This document shows, piece after piece, positions 1 through 64,000 of a stretch of DNA of 64,000 nt. The position numbers and the translations under genes are program-made. The stretch's first letter is position 1; each line of letters starts with the position of its first letter. Source of the stretch: Tardiphaga alba (GTDB taxonomy: Bacteria; Pseudomonadota; Alphaproteobacteria; Rhizobiales; Xanthobacteraceae); assembly GCF_018279705.1 (NCBI RefSeq), contig NZ_CP036498.1, positions 3,489,001 to 3,553,000 on the forward strand. Direction: 5' to 3'. A model generated the notes under the pieces. The model was not told the origin of the DNA. It searched no databases and saw only the letters and a program-made list of their open reading frames with translations.

Positions 1-302
1 GTCAAAATCTGCGACAGCGGGATGGCGACCGACGACCAGATCGTCAGCATCCCGATGCTGACGATGTAGCCGGTGATCGCCGAGGTGAGCACCTTCGGCC
101 ACAATCCCATCTTGTCTTCGAGGAACCAATCCTCGCCCCACATGATCAGCGAGGGAATGAGACCGAACCAGTAGGCAAAAGGCAGGCCCATGATGAAGCC
201 GGGAAACCCGCCGATCACTTTCCCGCTGAGCACTTCGCGGATTTCAAATGTGGCAAAGCCAACCGCCGGACCAAGCAGCAGAAAGAGCAGGAAGCGTTTC
301 AT
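1..302 (-). CDS. Small integral membrane protein, C-terminus cut off by window edge
   Basis: An open frame begins with ATG at 302 and runs off the window after 100 codons. The protein starts MKRFLLFLLLGPAVGF and has about three hydrophobic segments separated by a short acidic, Trp-rich stretch (MWGEDWFLEDKMGLWP), so it is probably an inner-membrane protein. It lies on the same strand and just downstream of the DUF1467 gene, at the tail of the nuo-birA-rnj-mce gene string. I do not recognise the family with confidence; a conserved rhizobial DUF membrane protein is likely. No function can be assigned. Confidence 0.6.
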   Translation of the reverse strand, partial: MKRFLLFLLLGPAVGFATFEIREVLSGKVIGGFPGFIMGLPFAYWFGLIPSLIMWGEDWFLEDKMGLWPKVLTSAITGYIVSIGMLTIWSSVAIPLSQIL

Positions 303-351
303 GCGATGGCTCCAAGCAATATGCGATCAAATCCAGGCTTCGCTCTCGATC

Positions 352-627
352 CTAGAGCGGCACGCCCATCAGTTTCGATAGACGCTCGATATTGAGATAG
401 CCCGCATTGTTTGCGGCCATGCCGGCGGCAAAAAACACGGCTGACAGCAATGTCGTCCAGATCAGCTTACGCCCCATCCGCGCCATCACGGGCGCGCCGG
501 GGTCGGTGCCTTCGACGCCCTCGCCGGCTTCCTGCTGGCTGCGCACGCCGAAAGGCAGCGTCAGGAACAGCGTGACCCACCAGATCACGAAGTAGATCGC
601 CAGCGCTGTCGAGATCGTATAGGCCAT
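352..627 (-). CDS. DUF1467 family membrane protein
   Basis: A 91-residue protein with two predicted transmembrane helices: residues about 3-23 (ISTALAIYFVIWWVTLFLTL) and about 54-72. A short polar loop rich in Glu and Gly lies between them. The sequence PFGVRSQ just after the first helix is typical of DUF1467 proteins, which are small, conserved in Rhizobiales and of unknown function. I chose ATG 627 because it leaves only 7 bases after the mce stop and gives the family's usual length; a longer upstream start would read back into mce. It is co-directional with mce and probably co-transcribed. Confidence 0.8.
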   Translation of the reverse strand: MAYTISTALAIYFVIWWVTLFLTLPFGVRSQQEAGEGVEGTDPGAPVMARMGRKLIWTTLLSAVFFAAGMAANNAGYLNIERLSKLMGVPL

Positions 628-634
628 CGCGCCC

Positions 635-1039
635 TCAGGACTGTTCGATTTCGACCAACGCGCCGGAGAAATCCTTCGGATGCAGGAACAGCACGGGCTT
701 GCCATGGGCGCCGATCTTCGGCTCGCCATCGCCCAGCACGCGCGCACCTTCCTTGATCAGCTGATCGCGCGCCGCGATGATATCCGGCACTTCGTAGCAA
801 AGATGATGAATGGCGCCGTCAGGATTGCGCTCGACGAATTTGGCGATGGTCGAGTTCTCGCCGAGCGGCTCGATGAATTCGATCTTGGTGTTCGGCAGCG
901 TCGCGAACACGGTGTAGACGCCATGTTCAGGCAGCGGCACGCGGTCGGAAATCTCGGCGCCGAACGCGGTGCCGTAGATCTTGGCGGCCTTGGCCGCGTC
1001 AGCAACCGCGATCGCCACGTGATTGAGCCTGCCCAGCAT
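635..1039 (-). CDS. mce: Methylmalonyl-CoA epimerase
   Basis: 134 residues of the vicinal-oxygen-chelate (glyoxalase) fold. The start MLGRLNHVAIAVADAAKAA carries the first metal His, and the later motifs HHLCYEV and LVEIEQ supply the others. The enzyme interconverts (R)- and (S)-methylmalonyl-CoA in the propionyl-CoA to succinyl-CoA route, in the cytoplasm. Its length matches the family. It follows the RNase J gene after 36 bases and precedes DUF1467. The order nuo-birA-rnj-mce is, as I recall, common in Rhizobiales, which supports the assignment. Confidence 0.9.
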   Translation of the reverse strand: MLGRLNHVAIAVADAAKAAKIYGTAFGAEISDRVPLPEHGVYTVFATLPNTKIEFIEPLGENSTIAKFVERNPDGAIHHLCYEVPDIIAARDQLIKEGARVLGDGEPKIGAHGKPVLFLHPKDFSGALVEIEQS

Positions 1040-1075
1040 AATGTTTCCTCCGTGTTTTTCTTCAGTTTTGTTGTC

Positions 1076-2752
1076 TTACTGATCGACTGTCAGGACCTGC
1101 ACATAGCAGATGGTCTTCTTACCCCAATGCTCGGCCAGCGTTGAGCGGACAGCTCGCCGCACCGACTCCGCCATCGCATCGGGATCACGCTTGCGCGCCT
1201 TGGGGAGGTTCTCCACCACTTCGAGCACGATGTCGTAGACGATATCGTCGAGCAGCTGACCGGAGCTGTTGCGTTCGGGAATGCCGATCAGATCGACTGC
1301 GGGATCATCGAGCAGATCGCCCTTGCTGTTGATGGCCAGTGCAACCATGGCGCAGCCGGCGAAGCCGAGACGACGGCGTTCGGTGACGGCGCGCGACTTC
1401 TCGCTTTCGAGGATCGCGCCGTCCTTGAACAATCGGCCCGACGGCAATTCGTCGATCACGGCGGAATCTCCGGGGCCGAGCTTCACGAGGTCGCCTGTCT
1501 TGACGATCATCACCTTCGGCACGCCGCAGGCACGCGCGAGCTTGGCGTGTTCGCTCAGATGCAACGCCTCACCGTGAACCGGGATCAGCAATTCCGGGCG
1601 CACCCAGGAAATCATGTCGCGCAATTCGTCGCGGCGCGGATGGCCGGAGACGTGCACCAGCGCGTCACGGTCGGTGATGACTTCGATGCCTTGGGTGACG
1701 AGACCATTGATAATGGTGCCCACGGCCTTCTCGTTGCCGGGAATGGTGCGCGACGAGAAGATCACGGTGTCGCCCTTGTTGAGCGTCACCAGCGGATGAT
1801 CGTCATTGGCGATGCGCGCCAGTGCTGCACGGCTTTCGCCCTGGCTGCCAGTGCACAGCGCCAGAACCTTGTCCGGCGGGAAGTGTCCGTAATAGTCGGC
1901 GTTGCGGAAGGCCGGCAGGCCGTCGAGATAGCCACATTCACGCGCCACCTGCACGACACGTTCCATGGCGCGGCCGACGAGGACGACTTCGCGGCCTGCG
2001 GCCTGCGCAGCTTCGGCGACGGCGCGCACGCGGGCGACGTTCGACGCGAAGGTCGTGACGGCCACGCGGCCTTTGGACGCCATCACCAGTTTTGTCAGTG
2101 TCGCGGCGACTTCCATTTCGGATGGTGAGCGACCATCGCGAACGGCGTTCGTGGAGTCACCGATGATCGCCAGCACGCCCTCGTCGCCGAGTTCGCGGAG
2201 ACGCTTCTCGTCGGTGGGCTTGCCGATGATCGGGGTCGGATCGATTTTCCAGTCGCCGGTATGCAGCACGGTGCCGACGGGCGTATGCAACGCGATGGCG
2301 TGGGATTCCGGGATCGAATGCGCGACCGGGATCATCTCGACTTCGAACGGGCCGACATTGAAACGCGAGCCGGACTCGACAACGGTAACCGGGATTTTCG
2401 GCGCGCCACGCTCGGCCGCGCATTTCGCCTCGAACAGCGACGCCGAGAATTTTGTCGCATAGATCGGGCATTGCAGCTTCGGCCAGAGATCGATGATGGC
2501 GCCGAAGTGATCCTCATGGGCATGCGTCAGCACGAGACCGACGAGGTTCTTCTTCTGCTTTTCCAGAAACGTGATGTCGGGCATCACCAGGTCGATGCCG
2601 GGCAGATGTTCTTCGTCGCCGAAATAGACGCCGAGATCGATCGCCAGCCAGCTACGCTGATGCCGGTTGCCGAGGCCATAGATCGACAGGTTCATGCCGA
2701 TCTGGCCGACGCCGCCGAGCGGCGAGAATGTCAATTCGTCGGGTCGTGTCAT
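1076..2752 (-). CDS. rnj: Ribonuclease J (metallo-beta-lactamase RNase)
   Basis: 558 residues. The metallo-beta-lactamase motif LTHAHEDHFGAI is present near residue 75, followed by HTGDWKID and the beta-CASP motifs, including HVSGHPRRDEL and PVHGEALHL. RNase J has 5'-3' exo- and endonuclease activity in RNA maturation and decay. I chose ATG 2752 (MTRPDELTFSPLGGVGQIG) because its first four bases overlap the birA stop (ATGA), which implies translational coupling. An in-frame extension to 2845 lies inside birA and has no conserved sequence. Confidence 0.93.
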   Translation of the reverse strand: MTRPDELTFSPLGGVGQIGMNLSIYGLGNRHQRSWLAIDLGVYFGDEEHLPGIDLVMPDITFLEKQKKNLVGLVLTHAHEDHFGAIIDLWPKLQCPIYATKFSASLFEAKCAAERGAPKIPVTVVESGSRFNVGPFEVEMIPVAHSIPESHAIALHTPVGTVLHTGDWKIDPTPIIGKPTDEKRLRELGDEGVLAIIGDSTNAVRDGRSPSEMEVAATLTKLVMASKGRVAVTTFASNVARVRAVAEAAQAAGREVVLVGRAMERVVQVARECGYLDGLPAFRNADYYGHFPPDKVLALCTGSQGESRAALARIANDDHPLVTLNKGDTVIFSSRTIPGNEKAVGTIINGLVTQGIEVITDRDALVHVSGHPRRDELRDMISWVRPELLIPVHGEALHLSEHAKLARACGVPKVMIVKTGDLVKLGPGDSAVIDELPSGRLFKDGAILESEKSRAVTERRRLGFAGCAMVALAINSKGDLLDDPAVDLIGIPERNSSGQLLDDIVYDIVLEVVENLPKARKRDPDAMAESVRRAVRSTLAEHWGKKTICYVQVLTVDQ

Positions 2753-3561
2753 TGTCCAGTCCTTGCCGACGCCGCGGAGCCGAAGTGAACGTCGCCCGCC
2801 GAGATCGGCACGCGCCGGCCATCTGCAGTCGCGACGATCAGACAACCGGCGTCGTCAATCGTATCGAAGATTCCAGAAAGTGTGGAGTTTCCAGCCTGTA
2901 CGGACACGGGATCGCCGAGTCCAGCGGCACGATCCAGCCATTTGGCCCGGATGGCGCCAAAACCGCGCCCATTGTCCCAGATGGCGCGATATTCCGCCCA
3001 TGCGTCCGAAAGCGCGGTGAAAAGCCCCTCGGCATCGACATCGAGGCCGAGTTTTCGCAGCGAAGTTGCGGGATATGGCGTGTCTTCCGGATGCGCCACC
3101 ACATTGGTGCCGATGCCGACCACCACGGCGAGACCGGATGGAACCGCCTCGGCTTCGAGCAAAATACCGGACAGCTTGGCCTTTCCGGCCAGCACGTCAT
3201 TCGGCCATTTCAGCCGGAATTCCATCGCGTCCGCGTCAGGCGCGCGCATGCGCGCTTCCAGGCTGACGCGCTGCAGGGCGGCTTCCAGCGCGAGGCCGGC
3301 GGCGAAGCCGAGGGTCGCGGCCTGGGCCGGCGCCAGATCCATCACTTCGAGAATGCTGCTTGCGAGATTGCCACGCGGCGCGCTCCATGGACGATGGCGG
3401 CGTCCCCTGCCCGCGGTCTGCTCTGTCGTTACGAACCACATCGGACCGCGCCCGCCTGCGCGGGCTCGGTCCATGGCTTCGGCATTGGTGGACCCTAAAC
3501 TGTCAAAGGCGGCGAGCGTGGTGCCCGCCGCCAATGCACGTGGCCCGAGGGCGAACGCCAC
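2749..3561 (-). CDS. birA: Biotin--[acetyl-CoA-carboxylase] ligase
   Basis: 270 residues. The biotin ligase motifs DSLGSTNAEAM, TAGRGRRHRPW (biotinyl-adenylate loop) and LKWPNDVL are in the right order. The protein has no N-terminal DNA-binding domain, so it is a monofunctional ligase that attaches biotin to carboxylase carrier proteins and not a BirA repressor. The start is GTG at 3561, which shares one base with the nuoN stop (TAGTG); the 3' end overlaps rnj by four bases. It is therefore part of the nuo transcriptional unit or a direct read-through from it. Confidence 0.93.
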   Translation of the reverse strand: MAFALGPRALAAGTTLAAFDSLGSTNAEAMDRARAGGRGPMWFVTTEQTAGRGRRHRPWSAPRGNLASSILEVMDLAPAQAATLGFAAGLALEAALQRVSLEARMRAPDADAMEFRLKWPNDVLAGKAKLSGILLEAEAVPSGLAVVVGIGTNVVAHPEDTPYPATSLRKLGLDVDAEGLFTALSDAWAEYRAIWDNGRGFGAIRAKWLDRAAGLGDPVSVQAGNSTLSGIFDTIDDAGCLIVATADGRRVPISAGDVHFGSAASARTGQ

Positions 3562-4997
3562 TAGAACAGCGACTTCGCTGCCAGCTGTGCTGCGCTGACC
3601 AGCGGAGCCGGATAGACGAAGAACAGGATGTTGAACACGCCGGTCACGGCCAGAACGGTGCGCAGTTCCACGCGCATCGGATCGAGCGCGCCCTTGGGCT
3701 CATCGAAATACATCAGTTTGACGATGCGCAGATAGTAGAACGCACCGACGACCGAAGCGAGCACACCAACCACGGCGAGCACGAACAGACCCGACTTGAT
3801 GGCGGCCATGAACACGTAGAACTTGCCGAAGAAGCCCGCGAGCGGCGGCACGCCGGCCAGCGAGAACAGGAACATCGCGAAGAAGAACGCCACGACCGGA
3901 TTGGTGCGCGACAGACCGGCGAAGTCCGCGATCGTCTCAACCGGCTTGCCGTCGCGCTTCATGGTCAGGATGATGGCGAACGAACCGAGGGTCATCGCGA
4001 CATAGATGGCGATATAGACCAGCACGCCCTGCGCGCCCTCTTGCGTACCCGGTGCGAGACCGACCAGGGCAAAGCCCATATGGCCGATCGACGAGTAGGC
4101 CATCAGGCGCTTGATGTTGGTCTGGCCGATGGCGGCGAACGAGCCGAGCACCATCGACGCCAGCGACACGAACACCACGATCTGCTGCCACTGCACCATG
4201 ATCCCGGGGAATGCGGTGAGCGCGACGCGGGTGAACACGGCAAGTGCTGCGACCTTCGGGGCCGAGGCGAAGAACGCAGTGACCGGCGTTGGAGCGCCCT
4301 CATAGACGTCCGGCGTCCACATGTGGAACGGCACGGCCGAGACCTTGAAGCAGAGACCGGCGAGCAGGAACACGAGACCAAACACGAGACCGATACTGCC
4401 GGTCTTGGCTTCGGCAGCGATGCCGGCCAGATTCACGGTGCCGGTGAAGCCATAGACCATCGAGGCGCCATAGAGCAGCATGCCCGACGACAGCGCGCCG
4501 AGCACGAAATACTTCAGGCCGGCTTCGGTGGATTTTGCATTGTCGCGGTTCGAGGCGGCGACGACATAGAGCGCGAGGCTCATCAGTTCGAGGCCGAGAT
4601 ACAGCATGATCAGGTCGCCGGCCGAGATGAGCACCATCATGCCGATGGTCGAAAGCAGAACCAGGATCGGATATTCGAAGATGCGGCGGGTGTCGTGCTC
4701 GAGGAATTCGCGCGACAGCAGCAGCGTGGCGGCGGAAGCGATCAGCGCGAGGACTTTCAGGAAGCGTGCATAGTCATCGACGATGAAGCTGCCGCCGAAG
4801 GTGACCAGCTTGCCCGCGGGCAGCATGATCTCGGCGACGCCGGTGACGATCAACAGGCAGATGGCGAGAGCTGTCACCAGCCCCGTCACCTTCGGCCCGT
4901 TGAAGGCGCCGATCATCAAAAGCACCATCGCGCCCACTGCCAGGATCAGTTCCGGCAGCACGGGCAGTAGTGAATATCCAGCGGTCGTAATGGTCAT
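3561..4997 (-). CDS. nuoN: NADH-quinone oxidoreductase subunit N
   Basis: 478 residues and highly hydrophobic, with about 14 transmembrane helices of the Mrp-antiporter-like fold. The conserved stretches KVSAVPFHMWTPDVYEGAPTPVTAFF and LMAYSSIGHMGFAL include the lysine and glutamate positions used in proton pumping. It is the last complex I gene of the operon, separated from nuoM by 23 bases. Its stop overlaps the birA start. Length and order are as expected. Confidence 0.96.
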   Translation of the reverse strand: MTITTAGYSLLPVLPELILAVGAMVLLMIGAFNGPKVTGLVTALAICLLIVTGVAEIMLPAGKLVTFGGSFIVDDYARFLKVLALIASAATLLLSREFLEHDTRRIFEYPILVLLSTIGMMVLISAGDLIMLYLGLELMSLALYVVAASNRDNAKSTEAGLKYFVLGALSSGMLLYGASMVYGFTGTVNLAGIAAEAKTGSIGLVFGLVFLLAGLCFKVSAVPFHMWTPDVYEGAPTPVTAFFASAPKVAALAVFTRVALTAFPGIMVQWQQIVVFVSLASMVLGSFAAIGQTNIKRLMAYSSIGHMGFALVGLAPGTQEGAQGVLVYIAIYVAMTLGSFAIILTMKRDGKPVETIADFAGLSRTNPVVAFFFAMFLFSLAGVPPLAGFFGKFYVFMAAIKSGLFVLAVVGVLASVVGAFYYLRIVKLMYFDEPKGALDPMRVELRTVLAVTGVFNILFFVYPAPLVSAAQLAAKSLF

Positions 4998-5020
4998 AGC
5001 GAGATCCTGGTCCGCTGCGG

Positions 5021-6544
5021 TCAGTGCAGCAGTGCCGCGGCCTTCACGGCAGCGGTTGCGGCAGCATAATTCTTGACGACGAGATCAACCGAGGCCGCCG
5101 ACATATCGAGGACGGGCTTCGGATAGACACCGAACAGAATGGTGAGAATGGCGAGCGGCACCAGCAGCAGGCCTTCGCGGACGGTCATGTCCTTCATGCC
5201 CATCAGCGACGGCTTGGTCATCTCGCCGAACACCACCTTGCGGTAGAGCCACAGCGCATAGGCCGCCGAGAGAATGACGCCGGCGCAGGCGACAGTCGCG
5301 GTCGGGATCGAGACCTTGAAAGTGCCGAGCAGCGTCAGGAATTCGCCGACGAAGCCCGAGGTGCCGGGCAGACCGACATTGGCCATGGTGAACACCATGA
5401 ACAGCATCGCGTAGATCGGCATCCGGTTGACCAGACCGCCATAGGCCGCGATCTCGCGGGTGTGCATGCGATCATAGGCAACGCCGACGCAGAGGAACAG
5501 CGCGCCCGACACGATGCCGTGCGAGATCATCTGGAACACCGCACCGGCCACACCCTGCTGGGTACCGGCGAAGATGCCCATGGTGACATAGCCCATGTGC
5601 GCGACCGACGAGTAAGCGATCAGCTTCTTGATGTCTTCCTGCATCAGCGCGACGAGCGAGGTGTAGACGATCGCGATGGCCGAGAGCGTCCACACCATCG
5701 GCGCGAAATACAGCGATGCATCCGGGAACATCGGCAGCGAGAAGCGCAGGAAGCCGTAGCCGCCCATCTTCAGCATGATCGCAGCCAGCACGACCGAGCC
5801 TGCAGTCGGCGCTTCCACGTGGGCATCCGGCAGCCAGGTGTGCACCGGCCACATCGGCATCTTCACCGCAAACGAGGCGAAGAAAGCCAGCCATGCCCAC
5901 ATCTGCAGGTTACGCGGCATCGCGGTCTGCATCAGCGTCGGGATGTCGGTGGTCCCCGCCTGCCAGTACAGCGCCATGATGGCCAGCAGCATCAGCACCG
6001 AGCCAAGGAACGTGTAGAGGAAGAACTTGAAAGACGCATAGACGCGGCGCGGGCCGCCCCAGATGCCGATGATGAGGAACATCGGGATCAGGCCGCCTTC
6101 GAAGAACAAATAGAACAGCACGAGATCGAGCGCCGAGAAGGTGCCGATCATCAGCGTTTCCAGAACCAGGAACGCTATCATGTATTCCGGCACCCGCTTC
6201 GAGACCGACTTCCACGAGCACAGGATGCAGAACGGCATCAAGGCGGTGGTCAGGATCACGAACGGGAACGAAATGCCGTCAACGCCCATGTGGTAGTTGA
6301 TGGTCGCTGCCAGCCAGGGCGCCTTTTCGACGAACTGGAAGCCGGCATTCGAACCGTCGTAGCGCGCCACCATGATCAGTGACACCGCGAAGGTGATGAT
6401 CGTGGTCCAGAGCGCGATCCACTTGGCGTTACGATCGGCAGCCTCGTCGCGGCCGCGGGCCATCAGATAAACGAGGATGGCGCCGACGACCGGCAGGAAG
6501 GTGGTGACCGAGAGGATCGGCCAGGTCATGACAGAGCCGGACAT
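5021..6544 (-). CDS. nuoM: NADH-quinone oxidoreductase subunit M
   Basis: 507 residues with antiporter-like membrane domain motifs: [38 protein letters not shown] and [15 protein letters not shown]. It forms one of the proton channels of complex I. ATG 6544 is placed in a TAATG junction with the restored nuoL stop, which supports it. An internal ATG at 6529 (MTWPILSV) matches the usual family N-terminus, so the true start could be five codons later. Confidence 0.95.
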
Positions 6545-8633
6545 TAGTGGCCCCCAGGCCGAAGATAAACCAGGTGATCAACCCGGCGACGCCGATCAGC
6601 ATCGCGAAGGCATAGTGATAGAGGTAGCCGGTCTGCACCTTGACGACACCGCGGGTGACGTCGAGCACGCGGGCGGACACACCGTCAGGGCCGAAGCCGT
6701 CGATGACCATGCCGTCGCCCTTCTTCCACAGGAAGTGACCGATGCACTTCGCCGGACGGACGAAGATGAGGTCGTACAGCTCGTCGAAGTACCACTTGTT
6801 GAGCAGGAACTTGTAGAGCAGCGGATGCTGGTTCGCGAGTTCCACCGGCAGATACGGCTTGCGGATGTAGAACAGGTACGAAATCAGGAAGCCGACCACC
6901 ATCATCACCGTCGGCAGATACGGCACCCAGCCAGGCAAGTGATGCATCGCGTCGAGGATGTGCGGGTTCATCTTCAGCGACTCCCGGAAGAACTCGCCGA
7001 CGTGATGGCCAGCGAATGCTTCCTTGAACGGGAAGCCGGCAGCGAACGAACCGATACCGAGAATGGCCAGCGGGAACAGCATCCACATCGGCGGTTCATG
7101 CGCGTGATCATAATGCTTCTGATCATGCGGCTTGCCGTGGAATGTTTTGAACACCAGACGCCAGGAATAGAACGACGTCAGCAGTGCCGCGACCGTGGTC
7201 ATCAGGAAGCCGTAGAAGGCGAACGGGTTGCTCGAGGCGTAGGCCGCTTCGATGATCGCGTCCTTCGAGAAGTAACCGGCAGTGAACGGGAAACCGGTCA
7301 GCGCCAGGGTACCGATGGTCATCATCGCATAGGTGAACGGGATCTTGTTCCACAGACCACCCATCTTCCGGATGTCCTGCTCGTGATGCATCGCATAGAT
7401 CACCGAGCCCGAGCCAAGGAACAGCAGCGCCTTGAAGAAGGCGTGCGTGAACAGATGGAACATGGCGACCGAGTAGGCCCCCGTCCCCAGCGCCACGAAC
7501 ATGTAGCCGAGCTGCGAACAGGTCGAGTAAGCAACGATACGCTTGATGTCGTTCTGCACGAGACCGATGGTCGCCGCGAAGAAGGCCGTGGTGGCGCCGA
7601 CCAAAAGGACGACGGCCTGGGCATTCGGCGCGAGTTCGAACAGCGGCGACATGCGCGCAACCATGAAGACGCCCGCGGTGACCATGGTGGCGGCGTGAAT
7701 GAGCGCCGACACCGGGGTCGGGCCTTCCATCGCGTCCGGCAGCCAGGTGTGCAGCAGGAACTGCGCCGACTTGCCCATGGCGCCGACAAACAGCAGCAGG
7801 CAGATCAGGGTCAATGCATCGGCATGCCAACCGAAGAAATTGATGGTCTTGCCGGCCAGAGCGGGCGCACCAGCGAAGATGGCGTCGAAATCGGTCGTGC
7901 CCAGCAGCATGAAGATGCCGAAGATGCCAAGCAGGAAGCCGAAGTCGCCGACACGGTTGACCACGAAGGCCTTGATCGAGGCGGCATTCGCCGACGGCTT
8001 CTTGAACCAGAAACCGATCAGGAGATACGAGGCGAGACCGACGCCTTCCCAGCCGAAGAACAGCTGCAGCAGGTTATCCGCGGTCACCAGCATGAGCATC
8101 ATGAAGGTGAAGAGCGACAGATAGCCCATGAAGCGCGGCCGGTTCGGATCGTCTTCCATATAGCCGAGCGAATAGATGTGAACGAGCGACGACACCGTGG
8201 TGACGACGACCAGCATCACGGCGGTCAGCGTATCGACGCGCAGCGTCCAGGACAGCTGCAGGTCGCCCGAATTGATCCAGCTCAGCAGCACGACGCGGGC
8301 ATCGTGGTGATTGAAGGCGACATCGACGAAGGTGATCCAGGACAGCGCCGCCGATACCACCAGCAGGCCGGCGGTGATCAGCTCGGCCGCACGCGAACCG
8401 AACGCGGCGGGCTCTGCGACGTGGTGGTGATCGTCGTGGTCGTCATGGCCATGACCGTGATCGTCATGCGCATGCGACGCGTGAGCGTCGGCATGGCCGT
8501 GACCATGGTCGTCGTGACCATGCGCGTGGTCCATCTCGTCGCCGCTGGGGTTGCGCGCATGCGCCCCCATGAGGGCGATGGCGCCAGCGATCAGCGCACC
8601 GATCAGCGGCAGGAATACAAGAGCCTGGATCAT
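6544..8633 (-). CDS. nuoL: NADH-quinone oxidoreductase subunit L, apparent 1-base frameshift at 3' end
   Basis: About 696 residues if one G is restored. The antiporter-like core motifs [42 protein letters not shown] and [17 protein letters not shown] are intact. As written, the frame passes GLGATNVRL and runs on to 6429, 116 bases into nuoM. Adding one G to the GGGGG run near 6550-6554 gives an end GLGGH and a TAA that overlaps the nuoM ATG (TAATG). Residues 36-71 form an unusual loop with 16 histidines between the first two helices. The coordinates here follow the restored reading. Confidence 0.93.
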
Positions 8634-8640
8634 AACTGGC

Positions 8641-8949
8641 TCAGCCCTTCATCAGATTGACGTCTTCAACCGCGATCGAACCGCGGTTGCGGAAATATAC
8701 GACGAGCACGGCGAGACCGATCGCCGCCTCAGCAGCCGCGACGGTGAGCACCAGCAACGCAAACACCTGGCCGACGATGTCGCCGAGGAAGGTCGAGAAC
8801 GCCACCATGTTGATGTTGACCGAGAGCAGGATGAGCTCGATCGACATCAGAATGACGATGATGTTCTTCCGGTTCAGGAAGATGCCAAGAATACCCAGCG
8901 TGAACAGGATCGCCGCGACGGCGAGATAGTGTCCGAGACCGATGGTCAT
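8641..8949 (-). CDS. nuoK: NADH-quinone oxidoreductase subunit K
   Basis: 102 residues with three transmembrane helices. It begins [19 protein letters not shown] and has the family motif [20 protein letters not shown], which carries the conserved membrane glutamate. This small membrane subunit of complex I links the quinone site to the antiporter modules. The start overlaps the nuoJ stop by four bases (ATGA), and nuoL follows after 7 bases. Confidence 0.96.
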
Positions 8950-9581
8950 TTGATCCAGCTCCCCGAATCCGAATCCTGCAGGCCCTGCCCGGCCGGCACC
9001 TTGCGCACATCCATGGCCATGGTCTTGGTGCGTGCGTTCTGGACGTTGATGTCCTGACGCTTGACGTAACCGCGATGGCGCAGCGTCAGCACGATGGCGC
9101 CGATCATAGCCACCAGCAGCACGAGGCCGGCAAGCTGGAAGTAATGGATGTAGGTCGTGTACAGCACGAGGCCGAGCGCCTCGGTGTTCGACACACCGCC
9201 CGGGATCGGCGCGGTGATCGCCTTGCCGGCATTCGGGTTCATCACCCAGCCACCTGCGACGAGCAGCAGTTCGGCCAGGAAGATCGCGCCGACCAACAGG
9301 CCGACCGGCAGATACTGGATGAAGCCTTCACGCAGCTGCGCGAAGTCGACGTCGAGCATCATGATCACGAACAGGAACAGCACCGCGACCGCGCCGACAT
9401 AGACGACGATCAAGAGCATCGCCAGGAACTCGGCGCCCATCAGGATGAACAGGCCTGATGCGTTCACGAAAGCGAGGATCAGGAACAGCACGGAATGCAC
9501 GGGATTGCGCGACGCGATCACCATGACCGCGCAGGCGACGCAAACGCCGGCAAACATATAAAAGAACAGTGCGGGAAACAT
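8946..9581 (-). CDS. nuoJ: NADH-quinone oxidoreductase subunit J
   Basis: 211 residues with five hydrophobic helices. The conserved stretch [27 protein letters not shown] is the NuoJ signature. It is a membrane-arm subunit of complex I. The C-terminal tail (residues about 170-211) is polar and probably cytoplasmic. The gene lies 12 bases after nuoI and overlaps nuoK by four bases. Confidence 0.96.
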
Positions 9582-9593
9582 TATGACTTCCCC

Positions 9594-10082
9594 TTACCGG
9601 TACGGTGCATCGAGCGCGAGCGACTTGGCGATCTCGCGTTCCCAGCGGTCGCCATTGGCGAGCAGCTTGGCCTTGTCATAGAAAAGCTCCTCGCGCGTCT
9701 CGGTGGCGAATTCGAAATTCGGCCCCTCGACGATGGCGTCGACCGGACAGGCTTCCTGGCACAGTCCGCAATAGATGCACTTCACCATATCGATGTCGTA
9801 GCGCACCGTGCGGCGGGTGCCGTCGTTGCGGCGCGGGCCGGCCTCGATGGTGATCGCCTGTGCCGGGCAGACCGCTTCGCAAAGCTTGCACGCGATGCAG
9901 CGCTCTTCGCCGTTGGGATAACGGCGCAGTGCGTGCTCACCGCGGAAGCGTGGCGAGATCGGGCCCTTCTCGAACGGATAGTTCAAGGTCGGCTTCGGCT
10001 TGAAGAAATACCGCATGGCGAGGACGAACGCTTGCGCGAACTCCGCCAGCAGAAGCGAGTGAGCTGTTGCCCTGATATTCAT
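9594..10082 (-). CDS. nuoI: NADH-quinone oxidoreductase subunit I
   Basis: 162 residues of the ferredoxin type. Two 4Fe-4S motifs are visible: [16 protein letters not shown] and [16 protein letters not shown]. They carry clusters N6a and N6b, which pass electrons towards NuoB. ATG 10082 ([15 protein letters not shown]) was chosen over an upstream in-frame start that would overlap the nuoH 3' end. It lies 7 bases after the nuoH stop. Confidence 0.96.
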
Positions 10083-10089
10083 AGCGACC

Positions 10090-11115
10090 TCATTTCGGAG
10101 CCAGGCCCCCGAATTGCAGCACACCGGCGACGATGATCACGTAGGCCAGCGACAGCGGCAGAAACACCTTCCAGCCGAGACGCATCAGCTGGTCGTAGCG
10201 GTAGCGCGGCACGATTGCCTTCGCCATCGCGAACATGAAGAACATGAACATGACCTTGATGGCGAACCAGATCACGCCCGGCACCCAGGTGAAGGGCGCG
10301 AACGGGATCGGCGACAGCCAGCCACCGAGGAACATGATGGTGGCGAGCGCGCACATCGAGACGATGGCGACATATTCGCCGAGCATAAACAGCAGATACG
10401 GGGTCGAGCCGTATTCGGTCATGAAACCCGCGACCAGTTCCGATTCCGCTTCGACGAGATCGAAGGGCGGACGGTTGGTTTCGGCCAGCGCCGAAACGTA
10501 GAACACGATGAACATCGGGAACAGCGGGATGAAGTACCAGCCGAGGATGCCCCACTTCGAGTCCTGCGCCATCACGATGGCCGACAGGTTCAGCGAGCCT
10601 ACGCAGAGCAGAACCGTGATGATCACGAAGCCGATGGAGACTTCGTAGGACACCATCTGCGCAGCTGCGCGAAGAGCGGACAGGAACGGGTACTTCGAAT
10701 TCGACGCCCAACCCGCCATGATGATGCCGTAGATCGACAGCGACGAAATCGCGAAGATGTAGAGCACGCCGACATTGAGATCGGCGATCACCCAGCCGGC
10801 ATTGAACGGGATCACGGCCCAGGCGGCGAGCGCCAGGATACAGGACACCAGCGGCGCCAGCAGGAACACGCCCTTGTTCGAGCCCGACGGAACCACCGGC
10901 TCCTTCAGCACGAATTTCAGCAAGTCCGCGAAGGATTGCAGCAGGCCGAACGGCCCGACCACGTTGGGGCCGCGGCGGATCTGCACGGCGGCCCAGATCT
11001 TGCGGTCAGCCAGCAGGATGTAGGCGATTGCCACCAGCAGCAATACGAGCACGAGAAGGCTCTGCGCGATCATGATGATCAGCGGCCAGAGAGTGCTAGT
11101 CCAGAGTTCAGCCAT
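10090..11115 (-). CDS. nuoH: NADH-quinone oxidoreductase subunit H
   Basis: 341 residues with eight or nine transmembrane helices. The family motifs [21 protein letters not shown] and [20 protein letters not shown] are present; both line the quinone access channel. It is the membrane subunit that contacts NuoB, NuoD and NuoI. It begins 4 bases after the nuoG stop. Confidence 0.97.
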
Positions 11116-11119
11116 CGTC

Positions 11120-13165
11120 TTACTCCGCCGCCGTCAGCAACTGGCCCGAGGCCAGGCGGGAGCATTCCGCCATGACGGCTGACGCACGCGCGATCGGGTT
11201 GGTGAGGTAGAAATCCTCGACCGGGCTCTTGAACGGCGCCTTATCGACGGTGCCGCCCTTCCCTGCGAGGGTCTTGATGCCGGCGGCATCGCCGGCTTCG
11301 ATCTGGTCGAGACGCATCAGATGCGGCGCCTGCTTGAAGATCGCCTGACGCAGCTGCGCCAGCGAGTCGAAAGGCAGCTTCTTGCCGAGCACGTCGGACA
11401 GCGCGCGGATGATCGCCCAGTCCTCACGGGCATCGCCCGGCGGGAACGAGGCGCGCTCCGCCATCTGCACGCGGCCTTCGGTGTTCACGAACAGCCCGGA
11501 CTTCTCGGTATAGGCCGCGCCCGGCAAGATCACGTCGGCGCGGTGAGCGCCGCGGTCGCCATGAGTGCCGATGTAAACGACGAAAGCGCCCGGAGCGATT
11601 TCGACATCATCGGCGCCGAGCGAGAACAGGACGTCAGCGCCTTCAGCTATGTTGCCGCCAGCAAAACCGATATCCAGCGCACCGACGGTGGACGCCGCCG
11701 AATGCAGCACCGCAAAGCCGTTCCAGCCGTCCTTGATGGCGCCGATGTCGGAAGCGAGCTTGGCGGCCTGCGCCAGCACGGCAGCGCCGTCCGCACGCGA
11801 GGTCGCGCCTGCGCCGACCAGCACGATCGGATTCTTGGCGTTCTTGAGAACATCAGCAAACGAGTGCTTGCCACTGATCACATCGGTCAGCGTATCGGTG
11901 CCGGCGCCGAGATGCTCGTAGCGATAGGTCAGATCGGCCTTCTCGCCGATCAGGCCGATCTTGAGGTTACCGCCGCGCCAGGCTTTGCGGATGCGGGCGT
12001 TGAGCACGGCCGCTTCCTTGCGTGGATTGGCGCCGACGATCAGCAGCGCATCCGCCTGCTCGATGCCCGCGATGGTCGGGTTGAAGATGTAGGACGCACG
12101 GCCCGCGCCCACGTCGAATGCGGCAGTGCTGGTCGTCGCGACATTGCTGGAGCCCATGGAGGCCAGCAGCGCCTTGATGGCGAACATCTCTTCGACCGCA
12201 GCAAGATCGCCGGCGATAGCACCGACCTTGTTGCCGGCCGCCGACACCTTGGCAGCGATGGCGCCGAAAGCTTCGGTCCAGGTCGCGGCGCGCAGCTTGC
12301 CGTTGTCGCGAATATACGGACGATCAAGGCGCTGGGTGCGCAGGCCGTCAACGACGTGACGGGTCTTGTCCGAAATCCACTCCTCGTTCACCGCCTCATT
12401 GACGCGCGGCAGGATGCGCATCACTTCGCGGCCACGGGTATCGACGCGGATGGCCGAACCGACCGCATCCATCACGTCGATGGATTGGGTCTTGCCGAGC
12501 TCCCACGGACGGGCCGCGAATGCATAGGGCTTCGAGGTCAGCGCACCGACCGGGCAGATATCGACGAGATTGCCCTGCAGTTCCGAGGTCAGCGCGGTTT
12601 CGAGGAAGGAGGTGATCTCCATGTCCTCGCCGCGACCGATGGCGCCCATTTCCGGCGCGCCGGCGACTTCCGCAGCGAAGCGGACGCAGCGCGTGCACTG
12701 GATGCAGCGGGTCATCGAGGTCTTCACGAGGGCGCCGAGATACTTGTCCTCGACGGCGCGCTTGTTCTCGGCGAAGCGGCTGGTGTCGACACCATAGCCC
12801 ATCGCCTGGTCCTGCAGATCGCACTCACCGCCCTGATCGCAGATCGGGCAATCCAGCGGGTGGTTGATGAGCAGAAACTCCATCACGCCTTCGCGGGCCT
12901 TCTTGACCATCGGCGAACGCGTGGAGATTTCCGGCGGCTCGCCATTCGGGCCCGGACGGCAATCGCGCACGCCCCAGGCGCAGCTCGCGACCGGCTTCGG
13001 TCCGCCCTTCACCTCGACCAGACACATGCGGCAGTTGCCGGCGATCGAGAGGCGTTCGTGATAGCAGAAGCGCGGAATTTCGGCGCCAGCGGCTTCGCAC
13101 GCCTGCAACAGCGTGTATTCCGCGGGGACATCGATCTCTTTGCCGTCGACGATCAGTTTAGTCAT
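11120..13165 (-). CDS. nuoG: NADH-quinone oxidoreductase subunit G
   Basis: 681 residues. The N-terminal 2Fe-2S motif [19 protein letters not shown] is followed by the His-Cys cluster motif [17 protein letters not shown] and the 4Fe-4S motif [11 protein letters not shown] molybdopterin-oxidoreductase-like domain follows, as is normal for this subunit. It belongs to the NADH-oxidising peripheral arm in the cytoplasm. It starts 10 bases after nuoF. The order F-G-H-I is canonical. Confidence 0.96.
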
Positions 13166-13175
13166 TGTCGTTGCC

Positions 13176-14501
13176 CTACTCCGCCGCGACCAGATGCGCG
13201 GGATCGAGGATGCCCTGATCGTCGAGCGAAGCCTTGCGGCTGAACTCTTCGATGCGGCGTTCGATCTCCGGGCGGAAGGCGCGGATCAGGCCCTGCACCG
13301 GCCACGCGGCGGCATCGCCGAGTGCGCAGATGGTGTGGCCTTCAACCTGTTTCGTCACTTCGAGCAGCATGTCGATTTCGCGCTTGTGGGCGCGGCCCTC
13401 GACCATGCGGGTCAGCACGCGCCACATCCAGCCGGTGCCTTCGCGGCACGGCGTGCACTGGCCGCAGCTCTCATGCTTGAAGAAGTAGCTGATGCGGGCA
13501 ATCGCGGCGACCACGTCGGTGGACTTGTCCATGACAATGACGCCGGCGGTGCCGAACGAGGATTTCACGGCACGGGTGCCGTCGAAATCCATGATGAGTT
13601 CTTCGCAATCCGCAGCCGGGATCATCGGGCACGATGCGCCGCCCGGGATGATCGCAAGCAGATTGTCCCAGCCGCCGCGAATGCCGCCGCCATGCTTCTC
13701 GATCAGCTCGCGGAACGGGATGCTCATGGCGTCTTCGACGACGCAGGGCGTGTTGACGTGACCGGAGATGCCGTAAAGCTTGGTGCCGACATTGTTCGGA
13801 CGGCCGATGCCGGCGAACCACGACGCGCCACGACGCAGGATGTCCGGCGCAACCGCGATGGACTCTACATTGTTCACGGTGGTCGGGCAGCCATAGAGAC
13901 CGACATTGGCCGGGAATGGCGGCTTCAGCCGCGGCTGGCCCTTCTTGCCTTCGAGGCTTTCGAGCAGCGCGGTTTCTTCACCGCAGATATAGGCGCCGGC
14001 GCCGTGGGCGACATAGAGGTCGAACGGCCAGCCATGGATGTTGTTCTTGCCGATCAGATTGGCGTCATAGGCCTGATCGATCGCGGCCTGCAGGCGCTCG
14101 CGCTCACGGATGAATTCGCCGCGCACATAGATGTAGCAGGCATTGGCGCCCATCGCGAAAGACGCGATCAGGCAGCCCTCGACCAGCGTATGCGGGTCGT
14201 GGCGCATGATCTCGCGGTCTTTACAGGTGCCGGGCTCGGACTCGTCGGCATTCACGACGAGATAGCTCGGACGACCGTCCTTGCTCTCCTTCGGCATGAA
14301 GGACCACTTCATGCCGGTCGGGAAGCCGGCGCCGCCGCGGCCGCGCAGGCCCGACGCCTTCATCTCGTTGATGATCCAGTCGCGGCCCTTGTCGATGATG
14401 GTCTTGGTACCATCCCAACCGCCACGGCGGCGTGCGCCATCGAGACCCCAGTCTTCGAGGCCGTACAGATTGCGGAAGATGCGATCCTTGTCGTCGAGCA
14501 T
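13176..14501 (-). CDS. nuoF: NADH-quinone oxidoreductase subunit F
   Basis: 441 residues. The FMN/NADH site is visible as [17 protein letters not shown] and [17 protein letters not shown], and the N3 4Fe-4S motif is [12 protein letters not shown]. The subunit binds NADH and FMN and starts electron transfer. It follows the small membrane ORF (stop at 14513) after 11 bases. Length is as expected for alphaproteobacteria. Confidence 0.97.
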
Positions 14502-14512
14502 GGCTTCCTCGA

Positions 14513-14677
14513 TCAGCGATTGGTTTGCTTGAAGGCGATCACCGCGGCGCCAAGGCCGAAGGCCATCGCCCAGATCAAGCTCGATTCAAACGTGGACTGC
14601 AGGACGAAGCGCTGCAGAACGAACATGAATGTCGCCGCAGCTGCGGTATGCAGCAACATGTACAGCCACTTGTTCAT
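14513..14677 (-). CDS. Small membrane protein inside the nuo operon
   Basis: A 54-residue frame between nuoE and nuoF, beginning [18 protein letters not shown] and ending [11 protein letters not shown]. It has two hydrophobic segments (about 5-21 and 28-46), so a small two-helix membrane protein is likely. ATG 14677 is preceded by a GGGGGA ribosome binding site about 7 bases upstream. An alternative ATG at 14728 overlaps the nuoE stop (ATGA) and would add a basic 17-residue leader. It is not a known complex I subunit; an accessory or assembly role is only inference from its position. Confidence 0.65.
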
Positions 14678-14724
14678 GGCATCGTCCCCCGACTTCAATG
14701 CAATGGCTTTTGCGCGCGCCCGCT

Positions 14725-15513
14725 TCATTTGCCCGGATCCTTCGGAGCGCCGCCCTTCGGCGGATTGTCCTTGGTCGCATCAGCAGCCGGAGCCTTCGGC
14801 GCCGGACGTTCCTGCGCATTGGCGGCTTCTGTCTGCTTCTTCGGCTCGGCATCGGCGAGCGCCGGCTCCTTCGGCGGAGCATCGAACTGTTTTGTGTAGT
14901 TCGCAGACGTATCCTTCAGCACGCGCGCACCACCTTCCGGTGCTGCATGCTGACGGTCGATCTGCGGACCCGGCTTCGGCGGCGTTCCCGCAGCAAAACC
15001 GTCGATCAGCTTGTTCATGCTGTCCTTGGTCAGGTCCTCATAGGTATCGGACCAGATCATCACCATCGGTGCATTCACACAGGCGCCGAGGCACTCGACC
15101 TCTTCCCACGAGAAATCGCCGTCTGCCGACACATGGTGGGGATCGTGATGGATGCGATGCTGGCAGACATCGATGAGATCGCCGGCGCCGCGCAGCATGC
15201 ACGGCGTGGTGCCGCACACCTGAATGTGAGCTTTCTTGCCGACCGGCTGCAGCTGGAACATCGTGTAGAAGGTCGCGACCTCCATCACGCGGATATAGGG
15301 CATCTCCAGCATGTCAGCGACGTAACGGATGGCCGCTTCCGATACCCAGCCGGCATGCTGTTCCTGCGCGCGCCACAGGATCGAGATCACCGCGGAAGCC
15401 TGACGGCCCGGCGGAAACTTCTCGATCTGCTTCTTCGCCCACGCCAGGTTCTCGGGCGTGAAGTCGAACGATGCGGGCTGCTGTTCTTTCGGGGCCAGAC
15501 GGCGGACAGACAT
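14725..15513 (-). CDS. nuoE: NADH-quinone oxidoreductase subunit E
   Basis: 262 residues. The thioredoxin-like 2Fe-2S domain occupies residues 1 to about 185, with the cysteine pairs in [13 protein letters not shown] and [11 protein letters not shown] binding cluster N1a. After residue 190 there is a low-complexity tail rich in Pro, Ala and Lys (for example [20 protein letters not shown]) that is not part of the enzyme fold and is probably disordered. It is separated from the FkbM-type gene by 11 bases. Confidence 0.95.
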
Positions 15514-15524
15514 GGTGGTTACTC

Positions 15525-16490
15525 TCAGTGAGCGCGGCGGGCCGCGCTCGCATTCAGGCTGTTGAAGCGATCGAGCCAGAACGCACTGGAGGTGCCGAAC
15601 ACATTGTAGCCAACGTGGGTGGACACCTTGATGCGATCGAGAATCGACAACTCGGTCACGGTTTCGAAGCGGTTGGTTGAGGGATCATGCACGATCAGCG
15701 ACAGCGGTGTTTGATCCAGAATGTAGCGCGAGACCGTATGGGCGGGGTCATTGCCGTGCTCTTCGCACATGATGACCGAGTCGCCCTGCAGCAAACGCGT
15801 GCCGCCCTTGATGGCCTCGATCTCGACGCCTTCGACGTCGAGCTTGATGAGATATTTTCCGCTCATGGACAGCTTGCCGTCGTCGAGCAGGTTGTCGAGT
15901 GCGATGACCGGCACTTCCTCGCCGGCGCTCTGGTCGCCCGCGATGCTGAAGGCCTCATGCTTGGTGCCCGACAGGCGCGCGGTGCCGCGCACGGAGCCGA
16001 TCGCGCATTTGATGACCTCGAAACGATCGCGATTGATTTTGGCGTTGTTGGCCAGCTTCGGAAAATTCTCGCCCGAAGGCTCGATGGCAATCGCCTTGTG
16101 CGAGCCGAACGGCGCGCTCGAGACCAGCACCGACCAGTAGCCGTAATTCGCACCGCAATCGAGCAGCGTGTAATCGACATCGACCGAGTTCTTGAACAGC
16201 AGTTCAAGCTCGTCTTCGTAAGAAAAGCTGCGGTCGAGCAGTTTGCTCCAGTAACCGTCACCGAACGGGAATGCGAACAGCGCATCCGCATTCAGCTTCA
16301 CCACCAGATTGCGCGCCGGCAGCACCGTCGCGCGCATCAGATTGGCGCACATATTGTAGCCGCGATGCGAGAACGACGCCGACAGTCTTGCCCCCAAGGC
16401 CAGCACGCACGCCATCGTGCGCTCCCAGAGGTTTACCCCCTGGAGCGCGCCCGATGCGCGGTCAAACTGGATGGGAGACGTCAGTGTCAC
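15525..16490 (-). CDS. FkbM family SAM-dependent methyltransferase, embedded in the nuo operon
   Basis: 321 residues. The SAM-binding motif I is [15 protein letters not shown] (about 106-120), and the FkbM signatures [18 protein letters not shown] and VIMCEEHG follow. FkbM-type enzymes are usually O-methyltransferases acting on sugars or polyketides; the substrate here is unknown. The start overlaps the nuoD stop by four bases (ATGA), and nuoE follows after 11 bases, so it must be co-translated with complex I. This suggests, but does not prove, a role in complex I modification or assembly. No frame disruption is visible. Confidence 0.85.
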
Positions 16491-17680
16491 CGATCGACCT
16501 CACCGAACACGATATCGATGGAGCCCAGGATCGCCGAGACGTCGGCCAGCTGGTGGCCGCGGCACAGGAAGTCCATCGCCTGCAGATGTGCAAAGCCCGG
16601 CGCGCGGATCTTGCACTTGTATGGCTTGTTGCTGCCGTCCGAAACAAGATACACGCCGAACTCGCCCTTCGGCGCTTCCACGGCGGCATAGACCTCGCCC
16701 TCAGGCACGTGAACGCCTTCGGTGTAGAGCTTGAAGTGATGGATCAGCGCTTCCATCGAGCGCTTCATCTCGGCACGACGCGGCGGCGAAATCTTGTGGT
16801 CATCGACGACCACAGGTCCCTGCCCGTCAGCTGCGCGCATCTTGGCGATGCACTGCTTCATGATCTTGGTTGACTGACGCATCTCTTCGACGCGGATACA
16901 GTAACGATCGTAGCAGTCGCCGTTCTTGCCGATTGGAATGTCGAATTCCATCTCGTCATAGCACTCGTAGGGCTGCGCCTTGCGCAGATCCCACGACGCG
17001 CCTGAACCGCGCACCATGACGCCCGAAAAGCCCCACTTCCAGGCGTCTTCCAGCTTCACGACACCGATATCGACATTGCGCTGTTTGAAAATGCGGTTGT
17101 TGGTGAGCAGCGTCTCGAGATCGTCGAGTACCTGCGGGAACGCATCGCACCAGGCGTCGATGTCGTTAATCAGCGCGGGCGGCAGGTCCTGATGGACACC
17201 GCCGACACGGAAGAATGCGGCGTGCATGCGCGAGCCCGAGGCGCGCTCATAGAACACCATCAGCTTTTCGCGCTCTTCAAAGCCCCACAGCGGCGGGGTG
17301 AGCGCGCCGACGTCCATCGCCTGCGTGGTGACGTTGAGCAGATGCGACAGGATGCGGCCGATTTCCGAATAAAGCACGCGGATCAGCTGGCCGCGACGCG
17401 GCACGGTGATGCCGAGCAGCTTTTCAGCGGCGAGACAGAAGGCATGCTCCTGATTCATCGGCGCGACGTAATCGAGGCGATCGAAATACGGGATCGCCTG
17501 CATGTAGGTCTTCTGCTCGATCAGCTTCTCGGTGCCGCGATGAAGCAGGCCGATATGCGGATCGACGCGCTCGACGACTTCGCCGTCGAGCTCCAGAACC
17601 AGACGGAGCACACCGTGCGCGGCCGGATGCTGCGGGCCAAAGTTGATCGTAAAATTACGGACGCCGGGTTGATCGTTCAT
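16487..17680 (-). CDS. nuoD: NADH-quinone oxidoreductase subunit D
   Basis: 397 residues of the 49-kDa subunit. It begins [23 protein letters not shown], which contains the conserved HPAAHG quinone-site loop, and has the ending typical of the family (DIVFGEVDR). It forms the quinone-binding pocket with NuoB. ATG 17680 shares its first base with the nuoC stop (TGATG); a GTG one codon upstream is possible but less likely. The 3' end overlaps the methyltransferase gene by four bases. Confidence 0.96.
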
Positions 17681-18291
17681 CACTTAACCCCTGCCTTCTC
17701 GTCACCGGGCAGCGTCGGATAGTCGGCGCCTTCCCATGGCGACAGGAAGTCGAACTTGCGGAATTCCTGGTTGAGCCGAACCGGCTCATAGATCACGCGC
17801 TTCTCCTGATCGTCGTAGCGAACCTCTACGAAACCGGTGAGCGGGAAATCCTTGCGCAGCGGATGGCCGTCAAAGCCGTAATCCGTCAGCAAACGGCGCA
17901 TGTCGGGATGGCCGACGAAGATCACGCCATAGAGGTCGTAGGCTTCGCGCTCGAACCAGTCGGCGCCCGGAAACACGTCGATGATCGACGGCACCTGGGT
18001 GGTCTCGGACGCCATCGCCTTGACGCGGATGCGCGTATTCAGGAACGGCGACATCAGGTGATAGACGACGTCGAAACGCTTCTCGCGGCCGGGATAGTCG
18101 ACTGCGGTCGCATCGGTGAAATTGACGAAACGGCAGCCGGGATCATCACGCAGGAAGCGCATGACCTCGACGATCTTCGACGTTTCCGCAACGATCGTCA
18201 GCTGGCCGAAAGCAACCGAATGCGCGAGAGCGGCACCGGGAAGAGCGCCGACAATCGTCTGACCCAGTGTGTCGAGCCTCACATCGTCCAT
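17680..18291 (-). CDS. nuoC: NADH-quinone oxidoreductase subunit C
   Basis: 203 residues of the 30-kDa subunit. The signature ERXXYDLXGXXFXGHPDXRR is present as [20 protein letters not shown], followed by [17 protein letters not shown]. It is a peripheral-arm subunit next to NuoD, and here the two are separate genes rather than the fused NuoCD of enterobacteria. It lies 40 bases after nuoB. Confidence 0.96.
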
Positions 18292-18331
18292 GACATAGCC
18301 TTAAAGGTTCGCAGTCTTAGCGTTCGCAAGC

Positions 18332-18913
18332 TTACCGTTCGATCGTTCCGATGCGCCGGATCTTCTTCTGCAGCAGCAGCACGCCGTAAAGCAGCGCTTC
18401 GGCAGTGGGCGGGCAGCCCGGCACATAGATGTCGATCGGCACGATGCGGTCGCAGCCGCGCACCACTGAATAGGAATAGTGGTAGTAGCCACCGCCATTG
18501 GCGCATGATCCCATCGAGATCACATAGCGAGGCTCCGGCATTTGGTCATAGACCTTGCGCAGCGCCGGCGCCATCTTGTTGGTAAGCGTGCCAGCGACGA
18601 TCATCACGTCGGACTGGCGCGGCGACGCGCGCGGCGCGAAGCCGAAGCGCTCGACGTCGTAACGCGGCATCGACACCTGCATCATCTCGACCGCACAGCA
18701 GGCAAGACCGAAGGTCATCCACATCAGCGAACCGGTGCGCGCCCAGGTGATCAGATCGTCAGCCGCAGCGACGAAGAATCCCTTGTCCGACAGCTCGGCA
18801 TTGACTTCGAGGAAATACGGATCGTTCGCGCCGACCGGCTTGCCGGTAGACGGATCGAGAATGCCGCGCGGCGCCTGAGCGATCGCGGGAGCAGTTGCGG
18901 GGCTCAATCCCAT
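18332..18913 (-). CDS. nuoB: NADH-quinone oxidoreductase subunit B
   Basis: 193 residues. The N2 4Fe-4S ligands are visible in [20 protein letters not shown] and [11 protein letters not shown]. This cluster passes electrons to quinone. ATG 18913 ([13 protein letters not shown]) overlaps the end of nuoA (ATGGGATTGA) and has a purine-rich upstream region; an earlier in-frame ATG at 18934 would reach 31 bases into nuoA and adds MEERRAR. The N-terminal ~35 residues are Ala/Pro-rich and probably flexible. Confidence 0.95.
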
Positions 18914-19269
18914 TCGAGCGCGCCTTTCTTCCATTCATAGGCGAAGCCGACGGTGAGCACGCCGAGAAACACGATCATCGACCAGAAGCCGGCAATGCCT
19001 ACCTTGCCGAAGGCCACTGCCCACGGAAACAGGAAGGCGACTTCAAGGTCGAAAATGATGAAGAGGATCGCCACCAGATAGAAGCGCACATCGAACTTCA
19101 TGCGGGCATCGTCAAAAGCGTTGAATCCGCATTCATATGCGGACAGCTTTTCCGGATCCGGGTTCTGATAAGCGACAAGGAATGGCGCGATCAGCAACGC
19201 CAACCCGATGACGGAAGCGATGCCGATGAAGACCACAAGAGGAAGATAATTCTGCAAGATGCCGTTCAT
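18904..19269 (-). CDS. nuoA: NADH-quinone oxidoreductase subunit A, first gene of the operon
   Basis: 121 residues with three transmembrane helices. The motif [41 protein letters not shown] is diagnostic. It is the membrane subunit at the junction of the two arms. The ATG at 19269 follows an AGGGAT ribosome binding site. As the first nuo gene it must have the operon promoter upstream, within 19270-19700, but I could not place a clear -10/-35 pair. Confidence 0.96.
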
Positions 19270-19731
19270 CGGCGATCCCTAACCCCATGGCCTGGAAACT
19301 GCCACAGATTCGAACATTGGAATGGTTCTGAGCCTTAGCGCAGCGCAACAAGCCATGCAACACCGGGGATGTTGACAGTTTTCAGCCCCTGCCATGCGCG
19401 ATACGCCTTCAAGCTAGGCAACTAGCTCTGCCGCCAACACCGCGCCTCCAGCCCTCGCATGCCAAACTTGCGACAGGGTTTCCCGGAGGTTGAAATTGCG
19501 GCGCGCTATGGCTGCGAGCATCTGCATCGGGGGAGCCAGCCAAACCGTTATAGCCTCAACCGGCAACGTATGGGTGTACCGCCCGATTTCACAGGGTTTT
19601 CAGCCGCGGGCAAGTGCGGTGTTGCTGCAATGCGCCATCGAAAAAATCATTCTCCTGCCGAACCAAATCTCAGGAAATCCGTATCCTGAGAGCCAGCGCT
19701 CTGCTGGCCTTTTCAATGACAAGAGGTTCCC
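19270..19731. other. Intergenic region between divergent nuoA and the Met-rich gene
   Basis: About 460 bases lie between divergent genes, so the region should hold the nuo promoter and the promoter of the Met-rich gene. A TTGACA hexamer occurs on the plus strand at about 19373, but I see no convincing -10 element at the right spacing. Short open frames here lack ribosome binding sites and conserved sequence, so I do not call genes. The last bases before 19732 carry GAGG as the ribosome binding site of the next gene. Confidence 0.4.
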
Positions 19732-20067
19732 ATGACGAAATTCTTGATCACGGCCGCAGCGCTCTCTGTTTTCGCCCTCACCCCGGCATCGGCCAAGCCA
19801 ATGATGGGCTGCAGCGGCGATGGCATGATGAAGGTGAACAACATGTCCACCGCCATGGCCGACGGCCAGCAGAAGATGATGATGGATCGCGAGATCGGCA
19901 TGGCCAATGTGGCGATGTCGAAAGGCGATATGCGCGGCTGCAACAAGCATCTCATGAACGCTCAGAAGATGGGCATGATGAAGCCGAAGAACGACACCGG
20001 CATGATGGGCACCGGCATGATGCTGCCGATGATGCCCATGGCCGGCGGCGACTCGAAGAAGATGTAA
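19732..20067 (+). CDS. Met-rich exported small protein, possible copper binder
   Basis: 111 residues. Residues 1-21 form a signal peptide ending in an ASA cleavage site. The mature part of about 90 residues has 24 methionines, often in MM or MMM runs spaced by Gly, Pro or Lys (for example GMMGTGMMLPMMPMAGG), plus two cysteines and one histidine. Such methionine density is known from periplasmic proteins that bind Cu(I) or Ag(I). The GAGG ribosome binding site is 6 bases upstream. No family name is recognised; copper binding is inference from composition. Confidence 0.7.
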   Translation: MTKFLITAAALSVFALTPASAKPMMGCSGDGMMKVNNMSTAMADGQQKMMMDREIGMANVAMSKGDMRGCNKHLMNAQKMGMMKPKNDTGMMGTGMMLPMMPMAGGDSKKM

Positions 20068-20200
20068 GGACGAGCTGGACGGGCTGCGCCGGCTTTTTGC
20101 CTGGTGCAGCCTCCACACAGGTCGATGGTCACGTCAAACCATCCAGTCCCTGCCAGCTTGCGGGACAGCGGCAATCGCGCGGCACAATATGGTGGCGCCC

Positions 20201-20383
20201 CTATCCGCGCGCGCCCCGCTTGACGATTAACTTGATCATTTCGCGCTGCGTCAGCCGCAACCTTTCGCAGGCGTCGGTGCAATCGAGGCCGGCATTGGTC
20301 AGTAAGCGGATATCCGACTGCATTCCCCGCATGCGCACCCGCAATCGGGCGATTCGAAAATTCAGCTTGGCGAGATCGGTCAT
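20201..20383 (-). CDS. Small conserved-looking basic protein
   Basis: 60 residues from ATG 20383, beginning MTDLAKLNFRIARLRVRM. It is rich in Arg and Leu with heptad-like spacing, so a short helical or coiled-coil protein is likely; two cysteines occur in LDCTDACERL. The ribosome binding site is weak. It stands alone between the Met-rich gene and the DUF3072 remnant. I believe similar small proteins occur in Bradyrhizobium relatives but cannot name a function. Confidence 0.5.
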   Translation of the reverse strand: MTDLAKLNFRIARLRVRMRGMQSDIRLLTNAGLDCTDACERLRLTQREMIKLIVKRGARG

Positions 20384-20452
20384 ATCCGATATAGAACAAA
20401 ACAAGAACTAAATCGCAAGACCTTCTTAAGCCGAATCTGACCGGAGGCTTCC

Positions 20453-20706
20453 GTGACCCAAGCTCTGATGACCCAGGCTTTTATGCCCCTGCCATCGCCG
20501 CGCCGGCGATTGCCGTCCCTTTCGACGCCGAGGCGCTGCTTGACCGGCTGTCCGGCCCGATGACGCGCAGCCAGGCACTGACCTTAAAGTCGCTGGCGAT
20601 TGAAGCCTATCAGCCCGGACAGTTCGAAAAGGACCTGACGCGGGCCGAGGCTGCACGGCGTATCCAGATGCTGCGCGACGAGATCGCGCTTGCGGATTCG
20701 TTCTGA
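20453..20706 (+). pseudogene. DUF3072 protein gene with apparent 1-base deletion near the start
   Basis: A GTG at 20453 has a GGAGG ribosome binding site 6 bases upstream, but its frame closes after 36 codons. A second frame, entered about 15 bases after the GTG, reads DDPGFYAPAIAAPAIAVPFD and then the DUF3072 domain: MTRSQALTLKSLAIEAYQPG, LTRAEAARRIQMLRDEI. One added base near 20463-20468 joins the two into an 84-residue protein of normal type. The function of DUF3072 is unknown. It may be a true frameshift or a sequencing error; see findings. Confidence 0.65.
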
Positions 20707-20826
20707 GGCCGCACGGCTTGATGTGAACGGAACAATGCGGACACGCATAAATGCCGTCGCGTTGCTGGTCGGTCTAATCGGATGTGCTTGTGAGGATTTT
20801 GCATCGTCTCGCCATTCCGGATGGAA

Positions 20827-20903
20827 TGGCGCGAGAGACGGGACTCGAACCCGCGGCCTCCGCCGTGACAGGGCGGCGCTCTAACCAACTGAGCTACTCC
20901 CGC
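20827..20903 (-). tRNA. tRNA-Asp (anticodon GTC)
   Basis: A 77-base cloverleaf on the minus strand including an encoded CCA. The acceptor stem GCGGGAG pairs with CTCTCGC (one G-T), the D-arm contains AGCTCAGTTGGTTAGAGC, the anticodon loop CTGTCAC gives GTC, and the T-loop is GGTTCGAGTCC. Confidence 0.97.
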
Positions 20904-21149
20904 GTGGACGTGGACTGTGTCCCGCAGTGAGGCTGGACATAAAGGGACGTCATGATGAAGTCAAGGACGTTGGCACGACCTTTTTGAAACCTATCCCCAC
21001 CCGCTTGCGGTTCGGCCGTTTCAAGGCAGCGAATGCAAATAACCCCATATTTTACTGGCAAATCGGCGTAGTCGGCTTCGCGCCGAATCGTCTAAGCCCT
21101 GCGATGTCCCAGGTTTTTGTGACGGTTATTAACGGAAAGGCCAGTTGCC

Positions 21150-21467
21150 ATGGCGAATACCCCTGACACTCCCGCGAAGGCGCCCGCGCCCGCGACCATC
21201 ACCCTCAAGCATCTGGCGGCAGCGCTGGCCGAAAGCCATGAACTGTCGAAGAAGAAGGCCGAAGAGATTCTCACCGACATGGTCGGCAAGATGACCGAGC
21301 ACCTGAAGAACGGCGAGCGCATCCGCATCGTCGGCCTCGGCATCCTGCAGGTCCGCACCCGCGCCGCCCGCGTCGGCCGCAACCCAGCCACCGGCGAAGA
21401 AATCCAGATCAAGGCCAGCAAGAAGGTCGCCTTCCGCCCCGCCAAGGAGCTGAAGGACGCGGTCTGA
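21150..21467 (+). CDS. HU family DNA-binding protein
   Basis: 105 residues. A Pro/Ala-rich leader of about 15 residues precedes a HU/IHF-type domain: LKHLAAALAESHELSKKKAEEILTDM, then GERIRIVGLGILQVRTRAARVGRNPATGEEI with the beta-arm signature, and KKVAFRPAKELKDAV. It is a nucleoid-associated protein. In many alphaproteobacteria an HU gene directly follows lon in the same direction; here it is 3.7 kb away on the opposite strand from lon. It lies between tRNA-Asp and pepT. Confidence 0.9.
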   Translation: MANTPDTPAKAPAPATITLKHLAAALAESHELSKKKAEEILTDMVGKMTEHLKNGERIRIVGLGILQVRTRAARVGRNPATGEEIQIKASKKVAFRPAKELKDAV

Positions 21468-21552
21468 TCCGCGGCTTCCAAACGCGCGCTTCGGGCTACG
21501 GCCCGGAGCGCCATACCAAGACTTCCGGATGCCCCTCTGAGGCGAGAGATCC

Positions 21553-22812
21553 ATGATAGCGACGTCGGCCATTGCCTTCACCCACGACGTCACCGAGCGC
21601 TTCCTGCGCTATGTCGTGATCGACACCCAGTCCGATCCCGCATCCCCCTCCTGCCCGTCCACAGCCAAGCAGAAAGACCTCGGCGCCTTGCTGGCGCGCG
21701 AGCTGCTGGAGCTTGGCCTCGCCGACGCGCATCTCGACACGCACGGCTATGTCTATGCGACGATCCCGGCCACCACGGACAAGGCCGTGCCGGTGATCTG
21801 CTTCTGCTCGCATATGGATACGTCGCCCGACTGCAGCGGCGCCAATGTGAAGCCGCAGATCGTCCGCAACTATCAGGGCGGCGACATCGTGCTGCCGGCC
21901 GACAGAACGCAGGTGATCCGCTTCAACGACAACCCCGCCCTTGCCGATCAGATCGGCAACGACATCATCACCACCGATGGGACGACGCTGCTCGGCGCCG
22001 ACAACAAGGCCGGGCTCGCCGAGATCGTAGATGCGGCGCGTTTCCTGATCGCCAATCCGCAGATCAAGCACGGCACCATCAAGATCCTGTTCACGCCGGA
22101 TGAAGAGATCGGCCGCGGCGTCGACAAGGTCGATCTGAAGAAACTCGGCGCCGACTTCGCCTACACGATGGATGGCGAAACCGCCGGCCACATCGAGGAC
22201 GAGACGTTTTCTGCCGACGCTGCCGTCGTCAGCATCACCGGCGTCTCGGCACATCCAGGCTTTGCCAAAAGCAAAATGGAACATGCCATCAAGATAGCCG
22301 CCGCCATAGTGGAGCGGCTTCCGAAAGACACCTGCTCGCCCGAAACCACCGAAGGGAAACAGGGCTTTCTGCATCCGACCGGAATCTCGGGTGCACTCGA
22401 ACATGCGACGCTCAGCCTGATCGTGCGTGACTTCACCGAGGATGGCCTGAAGCAGAAGGAAGCGCTGCTGCAATCCATCGTCGATGACGTGATGGCGTCC
22501 TATCCGCATTCCAGCGCATCGATCACCATCACCCAGCAATACCGCAACATGAAGCAGGTGATCGACCAGCACCCGCATGTGGTGGACTACGCCGTCGAGG
22601 CGATCCGGCGGACAGGGCTGACGCCGGTTCGCAGCAGCATTCGCGGCGGTACCGATGGTTCACGGTTGTCCTTCATGGGCCTGCCCTGCCCGAATATCTT
22701 CGCCGGCGAACACGCGTTCCACGGCCGCACGGAATGGGTCAGCGTTCAGGACATGGAAAAAGCCGCGGAGACCATCGTCCACCTTGCGATGATCTGGGAA
22801 GAACGCGCCTAA
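21553..22812 (+). CDS. pepT: Peptidase T (tripeptide aminopeptidase)
   Basis: 419 residues of the M20 metallopeptidase family. Zinc and catalytic motifs are visible: FCSHMDTSPD, TLLGADNKAGLAEI, LFTPDEEIGRG, and near the end GGTDGSRLSFMGLPCPNIFAGEHAFHG. PepT removes the N-terminal residue from tripeptides in the cytoplasm. The length is close to the usual ~410. An alternative start a few codons in is possible because the first residues (MIATSAIAF) are not conserved. It is followed after 180 bases by the luxR gene. Confidence 0.95.
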   Translation: MIATSAIAFTHDVTERFLRYVVIDTQSDPASPSCPSTAKQKDLGALLARELLELGLADAHLDTHGYVYATIPATTDKAVPVICFCSHMDTSPDCSGANVKPQIVRNYQGGDIVLPADRTQVIRFNDNPALADQIGNDIITTDGTTLLGADNKAGLAEIVDAARFLIANPQIKHGTIKILFTPDEEIGRGVDKVDLKKLGADFAYTMDGETAGHIEDETFSADAAVVSITGVSAHPGFAKSKMEHAIKIAAAIVERLPKDTCSPETTEGKQGFLHPTGISGALEHATLSLIVRDFTEDGLKQKEALLQSIVDDVMASYPHSSASITITQQYRNMKQVIDQHPHVVDYAVEAIRRTGLTPVRSSIRGGTDGSRLSFMGLPCPNIFAGEHAFHGRTEWVSVQDMEKAAETIVHLAMIWEERA

Positions 22813-22992
22813 AACCGTAACGGCTACCGCGCTGCGTAACCTGTCGCCGATCACATTAGCCAACCGACCAATTGCGTCCCGGCCCAGTCAGGCTATCCTG
22901 CAAAAGACATCTGGCGATGGGTTTCGGCGGAAACCGGATCGGGCAAAGTCCACGCACGCGAAACTCCATACAGATCAGACCCAGGGGGTGTC

Positions 22993-23727
22993 ATGGAGTC
23001 GTTCAAAGGCAGGTATTTCCAGACTGCATTGTCCGCCATCGAACGGATCGGCGCGGCCACATCCGCGAGCGGGATCGGCGACGTCATCACCCGCATGGCC
23101 GCCTCTTACGGCTATGGCCATGTCTGCTTTCTCGCCTCGGCCGGTAGTCATCAGCCGTTCGAAAGCCGGGTTCTCTGGAATGTCTGGCCGAAGACCTGGG
23201 CCGAGCAATATCGCATCTCGAACTTCTATGCGCACGACCCGGTTGCGCCCCGCATCCGCCAGCAGCCGGAGATGTTCGCCTGGTCCGATATCCGGCTGGA
23301 GGACATCAGCCCGGCCTCACGCGCGATCATGCACATCGCCGCCAACGATCATGGATTGCGGTTCGGCCTTTGTGCGCCCGTGCATGGCATGAACGGTTAT
23401 CAGGCTGGCCTGTCGCTTGCCGGACATGACGTGGAACGCACGCCGGAAGCGAATGCGGCCATCGAGCTTGTAACCATGTATGCGTTCAATCGCTTCGCCA
23501 TGCTGCGCGCGCGGGAAAAGCCGAAAACCACCGGACTGACCACACGCGAACGCGAGGTGATGGGCTGGGTTGCCGCGGGAAAAACCGCCTGGGACACCAG
23601 CGTCATCCTCAGCATTTCCGAGGACACCGTGAACAAGACGGTGACGGCGGCGATGCACAAGCTGAACGCGCATACGCGTGCGCAGGCCGTGGCCGAAGCG
23701 ATCCGGCAGGGGCTGATCACCTTCTGA
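22993..23727 (+). CDS. LuxR-family quorum-sensing transcriptional regulator
   Basis: 244 residues. The N-terminal autoinducer-binding domain keeps the usual ligand-contact pattern: VWPKTWAEQY, YAHDPVAP, FAWSDI and a Gly in GLRFGLCAPV. The C-terminal helix-turn-helix starts at about residue 180 (LTTREREVMGWVAAGKTAWD, ISEDTVNKTVTAAMHKLNAH). The GKTAW-SVIL stretch resembles the RpaR/BjaR group of aryl- or branched-acyl-HSL receptors, but the ligand cannot be told from sequence. It lies 82 bases upstream of luxI on the same strand. GGGGGTGTC upstream of the ATG serves as ribosome binding site. Confidence 0.92.
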   Translation: MESFKGRYFQTALSAIERIGAATSASGIGDVITRMAASYGYGHVCFLASAGSHQPFESRVLWNVWPKTWAEQYRISNFYAHDPVAPRIRQQPEMFAWSDIRLEDISPASRAIMHIAANDHGLRFGLCAPVHGMNGYQAGLSLAGHDVERTPEANAAIELVTMYAFNRFAMLRAREKPKTTGLTTREREVMGWVAAGKTAWDTSVILSISEDTVNKTVTAAMHKLNAHTRAQAVAEAIRQGLITF

Positions 23728-23746
23728 TTTGTCAATCCCCTGCTCA

Positions 23747-23766
23747 CGGAATGTCGCGACAGGCCG
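23747..23766 (+). promoter_or_regulatory. 20-bp inverted repeat, candidate lux box upstream of luxI
   Basis: The 20 bases have the form CGG-NN-TGTCGCGACA-NN-CCG: 16 of 20 positions are symmetric and the central ten are a perfect palindrome. Length and position, just downstream of luxR and 44 bases before the luxI start, fit a LuxR-type binding site. Binding is inferred. Confidence 0.55.
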
Positions 23767-23780
23767 CATCATGAAAATTT

Positions 23781-23801
23781 TCCGCGCAGTCACGCGCGGA
23801 G
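23781..23801 (+). promoter_or_regulatory. Hairpin covering the luxI ribosome binding site
   Basis: TCCGCGC (23781-23787) pairs perfectly with GCGCGGA (23794-23800) across a six-base loop. The luxI ribosome binding site GGAG (23798-23801) lies in the right arm, so the folded form should block initiation. Seven GC-rich pairs make this stable. Regulation by this element is inference. Confidence 0.5.
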
Positions 23802-23809
23802 AAATTCTC

Positions 23810-24424
23810 ATGATCGATGTCATCCACCACGGCAACGCCTCGCGACATCCCGATCTCTTGGACAAGCAATTCCGGCTCCGTCATGAAATCTTCGTCCGCG
23901 AACGCGGATGGACCTCGTTTGACGTCGATGGCGCCTATGAGCGCGACCAATATGACGACGATGCCGCCATTTATCTCGTCGCCGCGGATGACCATGGCGG
24001 CGTGGCCGGCGGCTTCCGACTCTATCCCACGGTGCTGCCGCATATGCTCAGCGAGCAATTCGCAGCGCTTGTGGAAGGCGCCGTTATCCGGCGGAGCGAC
24101 GTGCTCGAACTGACGCGCTTTGCCATGCGGAAGTCCGAGCGCCGCAGCCGACACTATTTCGAGCTGCTGGTCGCCATTCAGGAATACGGGACGATGGAGG
24201 GGCTGTCCGGCTTCACCTCGGTGATCAACCCGTTGCGTATTCCGATCCTGCAAGGGTTCGGTTTCGAGATCGAGCCACTCGGCCTGCCATCGATGATCGA
24301 CGGCGAAGCGACCATCGCCGTGCTGTTCCACGTCAACGAGCAATGCCACGCCCGCGTGCGCGACAAAGTGGACATTCGCGATACCGTGTTCGGCGCCACT
24401 CCCACATTCCGGCGGACCGCCTGA
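23810..24424 (+). CDS. Acyl-homoserine-lactone synthase (LuxI family)
   Basis: 204 residues. The autoinducer synthase signatures are FRLRHEIFVRERGW (conserved Arg, Phe, Trp), DQYDDDAAIYLVA (conserved Asp), GGFRLYPT and ELTRFAMRK (E and R). The enzyme makes an N-acyl-homoserine lactone from SAM and an acyl donor. The sequence resembles the rhizobial RpaI/BjaI group, which use acyl-CoA or aryl-CoA, but the substrate is not certain. ATG 23810 has GGAG 9 bases upstream; an in-frame ATG at 23771 would put the hairpin inside the coding region. Confidence 0.92.
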   Translation: MIDVIHHGNASRHPDLLDKQFRLRHEIFVRERGWTSFDVDGAYERDQYDDDAAIYLVAADDHGGVAGGFRLYPTVLPHMLSEQFAALVEGAVIRRSDVLELTRFAMRKSERRSRHYFELLVAIQEYGTMEGLSGFTSVINPLRIPILQGFGFEIEPLGLPSMIDGEATIAVLFHVNEQCHARVRDKVDIRDTVFGATPTFRRTA

Positions 24425-24606
24425 TGCCAATGACCGAGCACCATCTGAAAGTCATCCAGGGCGGCAGGGACACCGACGACCTGATCGTCACGATGCTTCA
24501 CGCGCTCAAGCTGGCGGAGGCATGCCGATCGGAAACGACCTACAACCTGCTCCGCATGGCATTGCTGCATGAGGGGATTCAGATTGCGAAGGGTATGGAG
24601 CGCTAG
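24424..24606 (+). CDS. Small protein translationally coupled to luxI
   Basis: 60 residues, beginning MPMTEHHLKVIQGGRDTDDL and ending GIQIAKGMER. The ATG shares its first base with the luxI stop (TGATG), so it is translated by coupling. The sequence is mostly helical, with a leucine-rich region (TYNLLRMALLHEG), and has no membrane segment. I do not recognise the family. The tight link suggests a job tied to the quorum-sensing circuit, but nothing in the sequence names it. Confidence 0.65.
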   Translation: MPMTEHHLKVIQGGRDTDDLIVTMLHALKLAEACRSETTYNLLRMALLHEGIQIAKGMER

Positions 24607-24621
24607 GTGCTGCGGCGGGAA

Positions 24622-24698
24622 TGGTAGGCGGCGACGGATTCGAACCGCCGACCCTCTCGGTGTAAACGAGATGCTCTAACCAGCTGAGCTAGCCGCCC
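24622..24698 (-). tRNA. tRNA-Val (anticodon TAC)
   Basis: A 77-base cloverleaf with encoded CCA. The acceptor stem GGGCGGC pairs with GCCGCCT (terminal G-T), the anticodon loop TTTACAC gives TAC, and the T-loop is GGTTCGAATCC. It lies between the luxI-linked ORF and the lon region. Confidence 0.97.
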
Positions 24699-24765
24699 TC
24701 AGGCAATCGCCATCGGCCGTCTGTTTAGCGTCAGCACATCGCGACGGCAAGCCGAGACTGATCGT

Positions 24766-25023
24766 CTATCGCTGTAATCCGATCGCCAATGGTGCCTGCA
24801 GGTCCTGCCTTGGCAATTCCGGACGCGATTGCTCTGGCTGTTTGCTACCGAGAAAATTCGCGCGGTCCTTGTTTCGGAAACCGGAATCCCTGCTCTCGAA
24901 TTCGCGTTCCGCGCGATAGCCGCGCTCACGCTCTGCGCCGAAGCGCTTGTCCAGCCGCTCGCACAGCGCGGAATCGCTAGCGGCTACCGACATCAATGCC
25001 GTCAGGATGAGCGCTCTCATCAT
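24766..25023 (-). CDS. Small exported protein of unknown function
   Basis: 85 residues from ATG 25023, beginning MMRALILTALMSVAASDSAL, which looks like a signal peptide of about 20 residues. The remainder is strongly charged, with Arg/Glu-rich stretches (ERERGYRAEREFESRDSGF) and a Pro/Gln-rich end. A GGAGAG ribosome binding site lies about 7 bases upstream. It is on the lon strand, downstream of the lon terminator. No family is recognised. Confidence 0.5.
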   Translation of the reverse strand: MMRALILTALMSVAASDSALCERLDKRFGAERERGYRAEREFESRDSGFRNKDRANFLGSKQPEQSRPELPRQDLQAPLAIGLQR

Positions 25024-25138
25024 CGCAATCTCTCCATCACCAAGCATAACACTGCAGGCGACGGGCCGACAGGCGCGGGCCGATCAAGCTCCCGTCATCG
25101 GGCGAGGCGCGACCTCAAACAAAATGCCTCAAAACAAA

Positions 25139-25162
25139 AGCGGCGCCCCGAAGGACGCCGCT
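25139..25162 (-). terminator. Rho-independent terminator of lon
   Basis: On the minus strand AGCGGCGTCC and GGGCGCCGCT form a stem with a TTCG loop, followed by TTTGTTTTG. It lies 27 bases after the restored lon stop codon. Confidence 0.8.
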
Positions 25163-25188
25163 GGTGTCGTTGATCTCCGGGTTGGCGA

Positions 25189-27611
25189 TCAGTGCGCCGT
25201 CAGGCCACCGGCCGCTTCCTCGCCGTCGGCTTTCACCGGCAGCTTGGTATCCTCTTCCCAATCGATCGCCTCGGGCTGGCGAACCAGCGCGTTCTTGATC
25301 ACTTCGTCCATCCGGGCGACCGGGATGATGTTCAGGCCGCCCTTGATCGAGTCCGGGATCTCGGTGAGGTCCTTGGCATTGTCCTCGGGATCAGCACCGT
25401 CTTGATGCCGCCGCGGGCCGCTGCCAACAACTTCTCCTTCAATCCGCCGATGGGCAGCACACGACCGCGCAGCGTGATCTCGCCAGTCATGGCGACATCG
25501 TGCTTGATCGGAATGCCCGTGAGCACCGAGACGATGGTGGTCGCCATCGCAACGCCGGCGGACGGACCGTCCTTCGGCGTTGCGCCCTCCGGCACGTGGA
25601 CGTGAATGTCGCGCCGCTCGAACAGCGGCGGTTCGATCCCGAAGGTGATCGCGCGCGAGCGGACATAGGACGCCGCTGCCGAGATCGATTCCTTCATCAC
25701 GTCACGCAGATTGCCGGTGACGGTCATGCGGCCCTTGCCGGGCATCATGACGCCTTCGATGGTGAGCAGCTCACCGCCGACATCCGTCCAGGCCAGACCC
25801 GTGACCACACCGACCTGATCGTCGCTCTCGATCTCGCCAAAGCGATACTTCGGCACGCCGAGGAACTCTTCAAGAGTCTTCTCGGTGACCTTCACCACTT
25901 TCTTCTTCGAGAGCATCAGCTCCTTCACGGCCTTGCGGGCCAGCGTGGAGATTTCGCGCTCGAGGTTACGCACGCCCGCTTCGCGGGTGTAGCGGCGGAT
26001 CAGCAGCAACAACGCATCGTCGTCGATCGACCATTCCTTGGTGTCCAGACCGTGCTTCGACAGCGCAGCCGGGATCAAGTGCTTGCGGGCGATCTCAACC
26101 TTCTCCGTCTCGGTGTAACCGGCGATCCGGATCAGCTCCATGCGGTCCATCAGCGGCCCCGGAATATTCAGGGTGTTCGCCGTGGTGATGAACATCACAT
26201 TGGACAGATCGTAGTCCACTTCGAGATAGTGATCGGCAAAGGTGCCGTTCTGTTCGGGGTCAAGCACCTCGAGCAGAGCCGACGACGGATCGCCGCGGAA
26301 ATCGGCGCCCATCTTGTCGATCTCGTCCAGCAGGAACAGCGGGTTCGAGGTCTTGGCCTTGCGCATCGACTGGATGATCTTGCCGGGCATCGAACCGATA
26401 TAGGTCCGGCGATGACCGCGGATCTCCGCCTCGTCGCGCACGCCGCCGAGCGACACGCGCACGAACTCACGTCCGGTCGCCTTCGCGATCGACTTGCCAA
26501 GCGAGGTCTTGCCGACGCCGGGAGGACCAACGAGGCACAGGATCGGGCCCGTCAGCTTGTTGGCGCGCGACTGCACGGCGAGATATTCGACGATGCGATC
26601 CTTGACCTTCTCAAGCCCGTAGTGCTCCTCGTCCAGCATCGCCTGCGCGGCGCTGAGGTCCTTCTTGACCTTCGACTTTTTGCCCCACGGAATCGACAGC
26701 AGCCAGTCTAGATAGTTGCGCACGACGGTCGCTTCCGCGGACATCGGCGACATCTGACGCAGCTTCTTCAGCTCGTGCTGGGCCTTCTCGCGGGCTTCCT
26801 TCGACAGCTTGGTCTTAGCGATCTTCTCTTCGATATCGGCAAGCTCATCCCGGCCCTCGTCATCGCCGAGTTCCTTCTGGATCGCCTTCATCTGCTCGTT
26901 GAGATAATACTCGCGCTGCGTCTTCTCCATCTGACGCTTGACGCGCGAGCGGATACGCTTCTCGACCTGCAGCACCGAGATCTCGCTCTCCATCAGGCCC
27001 AGCACCTTTTCCAGGCGCCCGGTGACGGACAGCGTTTCCAGGATGCCCTGGCGATCCGCGATCTTGACGGCGAGATGCGACGCGACGGTGTCGGCGAGCT
27101 TGGCGAAATCAGTGATCGCCTGCACGACGCCGACGACTTCGGCCGAGATTTTCTTGTTGAGCTTCACATAGCTCTCGAAGTCGGACACGACCGAACGCGA
27201 CAAGGCTTCCGCCTCGACGCTCTTGGCATCGGTGTCCGCGAGCGCGACGGCAGTCGCCTCGTAATATTCGGTACGATCGGAATACTTCTCGACCTTGGCG
27301 CGCTCGAGGCCTTCCACCAGCACCTTCACGGTGCCGTCAGGAAGCTTCAGCAGCTGCAGCACGCTAGCCAGCGTACCGGTCTCGTAAATGGCGTCCGGCG
27401 CAGGATCATCATCCGACGCATTCTTCTGCGTCGCGAGCATGATCAGGGCGTCGTTCTTCATCACCTCTTCGAGCGCGCGAATGGATTTTTCGCGGCCGAC
27501 GAAGAGCGGCACGATCATGTGCGGGAATACGACGATGTCGCGCAGCGGCAGCACCGGATAGGAGTGCGTCTCGCCGTGAACAATGGTTGGCCGGGGCTTG
27601 GAGGTCGTCAT
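25189..27611 (-). CDS. lon: ATP-dependent protease Lon, apparent 1-base frameshift near 3' end
   Basis: 807 residues if one base is restored. The N-terminal substrate domain begins [24 protein letters not shown], the AAA+ domain has [13 protein letters not shown], and the protease domain has the catalytic Ser ([11 protein letters not shown]) and Lys ([14 protein letters not shown]). As written, the frame after VLIP turns to [10 protein letters not shown] and stops at 25332. Adding one G (CCGAGG to CCGGAGG, near 25393) gives [12 protein letters not shown] and a normal end GLTAH with stop at 25189. ATG 27611 is the normal start ([16 protein letters not shown]). Lon degrades misfolded and regulatory proteins. 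Confidence 0.94.
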
Positions 27612-27858
27612 GGCCTGTTCCTTTTGCTTTGCCCCCTTGCACGCGGTCCGCTGGGTTACGCAACCACCACAAGGTGCGATTTCCGTCCTCGCTCGGCCAT
27701 CTGAACTGGAAGGTCCAAGGGCTCTACTTATCCGGAGAGTTATGGCGAATCTTGAGGGAGATTTTGTGTTCGCCGCCTGCATTAGGTGGCTATGGGCCGG
27801 GGGGTGTCAAGCCACCCAAACGCCTATGAACAAAGGCGGTTTATGGAGTGTGGCGGCC

Positions 27859-27946
27859 GTAGCCCGGATGGAGCGTAGCGAAATCCGGGGACCGGCGTTT
27901 CCATATGTCGCCGGTCCCTGCATTAAGCTTCGCTCCATGCAGGCTA
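27859..27946. repeat. Dispersed palindromic repeat, copy A
   Basis: 88 bases that begin GTAGCCCGGATGGAGCG and end CGCTCCATGCAGGCTAC, so the arms are inverted repeats with some mismatches. An inner pair GGACCGGCG / CGCCGGTCC extends the foldback. The same outer sequence occurs at 30654-30742. It contains no coding capacity and looks like a REP-type or miniature repeat. Confidence 0.75.
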
Positions 27947-27965
27947 CAAACGGCGCACAACGAAA

Positions 27966-27993
27966 CACGGCTGCCGGATACCCGGCAGCCGTG
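27966..27993 (-). terminator. Terminator of clpX
   Basis: CACGGCTGCCGG and CCGGCAGCCGTG form a 12-bp perfect stem with a four-base loop, 28 bases after the clpX stop. On the minus strand it is followed by TTTCGTTG, a weak T tract. Confidence 0.7.
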
Positions 27994-28021
27994 CTCCAGA
28001 CTGGTATTTCGCGCAGGCCGA

Positions 28022-29296
28022 TCAGGCGCTGGCGCTGGTCTCCGCCGCACGGTCGGAGCGGTCGGCATAGATGTAGAGCGGGCGTGCCGTCCCATCCACG
28101 ACTTCCTTGGAGATGACGACTTCCTCGACACCTTCCAGACCCGGCAGATCGAACATGGTTTCGAGCAGGATCGCTTCCAGGATCGACCGCAGGCCGCGGG
28201 CACCCGTCTTGCGCTCGATGGCCTTGCGGGCCACCGCACCCAGCGCCTCGTCGGCGAAGGTGAGCTCGATATTCTCCATTTCGAACAGGCGCTGATACTG
28301 CTTCACCAGCGCGTTCTTCGGCTCGACCAGGATCTTCTTCAGCGAAGCTTCGTCGAGGTCTTCCAGCGTCGCAACGACGGGCAAACGACCGACGAATTCC
28401 GGGATCAGGCCGTACTTCAGCAGATCCTCGGGCTCGACATGACGGAAGATTTCACCGGTGCGGCGATCTTCCGGCGCAAGCACCTGCGCAGCGAAGCCGA
28501 TCGAGGTGGTGCGGCCGCGGCCCGAAATGATCTTTTCGAGGCCGGCGAATGCGCCACCGCAGATGAACAGGATGTTCGTCGTATCGACCTGCAGGAATTC
28601 CTGCTGCGGATGCTTGCGGCCGCCCTGCGGAGGCACGGAGGCAACGGTGCCTTCCATGATCTTCAGCAGTGCCTGCTGGACGCCCTCGCCCGACACGTCG
28701 CGGGTGATCGACGGATTGTCCGACTTGCGCGAAATCTTGTCGATTTCGTCGATATAGACGATGCCGCGCTGTGCACGCTCGACATTGTAGTCAGCCGCCT
28801 GCAACAGCTTGAGGATGATATTCTCGACGTCCTCACCGACATAGCCGGCTTCGGTCAGCGTCGTCGCATCGGCCATCGTGAACGGCACGTCCAAGATTCT
28901 TGCGAGCGTCTGCGCGAGCAGCGTCTTGCCCGAACCGGTGGGGCCGATCAGCAGGATGTTCGACTTCGCGAGTTCGACGTCGTTGTGCTTGGTCTGGTGG
29001 TTGAGGCGCTTGTAGTGGTTATGCACCGCGACCGAGAGAACCTTCTTCGCATGGAACTGACCGATGACATAGTCATCGAGCACCTTGCAGATTTCCTTCG
29101 GCGTCGGAATGCCGTCGCGCGACTTGACCAGCGAAGACTTGTTCTCTTCGCGGATGATGTCCATGCACAGTTCAACGCATTCGTCGCAGATGAATACGGT
29201 AGGACCCGCGATCAGTTTGCGAACTTCGTGCTGGCTCTTGCCGCAGAACGAACAATACAGCGTATTCTTGGAGTCGCTGGTACCGACCTTACTCAT
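28022..29296 (-). CDS. clpX: ATP-dependent Clp protease ATP-binding subunit ClpX
   Basis: 424 residues. The N-terminal zinc domain has [11 protein letters not shown] and CDECVELC, the AAA+ domain has [15 protein letters not shown], and the sensor region [13 protein letters not shown] is present. ClpX unfolds substrates for ClpP. ATG 29296 ([15 protein letters not shown]) is preceded by GGAGATAGGA; the upstream in-frame extension is not conserved. It lies between clpP and lon, the usual order for alphaproteobacteria. Confidence 0.97.
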
Positions 29297-29792
29297 TCCT
29301 ATCTCCGTCCGCCGTTCGATCTTCGTTCGCAGGTGTTGCTCAGATCGGGACACGTCCCGTAGATCGTCTACGGTTTCACCGTAGATAGAGCAATTGCCGT
29401 ACCAAAAAAGACCTTTGTTCCAAATTGCCGCGTGAATCCGCGGCCAAATCGAATCTTCGCGATACTAACCGATCCACGCTAGCGAACCATGCTGGCAGCC
29501 GATGATCAAGAATTCGCTAATCGGCGTACCGTCACCATTTATGACGATTACGCGATTTGCGCGCGCTCCGCGAGAGTGCCCGGCAATTCAGAGCGCATCA
29601 CGCGAATAAACGGTTCGCATTGTGGACGAAAGCGGAACTTCTGCGCCAACCCCGGCACTGAGTACCGGTACGAACCATTCAATCAATCGGCTTTGATCTT
29701 GGTTTGTCTCCGAAGATGTCGGACCGCGCATACGCGATCCGACGTAATGTTCTCAACCTGTTCCTGACTTGCAGCCAGAAGCGGTTCTCGCC
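29297..29792. other. Intergenic region between clpP and clpX
   Basis: 496 bases with no supported gene. A perfect 8-bp inverted repeat (TCTACGGT-TTC-ACCGTAGA, 29367-29385) lies 71 bases upstream of the clpX start and could be an operator. A second imperfect hairpin (29718-29743) lies downstream of the clpP stop but has no T tract. Small open frames in the region lack ribosome binding sites. Confidence 0.45.
29367..29385. promoter_or_regulatory. Perfect inverted repeat upstream of clpX
   Basis: TCTACGGT and ACCGTAGA are exact complements across three bases (TTC). The location in the clpX leader suggests an operator or a leader hairpin. No regulator can be named. Confidence 0.35.
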
Positions 29793-30428
29793 TTAGGCCG
29801 GCTTCACCGCGCTTGGCTCTTCGGCGCGCTTGTCGATCACCTTGTCGATCAGCCCGAATTCCTTCGCCTGATCTGCTGTCATGAAATTATCGCGCTCGAG
29901 CGCGTTGTGGATTTCATCGTAAGGGCGGCCGGTGTGCTTCACATAGATCTCGTTCAGACGACGCTTGAGGCTCTCGACCTCCTTGGCGTGAATGAGGATG
30001 TCGGTGGCCTGGCCCTGGAAACCGCCCGAGGGCTGGTGAACCATGACGCGGGCGTTCGGCAGAGCGAAGCGCATGTCCTTCTCGCCTGCGGTCAGCAGCA
30101 GCGAGCCCATCGACGCAGCCTGGCCCGTGCACAGCGTCGAGACCGGCGGACGAATGAACTGCATCGTGTCGTAGATCGAAAGACCCGACGTCACCACGCC
30201 ACCGGGCGAGTTGATGTACATCGAGATTTCCTTCTTCGGATTTTCCGCTTCCAGGAACAGCAGCTGCGCGACGATCAGCGTCGCCATGCCGTCTTCCACC
30301 GGACCGGTCACGAAGATGATGCGTTCCTTCAGCAGGCGCGAAAAGATGTCATAGGCACGCTCGCCGCGGTTGGTCTGCTCGACCACCATCGGAACGAGGT
30401 TCATGTAGGTTTCGATCGGATCGCGCAT
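29793..30428 (-). CDS. clpP: ATP-dependent Clp protease proteolytic subunit
   Basis: 211 residues. The catalytic triad is visible as Ser106 (GQAASMGSL), His131 (VMVHQPSGG) and Asp180 (ERDNFM). The motif [19 protein letters not shown] is conserved. It forms the tetradecameric chamber that pairs with ClpX or ClpA. It begins [18 protein letters not shown] and ends in a short Glu/Pro tail. Confidence 0.97.
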
Positions 30429-30653
30429 AGAACACCCAAAGGGTTGGAGGAGACAGGCCGCGGGAATGCGCGAATGTCCCGTGATGCAGGAAGAAATAAT
30501 AAGAGCCCACAGATATGAGCCAATCGGGCGACAACAAGACCATGGGTCGGATCGTCACCCTGCCCGTTAGTTCAAGCCGATTCTGGCGAGCACCGCAAAG
30601 CGATGCAGCGCCATTCGGAACTGATTCGGGCGGTATCCTTAATGAGAGAACCC

Positions 30654-30742
30654 GTAGCCTGGATGGAGCGCAGCGCAATCCAGGGACCGGCGATATGAGG
30701 AAGCGCTGAATCCCGGATTACGCTGCGCTCCATCCGGGCTAC
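30654..30742. repeat. Dispersed palindromic repeat, copy B
   Basis: 89 bases beginning GTAGCCTGGATGGAGCG and ending CGCTCCATCCGGGCTAC. The arms can fold back over about 25 bases with few mismatches. It shares the outer arms and an inner ACCGGCG block with the copy at 27859-27946. The two copies flank the clpX-clpP pair. Confidence 0.75.
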
Positions 30743-30744
30743 AA

Positions 30745-30776
30745 AAAACGCCGGCAGGAGGACCAGCCGGCGTTTT
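30745..30776 (-). terminator. Terminator of tig
   Basis: AAAACGCCGGC and GCCGGCGTTTT form an 11-bp stem with a ten-base loop. On the minus strand it ends in TTTTTTG, a good T tract, 39 bases after the tig stop codon. The structure is symmetric and may also act on plus-strand transcripts. Confidence 0.85.
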
Positions 30777-30814
30777 GATTAGAACGTTCTAAACGATGAT
30801 CGGGACGCCCGGCC

Positions 30815-32170
30815 TTACGCCGCCTTCTCGTCTTCGTCCTTGTACAGGTCTTCCTTGGACACCTTCTTCTCAGTGACCTTGGCGAGTTCGAGGATGAAAT
30901 CGACGACCTTGTCTTCATAGATCGGCGCGCGCAGCTGGGCGAGTGCCTGCGGGTTGCTGCGATAGAAGTCCCAGACTTCCTTCTCGCGGCCCGGCATCGA
31001 GCGGGCGCGCTCGATCACGGCGCGGCTGATCTCGTCATCGGTGACGGAGATCTTGTTCTTCTCGCCGATCTCCGAGAGCACGAGACCGAGACGGACGCGG
31101 CGGTCGGCGATCTTGCGATACTCTTCCTGCGCGGCTTCCTCGGTGGTGTCCTCGTCGGCGAAGGTCTTGCCGGACGATGCCATCTCCTGCTGGATCGAAT
31201 TCCACATCAGCTTGAACTCTTCCTCGACCAGCGAGGGCGGAGCATCGAACTTGTGGGTCTCGTCGAGACGGTCGAGCAAATGGCGCTTCACGCGCTGGCG
31301 GGTCGCGCCGGCGAATTCGGCAACCAGACGCTCGCGCGCGGCTTCCTTCAGCTTGTCGAGCGACTCGAGGCCGAGCGACTTGGCGAACTCGTCATCGATC
31401 GCGGTATCGACCGGCGATTCGATCTTGCTGGCGGTGGTCTCGAATTCCGCGGCCTTACCGGCGAGCGTGTCGCTGGCATAGTTGGTCGGGAAAGTGACCT
31501 TGAGGGTGCGGGTTTCGCCGGCGGCGATACCGACCAGCTGATCCTCGAAGCCCGGAATGAAGGTGTTGGAGCCGATCTGGACCGGAATGTCCTCGCCGGT
31601 GCCGCCTTCGAAAGCGACGCCATCAATGGTGCCCTTGAAGGCGACGACCACGCGGTCGCCCGACTCGGCCTTGGCGCCTTCAGCCTTTTCGGTGAACGCA
31701 CGGTTGGCATCGGCCACGCGCTTGATCGATTCATCGACGTCGGCATCGCTCACGTCAGCGACCGGCTTCTCGACTTCGAAGCTCTTGAAATCGGCGAGTT
31801 CGATCGGCGGCACCACTTCGACGGCCACAGTGTATTTCAGGTCGGCCTTGCCGGAGAGGATGTCTTCGACTTCCTTCTCTTCGGTCGGCATGGTGATCTT
31901 CGGCTCGGTGGCGAGCTTGAGGTTACGCTCGGTGAAGATCTGGGTGTTGGTCGAGCGGATCAACTCATCCACAGTCTCGGCAGCGACCGAGCGGCCATAG
32001 AGGCGCTTCAGATGGCCAGCCGGAACCTTGCCCGGACGGAAGCCGTTGAGCTTCACCTTGCCCTTCAGGTCTTCGAGGCGCGCATCGACCTTGGCTTCGA
32101 TGTCGGCAGCCGGAACGCTGATCTGGAATTCGCGCTTCAATCCCTCGGAGAGGGTTTCATTCACCTGCAT
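30815..32170 (-). CDS. tig: Trigger factor (ribosome-associated chaperone)
   Basis: 451 residues. The N-terminal ribosome-binding loop [18 protein letters not shown] is present, then a PPIase (FKBP-like) domain at about 150-250 ([20 protein letters not shown]), then a helical C-terminal domain with an acidic end (YKDEDEKAA). It binds nascent chains at the ribosome exit and has prolyl isomerase activity. ATG 32170 ([15 protein letters not shown]) is the usual start; an upstream extension reads through tRNA-Leu and is not coding. The order tig, clpP, clpX, lon is conserved. Confidence 0.96.
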
Positions 32171-32339
32171 GGCGTCAATCTTCTTCCCGCTTCGTCCGGC
32201 CATCGGCCGAACTGTGTCAAATTGGTCCGACGCGCGGCCGGAAAGCCTGCGCCGATGGTAGTGCCGATCCGCCCTCGCGGAGGCAAAACCCTCGCGGACA
32301 CGAATCCGGAAATCATCATGGTCAAACGCGACGTGCGCT

Positions 32340-32424
<85 letters not shown>

Positions 32425-32574
32425 AGAAAACATCATGTCCGGCCGCGATGTCGCGAGCGGCGGGCTTATAACACGCAGACGACAATACGCAGCAAAAAAA
32501 TGGGCTTGCACAGGGCCTCATGCCGCAGTCCGGACAACTGGACTTTCGCGCGCGAAAATGGTCGGAATTTCCGC

Positions 32575-33891
32575 ATGACGAACAGCCCTCTCGCCCTCAC
32601 CCGTCGTACCCTGCTGGCTGGCGCCGGCGGTGCCCTGATTGCCCCGTGGCTTACGCGCGCCACTTTCGCTCAGGCCGTCACGTCATTGGAATTGCAGGCC
32701 AAAACTGGCCCATTGATCGTGCGACCCGGGACCAGTTCCGAGGCTGGAACCCTGCATAGCGCACAGAAAGGCCCGCTGCGCTTCAATCGCGGCGACGAGA
32801 TCGACGTTCAGATCGTCAATCAGCTCCCCGGCCCCATCGTGTTGAATTGCCGCGGCATCAATGCCGTGTCCGGCATCGCCCCGCTGCTCGACCGCAAGCC
32901 GGTGGCCACCGGCGCGAAGGATTCGTTCAAGCTGACCATGCGCAGCGCCGGCACGTCCTATGTGGACATGCGCCTGCTCGGGGACGGAGCAAACCTGCCA
33001 TCCCAGGTCCGCAGCATGGTGGTGCAGGAGACCGACCCGCTCGAAGTCGACCGCGACGAGGTGCTGCTGGTCGAGGATTTCCGGATCACTGCGGACGGCA
33101 AGCTATTGGCCCCAGGCGTCGATCCCAAAGATGCCGCGGTGATGTTCCTAGCCAACCGCAAGGCGCTCCACGACATTCCGGTCAAGACCAATGAACGGCT
33201 CAGACTCCGTCTCATCAATGGCTGCCAACGCTCTGTGGTTGCTCTGAAATTCGAGGATCAGGACGTCCGCGTCATGGCCATCGACGGCCAGCCGGCGGAG
33301 CCGTTCCCCGCCCGTAACAATCAGGTCGTCCTGGCACCGGGCACCCGCATCGACGTCTTCCTCGATATCGCCAAACCCGCCGGAACGGTCACGCAGATCC
33401 TGCTCCATGACGGCAAGGAGATCCGGCGTATCGGCCAGCTGGTCACGCTGAAGGACCCGCCGCTCCGCGCGGCGCCCATGCAGACGGTCACCCCGCTGCC
33501 GTCTAATGGCCTACCGCTCCAGATCGACCTCAAGAGCGCCATGCGCTCGGACCTCAACCTTGGCGCGCCCGACACCGGCTGGATCAGGCCCCTCGACCTC
33601 GCCGCATCAACGGCCCCAGCTTTCAAGGCGAAGCCTGGCCGCCCGGTAGTCCTGACCCTGAACAACAAGGCCAGTACGCCCGCTGTCCTGCAGATGCACG
33701 GTCACCACTTCCGCTTGCTCGACAAGCTCGACGATGGCTGGAAGCCGTTCTGGCTCGATACGCTGGCTCTTGATCCGGGCCAGACCCAGCGCATCGCCTT
33801 CGTGGCCCACAATCCCGGTCGCTGGCTGATCGAATCCTTCACCACCGACTGGGCCTCCCCGCGTCTCGTGCGCTGGTATGAGGTCGGCTGA
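32575..33891 (+). CDS. Tat-exported cupredoxin-fold protein, multicopper-oxidase homologue without copper ligands
   Basis: 438 residues. The N-terminus LTRRTLLAGAGGALIAPW is a twin-arginine signal. The body follows the three-domain multicopper oxidase layout (for example FNRGDEIDVQIVNQLPG and LQMHGHHFRLLD). The ligand motifs are lost: HWHG is NCRG at 91-94, the HxH of domain 1 is DMR at 131-133, and HCH of the last motif is IES at 419-421. Only an HGHH at 375-378 remains. This is like FtsP/SufI, a copper-free relative exported by Tat that stabilises the divisome. A structural rather than redox role is inferred. It is a single gene facing nnrDE. Confidence 0.8.
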   Translation: MTNSPLALTRRTLLAGAGGALIAPWLTRATFAQAVTSLELQAKTGPLIVRPGTSSEAGTLHSAQKGPLRFNRGDEIDVQIVNQLPGPIVLNCRGINAVSGIAPLLDRKPVATGAKDSFKLTMRSAGTSYVDMRLLGDGANLPSQVRSMVVQETDPLEVDRDEVLLVEDFRITADGKLLAPGVDPKDAAVMFLANRKALHDIPVKTNERLRLRLINGCQRSVVALKFEDQDVRVMAIDGQPAEPFPARNNQVVLAPGTRIDVFLDIAKPAGTVTQILLHDGKEIRRIGQLVTLKDPPLRAAPMQTVTPLPSNGLPLQIDLKSAMRSDLNLGAPDTGWIRPLDLAASTAPAFKAKPGRPVVLTLNNKASTPAVLQMHGHHFRLLDKLDDGWKPFWLDTLALDPGQTQRIAFVAHNPGRWLIESFTTDWASPRLVRWYEVG

Positions 33892-33893
33892 CC

Positions 33894-35390
33894 TCAATAC
33901 GGAATGCCGAGCCGGTCGTAGAGACGCCTGAACACGGCGGGCATGACCTCGGTGAGATCCTCCGCGATGAGCCCCGGCCCCGCTTCGCTGCCGGCTTCGC
34001 CATGCATCCACACGCCGATGCAGGCGGCCTCGTAGGCCGGCACGCCCTGCGTCAGGGAAGCTCCGATCAGCCCCGCCAGCACATCGCCGGAGCCGGCCGT
34101 CGCCAACCAGGGCGGCGCGTTGGAGGCGATGGCTGCACGACCGTCGGGCGACGCGACAACGGTGTCGGGTCCTTTCAGAAGTACGACAGCGCCAGATCGC
34201 TTGGCGGCAGCAGCAACGCGATCAAGCTTTGACTGCGTCTCAGATTCCTCGCTCAAGTCACTGAAGAGACGCGAGAACTCGCCTTCATGCGGCGTCAGAA
34301 CGACTTCAGCTTCGGGATCAGCCTTGATCAGATCGAACAACCTGTCGGGCGCATCGGCAAAACTTGTGAGCGCGTCGGCGTCGAGCACCAAGCTCCGCTT
34401 TGCTGCAAGACCCGCCTTCACGAAGCCGGCTGTTCTCGCGCCGATGCCAGCACCGGGGCCGATGATGCAGGCATTCACTTTGCCGCCGATCAGGCCCGCA
34501 AACTCCTCCGCCGTATCGATCGGCCGCACCATCACAGCCGTCAGCGCGGCGGCATTCACAGCCAGCGCATCGCGCGGCGACGCCACCGTCACCAGCCCCG
34601 CTCCACCCCGCAACGCCGCCCGTGCGGACAACCGTGCTGCGCCGGTCGCCGCGATGTCGCCGGAGAGCACCACCGCATGACCCCTGGTGAATTTGTGACC
34701 GTCCACCCGCGGCAATGGAAATGCGTCTTGCCACAAGTCCGGATTGTTCTCGGCCGTCTTCGGCCCGATCCGCGACAGCACACCATCGTTAATGCCGATA
34801 TCGATCACCCGCAGTTTGCCGCAATAGCTTCGGCCGGGCAGCAGCAGATGCCCTGGCTTCGGCCGAAAGAAGGTCACGGTCTCGGTTGCCAGAATGGCCG
34901 CCCCCATGACGGCACCGGAATTGCCGTTGATTCCGCTCGGCAGATCGACCGCCAGCACCGGCACGCCCGACGCGTTGATGGCATCGATCATCACCTTGGG
35001 ATCGCCCTTCACCGGGCGATCAAGCCCAGCACCGAACAGCGCATCGATGATCAGTGCAGGCGATCCGATCAGCGAGGGGTCGCATGGCAGCACCTCGCCC
35101 TTCCAGCCTTTTGCCGCCAGCGCCGCATCGCCTTTCAGCGTCGCGCGATCGCACAGCAGGATCACCGACACGTCCCGCCCCTGCGCCGCCAATTCCGCGG
35201 CCGCGACAAATCCATCACCGCCATTGTTGCCGCGACCGGCGACCACGAGGATCGGCCCCTCTTCGGCGAGATCATTCGCCGCATCGGCAACGGCGCGGCC
35301 CACGGCCCTCATCAATTCGAAGCCCGGCGTGCCGTCGGCGATCGTCAGCTCGTCGGCCCGCGCCATCTCGTCTGTGGTCAGGAGCTCCAT
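33894..35390 (-). CDS. nnr: Bifunctional NAD(P)H-hydrate epimerase/dehydratase
   Basis: 498 residues. The N-terminal YjeF epimerase domain has VAGRGNNGGDGFVAAAEL, and the C-terminal ADP-dependent dehydratase domain has LTPHEGEFSRLF and ATAGSGDVLAGLIG. The enzyme repairs hydrated NADH and NADPH. ATG 35390 (MELLTTDEMARADELT) has GGAAGG upstream and matches the family start; an in-frame start at 35453 adds an unconserved leader. Its stop is 3 bases from the stop of the convergent cupredoxin gene. Confidence 0.94.
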   Translation of the reverse strand: MELLTTDEMARADELTIADGTPGFELMRAVGRAVADAANDLAEEGPILVVAGRGNNGGDGFVAAAELAAQGRDVSVILLCDRATLKGDAALAAKGWKGEVLPCDPSLIGSPALIIDALFGAGLDRPVKGDPKVMIDAINASGVPVLAVDLPSGINGNSGAVMGAAILATETVTFFRPKPGHLLLPGRSYCGKLRVIDIGINDGVLSRIGPKTAENNPDLWQDAFPLPRVDGHKFTRGHAVVLSGDIAATGAARLSARAALRGGAGLVTVASPRDALAVNAAALTAVMVRPIDTAEEFAGLIGGKVNACIIGPGAGIGARTAGFVKAGLAAKRSLVLDADALTSFADAPDRLFDLIKADPEAEVVLTPHEGEFSRLFSDLSEESETQSKLDRVAAAAKRSGAVVLLKGPDTVVASPDGRAAIASNAPPWLATAGSGDVLAGLIGASLTQGVPAYEAACIGVWMHGEAGSEAGPGLIAEDLTEVMPAVFRRLYDRLGIPY

Positions 35391-36162
<772 letters not shown>

Positions 36163-36234
36163 TCGCGCAAGCCCCCTGCCGGGCTGGACGCTCTCCGAGC
36201 CCGGTGCTATCCGATTTCTTGACGTCTTGAGGCG

Positions 36235-36285
36235 TCGACAACAGGCTGCTTCGGCAGCCTTCTTGTTGCCACCTCTTGTTGTCGA
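36235..36285 (+). promoter_or_regulatory. Nested hairpin between glnB and glnA
   Basis: An outer perfect 9-bp stem (TCGACAACA with TGTTGTCGA) encloses an inner 7-bp stem AGGCTGC-TTCG-GCAGCCT at 36243-36260. The inner part is followed by TCTTGTTG, only a weak T tract. The structure may set the relative levels of glnB and glnA by partial termination or RNA processing. Confidence 0.5.
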
Positions 36286-36379
36286 GACATCTGCTGTTGA
36301 AGACATCCGGCTGTGACCCGTTCGTCATATGCCATTGTTACGTCCGGAATTCGGCCCGCTAGAAAAGGTAGGGAAACCC

Positions 36380-37789
36380 ATGACGACCGCCAAAGAAGTC
36401 CTGCAGTCCATCAAGGACAACGACGTCAAATACGTCGACCTGCGTTTCACCGATCCGCGCGGCAAGTGGCAGCACGTGACGTTCGACGTCTCGATGATCG
36501 ACGAAGAGATTTTCGCCGAAGGCACCATGTTCGACGGTTCGTCCATCGCCGGCTGGAAGGCGATCAATGAATCCGACATGACCCTGATGCTCGATCCCGC
36601 CACCGCGGTGATCGATCCGTTCTTCGCCGAGACCACCATGGTCATCACCTGCGACGTGCTCGATCCCGGCACCGGCGAGCCGTACAACCGCGACCCGCGC
36701 GGCATCGCCAAGAAGGCGGAAGCCATGGTCAAGTCCATGGGCGTTGGCGACACCGTCTATGTCGGCCCGGAAGCCGAATTCTTCGTGTTCGACGACGTGC
36801 GCTTCTCGGCGCAGCCCTACAACACCGGCTTCAAGCTCGACTCGTCGGAACTGCCGACGAACTCGGACACCGAATATGAGAGCGGCAATCTCGGCCACCG
36901 CGTCCGCAACAAGGGCGGCTATTTCCCCGTCCCGCCGCAGGACTCGCTGCAGGACATGCGCTCGGAAATGCTCGGCGCCATGGCCCGCATGGGCGTCAAG
37001 GTCGAAAAACATCACCACGAAGTGGCGTCGGCTCAGCACGAACTCGGTATGAAGTTCGATACGCTGACCTATATGGCCGACCAGATGCAGGTCTATAAGT
37101 ACTGCATCCATCAGGTCGCCCACATCTACGGCAAGACCGCCACCTTCATGCCGAAGCCGATCTTCGGCGACAACGGCTCGGGCATGCATGTGCACCAGTC
37201 CATCTGGAAGGACGGCAAGCCGACCTTCGCCGGCAACAAATATGCCGACCTGTCGGAAAACTGCCTGTTCTACATCGGCGGCATCATCAAGCACGCCAAG
37301 GCCATCAACGCCTTCACCAACCCGTCGACCAACTCCTACAAGCGTCTGGTCCCGGGTTATGAAGCCCCGGTGCTGCTGGCCTACTCGGCCCGCAACCGCT
37401 CGGCCTCCTGCCGCATCCCCTTCACGACCTCGCCGAAGGCAAAGCGCGTGGAGGTCCGTTTCCCGGATCCGATGGCGAACCCCTATCTCGCTTTCGCATC
37501 GATGTTGATGGCCGGCCTCGACGGCATCAAGAACAAGATCGATCCGGGCCCGGCGATGGACAAGGATCTCTACGACCTGCCGAAGGAAGAACTGAAGCAG
37601 ATCCCGACCGTGTGCGGCTCGCTGCGCGAAGCTCTCGAAAACCTCGACAAGGACCGTGCATTCCTGAAAGCCGGCGGCGTGTTCGATGACGACTTCATCG
37701 ACGCTTACATCGAACTGAAGATGCAGGACGTCGAGCGCTTCGAAATGACCCCGCATCCGGTCGAATTCGAAATGTACTATTCGTACTGA
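36380..37789 (+). CDS. glnA: Glutamine synthetase type I
   Basis: 469 residues, the standard length of GSI. Conserved motifs are [10 protein letters not shown] near the N-terminus, [34 protein letters not shown] (ATP and glutamate site) and NRSASCRIP. Tyr398 in DLYDLP is the adenylylation site, so it should be controlled by GlnE and PII. ATG 36380 ([15 protein letters not shown]) has AGGTAGGG upstream. The enzyme makes glutamine from glutamate and ammonia. Confidence 0.97.
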
Positions 37790-37813
37790 TCCCTGGAGAT
37801 CAGCGACAAGATC

Positions 37814-37843
37814 AAGGCGCTCCGGAAACGGGGCGCCTTTTTC
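37814..37843 (+). terminator. Rho-independent terminator of glnA
   Basis: AGGCGC-TC-CG and CG-GG-GCGCCT form a stem with a GAAA loop, followed by TTTTTCTGTTTC, 25 bases after the glnA stop. Confidence 0.85.
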
Positions 37844-37849
37844 TGTTTC

Positions 37850-38536
37850 TTACTTCCGCGTGAACGCCCGCGCCGGCTCGACGGCCTCCGAAAAGCCGAC
37901 TGCCATCAGCGCGCGGCCGGCGTCGGCATCGCTATGGGACCACGGGATTTTGGCGGCTATCGTGCGTGTCACGGGCTGGCCCAGAGATCCGCCAAAGTCG
38001 ATCGGCCACAGTCCGTTCGGCACGGCCTCCACGGTCACGCTGCGCAGCTTCGTTCCCTGCCCGAGCGACGACAGATCATCGGGCTTCAATCGACGAACGG
38101 CCGAAGCATCGCGCGTATCGGTGAAGCTCGCCAAAATCGGCATCAGCTCGCCTGTGACGGGAACAGCGCCGGTCTGGTTGCCGACGTCGCGAAACGCGAT
38201 CTTGCGCCCGGCGGCCTGATAGGCCCGCATCGCCACGAAATTGGCACCGTCGAAATCGGCATAGCCCTTGTCGTCATGCAGCATCAGGGCCGCGAGGTTC
38301 TTGCCACCACCGAGATCGACGATGACTGCATCGCCGCGCGAGGTCGTTTTGCCGCCGGGTTGATAGCCGCGATACGGATGCACGGAGACCACGCCTGAGG
38401 CGTATTTGACGCCCTCGGGCGTATCGACCTCAACGGCCAACCGATACTTATGGGCCGGGCGATTGATGCGGATCTGGTCGCCGATCACGATCGCAGCCAG
38501 CAGCACGACTGGGCCGGCCCATTTGAGAATTTTCAT
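37850..38536 (-). CDS. Membrane-anchored or exported protein of unknown function
   Basis: 228 residues. The first 25 residues (MKILKWAGPVVLLAAIVIGD) form a signal anchor or uncleaved signal. The rest is soluble and periplasmic with a beta-rich look (YRLAVEVDTPEGVKYASGVVSV). No catalytic motif is recognised. ATG 38536 was preferred over an ATG at 38560, which adds MPLREKTL. The gene converges with glnA and shares its terminator region; the ThDP enzyme gene lies upstream on the same strand. Confidence 0.7.
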   Translation of the reverse strand: MKILKWAGPVVLLAAIVIGDQIRINRPAHKYRLAVEVDTPEGVKYASGVVSVHPYRGYQPGGKTTSRGDAVIVDLGGGKNLAALMLHDDKGYADFDGANFVAMRAYQAAGRKIAFRDVGNQTGAVPVTGELMPILASFTDTRDASAVRRLKPDDLSSLGQGTKLRSVTVEAVPNGLWPIDFGGSLGQPVTRTIAAKIPWSHSDADAGRALMAVGFSEAVEPARAFTRK

Positions 38537-38631
38537 CAGCGTTTTCTCCCGCAACGGCAATGCACCATGGCAACGCCTCCGTCAAAGCGGCGATATGCCA
38601 TGGCCCGTCGCACGCGGCTGCGAAGTGGCAC

Positions 38632-40293
38632 TTAGTTTACCGATCCGTCGATCATGACCTCGATGAGATGGGTGCCGCCATCGGCGAAGGCTGCATCAAG
38701 CACGGATCGCAACATTGCCGGATCCGTGACGGTCGCCGCCTTCAGGCCGAGCGACTTCGCGAGCGCTGCAAAATCGACGGCAGGATCGGCGAAATCCATA
38801 CCGACGAAATGATCGTCCTGATGGAACGACAGCAGGCGCTGCTTGATGATGCGGTAACCGCCATTATTGGCGATGACCACGACCAAAGGCAGCTTGTGAC
38901 GGGCCGCGGTCCAGAGCGACTGGATCGAATACATCGCGCTGCCGTCGCCTGAGAAGCAAACGACGGGACGATCGGGATTGGCGAGGCTGACGCCGACCGA
39001 AGCCGGGACACCCCAGCCGATCCCGCCGGACGCCAGTGCGTGATAGTCAAATCGATCGCGATATGGCTTCAATGCGGTCATGTAGCGCGACGAAGTCAAC
39101 GCCTCATCGACCATGATGGCATTGGCCGGCATCGCCTCGACCACCTGCAACGCCAGCCAATCCGGATCGATCGGGGCGCGAGACGACGACTTGCTGATCT
39201 GATCGACGAGCTGTGCTCTTCGCGCAGTCCAGTTGCGGGATGCCAGCGCGGCCTTCCCTTTATTGGCGCGGCTTTCAAGATCGACGCCGCCTGCAGCCTT
39301 CAACGCCGGCGTCAGCACGCGCAGCGTTTCCTTTACATCCGCTTTCAGTGCGATCTCTGCGCCAAAGTTCTTGGCGAGGTCCCATTCGACAAGGCCGACC
39401 TGCACGATGGGCAGGCCATCTGGCAGCGGCAATGTCTCGCTGTGCACCGACATCCGCAAAGGGTCGGCGCCGAGCACGATCAGGAGATCATAGGGCGCGA
39501 GCAGATCGCGGACCTGCGTCTGCGTGCGCGACAGCGAACCCATGTAGCAGGGATGTTCCGACAGGAAGTGCGAGCCATAAGGCCCGGATTGCTGATAAAC
39601 GGGCGCGCCAAGCGCTGCTGCGAAATCCGCCGCCTCCTGCAGCGCATCGCTCTTCACGATTTCGTCGCCGACAATGATGACCGGGCGCTCGGCCCTCGAT
39701 ATCCGTTGCACGATCGCGGCAAGCGCCTCGTCCGACGGGCGGATGCGCGTATCCACCCGCGTCGAACGCCCAAGTTCGAGGCCGATCTCCGCATTGAGAA
39801 TGTCGCCCGGCAACGAGATGAACACCGGGCCGGTCGGCGGCGTGGTCGCGATCTTGGCGGCGCGGCGCACGATGCGCGGCAGGTCTTCGAGGCGCGTGAC
39901 CTCCACCGCCCATTTGACCAGCGGCTCGGCCATGCGCACCAACGGACCATAGAGCAGCGGCTCCATCAGGCCATGGCCCTGCTCCTGCTGGCCGGCCGTG
40001 AGGATCATCGGCGTGCCCGTGAATTGCGCGTTGTAGAGCGAGCCCATGGCATTGCCGAGGCCGGGCGCCACATGGACATTGCAGGCAACAAGGCGGCCGG
40101 AAGCACGGCTGTAGCCATCGGCGATGGCGACGACGAGGCTTTCCTGCATCGCCATCACATAGGTCAGATCCGGATGATCCTTGAGCGCATGCATGATCGG
40201 CAGTTCGGTGGTGCCGGGGTTGCCGAACAGATGCGTGACGCCTTCGTCCTTGAGCAGCGCGAGAAAGGCCGAACGGCCGGTAATGCGATTCAC
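38632..40293 (-). CDS. Thiamine-diphosphate-dependent enzyme (acetolactate synthase / benzoylformate decarboxylase type)
   Basis: 553 residues. The glutamate that activates ThDP is in FGNPGTTELPIMHAL (near residue 30), the central FAD/nucleotide-like domain is at about 190-330, and the ThDP-binding motif GDGSAMYSIQ-N(~20)-VIANNGGY is near residue 440. The start GTG 40293 has GGAGG upstream. The overall sequence is closer to benzoylformate decarboxylase-like proteins than to IlvB, but a substrate cannot be assigned. It is divergent from the permease gene. It belongs to no visible pathway cluster. Confidence 0.85.
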   Translation of the reverse strand: MNRITGRSAFLALLKDEGVTHLFGNPGTTELPIMHALKDHPDLTYVMAMQESLVVAIADGYSRASGRLVACNVHVAPGLGNAMGSLYNAQFTGTPMILTAGQQEQGHGLMEPLLYGPLVRMAEPLVKWAVEVTRLEDLPRIVRRAAKIATTPPTGPVFISLPGDILNAEIGLELGRSTRVDTRIRPSDEALAAIVQRISRAERPVIIVGDEIVKSDALQEAADFAAALGAPVYQQSGPYGSHFLSEHPCYMGSLSRTQTQVRDLLAPYDLLIVLGADPLRMSVHSETLPLPDGLPIVQVGLVEWDLAKNFGAEIALKADVKETLRVLTPALKAAGGVDLESRANKGKAALASRNWTARRAQLVDQISKSSSRAPIDPDWLALQVVEAMPANAIMVDEALTSSRYMTALKPYRDRFDYHALASGGIGWGVPASVGVSLANPDRPVVCFSGDGSAMYSIQSLWTAARHKLPLVVVIANNGGYRIIKQRLLSFHQDDHFVGMDFADPAVDFAALAKSLGLKAATVTDPAMLRSVLDAAFADGGTHLIEVMIDGSVN

Positions 40294-40487
40294 GGATGTC
40301 CTCCCATTTCCCGCGATCTTCGTCAGCGGGTTTGGCGCATCTTGGCGTGATTTGTCGTCCGGTGGCAGCCAAAGTGCAGTCATGGCTGCGTTGCAGGCGG
40401 CAGTGCGATGTCTCGTCGCAACGGCTTCTGTACTTGACCCCCACCATCAATTCGCGAAACAGTGATTTTCCACGAGGTGAATTTCAG

Positions 40488-41660
40488 ATGCCCCTGCCCG
40501 CAGATACGAATGTCCCATCGCGCAGCGACCTCGCCTGGGCGGTCTCTGTCGGCGGCGTCACCACGGTGGCATTCACGATCCTCGTCGTGTTCGCCTGGTA
40601 CTTTTCCGCGACGCTGTTCCTGATCTTCGCCGGAATCCTGCTAGGCGTTGCGCTCAATGCGCTGACACAGCTGCTGGGCCGTGTCATGGGCGGCCCCCAG
40701 CCGCTTCGACTCGTGCTCGTATGCTTGCTACTGGCAAGCATGCTCGGCGGCCTGCTCTATCTCGGCGGCGCCACCATCGCCAGCCAGGCCAAGACCCTGT
40801 CCGGCACGCTGAAGTCCCAAGTTGTCAATGTGAAGACCTATCTGGAACAGCATGGCGTCGATACCAGCTATTTCGATTTCAATGCGATCCTGTCCGACCT
40901 GCCCAAAGACGAGACCAAGGACACGACGGCGACCGAGATCCCCGGGAATATCGCGCCGACGACTGCGCCGATCCCGCGCACCAGCAACCTGCCGAGTGCT
41001 GGCACCATCGCATCGAGCGGCGGCGCCATCGTGACACAGACGCTGAAGATCCTGCTCGGCACTGTCGGCGCCGTCGGCAACTTCTTCATCGTGCTGTTTC
41101 TCGGCCTCGCCTTTGCGGCGCAGCCCAGCGTCTATCGGAAGGGGCTCCTGCATCTCACGCCACGCAAACATCGCGAACAGGCGACGATCATTGTCGATCG
41201 CATCAGCGACACGCTGCAGCGCTGGCTGATCGCACAGATGATCACCATGGTGGCAGTCGGTTCCGTCACCTGGCTCGGCCTGAAGCTGATCGGGATTCCG
41301 AGCTCGTTCATTCTCGGCGTTCAGGCCGGACTGCTGGCCTTCATCCCGACGGTCGGCGCCATTCTCGGCGGCCTCATCGTGGTGCTGGCCAGCCTTGCTT
41401 CGGGGTGGGTCGCCGGTGCATCGGCCTTTGTGCTGTTCATGGCCGTGCACGCGCTGGAGAGCTATATCCTGACGCCGATCCTGCAGCGGCAGGCGCTGGA
41501 TATTCCGCCGGCAACGCTGTTCGCGTTCCAGATCACGCTCGGGGTGGTGTTTGGTGTCTGGGGGCTGGCACTGGCTTTGCCGGTGATGGCCATCGGCAAG
41601 GTGGTGATCGACTATCTGCGCGAGGACGATGACGTCCCCGCGCAAGAGGCGAAGGCCTGA
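40488..41660 (+). CDS. PerM/AI-2E family transporter
   Basis: 390 residues with about eight hydrophobic segments in the AI-2E/PerM pattern. Signs are the N-terminal TM pair (VFAWYFSATLFLIFAGILLGVALNAL), a long soluble segment at about 90-190, and the late motifs GIPSSFILGVQAGLLAFIPTVGA and LESYILTPILQRQALDIPP. Members export autoinducer-2, act as Na+/H+ antiporters, or have unknown cargo. ATG 40488 has GAGGTG upstream. Transport specificity is unknown. The 40-codon stretch of Thr/Pro/Ser at about 145-175 is low complexity. Confidence 0.85.
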   Translation: MPLPADTNVPSRSDLAWAVSVGGVTTVAFTILVVFAWYFSATLFLIFAGILLGVALNALTQLLGRVMGGPQPLRLVLVCLLLASMLGGLLYLGGATIASQAKTLSGTLKSQVVNVKTYLEQHGVDTSYFDFNAILSDLPKDETKDTTATEIPGNIAPTTAPIPRTSNLPSAGTIASSGGAIVTQTLKILLGTVGAVGNFFIVLFLGLAFAAQPSVYRKGLLHLTPRKHREQATIIVDRISDTLQRWLIAQMITMVAVGSVTWLGLKLIGIPSSFILGVQAGLLAFIPTVGAILGGLIVVLASLASGWVAGASAFVLFMAVHALESYILTPILQRQALDIPPATLFAFQITLGVVFGVWGLALALPVMAIGKVVIDYLREDDDVPAQEAKA

Positions 41661-41661
41661 T

Positions 41662-41958
41662 TTAGGTCGTGAGCACCGTTTCGGTGTGCTCGACGTAAGG
41701 CGGCGTCTCGAAATACGGCCCGACCAATGCGCGCCATTCAGCGAAATCCGGCGAGCCGCGGAAATCGACCGTGTGATTTTCGAGCGTCTCCCACTTCGCC
41801 ACCAGACGGTAGCGTGACGGCATTTCGACGGACTTGTGGAGTTCGAAGCCCTTGCCGCCCTTGGCGCGCAGGAATAGCGGCTTGGCCTTGGCGACCGCGG
41901 CTTCGAAATCCTTTTCGGTGCCCGGCTTGACGTCGATTTGTGCGATTTCCGTGATCAT
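41662..41958 (-). CDS. Antibiotic biosynthesis monooxygenase (ABM) domain protein
   Basis: 98 residues, beginning MITEIAQIDVKPGTEKDFEAAVAKA, with the ABM-type ferredoxin-like fold pattern (VAKWETLENHTVDFRGSPDFAEWR). Proteins of this size are quinol monooxygenases or heme-degrading relatives; many have no known substrate. It ends one base beyond the permease stop, convergent. It may be a housekeeping detoxification protein. Confidence 0.8.
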   Translation of the reverse strand: MITEIAQIDVKPGTEKDFEAAVAKAKPLFLRAKGGKGFELHKSVEMPSRYRLVAKWETLENHTVDFRGSPDFAEWRALVGPYFETPPYVEHTETVLTT

Positions 41959-42029
41959 CGTTTCCCGACCCTTGTTTTGCGGTGAAGGTGTTTACCGCAA
42001 ACCGAAACCCGGGAGAAGGCAAGCCGCAA

Positions 42030-42272
42030 TCAGGACCTGACGAAATAGACCATCACGGCGGCCACCATTGCGGAGCAGGTGCCGATAAAGGCCATCAATG
42101 GCCAGCGCGCCCGTTGTACGCCATAGCGGCCCTGGGCACGACGCTGGGTGATCAGCGCGTTCTCGTATTCGTCCGAGCTTGAAAACATACAGGCAAAGCC
42201 CCCGCGCGCCGAACTGGCGGCAGCTTCGAGGGACATCAAGGCCGAATGCGAGGTCGATTCACGCGTCATCAT
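42030..42272 (-). CDS. Small membrane protein of unknown function
   Basis: 80 residues with two ATG codons at the start (42272 and 42269). The N-terminal half is polar and Ser/Ala-rich; one transmembrane helix lies at about 58-77 (WPLMAFIGTCSAMVAAVMVYFV). The sequence YENALITQRRAQGRYGVQRARWP just before it is basic, so the N-terminus is probably cytoplasmic. It lies 34 bases upstream of the diguanylate cyclase stop, on the same strand. Confidence 0.6.
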   Translation of the reverse strand: MMTRESTSHSALMSLEAAASSARGGFACMFSSSDEYENALITQRRAQGRYGVQRARWPLMAFIGTCSAMVAAVMVYFVRS

Positions 42273-42306
42273 GCGATGAGCTTAAGAACGGTTGGTAAAC
42301 CGAATC

Positions 42307-43560
42307 TTACTGTGCGCTCTGCATGTTCATGGTGACGCCGCTGCGCACGACGTTGCGGACGCGGGATGGCGATGCCTGCCCGGATATAGCCGCTTTCCGC
42401 CCCTGCTCCAGTGACAGTGGCTCCTCCTCGGCTGCCTGCACCCGGTTACGCCCACCGCGTTTGGCTTGGTAAAGTGCCGTGTCTGCTGCCGCGAGCAACA
42501 CGTCGAACTCGGTGCCGGCGGGTCCACCGGCCACACCGATGCTGACCGTCGTCACGACCGGCGTTTCATCGACCTCGACGCCGCAATTGGCAAATGCCTC
42601 GCGCACGCGCTCCGCTGCCTGCATAGCCTCCTCGAGCGTACATGGCAGCATCGAGGCAAATTCCTCGCCACCGATACGGCCCGTGAGATCGGTGATCCGC
42701 AACGTATTCGTGATCACCGTTGCGAACAGTTTGAGGACCTCGTCGCCAGCGGGATGACCGAAGCGATCATTGATGGACTTGAAGTGGTCGATGTCAAAGA
42801 TCAGCACCGTGACCGGACGCCCCGCCTTGGCCTCACGCTCGATCATCCGCGCCGTGACTTCAGAGAATCCCCGACGATTGAAGAGACCTGTGAGCGGATC
42901 GCAGGACGCAGCCACCTTGTGGGCGGCGACAGTGCGCTCGGACACCAGCATGAAGATCAGGAAAACCGTGCCGACAGCGTAAAGCACCAGTTCGACGGCG
43001 AACGCCGTCACCCAGATGCTGGCGCCGAACGTCTTGTCATCGGCATGCAGTAGATCGCCAAGCACGATCGGAAGCATCAGGACGAAGCCGTGCAGCAGCG
43101 GAATCAACACTGTCGGCCAACGCCGTTGCACCGATTTGCGGCGCTCGGTTCCAAGCTCGTAAGCCGTCAGCATCGCGTAAAGCGCGACGATCCCGGCGCC
43201 GATGGTCGCGCGCAGTGGCGTCATCTCCGCCGGAAGCAGCATGATCGCTGCAATCCAGGCGATAGCGCCCAGGAAAAGACCGGCCCAGTTTGGACGACGA
43301 CCGTGGAAAACCCGTGCCGCGGTCCAGACCATGCCACAGGCGACGAATCCCACTGCGTTGAAAAGCAGCGAGAGCATCTCGCCCAATAGCGGCCCGGCAA
43401 GCGTCCACAATCCCACCGCAACCGAACCGAGCAGATAAGCACATCCCCACCAGTTCAGGGCTGTGATCCGCTCCTGTCGTCCGAAGAACAGCAGCATCCC
43501 GCCCAGCATCGCGGCGACGAGCGTCGCAACCAGATACAGCGTGGAAGAATCGAGCGACAT
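42307..43560 (-). CDS. Membrane-bound diguanylate cyclase
   Basis: 417 residues. Six or seven transmembrane helices span residues 5 to about 215, followed by a GGDEF domain. The active-site loop is GGEEF at 297-301, and the inhibitory-site motif RxxD (RITD) lies five residues before it, so the protein should make c-di-GMP and be inhibited by it. The motif ALYQAKRGGRNRV ends the domain. It has no EAL domain. It stands alone between rplM-rpsI and small genes. The input signal of the membrane part is unknown. Confidence 0.92.
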   Translation of the reverse strand: MSLDSSTLYLVATLVAAMLGGMLLFFGRQERITALNWWGCAYLLGSVAVGLWTLAGPLLGEMLSLLFNAVGFVACGMVWTAARVFHGRRPNWAGLFLGAIAWIAAIMLLPAEMTPLRATIGAGIVALYAMLTAYELGTERRKSVQRRWPTVLIPLLHGFVLMLPIVLGDLLHADDKTFGASIWVTAFAVELVLYAVGTVFLIFMLVSERTVAAHKVAASCDPLTGLFNRRGFSEVTARMIEREAKAGRPVTVLIFDIDHFKSINDRFGHPAGDEVLKLFATVITNTLRITDLTGRIGGEEFASMLPCTLEEAMQAAERVREAFANCGVEVDETPVVTTVSIGVAGGPAGTEFDVLLAAADTALYQAKRGGRNRVQAAEEEPLSLEQGRKAAISGQASPSRVRNVVRSGVTMNMQSAQ

Positions 43561-43720
43561 GTTCGAACACCGGCAATGGATTGCAGTATGACCGACTCAC
43601 ATCAGTCGGCTTTGGCTAATGCCATGGACGAACATACGAGTGTACCGATTGGAAATCCGTTTGCGCGCGTCGCAAAGTTTTCCTGAAAAACTGCATCAAT
43701 CTGTCTGCATCCGAAACGCA

Positions 43721-43746
43721 GAAAGGGCGCCCGAGGGCGCCCTTTC
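43721..43746 (-). terminator. Terminator of rplM-rpsI
   Basis: GAAAGGGCGCCC and GGGCGCCCTTTC form a 12-bp stem with a two-base GA gap, 46 bases after the rpsI stop. The structure is symmetric; T tracts are weak on both strands. Confidence 0.8.
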
Positions 43747-43791
43747 CGAAAATTGCATCCACCGCATTTGCGGCGAATTTGACGAAAGCGA

Positions 43792-44268
43792 TTAGCGCTT
43801 CGAGAACTGGAACGAACGACGGGCCTTCGCCTTGCCGTACTTCTTACGTTCAACGACACGCGCGTCGCGGGTCAGGAAGCCGCCCTTCTTCAGAACCGAG
43901 CGAAGCTCCGGCTCGAAGTTGGTCAGAGCCTTGGACAGGCCGTGGCGCACAGCACCTGCCTGGCCCGACAGACCACCACCGGCGACGGTGCAGATCACGT
44001 CATACTGACCAGCGCGGGCTGCGGCGACCAGCGGCTGCTGGATCAGCATGCGCAGCACCGGACGAGCGAAGTACACTTCGACGTCGCGGGTGTTGACGAC
44101 AACCTTGCCGGAACCCGGCTTGACCCAAACGCGGGCAACCGCGTCCTTACGCTTGCCAGTGGCATAAGCGCGGCCCTGCTTGTCGATCTTCTTTTCGTAA
44201 CGCGGCGCGTCCGGTGCGGAGACCTTCAGCGAGCCGAGCTGTTCGAGAGACTGCATGGTATCGGACAT
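43792..44268 (-). CDS. rpsI: 30S ribosomal protein S9
   Basis: 158 residues. A 30-residue N-terminal extension common in alphaproteobacteria precedes the S9 domain ([62 protein letters not shown]). The basic tail SFQFSKR contacts the P-site tRNA. It starts 2 bases after the rplM stop, forming the usual rplM-rpsI operon. Confidence 0.97.
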
Positions 44269-44270
44269 GA

Positions 44271-44735
44271 TTATGCGGCCCTCTTGTTCTTGCGGTTCAG
44301 CGCGCCGACATCGAGTGCCTCGGGCTGCTGTGCTTCATGCGGGTGCTCGGCGCCTGCGTAGACACGCAGGTTGCCCATCTGGACGCGACCGAGCGGACCA
44401 CGGGGGATCATGCGCTCAACGGCCTTCTCGACCACGCGCTCCGGGAAGCGACCTTCGAGGATCGACTTGGCCGAACGCTCTTTGATGCCGCCGATGAAAC
44501 CGGTGTGGTTGTAGTACATCTTGTCGTCGCGCTTGCGACCGGTGAACACCACCTTCTCCGCGTTGATGATGATGACATTGTCACCGCAATCGACGTGGGG
44601 GGTGTAGATCGGGAGATGCTTGCCGCGCAGGCGCATGGCGACCAGCGTGGCGAGGCGGCCGACCACGAGACCGGTGGCGTCGATGACGATCCACTTCTTC
44701 GTGACCTCAGCCGGCTTTGCCGAAAAGGTTTTCAT
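44271..44735 (-). CDS. rplM: 50S ribosomal protein L13
   Basis: 154 residues. The L13 motifs [48 protein letters not shown] and [18 protein letters not shown] are present. ATG 44735 ([15 protein letters not shown]) was chosen because it matches the family start; the longer frame upstream is not conserved. It is the first gene of the operon with rpsI. Confidence 0.97.
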
Positions 44736-44903
44736 TTTGAGATCCGTATAGTGAGACGGGGTGAAACAGAGATCGGCGCCCAAGAGGGGCGCCGAATTGA
44801 AGGTGGTTCTAGAGAACCGCCCGGATTCCGTCAATGGCTGTCAACGCAAAAATCTGAAGTGAAATCAGCATCTTATAATTAAGGTGCAATATTACCTAAG
44901 AAA

Positions 44904-45335
44904 TCACGCTTTATTCGGAATGGAATAGGTCGATGTCACATGAGCGATCGGGTCGGCCGAGGTGCCCGACAGCAGGTTCACCTCCCCCACTGCAAGGCGC
45001 TTGCCGAGCTTGAGCAGCTTGGCGGCCGCAAGCACGTCCTGGCCCGGCTGGCCCTTCCGCAGGAAATTGATGTTCAGGCTGGTGGTGACCGCGAGGCCTA
45101 CGGGGCCGATGGCGGACAGCAGCACGACATACATGGCGAAATCGGCCAGAGCCATCAGGGTCGGTCCCGATACCGTGCCGCCCGGCCGCAGCATGCGCTC
45201 GCCATAGGTCTGCCGCAGCAGGCAGGTGGTGCCGTCGGCATGCTCGATGGCGATGTCGCCGGCACCAAAGGCCTGCGGAAACTCGCGCTTCAGGAACTCT
45301 TCGAGCTCCGGCACCGTCATTTTCGCGTCAGTCAT
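44904..45335 (-). CDS. PaaI-family hotdog thioesterase
   Basis: 143 residues with the hotdog-fold pattern: RPGGTVSGPTLMALADFAMYVVLLSA carries the catalytic Asp/Ser region, and TTSLNINFLRKGQPGQDVLAAAKLL follows. PaaI-type thioesterases cleave acyl-CoA esters. The substrate is not evident. It is divergent from the crotonase-fold gene, 86 bases away, which suggests a linked acyl-CoA role. Confidence 0.85.
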   Translation of the reverse strand: MTDAKMTVPELEEFLKREFPQAFGAGDIAIEHADGTTCLLRQTYGERMLRPGGTVSGPTLMALADFAMYVVLLSAIGPVGLAVTTSLNINFLRKGQPGQDVLAAAKLLKLGKRLAVGEVNLLSGTSADPIAHVTSTYSIPNKA

Positions 45336-45421
45336 GTCCCCGTCCCGTCGCTTCGTCTTTTCGCCGACACCGTCCTGTTACATTATGGTGACGAAGAAGC
45401 CCAGCCGATGGAAGACAAGAC

Positions 45422-46243
45422 ATGGCTCAACCTGCCCGCGCGGAAAACGCGCACCCATCCATTCTCTTGCGCGAGCAGGTCGGCGATGTCGCCGTGCTCA
45501 CGCTCAACCGTTCGGCCGCGCGCAACAGCCTGTCGGATGGGCTGATCGCCGAGCTGCATGCGGCGCTGAACGACATCGCCAACGACAAAGACGTCCGCGC
45601 GGTGGTGATCGCTGCGAACGGACCCGCCTTCTCAGCCGGCCATGACCTGAAGGAATTGACGGCCCGCCGCACGGATGCCGATCGCGGCCGCGCCTATTTC
45701 GGCGAGCTGATGAATGCCTGCAGCGCCATGATGCAAGCCGTCGTGCGCTTGCCGAAACCGGTGGTTGCCGCTGTCCAAGGCATTGCGACTGCGGCCGGCT
45801 GCCAGCTCGTGGCAAGTTGCGATCTCGCCGTTGCCTCCGAGCACGCCCGCTTCGCCACGCCCGGGGTCGATATCGGACTGTTCTGCTCGACGCCCATGGT
45901 CGCACTGTCGCGCAACGTCCCGCGCAAACAGGCGATGGAAATGCTGCTCACGGGCGAGCCGATCTCGGCGGAACGCGCACGGGAGATCGGCCTCGTCAAC
46001 CGCGTGGTGCCAGCCGGCACCGAGCGCGATGCTGCGATCGCCCTCGCCCAGCAAGTCGCTCGCAAATCGGCGCATACGATCAAGATCGGCAAGGAAGCGT
46101 TCTATCGTCAGGCAGAGATGGATCTGGCCGACGCCTATCGCTTTGCCGCCGAGGTGATGACCGAGAACATGATGGCGCGCGATGCCGAAGAAGGCATCGG
46201 AGCATTCATCGAGAAGCGCGTGCCAGTGTGGGAAGATCGGTGA
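45422..46243 (+). CDS. Enoyl-CoA hydratase/isomerase family protein lacking both catalytic glutamates
   Basis: 273 residues of the crotonase fold. The oxyanion-hole motifs are present (GPAFSAGHDLKEL and QGIATAAGCQLV). The hydratase glutamates are replaced: the first is Gln in AAGCQL, and the second is Gly in ATPGVDIGLFCSTP. This pattern matches ECHDC3-type proteins, whose activity is not well defined. It keeps CoA-ester binding ability but is unlikely to be a standard hydratase. It is divergent from the PaaI-type thioesterase and 144 bases upstream of a CoA-binding-domain protein. Confidence 0.88.
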   Translation: MAQPARAENAHPSILLREQVGDVAVLTLNRSAARNSLSDGLIAELHAALNDIANDKDVRAVVIAANGPAFSAGHDLKELTARRTDADRGRAYFGELMNACSAMMQAVVRLPKPVVAAVQGIATAAGCQLVASCDLAVASEHARFATPGVDIGLFCSTPMVALSRNVPRKQAMEMLLTGEPISAERAREIGLVNRVVPAGTERDAAIALAQQVARKSAHTIKIGKEAFYRQAEMDLADAYRFAAEVMTENMMARDAEEGIGAFIEKRVPVWEDR

Positions 46244-46257
46244 ATGTGGCCGCAGCC

Positions 46258-46365
46258 GTCATTGCGAGGTCAGGGAAAGCCTCTGGCTTTCCCCTTAGCG
46301 CAGCGACGAAGCAATCCAGGAGCCACGAGCGAAGAGCTGGATTGCTTCGCTTCGCTCGCAATGAC
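46258..46365. repeat. Dispersed palindromic repeat, type C
   Basis: 108 bases with exact 11-bp terminal inverted repeats GTCATTGCGAG and CTCGCAATGAC. The interior contains GCGACGAAGCAATCCAG and a near mirror CTGGATTGCTTCGC. Repeats with these arms are, from general knowledge, frequent in Bradyrhizobiaceae. It lies between two plus-strand genes and has no coding capacity. It differs from the GTAGCC-type repeats at 27859 and 30654. Confidence 0.8.
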
Positions 46366-46386
46366 GACTGAAAGTTCGAGAATATA

Positions 46387-46983
46387 ATGAACCACGACAG
46401 CTATAGCGACGATTACATCCGCGAAATCCTCAATACGGTGAAGACAGTCGCGATGATCGGCGCATCGCCGCAAAATGTGCGGCCGAGCTACTTCGTTTTC
46501 AAATATCTCGCCGAGCGCGGCTACGACATGATCCCGATCAATCCGGGCCAGGTCGGCAAGAGCCTGCTCGGCAAGCCCTTCGTCAAATCGCTGGAGGATA
46601 TCGACCGCCCCATCGACATGATCGACATGTTTCGCAATGCCGAGCATGCGATGCCCATCGTCGATGCCGCGCTTGCGCTCAAAACGCAGCCCAAGGTGAT
46701 CTGGATGCAGCTTGGCGTTCGCAATGACGAAGCCGCGGCCAAGGCCGAAGCGGCCGGCATCAAGGTCGTCATGAACCGCTGCCCGAAGATCGAATACGGC
46801 CGGCTGTCGTCGGAAATCCAGTGGATGGGCGTCAATTCCCGCACCATCAGCGCCAAACGCGCACCTGTGCCGGTGCAAGGCATGCGGCTGTCCCTGAATC
46901 GCCAAAGCCTGGGTGGCGGCAGCACGACGGCGGCAGATCGCATCGCCCAGATCGGCAACAAGGACAAGAACGACATCGTCTGA
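46387..46983 (+). CDS. CoA-binding domain protein (YccU type)
   Basis: 198 residues. A Rossmann-type CoA-binding domain fills residues 14-150 (VKTVAMIGASPQNVRPSYFVFKYL, YDMIPINPG, PKVIWMQLGVRNDEAA, VMNRCPKIEYGRL). The C-terminal 45 residues are basic and Gly/Ser-rich and look flexible. Proteins of this family bind CoA but have no assigned reaction. It precedes metY by 149 bases; whether they are co-transcribed is unclear. Confidence 0.88.
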   Translation: MNHDSYSDDYIREILNTVKTVAMIGASPQNVRPSYFVFKYLAERGYDMIPINPGQVGKSLLGKPFVKSLEDIDRPIDMIDMFRNAEHAMPIVDAALALKTQPKVIWMQLGVRNDEAAAKAEAAGIKVVMNRCPKIEYGRLSSEIQWMGVNSRTISAKRAPVPVQGMRLSLNRQSLGGGSTTAADRIAQIGNKDKNDIV

Positions 46984-47132
46984 TCGCAGGATGCAGCAGT
47001 TTCCTTTTGTTGCAATGACCTGCTGCAGTGCGGCTATTACGAAGTCCGGGCACGATGTCGCCCTGCCTTGACGCCGCCGCCCTGCCCGATCAGTTTGGCG
47101 CCGACAAAATCGACCTTTGAGGGGGAGAGAAG

Positions 47133-48413
47133 ATGAACGACCGTATTCCAGGTTTCGGCACCCTTGCCGTCCATGCCGGCGCGCAGCCCGATCCGACCAC
47201 CGGCGCTCGCGCGACGCCGATCTACCAGACGACGTCTTTCGTCTTCAACGACGCCGATCATGCGGCCTCGCTGTTCGGCCTGCAGGCTTTCGGCAATATC
47301 TATACGCGCATCACCAATCCGACGACCGCCGTGCTCGAAGAGCGCGTTGCTGCGCTTGAAGGCGGCACCGCTGCCCTCGCCGTGGCATCCGGCCATGCCG
47401 CGCAGCTCGTGGTGTTCCAGCAGCTGCTGCAGCCCGGCGACGAATTCATCGCATCGCGAAAACTCTATGGCGGCTCGATTAACCAGTTCAGCCATGCGTT
47501 CAAGAGCTTTGGCTGGAATGTGGTGTGGGCCGATCCCGATGACGTCGCCTCGTTCGAACGCGCGGTAACGCCGAAGACCAAGGCGATCTTCATCGAGTCG
47601 ATCGCCAATCCTGCCGGCTCCATCACCGACATCGAAGGCGTCGCCGCCGTCGCCCGCAGGGCCGGCGTGCCGCTGATCGTCGATAACACGCTGGCCTCGC
47701 CCTATCTGATCCGCCCGATCGATCACGGCGCCGACATCGTCGTGCATTCGCTGACAAAGTTTCTCGGCGGCCACGGCAATTCGCTCGGCGGCATCATTGT
47801 CGATGCCGGCACGTTTGACTGGTCGAAGGACGGCAAATATCCGGTGCTGTCGGAGCCGCGCCCGGAATATCACGGCATCAAGCTGCAGGAGACGTTTGGC
47901 AACTTCTCGTTCGCCATCGCCTGCCGCGTGCTCGGCCTGCGCGATCTCGGCCCGGCGCTGTCGCCGTTCAACGCGTTCATGATCCAGACCGGCATCGAGA
48001 CGCTGCCACTGCGCATGCAGAAGCACAGCGACAATGCCAAGGCGGTGGCCGAATGGTTGTCTGCACATCCGGCCGTGGCGGCGGTGAATTATGCGGGGCT
48101 GCCGAACGACAAGTATCACGCGCTTGCCCGCAAATACGCACCGAAGGGCGCCGGTGCGGTGTTCACCTTCAGCCTGAAGGGCGGCTATGACGCGGGCGTC
48201 AGCCTGGTGTCGAACCTGAAGCTGTTCTCGCATCTCGCCAATGTCGGCGACACCCGCTCGCTGGTGATCCATCCGGCGTCGACCACCCACAGCCAGCTCG
48301 ACGACGACGCCAAGACGCGTTCGGGCGCCGGTCCGGACGTGGTGCGCCTGTCGATCGGCATCGAGGACAAGGAAGATCTGATCGCGGATCTCGAACAGGC
48401 GTTGAGCGCCTGA
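47133..48413 (+). CDS. metY: O-acetylhomoserine sulfhydrylase
   Basis: 426 residues of the Cys/Met-metabolism PLP family. PLP lysine motif: VVHSLTKFLGGHGNSLGG. N-terminal part: GTLAVHAGAQPDPTTGARATPIYQTTSFVF. The enzyme makes homocysteine from O-acetylhomoserine and sulfide. The ribosome binding site GAGGGGGAGAGAAG is very strong. I looked for a SAM-responsive riboswitch in the 149-base leader and saw no convincing one. It converges with ctaA. Confidence 0.93.
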   Translation: MNDRIPGFGTLAVHAGAQPDPTTGARATPIYQTTSFVFNDADHAASLFGLQAFGNIYTRITNPTTAVLEERVAALEGGTAALAVASGHAAQLVVFQQLLQPGDEFIASRKLYGGSINQFSHAFKSFGWNVVWADPDDVASFERAVTPKTKAIFIESIANPAGSITDIEGVAAVARRAGVPLIVDNTLASPYLIRPIDHGADIVVHSLTKFLGGHGNSLGGIIVDAGTFDWSKDGKYPVLSEPRPEYHGIKLQETFGNFSFAIACRVLGLRDLGPALSPFNAFMIQTGIETLPLRMQKHSDNAKAVAEWLSAHPAVAAVNYAGLPNDKYHALARKYAPKGAGAVFTFSLKGGYDAGVSLVSNLKLFSHLANVGDTRSLVIHPASTTHSQLDDDAKTRSGAGPDVVRLSIGIEDKEDLIADLEQALSA

Positions 48414-48420
48414 TGTCGTT

Positions 48421-48448
48421 CTGCGTAGCTGCTTCGGCAGCTACGCAG
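48421..48448. terminator. Hairpin between metY and ctaA, overlapping the ctaA stop
   Basis: CTGCGTAGCTGC and GCAGCTACGCAG form a perfect 12-bp stem with a TTCG loop, 8 bases after the metY stop. The right arm contains the ctaA stop codon and its last codons. No T tract follows on either strand, so it may be a weak or bidirectional terminator. Confidence 0.6.
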
Positions 48449-49532
48449 CTCTACCTTCCGCGAGATCTAGCTGCCGAGACGCGAGCGGCACATCCCGCAC
48501 CTTCATCCGCTCCACCTGCAGCAGCGCCAGGGTCAGCACGACGATCGCCACCGCCTGATGCGCCAGCGCGAGATCGATCGGCACTTGATGCAGCAGGGTG
48601 AGAATGCCGAGCATGGCCTGCACGGCAATGCTCGCCGCCAGCCACAACGCACCATTGACCACCGAACGATCGGCCTTGGCCAGGATCGCGTCCAAGGCGT
48701 GCCAGACCGCCAGCGCGAATAACAGATACGCGGTCATGCGGTGCTGGAACTGCACGGTCAGCGCATTGTCGAACATGTTGCGCCACCACGGATCCTCGAA
48801 AAACAGCCGTGACGCCGCGGGAATGAATGCGCCGTCGATATCCGGCCAGGTGTTGAAGACGCGGCCAGCCCGCAGACCTGCAACGAGCGCACCGAAATAG
48901 AGCTGCAGAAATGTCAGCCCGAGCAGAACCCAGCTCGTCACCCGCAACCGCCCTGTCGCCGCCGCCGTTGCGCCAGCTTTCATCCGCCTGAGCACCCAGA
49001 CGATGGCGGCAAAAATGATCAGCGCCAGCATAAGATGCACCGCGAGGCGATATTGCGAGACTTCCACGCGATGCGTGAGGCCGGACGCGACCATCCACCA
49101 GCCGACAAAACCCTGCAGGCCGCCGAGACCGAAGATCACCCAGAGTCGCTTCTTCAGCTCCGACGTCAGCACACCGCGCCAAAGGAAAAACAGGAAAGGA
49201 AACAGGAACACCATGCCGATGGTGCGGCCGAGCAGACGATGGCTCCATTCCCACCAGAAGATGGTCTTGAATTCGTCGAGGCTCATCCCGCGATTCACCT
49301 CGCGATATTGCGGGATCTTCTTGTAGGCCTCGAAGGCATCGTGCCAGTGCGCATCAGTCAGCGGCGGTAGCGCACCGGTCACCGGCTTCCATTCGACGAT
49401 CGACAGGCCGGATTCGGTCAGGCGAGTGGCCCCGCCAACCATCACCATGGCGACGATCATGGCCGCAACGACCATCAGCCAGACGCGCACCGGGCGCAAT
49501 TCCTTGTCGCGGATTTGGGAAATGGCGGCCAT
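48441..49532 (-). CDS. ctaA: Heme A synthase
   Basis: 363 residues with eight transmembrane helices (COX15/CtaA). The motifs [14 protein letters not shown] and [16 protein letters not shown] are typical, and conserved His residues in helices ([35 protein letters not shown]) bind heme. It converts heme O to heme A for aa3-type cytochrome c oxidase. ATG 49532 ([14 protein letters not shown]) is the start; a TTG 9 bases upstream is less likely. It stands alone and converges with metY. Confidence 0.95.
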
Positions 49533-49678
49533 TAAAATCAATCTCGCTACGTTCCGGCAGCGCTTTGCAAAAACAGCGCTTTGAACGGATTTTCGGGCCC
49601 CTTATAGTCCGCCCGTCCTGCCCTGCAAAGTTGGGCACTTTGCCCACCCAGCCTCATCTCATTCAGTTCCGGCTCTCC

Positions 49679-49897
49679 ATGAAAATCCGCACGCGCAAAT
49701 TCCTCGGAACCATCTTCCTGCTGATCCTGGTGGTGGTGTGGTCATTGCTCGGCATGGCGATGGCGCAAATACCGTGGCTCGCCGCGTCCGGATGGCGGCA
49801 GGCAATCTTCTATGTGGTCGCAGGTATTGGCTGGGTGCTGCCGGCCATGCCGATCGTCAGCTGGATGCAGAAGCCGGATAAGGACGAGGAAGCGTAA
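49679..49897 (+). CDS. DUF2842 family membrane protein
   Basis: 72 residues with two transmembrane helices (residues about 8-30 and 40-60), beginning MKIRTRKFLGTIFLLILVVVW. The Pro residues in LPAMPIVSWM are typical of DUF2842. The function is unknown; the family is restricted to alphaproteobacteria. ATG 49679 is preferred; an upstream in-frame start adds an unconserved leader. It is divergent from ctaA. Confidence 0.82.
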   Translation: MKIRTRKFLGTIFLLILVVVWSLLGMAMAQIPWLAASGWRQAIFYVVAGIGWVLPAMPIVSWMQKPDKDEEA

Positions 49898-49971
49898 GCT
49901 CGTCCACAGTCCGCGGACAGGATTGCTCTGACAAGGCCGCGGCAGCTGCCATTGCGCGGAACCGACCTTCG

Positions 49972-50949
49972 CTAAGGCCAACCGCTCATCATCACGCGAA
50001 GCACGCGCAGCGACGTCCGCCGCCCGTCCCACGCGATCCGCGGCAATGCATGCAGGTCGCTTCCACCTTTCACGACCCCAGCCACCGATGTCACCGCACT
50101 GACGAAGCCCTGCTCCGCCGCCATCGTCACGTCGCGCGCGCCAAATGACCCGGCATAGCCGAACGGATAGGCGAAGTGCTGCGGCCGCTTCGGCAGCGCA
50201 GCCTCGGCCACCGCCTGTCCCAGCATCATGTCGCGCTGCGCCTCCGATGCGTCGAGATTTGCCAGGATCGGATAGTTCAAGGTGCTGGTGCCAATGGTAG
50301 CCAGCGGGTCACCGGCGAATGTCGCGACATCATCCCATGTCATGACGGCCGCGCGCGTCAAAGCTGCCATGTCGATGCCATAGCGCAAGCAGAGATCATC
50401 GACCGCATGCGCAAGCTGCAGCGGCGGCAGACTGCGCAGCCAGCCATCGAGATAGTGATGCGCATGATATTTGTCGGCGACGCTCACGGTCTCGAAATAA
50501 CGCCTGACGTCATCGACGACCGTATTGACGCGATCTTGCGTGGCGATCACGGCGTCCAGCGCCAGCCACCACATCCGGCCGAGCCCGTCGGGAAATGCCG
50601 CCGGGAGATAGACGGCAAACGGCACCTGATGGCCGGACAACAGCGGATAGGCGTAGTCGACGAAATCACGTGTGCCGCCATCAAAGGTCAGCGCAACAAA
50701 ACGGCGGCCGGCGCGTGGCGCAGTCACGCGGCGGCAGGCCTCGTCCATGGATACGATATCGACGGGCCACTTCTTCAGCCGGGTGATGAGCCGATGCAGG
50801 AATTGCGGCGTGATTTCGCGGGCGCGCAGCGGCTGGAACGCATCGTTCCGCCTGGGTCGCACGCGCTCGAATTTCAAGATGGTACCGACGCCGCCCCGCG
50901 AGGATTCCAGCAAACGCCAGAGACCACTGGCATAAGCCAGCTCCAGCAT
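49972..50949 (-). CDS. Polysaccharide-deacetylase-fold protein with degenerate metal site
   Basis: 325 residues from ATG 50949, although a GTG at 50979 or an upstream start is possible. The NodB-type domain is recognised at VALTFDGGTRDF and FAYPFGYAGSFGARD. The normal metal triad is lost: TFDDG is TFDGG (Asp90 kept, Gly91 replaces the metal Asp), and HTxxHP is STLNYP (Ser222 and Tyr226 replace both His). It is therefore unlikely to be an active metal-dependent deacetylase. It is divergent from the acyltransferase gene and opens the exopolysaccharide locus. Confidence 0.78.
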   Translation of the reverse strand: MLELAYASGLWRLLESSRGGVGTILKFERVRPRRNDAFQPLRAREITPQFLHRLITRLKKWPVDIVSMDEACRRVTAPRAGRRFVALTFDGGTRDFVDYAYPLLSGHQVPFAVYLPAAFPDGLGRMWWLALDAVIATQDRVNTVVDDVRRYFETVSVADKYHAHHYLDGWLRSLPPLQLAHAVDDLCLRYGIDMAALTRAAVMTWDDVATFAGDPLATIGTSTLNYPILANLDASEAQRDMMLGQAVAEAALPKRPQHFAYPFGYAGSFGARDVTMAAEQGFVSAVTSVAGVVKGGSDLHALPRIAWDGRRTSLRVLRVMMSGWP

Positions 50950-51084
50950 GAATGCCGATCCGTTCGTCGCTCCCTGCACCGCAATCCCCGCTGCGGCATC
51001 CAGTTCCGCGACACCATTGTCCTTACCGTTTGTTGAGATTTCTTTGCAAAGGTCGCCCCCAAACGGGAAAATTCCCGACAGGAC

Positions 51085-52278
51085 ATGGCAATGACAGTGG
51101 CTGCGGCAATGGACACACCAATCGCGGCTCTCCCGAGCGCGCACCGTATCGCGCGTGTCGATATCATCCAGGATGTCGCCGCTGCAGAACCGGTCTGGCG
51201 CCAGTTCGAGACATCTGCCCATCTCGCGACACCCTATCAGCGGTTCGATTTCCAGGCGGCCTGGCTGAAACATGTCGCCACCGCCGAGGGTGTTCAGCCG
51301 ACTATCGTGATTGCCTATGACCCCGACCAGCAGCCACTGCTCTTGCTGCCGCTCGTGGTCGGTCGTGAGAATGGAATGCGCGTTGCCAGCTTTCCCGGCG
51401 GCAAACACGTCACATTCAATATGCCGCTATGGCGCCGTGATTTTGCCGACAGCGCGACCCGCAGCGAGATGGAGACCTTGCTGAAGGGCATCCATGCGCG
51501 TGCCGGGAACATCGATGTGCTGGCCCTGCTCCGCCAGCCGCAGACCTGGCGCGGCATCGCCAATCCGATGGCCTTGCTGGCGCATCAGCCTTCGACCAAC
51601 GACTGCCCGGTGCTGATCATCACGCCTGACACGGGGCCGAACGATCGCGTCAGCAGTTCCATGCGCAAGCGCCTCAAGACGAAAGAAGCGAAATACAAGG
51701 GTCTTCCCGGCTATGGCTACATGCATGCGACAACACCGGCCGATGTGACGCGCGTGCTCGACATGTTTTTTGCCGTAAAACCGCTGCGCATGGCCGAACA
51801 GGGCCTGCCCGATGTTTTCGCCGAGCCTGGTGTCGAGGCGTTTCTGCGCGACGCCTGCGCCGCCCCGCGGTCAGGTGGCTATGCCATCGATATTCATGCG
51901 CTGGTCTGCGACGAGGAAGTCATCGCCATGTTTGCCGGCGTGGCGGACGAAGATCGCTTCTCGATGATGTTCAACACCTACACGATGTCGGCCAACGCCA
52001 AATACAGCCCCGGGCTTATCCTGATGCGCACCATCGTGGACTATTATGCCGAGCGCGGCATTCGTTCCCTCGATCTCGGTATCGGCGAAGGCGACTACAA
52101 GCGGATGTTCTGCAAGGATGACGAGGTCATCTTCGACAGCTACATCCCGCTGACCACCCGCGGCCGTCTCGGCGCGCTTGGTCTGTCATCGGTCGCGCAT
52201 GCCAAGCGCATGGTCAAACAGTCGCCAGCTTTGCTGCAGATGGCTCAGAAGCTTCGCGGCGCATTTCAACGATCGTGA
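51085..52278 (+). CDS. CelD/BcsL-type GNAT-fold acyltransferase
   Basis: 397 residues with an Acetyltransf_6 (GNAT) domain. The core is LRMAEQGLPDVF, YAIDIHALVCDEEVIAMFAGVADEDRF, then YSPGLILMRTIVDYYAERGIRSLDLGIGEGDYKRMFC. Proteins of this type occur in cellulose and exopolysaccharide loci and probably acylate a sugar or lipid-linked intermediate. Two ATG codons (51085 and 51091) are possible starts. It is transcribed away from the deacetylase-like gene. The last 60 residues are basic. Confidence 0.85.
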   Translation: MAMTVAAAMDTPIAALPSAHRIARVDIIQDVAAAEPVWRQFETSAHLATPYQRFDFQAAWLKHVATAEGVQPTIVIAYDPDQQPLLLLPLVVGRENGMRVASFPGGKHVTFNMPLWRRDFADSATRSEMETLLKGIHARAGNIDVLALLRQPQTWRGIANPMALLAHQPSTNDCPVLIITPDTGPNDRVSSSMRKRLKTKEAKYKGLPGYGYMHATTPADVTRVLDMFFAVKPLRMAEQGLPDVFAEPGVEAFLRDACAAPRSGGYAIDIHALVCDEEVIAMFAGVADEDRFSMMFNTYTMSANAKYSPGLILMRTIVDYYAERGIRSLDLGIGEGDYKRMFCKDDEVIFDSYIPLTTRGRLGALGLSSVAHAKRMVKQSPALLQMAQKLRGAFQRS

Positions 52279-52383
52279 TCTGCGCTGCGCACGAGCGCAT
52301 CGGTAATTGAGATACTCAAAGCCTATTGAAGCGTCGGGTCCGGATACAAATACTCCTCCGGACCACACGATAACCGTGTCGCG

Positions 52384-54773
52384 TCACGCCGCAGCGACGC
52401 GGGGTCCGTGCCCATTGGGCTCATCGCCATTCGGTGCTTCAGCCACCGATCGTAACATGCGGACATCGCCGAAACCGACAGCCTTGAGCTCGTCGATCAT
52501 GCGTGCGCGAGCCTCCGTGCCCATTCCGGCCTCGGGCACAACGATGGCACGCGCCTGCGCAGTGAGCATGCCCGCCGGAAGATCGGCTGCGGTGCCGGCA
52601 TCAAGCAGCACGTGGTCATAGACCCGCAGCAGCGCATCCAGCGCCATGAGCAATCGCGGAGACTGCAGCAGCGAACGATCCGCTCCCGCTTTGCCGGCCA
52701 TCACCATGTGCAGCGCCGACATGCGATCCTTGGTGATCACCTGGCCGAACGACGCTTCGCCCAGCATCAGATCGGCAAGCCCCGGGGCCGATGGATCATT
52801 CGAAACCGATCGCAATGTCGGCGACGAAGCCGACAGATCGACCAGCGCCACCTTTGCGTCCCGCGCCAGCATACGCGCGAGCGTCAAGGCCGTCAGCGAT
52901 ATGCTGTCGTCATGGCCGGTCCCGAGAATGGTGATCTTGCGGGCGGCAGGTCCAGCCGTCCGAATGTCACGCGCGAGCTGTTCGATTTCGCTGACACCGG
53001 CCACAAGCTCGGGATGCGTGTCGCGAACCGCTGGCCTGGACATTTCAAATGGAGGATCCGAAACCACGGGCGCTGAAACGGTCGGCTGCTCGGGCGCGAT
53101 TGCAGGAGCGATGACGGCTTCCGTCTCGGGCGCAATCGTCGCAGTGGGCATCGACTGATACGACGTCGAGGGCACGGCTTCCGGCTGCACATCGGTCTCG
53201 ATACGGCCGACGGTACGCGACACGCGCGTCGCGACGGGTGCCGGCCCCTGAGGTGCGGTCATGCGCAGCAATTCGCCGGTGACGATGCTACCTGCCGTGA
53301 GAAAAAGTGTCGCGAGCGTGGAGATCAGCACGATCGGCAGCTTCTTGGGATAGGCCGGCGTATTCGACACGATCGCGCGCGAGATGATGCGGCCATCGGT
53401 CGGCGCACCATCGATATTTTCACGTGTCGTCGCCTCGCGATATTTGGCGAGATAGGATTCGAGCAGGTCGCGCTGCGCCTTAGCTTCACGCTCCAGCGCA
53501 CGCAGCTGAACATCCTGACCGTTGCTGCTGGACGCCTGGCGCTTCAGCTGTTCCAGGCTGTTGGTGAGACCATCGACACGTCCGGCCGCGACCCGCGCGT
53601 CATTCTCGAACGACCGAGACAGTTTGGCGGCCTCATCGCGAAGCTGCTTGTCGAGATCGCCAAGCTGGGCCCGCAGCTCCTTGATCCGCGGATGGGCATC
53701 GAGCAGCGTCGATGACTGTTCGGCGAGCTGCGCCCGCAACGTCACACGCTGCTCCGACAGGCGACGGATCAGATCGGAATTCAGCACCTCCGAGAACTCG
53801 ATCGGCTTGCCGCCCTGAAGCATCTCCTTGATCAGCCGCGCCCTGGATTCGGCGTCTGACTTCAGCGCACGTGCATTGTTCAGCTGGCTGTTGATCTCGC
53901 CGAGCTGCTGGTTCGACAGGGACGTGTTGTTGGTTCCGATGAACAGGCTCGACTTCGACCGGAACTCCTCAGCACGCGTTTCCGCGTCATTGACCTTCTT
54001 GCGTAGATCATCGATTTCGCCGGACAGCCACTGGCCGGCAGCTTTCGCCTGCTGCTGCCGCGCGGCCTGCTGCATCACCAGATAGCCATCGGCGATCGAA
54101 TTTGCGACGCGCGGTGCAAGCTCGGGATCGATCGACTGAAACTCGACGACGATGACGCGCGACTTATCGACCGCGAAGGCCGTCAGCCGCTCGTAATAGG
54201 CATCCAGAACGCGCTCTTCCGGGGTCATGGAGAACGGATCCCGCGCGGCGCCAATCAGGGCCAGCAGCGACTTCCATGGCTGCGCGCCACGCAGCACCGA
54301 ATCGAATTCCGGGCGCTCGGCGAGCTTGTTTTCTTGATCACCTCGCGCGCGAGATCGCGCGACAAAACGAGCTGAACCTGACTGGCAACAGCCTCGGGAT
54401 CCAGCGACATCCGCTCTTCGCTGCGCTCGCCGTTCGGCCGCAAGAAGATGTTCTCGCGGCCATCGATGAGGATACGGGACTCGGATTTGTAGCGAGGCGT
54501 AATGAGATTGACGAGAACGGCCGAGCCGATGGCAGCGATCAGGGTCGGAATGATGACCCACATCCGCTTGCGCAGCAACGCACGGCCAAGAGCACCAAGA
54601 TCGAGGTCACCGATCTGCGGCGGCGCAGATACACGTTCCTCGACGACGGCCTCGCTCCGCCTGGCGCTGAACGCCGACGCCAGCGGCGAAACTGGTTTTT
54701 CTGCTGGGGGCGCCGCTATGGCCTGCGCGGCCGACTTGTCACCCTTACCTGCACGCCCGAACGGCCAACGCAT
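52384..54773 (-). CDS. Exopolysaccharide chain-length/BY-kinase-like protein, apparent 1-base frameshift
   Basis: 796 residues if one base is restored. The N-terminus has a soluble leader and TM1 (KRMWVIIPTLIAAIGSAVLV), then a Wzz domain (SESRILIDGRENIF) and a long coiled coil (about 210-400) with AEQSSTLLDAHPRIKELRAQL, TM2 near 430, and a C-terminal kinase-like domain. The two pieces join at REVIK-ENKLAERPEFD if a G is added at about 54333-54340. The kinase domain lacks a Walker A motif (GTGHDDSISLTAL in place of GEGKS). The protein probably controls export or chain length of the polysaccharide but not by ATP-dependent kinase action. Confidence 0.82.
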
Positions 54774-55000
54774 CGCATACCCCTACAGAACGCCACAGCG
54801 CCTACGCAACGGAATCGATTAAATGCGATTAAGGTTGCCGGCCGGTTAATCGCGCAAGTTGACGATGCATCTTGCCCGCCATGCCCGGCACGGTCTCACG
54901 CTTTCTTAACGGCGATGTCGCTTATTGAGCTTAATTGCTTCAGGAATTCAGGGTCCAGGCGCCGGCCAGCGCCTCCCCTCGGCGAAAGCTGGTTCACTTC

Positions 55001-56131
55001 ATGACTGCCACGGACAAACCGCTCCGCATCCTGCACGCCGTGCGCGCGCCCGTCGGTGGCATCATCCGTCACATCCTCGACGTCGCCAACGGTCAGGCCG
55101 ATCGCGGCCATGAAGTCGGCATCCTCGCCGATAGCCTGACTGGCGGAGAACGCGCGGAGACGGCCTTTGCGGAAATCGCGCCACGCCTGAAGCTCGGCGT
55201 TCACCGGCTCCCGATCAAGCGCGAGCCCGATCCCACCGATCTCCTGATCTGGATGAAGTTCATGCGGCTCGCCACGCGCCTGAAGCCCGACGTCCTGCAT
55301 GGACACGGCGCCAAGGCAGGCGCCTTTGTTCGGCTCCGCGGGCGATCGAAGGACATGATCCGGATCTACACGCCGCATGGCGGCTCGCTGCACTATCCGC
55401 AGAACACGCCCAAAGGCGCCTTCTACAGCCGCCTCGAGCGCGCATTGATGAACCGCACCGAGCTCTTCCTGTTCGAAAGCGCGTTCGCGCGCGACACGTA
55501 TCAGCGCATGATCGGAACGCCCTCGGGGCTCGTCAAATGCGTCTTCAACGGGGTGACAGCCCGCGAATTCGATCCCGTCGAACAGGCGGAGGATGCAACG
55601 GACATCTGTTACGTCGGCGAGTTCCGCCGCATCAAGGGCGCCGACCTGCTGGTCGATGCAGTCGCCCTTCTACGTGCGGAGGGACATGCGGTGACCCTGA
55701 CACTCGGCGGCGACGGCGAGGAAACGCAATCCTTGAAAGCGCAAATCCAGCGCCTTGGCCTCGGTGGCGCAGTTCGCTTCATCGGTCACGTTAAGCCGCG
55801 CTTCGGCTTTTCCAAGGGACGCCTACTGGTCGTCCCCTCTCGCGGCGATTCCATGCCCTATGTCGTCATCGAAGCCGGCGCCGCCGGTGTCCCAATGATC
55901 GCCGCCAATGTCGGCGGCATTCCTGAAATCTTCGGCGAGCACACCTCGGCGCTGTTCGCGTCGAACAATGTCAGCGCCATGGCCGAGGCGATCAAAACAG
56001 CACTCGGCGATCAATCCGGCACACAGCAGCGCGCTCAGGAACTGCGTCAACGCATCCATCAGCACTTCTCCCAGGATGCGATGGTGGAAGGCGTCATAGA
56101 AGGTTACCGCAGCGCGTTTGCAAATCATTAA
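55001..56131 (+). CDS. Glycosyltransferase family 4
   Basis: 376 residues. The GT-B fold markers are RILHAVRAPVGGIIRHILDVANG near the N-terminus, HGHGAKAGAFVRLRGR, VFNGVTAREF, and the C-terminal nucleotide-binding region VVPSRGDSMPYVVIEAGAAGVPMIAANVGGIPEI. It transfers a nucleotide-sugar residue to a lipid-linked acceptor at the cytoplasmic face. ATG 55001 (MTATDKPLRILHAV) is used. It is divergent from the chain-length gene. Confidence 0.9.
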   Translation: MTATDKPLRILHAVRAPVGGIIRHILDVANGQADRGHEVGILADSLTGGERAETAFAEIAPRLKLGVHRLPIKREPDPTDLLIWMKFMRLATRLKPDVLHGHGAKAGAFVRLRGRSKDMIRIYTPHGGSLHYPQNTPKGAFYSRLERALMNRTELFLFESAFARDTYQRMIGTPSGLVKCVFNGVTAREFDPVEQAEDATDICYVGEFRRIKGADLLVDAVALLRAEGHAVTLTLGGDGEETQSLKAQIQRLGLGGAVRFIGHVKPRFGFSKGRLLVVPSRGDSMPYVVIEAGAAGVPMIAANVGGIPEIFGEHTSALFASNNVSAMAEAIKTALGDQSGTQQRAQELRQRIHQHFSQDAMVEGVIEGYRSAFANH

Positions 56132-56240
56132 CTCTTCTTAACCTGTAACCAATTCTTCCGATTTGTCCGATAATTCTGCAGAAAAGCAGTAAGCTCGGCA
56201 TGTGGTCACACGTGTCAGCGCAAGAACGGACATTTGAATT

Positions 56241-57778
56241 TTGGACCCGATCAACGCACGCTCAATGCTCGATGCTGCCGCGACGGACGCATCGCCTCCG
56301 CGTCAGTTCGAACGTCGTCGCCGCCTGACACCCCAAGCCCTCGCCGTCGTCGAACAGAAAGTCCGCACCGCCTATTCCTCGGTGGTCATCACCGGCGCCG
56401 TGCGCGCGATCGACTTCGTCATGCTCACCCTCGTCGGCACGGCCTTGTATGTCGCCTATGTCGCGCGGACCGACGGCTTCAAGTGGGAGTATATTTCCGC
56501 GATCGTCGCCATGTCGGCCGCCGCCGTGGTTTGCTTTCAGTCTGCCGATATCTATCAGCTGCAGATCTTCCGGGGTCACCTCAAGCAGCTTACGCGCATG
56601 GTTTCGGCCTGGGCCTTCGTTTTCCTGCTCTTCATCGGCGTCTCGTTTTTTGCCAAGCTCGGCGGCGCCGTGTCCCGCGTCTGGCTATCTTCCTTTTTTG
56701 TCATCGGCCTGATCGCCCTCATCGCGCAACGTGCGCTGCTCCGTGCCCTGATTAAGCGCTGGGCGCAGCAGGGACGCCTCGATCGCCGCACCATCATCGT
56801 CGGCGCCGACGTCAATGGCGAAAACCTCATTCGAGAACTGCAAGACCAGGAGGAGTCCGACCTCCAGATTCTCGGCGTGTTCGATGATCGCAACGATAAA
56901 CGATCCATGGACACGATTGCCGGCGCCCCGAAACTTGGCAAAATCGATGACATCATCGAATTCGCGCGCCGCACCCGCGTCGATCTCGTGCTGTTTGCAC
57001 TGCCGATCTCGGCCGAAACGCGCATCCTCGAAATGCTGAAGAAGCTATGGGTGCTGCCCGTGGATATCCGGCTCTCGGCCCATACCAACAAGCTGCGCTT
57101 TCGCCCACGCTCCTACTCCTATCTCGGCAAGGTGCCGACCCTCGATGTCTTCGAGGCACCGATCACCGACTGGGATCTGGTGATGAAATGGCTGTTCGAT
57201 CACATCGTCGGCGGCATCATCCTGCTGTTCGCACTTCCCTTCATGGCCATCGTGGCGATCGCCATCAAGCTCGACAGCCCCGGCCCGGTCCTGTTCCGTC
57301 AAAAGCGCTTCGGTTTCAATAATGAACGCATCGACGTGTTCAAGTTCCGATCGCTCTATCACGATCAGGCCGACCCTTGGCCAAGACCGTGGTGACCAAG
57401 GGCGACAAGCGCGTGACCCGCGTCGGGCGCTTCATCCGCAAGTCCAGCATCGATGAGCTGCCCCAGCTGTTCAATGTCGTCTTCAAGAATAACCTGTCAC
57501 TGGTCGGTCCGCGGCCGCATGCGGTGCAAGGCAAGCTGAAGAGCCAATTGTTCGATGAAGCCGTGGACGGCTATTTCGCTCGCCACCGCGTCAAGCCGGG
57601 TATCACCGGATGGGCGCAGGTCAATGGCTGGCGCGGCGAGATCGATAACGAAGAGAAGATCCAGAAGCGCGTCGAGTTCGACCTCTATTACATCGAGAAC
57701 TGGTCGGTCCTGTTCGACACCTACATCCTGCTGAAGACACCGGTGTCACTCCTGACCAAGAACGAGAACGCTTACTGA
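56241..57778 (+). CDS. Undecaprenyl-phosphate sugar-1-phosphate transferase, apparent 1-base frameshift
   Basis: 512 residues if one base is restored; the TTG at 56241 and the ATG at 56265 are alternative starts. N-terminal helices at about 55-140 are followed by a CoA-binding-like domain (RRTIIVGADVNGENLIREL) and the bacterial transferase domain, with KLDSPGPVLFRQKRFGFNNERIDVFKFRS, then after the break RKSSIDELPQLFNVV and PGITGWAQVNGWRGE. The frame breaks at DQADP at about 57374-57377; one extra C gives DQADPLAKTVVTKGDKRVTR. It starts repeat-unit synthesis by loading the first sugar phosphate on the lipid carrier. Confidence 0.88.
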
Positions 57779-57914
57779 GCGCAGGCTGGGCTCCCAAAAT
57801 CACATGCTCGGCCGCGCGGGTTCCGAGCTGCGACACCAAAGCAGCTCCTTGTCCGGGACAAAGGGCTACCACCTACACCACTCATCAACCCCCGACCGGT
57901 AGTATCGCGTCCTG

Positions 57915-59204
57915 ATGAGCATGCATGTGTCCAGCAATGACGCCTATGCCGCGCCGGTGACGCCGCCTGCCGTGCTCACGCTGCAGCACGGCCTTCTCTG
58001 GCTCATGGGCATGGGCGGCGCGATCGTATTCATCGAACCGAGCCCCTACGAGATTTTCACGCTCACGGCCGTGGTCGTGTTCGCCGCGTCCGGCCTGCGC
58101 ATGCAGCTGTCTTTCATGCCGCTGGCGCTTTTGCTGTTCGCCATCAATCTCGGTTACAGCATCTGCGCGGCCTGGCTCCTTGATCAGAAACCGATCGTCT
58201 ATTGGATCCTGACATCCTGGTACATGGCGATCACCGCCTTGTTCATCGCAATGGTGGTTTCCGAGGAAACCGAAACGCGGCTGCGCTATCTGCGCAGCGG
58301 CCTGATCGCCGGCGCCGTCATCGCATCGCTCGCTGGCATTGCCGGCTATCTGCGTCTGGCACCGGGCGAAATGTTCACGCTATATGGCCGCGCGGCCGGC
58401 ACATTCAAGGATCCGAACGTGTTCGGCGCGTTCCTGGTGCTGCCGGCATTGTTCTGCCTGCAAAGCGTCGTCAGCGACGGCCTCGGCCGTACCCTGCGCA
58501 GCACCGTCCTGCTGGGCATCATCACCCTCGCCCTCCTGCTCGCATTCTCTCGCGCGGCATGGGGCCTCCTCGCGCTCACCTCCGCTTTCATGCTGCTGCT
58601 GATGGTGCTGACGAGCCAATCCTACCGGCAGCGATCACGCATCATCGTCATGGCCATCGCTGCGGTGATCGTCGTTGCCATGGTGCTTGTGATCCTGCTG
58701 CAGTTCGACTTCATCCGCGACATGTTCCAGCAGCGCGCAAGCTTCGATCAGCAATATGACGAAGGCCGGTTTGGCCGCTTCGGCCGCCACCTGCTCGGCG
58801 CGCAAATGGCGCTCGACCTGCCGCTCGGTATCGGTCCGCTGCAATTCAGCAAGTTCTTCCCGGAAGACACGCATAATTCCTATCTCAACGCGTTCATGTC
58901 CGGCGGCTGGATCGCGGGTGTGTGCTATCCGGCGCTGGTCTTCACCACCGCCTGGATCGGCTTTCGCTATATTTTCATTCGCACGCCATGGCAGCGTCCA
59001 TATCTCGCGGTGTTCTCGGCCTATCTCGGCACGGTCGGTGAAGCCTTCATCATCGACACCGATCACTGGCGGCATTTCTGGCTGATGCTGGGCCTGGTGT
59101 GGGGCATGGTGGTCGCAACACAGCGTTACGTCGCGACGGCACAGCACCGCAGCGCTCTGCAAACCGAAAAAGACGCTTCAACGATGGGATGGCAGCCGCG
59201 ATGA
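57915..59204 (+). CDS. O-antigen ligase / polymerase-type membrane protein
   Basis: 429 residues with about 11 transmembrane helices and a conserved loop near residues 280-310 (DEGRFGRFGRHLLGAQMALD and THNSYLNAF) typical of WaaL/Wzy proteins. It probably polymerises or ligates lipid-linked repeat units at the periplasmic face. It begins MSMHVSSNDAYAAP at 57915. The stop overlaps the GT2 start by four bases (ATGA). Confidence 0.85.
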   Translation: MSMHVSSNDAYAAPVTPPAVLTLQHGLLWLMGMGGAIVFIEPSPYEIFTLTAVVVFAASGLRMQLSFMPLALLLFAINLGYSICAAWLLDQKPIVYWILTSWYMAITALFIAMVVSEETETRLRYLRSGLIAGAVIASLAGIAGYLRLAPGEMFTLYGRAAGTFKDPNVFGAFLVLPALFCLQSVVSDGLGRTLRSTVLLGIITLALLLAFSRAAWGLLALTSAFMLLLMVLTSQSYRQRSRIIVMAIAAVIVVAMVLVILLQFDFIRDMFQQRASFDQQYDEGRFGRFGRHLLGAQMALDLPLGIGPLQFSKFFPEDTHNSYLNAFMSGGWIAGVCYPALVFTTAWIGFRYIFIRTPWQRPYLAVFSAYLGTVGEAFIIDTDHWRHFWLMLGLVWGMVVATQRYVATAQHRSALQTEKDASTMGWQPR

Positions 59205-60133
59205 CGGAATCCTCGATCCGCCTTGCAGTGCTGGTGCCATGCTTCAACGAGGCCGCAGCCATCGGCAAGGTCGTTGCGGATTTTTCCGCAGCGCTCCCGA
59301 TGGCCGACATATTCGTCTACGACAACAACTCGTCCGACGACACGATTGCCATCGCGCGTGCTGCGGGCGCGCATGTGCGCAGCGAGCGACACCAGGGCAA
59401 GGGTCACGTGGTGCGTCGGATGTTTGCCGATGTCGATGCGGACATCTACATCCTCGTGGATGGTGATGCGACCTATGACGCTGCCAGCGCGCCAGCGATG
59501 ATCGCAAAACTGATCGACGAGCGGCTCGATATGGTCGTCGCACACCGGATCGATCAGGACGAAAAGGCCTATCGCACCGGCCATCGCACCGGCAACTTCC
59601 TGCTGACCCGCTTCCTGGCCGACACGTTCGGTCGCGGTTTCGAAGATATCCTTTCGGGCTATCGCATCTTTTCGCGCCGCTTTGTCAAAACCTTTCCGGT
59701 CCTGTCCGACGGCTTCGAAATTGAGACCGAACTCAGCGTCCACGCGCTTGAACTATCGATGCCGGTGGCGGAGATGCAGACCCCCTATTTCGCGCGGCCC
59801 GCCGGATCGCACAGCAAGCTGAACACCTGGCGCGATGGTTTTCGCATTCTCGGCACCATTTTGAAGCTGTACCGGTCGGAGAAGCCCCTGCGCTTCTTCA
59901 CCACCATTGCCATCACGCTTGCGTCGATGTCGGTGATCCTGTCGATCCCGCTTTTCCTCACTTATATGCAGGAAGGCTTGGTGCCGCGTTTCCCGACAGC
60001 GATCCTCTCGACCGGCATCATGCTGGTCGCCGTGATTGCGCTATTCGCCGGCCTCATCCTCGACACCGTTTCGCGCGGACGCCGCGAAGCGAAGTTGCTG
60101 CGATATCTCGCTGAGCCCTGGATCGGGCGCTGA
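59201..60133 (+). CDS. Glycosyltransferase family 2 with C-terminal membrane helices
   Basis: 310 residues. The GT-A motifs are LVPCFNEAAAIGKVV, YDNNSSDDTIAI, DIYILVDGDATYD (DxD-like metal site) and GFEIETELSVHALE. Two helices lie at about 235-295, so it may act at the membrane. It adds sugar residues in the polysaccharide pathway. ATG 59201 is translationally coupled to the upstream polymerase gene; an ATG at 59189 is possible. It is the last gene of the locus on this strand. Confidence 0.9.
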   Translation: MTESSIRLAVLVPCFNEAAAIGKVVADFSAALPMADIFVYDNNSSDDTIAIARAAGAHVRSERHQGKGHVVRRMFADVDADIYILVDGDATYDAASAPAMIAKLIDERLDMVVAHRIDQDEKAYRTGHRTGNFLLTRFLADTFGRGFEDILSGYRIFSRRFVKTFPVLSDGFEIETELSVHALELSMPVAEMQTPYFARPAGSHSKLNTWRDGFRILGTILKLYRSEKPLRFFTTIAITLASMSVILSIPLFLTYMQEGLVPRFPTAILSTGIMLVAVIALFAGLILDTVSRGRREAKLLRYLAEPWIGR

Positions 60134-60163
60134 CCTTAACTCAATGTCCATCGCACAAACGAA

Positions 60164-60189
60164 AACAGCCCCGCTTGCACGAGGCTGTT
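60164..60189 (-). terminator. Terminator of the small secreted-protein gene
   Basis: AACAGCC-C-CG and CG-A-GGCTGTT form a stem with one mismatch. On the minus strand it ends in TTTTCGTTTG, 21 bases after the stop of the gene at 60210. Confidence 0.7.
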
Positions 60190-60209
60190 GCCGATGAAAC
60201 TCGTCCGCG

Positions 60210-60464
60210 TTAGCGGATGATGACGGTCTTGGTACGACCGCCATGGTAGCCGTGACGATGGCCATGACGCGGACCGTAATAAGCGCGGCTGTGACGATAG
60301 CCGGGACCGCGGTGATAACCGTGCGGGCGGTGATAACCGCGATGGCCATGGTGATAACCGCCGTTGCCGATCTGGACGCTAATGCCCTGGGCCGAAGCCG
60401 AGTTGGTCGGCACGGCAATATAGAGAAGGCCAGCAGCAGCCAGCAGAGCAAGTTTCTTGATCAT
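60210..60464 (-). CDS. Secreted His/Gly/Tyr-rich small protein
   Basis: 84 residues. Residues 1-25 are a signal peptide ending SASA. The mature part is almost only His, Gly, Tyr and Arg with some Pro (for example GYHHGHRGYHRPHGYHRGPG) and ends TKTVIIR. His-rich composition suggests metal binding or a surface or matrix role. It is convergent with the GT2 gene. No named family is recognised. Confidence 0.7.
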   Translation of the reverse strand: MIKKLALLAAAGLLYIAVPTNSASAQGISVQIGNGGYHHGHRGYHRPHGYHRGPGYRHSRAYYGPRHGHRHGYHGGRTKTVIIR

Positions 60465-60606
60465 GGTGTCCCTTCCTTTGAAATCTGGAATACCAAGTCC
60501 CTACCGCATCAAAGGTTCCCATTTAATGTAAACCGCGTGCAGCTGGACGATGCCGTCTTTTCGCATCGACAAAGGAACGCGACCTCGCACAGCACGTTCT
60601 ATTGGC

Positions 60607-60777
60607 ATGACCAATTCCAAGAAGAAGCACGAGCCTGATCAGCCGAAAAAACAAGACGAAAAAATTTCGCCAGCAGGCACGCATGACAAGCCCGAACTGA
60701 CTGACGATCATAAAACGCCTGGAGGCGGCATGTTGTCGGATAATGATCACAGCGAAGTCGAAGGACCGACGGGCTGA
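60607..60777 (+). CDS. Small hydrophilic protein of unknown function
   Basis: 56 residues, beginning MTNSKKKHEPDQPKKQDEKI and ending SDNDHSEVEGPTG. It is highly charged with no hydrophobic segment and is probably disordered. No strong ribosome binding site is visible upstream of ATG 60607. Similar small proteins with a TPGGGML motif occur, I believe, in Bradyrhizobium relatives. Confidence 0.5.
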   Translation: MTNSKKKHEPDQPKKQDEKISPAGTHDKPELTDDHKTPGGGMLSDNDHSEVEGPTG

Positions 60778-61041
60778 CGGTCAGCATCAAAGTGACGTCG
60801 GATCGTCATCACACATTCTTATGCGAACGCTAACGTTGCATTAACCGTCACGACTCACAGTGGTGACCAAGTTAGCGCGGGCCGGATGTACGCCTGCGCG
60901 GAAATGGCTCGGAACTCTTGGTTCCGGGTCATTTTTGTTTGTGTTGCACGCCCTGCCCGGTTCCATATGGCTGCATTGTCCTTGCGGCATGAACGATGCG
61001 CAAAGCCACACGTTGCCTCCTCGAGAACAAGGAGAAGCAAC

Positions 61042-61332
61042 ATGAAGAGAACAGCACTCGCTCTGGCGACCATCGCGGCCCTTGGCGCGGCCACCATCAC
61101 CACCAAGCCCGCTGAAGCACGCGGCGGTCGCGGTGCCGCCATCGGATTCGGCCTCGCCGCCGGCGCGCTGATGGCCGGCGCTGCAGCCAGTGGCGCTTAC
61201 GCCTACGGCCCGGGTCCCGGCTACTATGGCGGCCCACGCTACTATGGCGGTCCCCGATATTATGATGGCCCGCGTTACGGCTATTACGGCGGCCCACGTT
61301 ACTATCGCCACCGCCATTACGGCTATTATTGA
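61042..61332 (+). CDS. Secreted Gly/Tyr-repeat small protein
   Basis: 96 residues. Residues 1-27 are a signal peptide (MKRTALALATIAALGAATIT...AEA). The middle is an Ala/Gly-rich hydrophobic segment (AAIGFGLAAGALMAGAAAS). The C-terminal third consists of repeats YYGGPRY, YYGGPRYYDGPRY and YYGGPRYYRHRH. The ribosome binding site AAGGAGAAGC lies just upstream. Its function is unknown; glycine-tyrosine repeat proteins of this kind are often associated with the outer surface. Confidence 0.7.
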   Translation: MKRTALALATIAALGAATITTKPAEARGGRGAAIGFGLAAGALMAGAAASGAYAYGPGPGYYGGPRYYGGPRYYDGPRYGYYGGPRYYRHRHYGYY

Positions 61333-61342
61333 TAGCCCCCAC

Positions 61343-61383
61343 AATGACGAAAGGCCCGGAGCGATCCGGGCCTTTTCGTCATT
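61343..61383. terminator. Strong terminator after the Gly/Tyr-repeat gene
   Basis: AATGACGAAAGGCCCGGA pairs with TCCGGGCCTTTTCGTCATT with a single bulge and a GCGA loop. It lies 10 bases after the plus-strand gene and 25 bases before tRNA-Pro, so it may work in both directions. Confidence 0.85.
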
Positions 61384-61407
61384 CGTCTAGCAATTTCAGC
61401 TATTTAA

Positions 61408-61485
61408 TGGTCGGAGCGAGAGGATTCGAACCTCCGACCCCTAGTCTCCCAGACTAGTGCGCTAACCGGGCTGCGCTACGCTCCG
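61408..61485 (-). tRNA. tRNA-Pro (anticodon GGG)
   Basis: A 78-base cloverleaf with encoded CCA. The acceptor stem CGGAGCG pairs with CGCTCCG, the anticodon loop CTGGGAG gives GGG, and the T-loop is GGTTCGAATCC. Confidence 0.96.
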
Positions 61486-61568
61486 CCGAGGCATGCTGTA
61501 ACGTCGTTCCGGGCGGCGCGCAAGCCGCCAGACGACAGCCAGATCCCAAGACCAGGGGACGATCTCGC

Positions 61569-62519
61569 TCAAGTGCCGCCATCCTTCATCGCCGCATCGA
61601 GCGCGCGGCGGGCGGCGAGCAATTCTTCGAGCACGGCTTCCAGTCTCTCCCGGTCACGCAGGCGAACCGCGGGGCGCGGTGACGGAGCCGGCTGCGGATT
61701 TTCGCGCGGCTGCGGGGCCGGATTCGCGCGCGCTGTCGGCATTGGATTGGCGCGGCTCATGGTGGCGGGATCGGTGCGACCGATGGCCTGCTGCAGGCGC
61801 GGCTCGACACGCGGCGTGGCGCGCATCGCGGGGTCAGTGCGGACCTCCGGGGGCCGTACGTCCGGAGCCTTGCGCGCAGCGACCGGCTCAGGCTCGGCCT
61901 CTTCTTCCTCGGCGCTATCGTCCTCGGATACCTCGGCCTCCGCCTCTTCGTCTTCCTCTTCTTCCTCGCCGTCTTCTTCGTCCGCTTCTTCCTCGGATTC
62001 CTCGTCGTCACCGTCTTCGGATTCGTCCTCGTCGGACTCGTCCTCTTCTTCGGCGTCTTCGGATTCCTCGTCGGAGGCTTCCTCGTCTTCGGCCTCTTCG
62101 TCCTCGAGTTTTTCTTCGACGTCCTCTTCTTCCGGCTCTTCCTCGACCACCGGCGCCTTTGCAGCCGGCCGGCTCATGAGCGGCGCAGCAGAGGACATGC
62201 GTGGCTCCGACGCGCGTGCGGGCACGGGCGCGAAGGCCGGCGTGGCCTCTTCGTCCACCAGCCCCTGCACCGCCTTGATGCCGTTCTCTTTGAGAATCCG
62301 CTGCACACCACGGATCGTGTAGCCCTCGCCGTACAGCAACCGGCGGATGCCGCGCAGCAGATCGACGTCGTCCGGGCGATAATATCGCCGGCCGCCGGAT
62401 CGCTTCATCGGTTTGATTTGAGAGAACCGCGTTTCCCAGAACCGCAACACGTGCTGCGGAATGTCGAGGTCGTCAGCGACCTCGCTTATGGTTCGAAACG
62501 CATCCGGCGCTTTATCCAA
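61569..62519 (-). CDS. MerR-family regulator with a long acidic low-complexity region
   Basis: 316 residues. The N-terminal MerR helix-turn-helix fills residues 8-80 ([46 protein letters not shown]). Residues about 124-215 are almost only Glu, Asp, Ala and Ser, and the last third is Pro/Arg-rich, ending in a basic helix ([23 protein letters not shown]). No effector domain is visible. It lies 37 bases after ihfA on the same strand, the usual position for this gene in Rhizobiales. Confidence 0.88.
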
Positions 62520-62556
62520 GTGCTGGATTCCTGTGGTTCATCTCGGTGCTATAAAT

Positions 62557-62892
62557 TCAATCGTCGTGGTCTTTGCCGTTACCGACGGCGTCGGTATTGC
62601 CGTTGATGCGCTGTTTCAAGATCGCCGACGGCTTGAACACCATCACGCGCCGCGGCGAGATCGGTACTTCCGTGCCCGTTTTCGGATTGCGTCCGATGCG
62701 CTCGCCTTTACTGCGCACCATGAAGGAGCCGAACGACGACAGCTTCACTGTCTCGCCCTTTTCCAGACAATCCGTGATCTCTTTCAGAACAAGTTCAACA
62801 AACGCAGACGACTCAGTGCGCGACAAGCCTACCTTTTGATAGACCGCCTCACACAGATCGACGCGTGTGACTGTTTTTCCCGTGCCCGTCAT
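62557..62892 (-). CDS. ihfA: Integration host factor subunit alpha
   Basis: 111 residues. The IHF-alpha pattern is present: [61 protein letters not shown] (beta-arm with conserved Pro) and [17 protein letters not shown]. It bends DNA with IHF-beta. It begins [10 protein letters not shown] and lies between fabH and the MerR gene, as in other Rhizobiales. Confidence 0.95.
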
Positions 62893-63039
62893 GCCAGCCC
62901 CAAAAACTTCTCGGCGAACCGAAATTCGTCACGGAAACTAGGAGGTTAACGCCACGGGGTCAACACCGCAGGGCATTGCAAGCGCATGGAAAGTCGAGAC
63001 AATTTGAGATGTTGTGGTTTTGCCACCATCAGCGGCGCG

Positions 63040-64000
63040 TCACCAGCGGACCAGCGCCGAGCCCCAGGTGAAACCACCGCCCATGGCTTCGAGCAGCACC
63101 AGGTCACCTTTCTTGATGCGCCCGTCATTGACCGCAACAGATAGTGCCAGCGGGATCGACGCCGCCGATGTGTTGCCGTGCCGATCGACCGTGAGCACCA
63201 CCTTCTGCGGTGCAATATGCAATTTCTGCGCGGACGCATCGATAATGCGCTTGTTGGCTTGATGCGGCACGAACCAGTCGATGGTTTCCGCACTTGCGCC
63301 TGTCGCGGCAAAGGCATCGACGATCACGTCGGTGATCATGCCGACCGCATGTTTGAAGACTTCGCGACCTTCCATGCGCAGATAGCCAACGGTCTGCGTC
63401 GACGACGGACCGCCATCGACATAGAGCTTTTCCTTGTGCCGGCCGTCGGAGCGCAGATGCGTGGTGAGCACGCCGCGATCGGCCGTCGTTCCCGCGCCCT
63501 CTTGCGCTTCGAGCACGACGGCGCCGGCACCGTCGCCGAACAGCACGCAGGTGCCGCGGTCGGTCCAGTCGAGAATACGCGAGAAGGTTTCGGCGCCGAT
63601 CACCAGCGCGCGCTTGCCGGCGCCGGTGCGCAGCAGGCTGTCTGCCGTGGTCATGGCGAAGATGAAGCCCGAGCAGACCGCCTGCAGATCGAAGGCCGCG
63701 CCATGGGTGATGCCGAGCGCGTTCTGCACGGCGACGGCGGTGGCCGGAAAGGTCTGGTCCGGCGTCGAGGTCGCCAGCACGATCAGGTCAATCGATTGCG
63801 CATCGATGCCGGCATTGGCGAGTGCGGCCTTGGCTGCCTTGATGGCGAGATGCGAGGTGAACTCGCCTTCCCCGGCGATATGGCGCTGCTGGATGCCGGT
63901 GCGCTGGACGATCCACTCGTCCGACGTATCGACCTTCTTGGCCAGTTCAGAATTGGTGAGGATGCGCTCCGGCAGATAGGAGCCGCAGCCGAGCACGACC
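63040..64000 (-). CDS. fabH: 3-oxoacyl-[acyl-carrier-protein] synthase III, N-terminus beyond window
   Basis: At least 319 residues, open at the window end. The thiolase-fold catalytic residues are Cys in [11 protein letters not shown], His in [13 protein letters not shown] and Asn in [12 protein letters not shown]. It starts fatty acid elongation from acetyl-CoA and malonyl-ACP. The usual N-terminus is a few residues longer than the first valine codon here ([15 protein letters not shown]), so a short 5' piece is missing. It is followed by ihfA after 147 bases. Confidence 0.95.

Follow-up and report, generated by a model that had tools for sequence, protein, structure and literature searches.

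Between the complex I genes nuoD and nuoE of Tardiphaga alba lies a gene encoding an FkbM-family SAM-dependent methyltransferase (hereafter MT), and its presence at this junction is no single-strain oddity: MT is a real and widely kept gene that occupies an unusual place. The gene was found in a 64,000-nucleotide stretch of DNA (positions 3,489,001 to 3,553,000 of contig NZ_CP036498.1; hereafter the window), in a host genome that consists of a single contig of 5.86 Mb. An earlier note, made from the sequence alone, had located a 321-residue methyltransferase gene at 15525..16490, with a 4-base overlap with nuoD and an 11-base gap to nuoE. The coordinates, the length and both junctions are confirmed, and the strand, which had not been given, is the minus one: among the open reading frames of the window, MT runs from 16490 to 15525 (GTG start, TGA stop, 321 aa), while frame 1 of the plus strand is interrupted by a stop over 15525..16490. 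On the minus strand the genes are ordered nuoA-nuoB-nuoC-nuoD-MT-nuoE-(54-aa ORF)-nuoF-nuoG and onward (the Pfam search covered MT, nuoD and nuoE only, the remaining nuo names being derived from sequence and order), and the features referred to below are the following:

16487..17683, minus strand: nuoD, 398 aa, with an HRGTE motif that includes R49 (Pfam, motif)
16487..16505, minus strand: 3' end of nuoD, with the C-terminus EVDR-stop, an SD-like GAGG and the start codon of the next gene (sequence)
16487..16490, minus strand: GTGA, the 4 nt in which MT start and nuoD stop overlap (sequence)
15525..16490, minus strand: FkbM-family SAM-dependent methyltransferase gene, MT (ORF, Pfam, NCBIfam, AlphaFold2 model)
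15514..15524, minus strand: 11-nt gap from the MT stop to the nuoE start (sequence)
14725..15513, minus strand: nuoE, 262 aa (Pfam)
14513..14677, minus strand: small hydrophobic protein of 54 aa, encoded between nuoE and nuoF (ORF, tblastn in relatives)
13176..14501, minus strand: nuoF, 441 aa (named from sequence and place)

The 54-aa hydrophobic gene (14513-14677, minus strand) is, besides MT, another non-canonical gene of the operon, with a tblastn match in 74 of the 80 relatives' loci L033-L112 and a Pfam match that is sub-threshold only. A promoter scan of 13000-19600 found no sigma-70-like site, and the 9 terminator-like sites detected in the same interval (5.2 expected) stem from a scan that was judged uninformative.

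The FkbM-type assignment proposed by the earlier note is borne out by two matches above curated cut-offs, namely to Pfam PF05050 (E=1.1e-13, 52.1 bits, cut-off 22.7) and to NCBIfam TIGR01444 fkbM_fam (73.9 bits, cut-off 37.7); at E<=0.001 PF05050 was the sole Pfam match, and no PF02636 domain was found. With the FkbM family (structure 2py6) MT shares the domain, the SAM-binding motif and the K-x-D-x-E-G core (KMDIEG in MT, with a counterpart present in 2py6). Both the motif and the core are invariant columns across 30 homologues, as are D218, E243 and H245. MT differs from the family in that the domain match leaves out ~100 residues at the N-terminus, a part that most of the 30 aligned homologues conserve, and in that its gene sits in a respiratory operon. 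Known FkbM enzymes carry out the SAM-dependent O-methylation of sugar or polyketide hydroxyls. The AlphaFold2 model of MT (me35128d1209c; mean pLDDT 94.7, pTM 0.92) resembles COMT, TrmR and 2py6 among others (VIA-align, Z-scores close together), and its predicted fold is thus similar to that of a COMT-like metal-dependent O-methyltransferase. Catechol O-methyltransferase (COMT) has the top Z of 14.3, in a near tie with others and at ~10% identity, so that O-methyl chemistry read from the fold serves as a lead only. A sequence search of the PDB returned 2py6 with E=0.13 from MT alone and 8e-4 with a profile (other profile rows E>=0.12), and the best 50 Foldseek rows were assorted Rossmann methyltransferases (TMq <=0.42) that indicated no substrate. 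Taken as a whole, MT is most likely a working FkbM-type Rossmann-fold SAM methyltransferase, for which fold and family suggest O-methyl chemistry. The host genome encodes two further proteins with weak similarity to it (34% and 30% identity over the core).

The statement of the earlier note that MT is embedded in the nuo operon extends to Bradyrhizobium and its kin: nuoD, MT and nuoE follow one another in this order on one strand in 110/110 close-relative loci, a sample biased to best matches (112 loci, L001-L112, from which L002 and L003, distant paralogues of the host, were set aside; one of the 110 is the window itself). Because some genomes entered the sample twice, the distinct MT sequences among these loci number 94. 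The nearest named relatives of MT belong to records labelled Tardiphaga, Bradyrhizobium, Bradyrhizobiaceae and 'Rhodopseudomonas boonkerdii'. Within the genus, 17 of 18 genomes match MT below 1e-160, the 18th (G206) being an 81%-complete draft; in the family draw 218/296 genomes match at E<=0.001, a count inflated by general FkbM proteins, which also match at this threshold. At the level of the order, matches at E<=1e-20 were obtained in 31 of 397 genomes, and 14 of the 31 lie outside the family of the host. In 11 of these 14 the homologue adjoins nuoD (L168-L177, L180; seven families), L171 and L172 showing an MT-nuoD gap of ~220-270 nt and a nuoE that is not the immediate neighbour; in two others (L178 and L179, both of the same family) no nuo gene lies close to the MT homologue, and the last genome (G306) has a nuoD-nuoE junction that lacks MT. 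Beyond the order, at least 4 of 385 genomes of the class match at E<=1e-25 (up to 5 candidates being scored in each genome), with no nuo genes in the fetched stretches.

Intact junctions that lack MT also occur within the family: among 30 family genomes, most of them chosen for lacking a strong MT match, nuoD was matched in 28, of which 19 have no MT at the nuoD-nuoE junction, 7 have it, 1 (G043, L161:4691-5311) carries a remnant that misses ~residues 124-237, is in frame and still adjoins nuoD, and 1 (G001) has the junction cut by a contig end. Among a further 26 family and order genomes with a nuoD match (27 loci, of which L203 and L215 were not judgeable), none but the two already known carriers, L189 and L190, had MT at the junction, which fits the earlier remark that a gene of this kind is foreign to canonical nuo operons. 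The comparison across relatives that the note had called for gives a divided outcome, conservation being seen in the genus, the Bradyrhizobium loci and seven other families, and absence in 19/28 family genomes. MT does not strictly track the complex I genes in the manner of an assembly factor (19 of the 28 family genomes are MT-less and one holds the remnant), and a role as a clade-specific or optional complex I factor is possible.

The nuoD-nuoE slot of MT-less operons is also used by other genes: Uma2 genes (L139, L140, L212; L210, which was outside the Pfam scan, matches them in gap and stop context), a DUF559 gene (L132) and small ORFs with no Pfam match (L129, L136). In all seven loci the nuoD stop falls within ATGA or GTGA. 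These non-subunit genes (Uma2, DUF559) resemble MT in lying between nuo genes and in their overlapping start, although MT is seen far more widely in the sample. At one locus (L206 of G296) the nuoD-nuoE gap reaches 1334 nt and contains short ORFs, including a hydrophobic one, and no MT. As for the nuoD-MT junction itself, the A/GTGA overlap was recorded in 121/142 locus rows (nearly all from the own family, some places being counted twice); outside the family the 4-nt overlap occurs in L177 only, whereas in the others the genes overlap by 1 nt or are separated by a few nt or by longer gaps, or the start is not clear. The C-terminus of NuoD is EVDR or EIDR in 73/73 rows checked, an SD-like motif lies in the nuoD end of 28/31 MT-bearing and 38/42 MT-less rows, and A/GTGA stands at the nuoD stop in 21/31 and 29/42 of them, respectively. 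As the SD-like motif and the start codon belong to a conserved nuoD end, whether or not MT follows, and as nucleases start there too, the overlap reflects nuoD itself and does not mark kinship with complex I. Of the earlier proposal that MT, given the overlap and the 11-base gap, is translated together with complex I, the co-translation part is likely to hold, while the overlap, shared by unrelated nuclease genes, is weaker evidence than it seems.

MT evolves under purifying selection (median dN/dS 0.12, Nei-Gojobori, 15 hand-picked pairs), with a constraint that is, over such pairs, somewhat looser than that on nuoC and nuoE. A tree of 48 homologues places the 16 sampled non-nuo copies within the nuo-linked set (at least 4 changes of place), and residence in the nuo operon thus looks ancestral, a direction of movement that we infer from a tree with an uncertain root (no single branch sets the three outgroup rows apart, and the branch leading to L133/L135 is long). 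When mapped onto a NuoD tree of 50 rows, the presence and absence of MT amount to 10 changes, 3 of them forced by well-supported branches (the G043 remnant being treated as absent). Moreover, the tree distances of MT and NuoD correlate (Mantel r 0.54 for 29 taxa and 0.47 for a 17-taxon deep set; 0/2000 permutations in each), a correlation that is due in part to blocks of close relatives. We favour descent with losses, and spread by recombination through the nuoD/nuoE flanks is possible.

The copies found outside nuo, whose aligned members retain the invariant residues, occur in two recurrent settings (neighbours were defined by clusters, with Pfam on sample members; the first ATP-grasp family was below cut-off). 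In seven loci (L153-L159), which are copper islands, the MT homologue is accompanied by a multicopper-oxidase cluster (7/7), OpgC (6), CopC/CopD-like proteins (4) and a GNAT cluster (3); in five others (L143, L144, L149-L151) it lies with an ATP-grasp-like protein (5/5), a flavin oxidase-methyltransferase (4) and an ABC exporter (3). Neither setting argues for complex I. The homologue of the copper islands is possibly involved in envelope modification; a link to OpgC (glucan) was sought by co-presence, which gave no discrimination since OpgC is present in 40/40 genomes.

We consider the chances to be about even that MT took its place between nuoD and nuoE early in the history of the order, was kept in a minority of its lineages and, at a level tied to that of complex I, O-methylates a hydroxyl that does not belong to complex I. 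Within the own family MT would be translated from signals of the nuoD end (GAGG in the E-V codons of EVDR, followed by a start within the stop, A/GTGA), by which its level would be tied to that of complex I; the enzyme would then act, in a COMT/FkbM-like manner, on a hydroxyl of a small molecule, lipid or glycan, and selection would have favoured its O-methyl activity and not a needed step in the building of complex I. Against a substrate outside complex I speak the 11 of 14 nuoD-adjoining homologues in seven other families, the Mantel r of 0.54 and the fact that no other insert of the slot is as widespread in the sample, all of which a complex I-linked function would also give; the function of the non-nuo copies may, in addition, have changed.

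A direct role of MT in complex I is accordingly possible and forms the main rival reading, without being the likeliest. In its general form, in which MT is a modification or assembly factor that methylates a subunit (NuoD, NuoE, NuoC or another) away from the arginine targeted by MidA and so fine-tunes assembly or stability within the clade, we deem it rather unlikely: the long residence beside nuoD in the own and seven other families, the correlated distances, the overlapping start in the own family and a purifying selection near that on nuoC and nuoE are in its favour, but many intact nuoD-nuoE junctions do without MT and homologues are kept outside nuo. Furthermore, a test of parts of NuoC to NuoF for columns with one residue in >=95% of carriers and <=60% of non-carriers yielded NuoD residue 2, beside the start, and nothing else; the test is weak, as a modification can be lost without any such mark in the sequence. 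It covered 99 columns of NuoC, 396 of NuoD, 203 of NuoE and 176 of NuoF (no NuoB column was usable, and NuoA and NuoG-N were outside the test) in 29 carriers and 42 non-carriers less missing rows, with L133 and L135 left out of the carriers and the remnant L125 taken as a non-carrier. A second, clade-specific methylation encoded in the operon and scattered through the order, by which MT would modify a complex I subunit, or a bound lipid or quinone-site ligand, away from the MidA arginine, appears to us doubtful. Should MT modify complex I, it would be, to our knowledge, the first modifier of bacterial complex I that is encoded in the operon. Within a partial coverage of the literature, no paper mentions FkbM and NuoD together and none was found to describe an MT gene in nuo, nor did a look-up in PMC12361115 show such a description; in the portion available of PMC4287336, NuoC is reported on a Bradyrhizobium gel and no FkbM protein is mentioned.

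The nuo junctions of the order might, alternatively, simply collect genes, in which case MT would have spread by recombination via the conserved nuoD/nuoE flanks and its function would be tied to its place only by strong expression. The Uma2, DUF559 and small-ORF inserts of the same slot and the patchy distribution of MT in the order (31/397 genomes, 14 outside the own family) agree with such a scenario, as do the gaps >=150 nt at other nuo junctions (nuoC-nuoD 22/68 loci, nuoE-nuoF 17/57). The nuoC-nuoD gaps of this size in relatives measure mostly 415-550 nt. We nevertheless view it as improbable, given that MT and NuoD distances correlate and that MT is present in 17 of the 18 listed genomes of the genus and kept by selection.

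NDUFAF7/MidA (PF02636), the analogue put forward by the earlier note, is likewise a SAM methyltransferase and is linked to the product of the NuoD/NDUFS2 gene, and it methylates Arg85 of NDUFS2 (both according to an excerpt of PMC3829151); the corresponding HRGXE arginine is dimethylated in Paracoccus also and not in E. coli (excerpt of PMC8042128). It belongs to a Pfam family different from that of MT, and a separate PF02636 gene is present in 30/30 genomes tested, MT-bearing or not. The motif reads HRGTE in 183/184 NuoD rows regardless of MT (R49 being its arginine in the host), the exception (L141) being a second, divergent complex I. The host homologue of MidA (G000:C1:4670751-4671454, L216) is split into two frames, by either a sequencing error or a real loss, and the gene is unbroken in the same-genus MT carriers G169 and G140. 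That MT replaces MidA in dimethylating the NuoD arginine, as its position beside nuoD and the split host gene might suggest, is thus rejected as highly improbable, since MidA and the target arginine persist with or without MT and MT is of another family; the analogy is weakened.

Taken together, these observations indicate that the 4-nt overlap with nuoD is poor evidence of shared function, because the conserved nuoD end carries an SD-like motif and often a start codon. The nuoD-nuoE slot may explain how unrelated genes ride on the expression of complex I, and a complex I role of MT would be easy to test in Bradyrhizobium.
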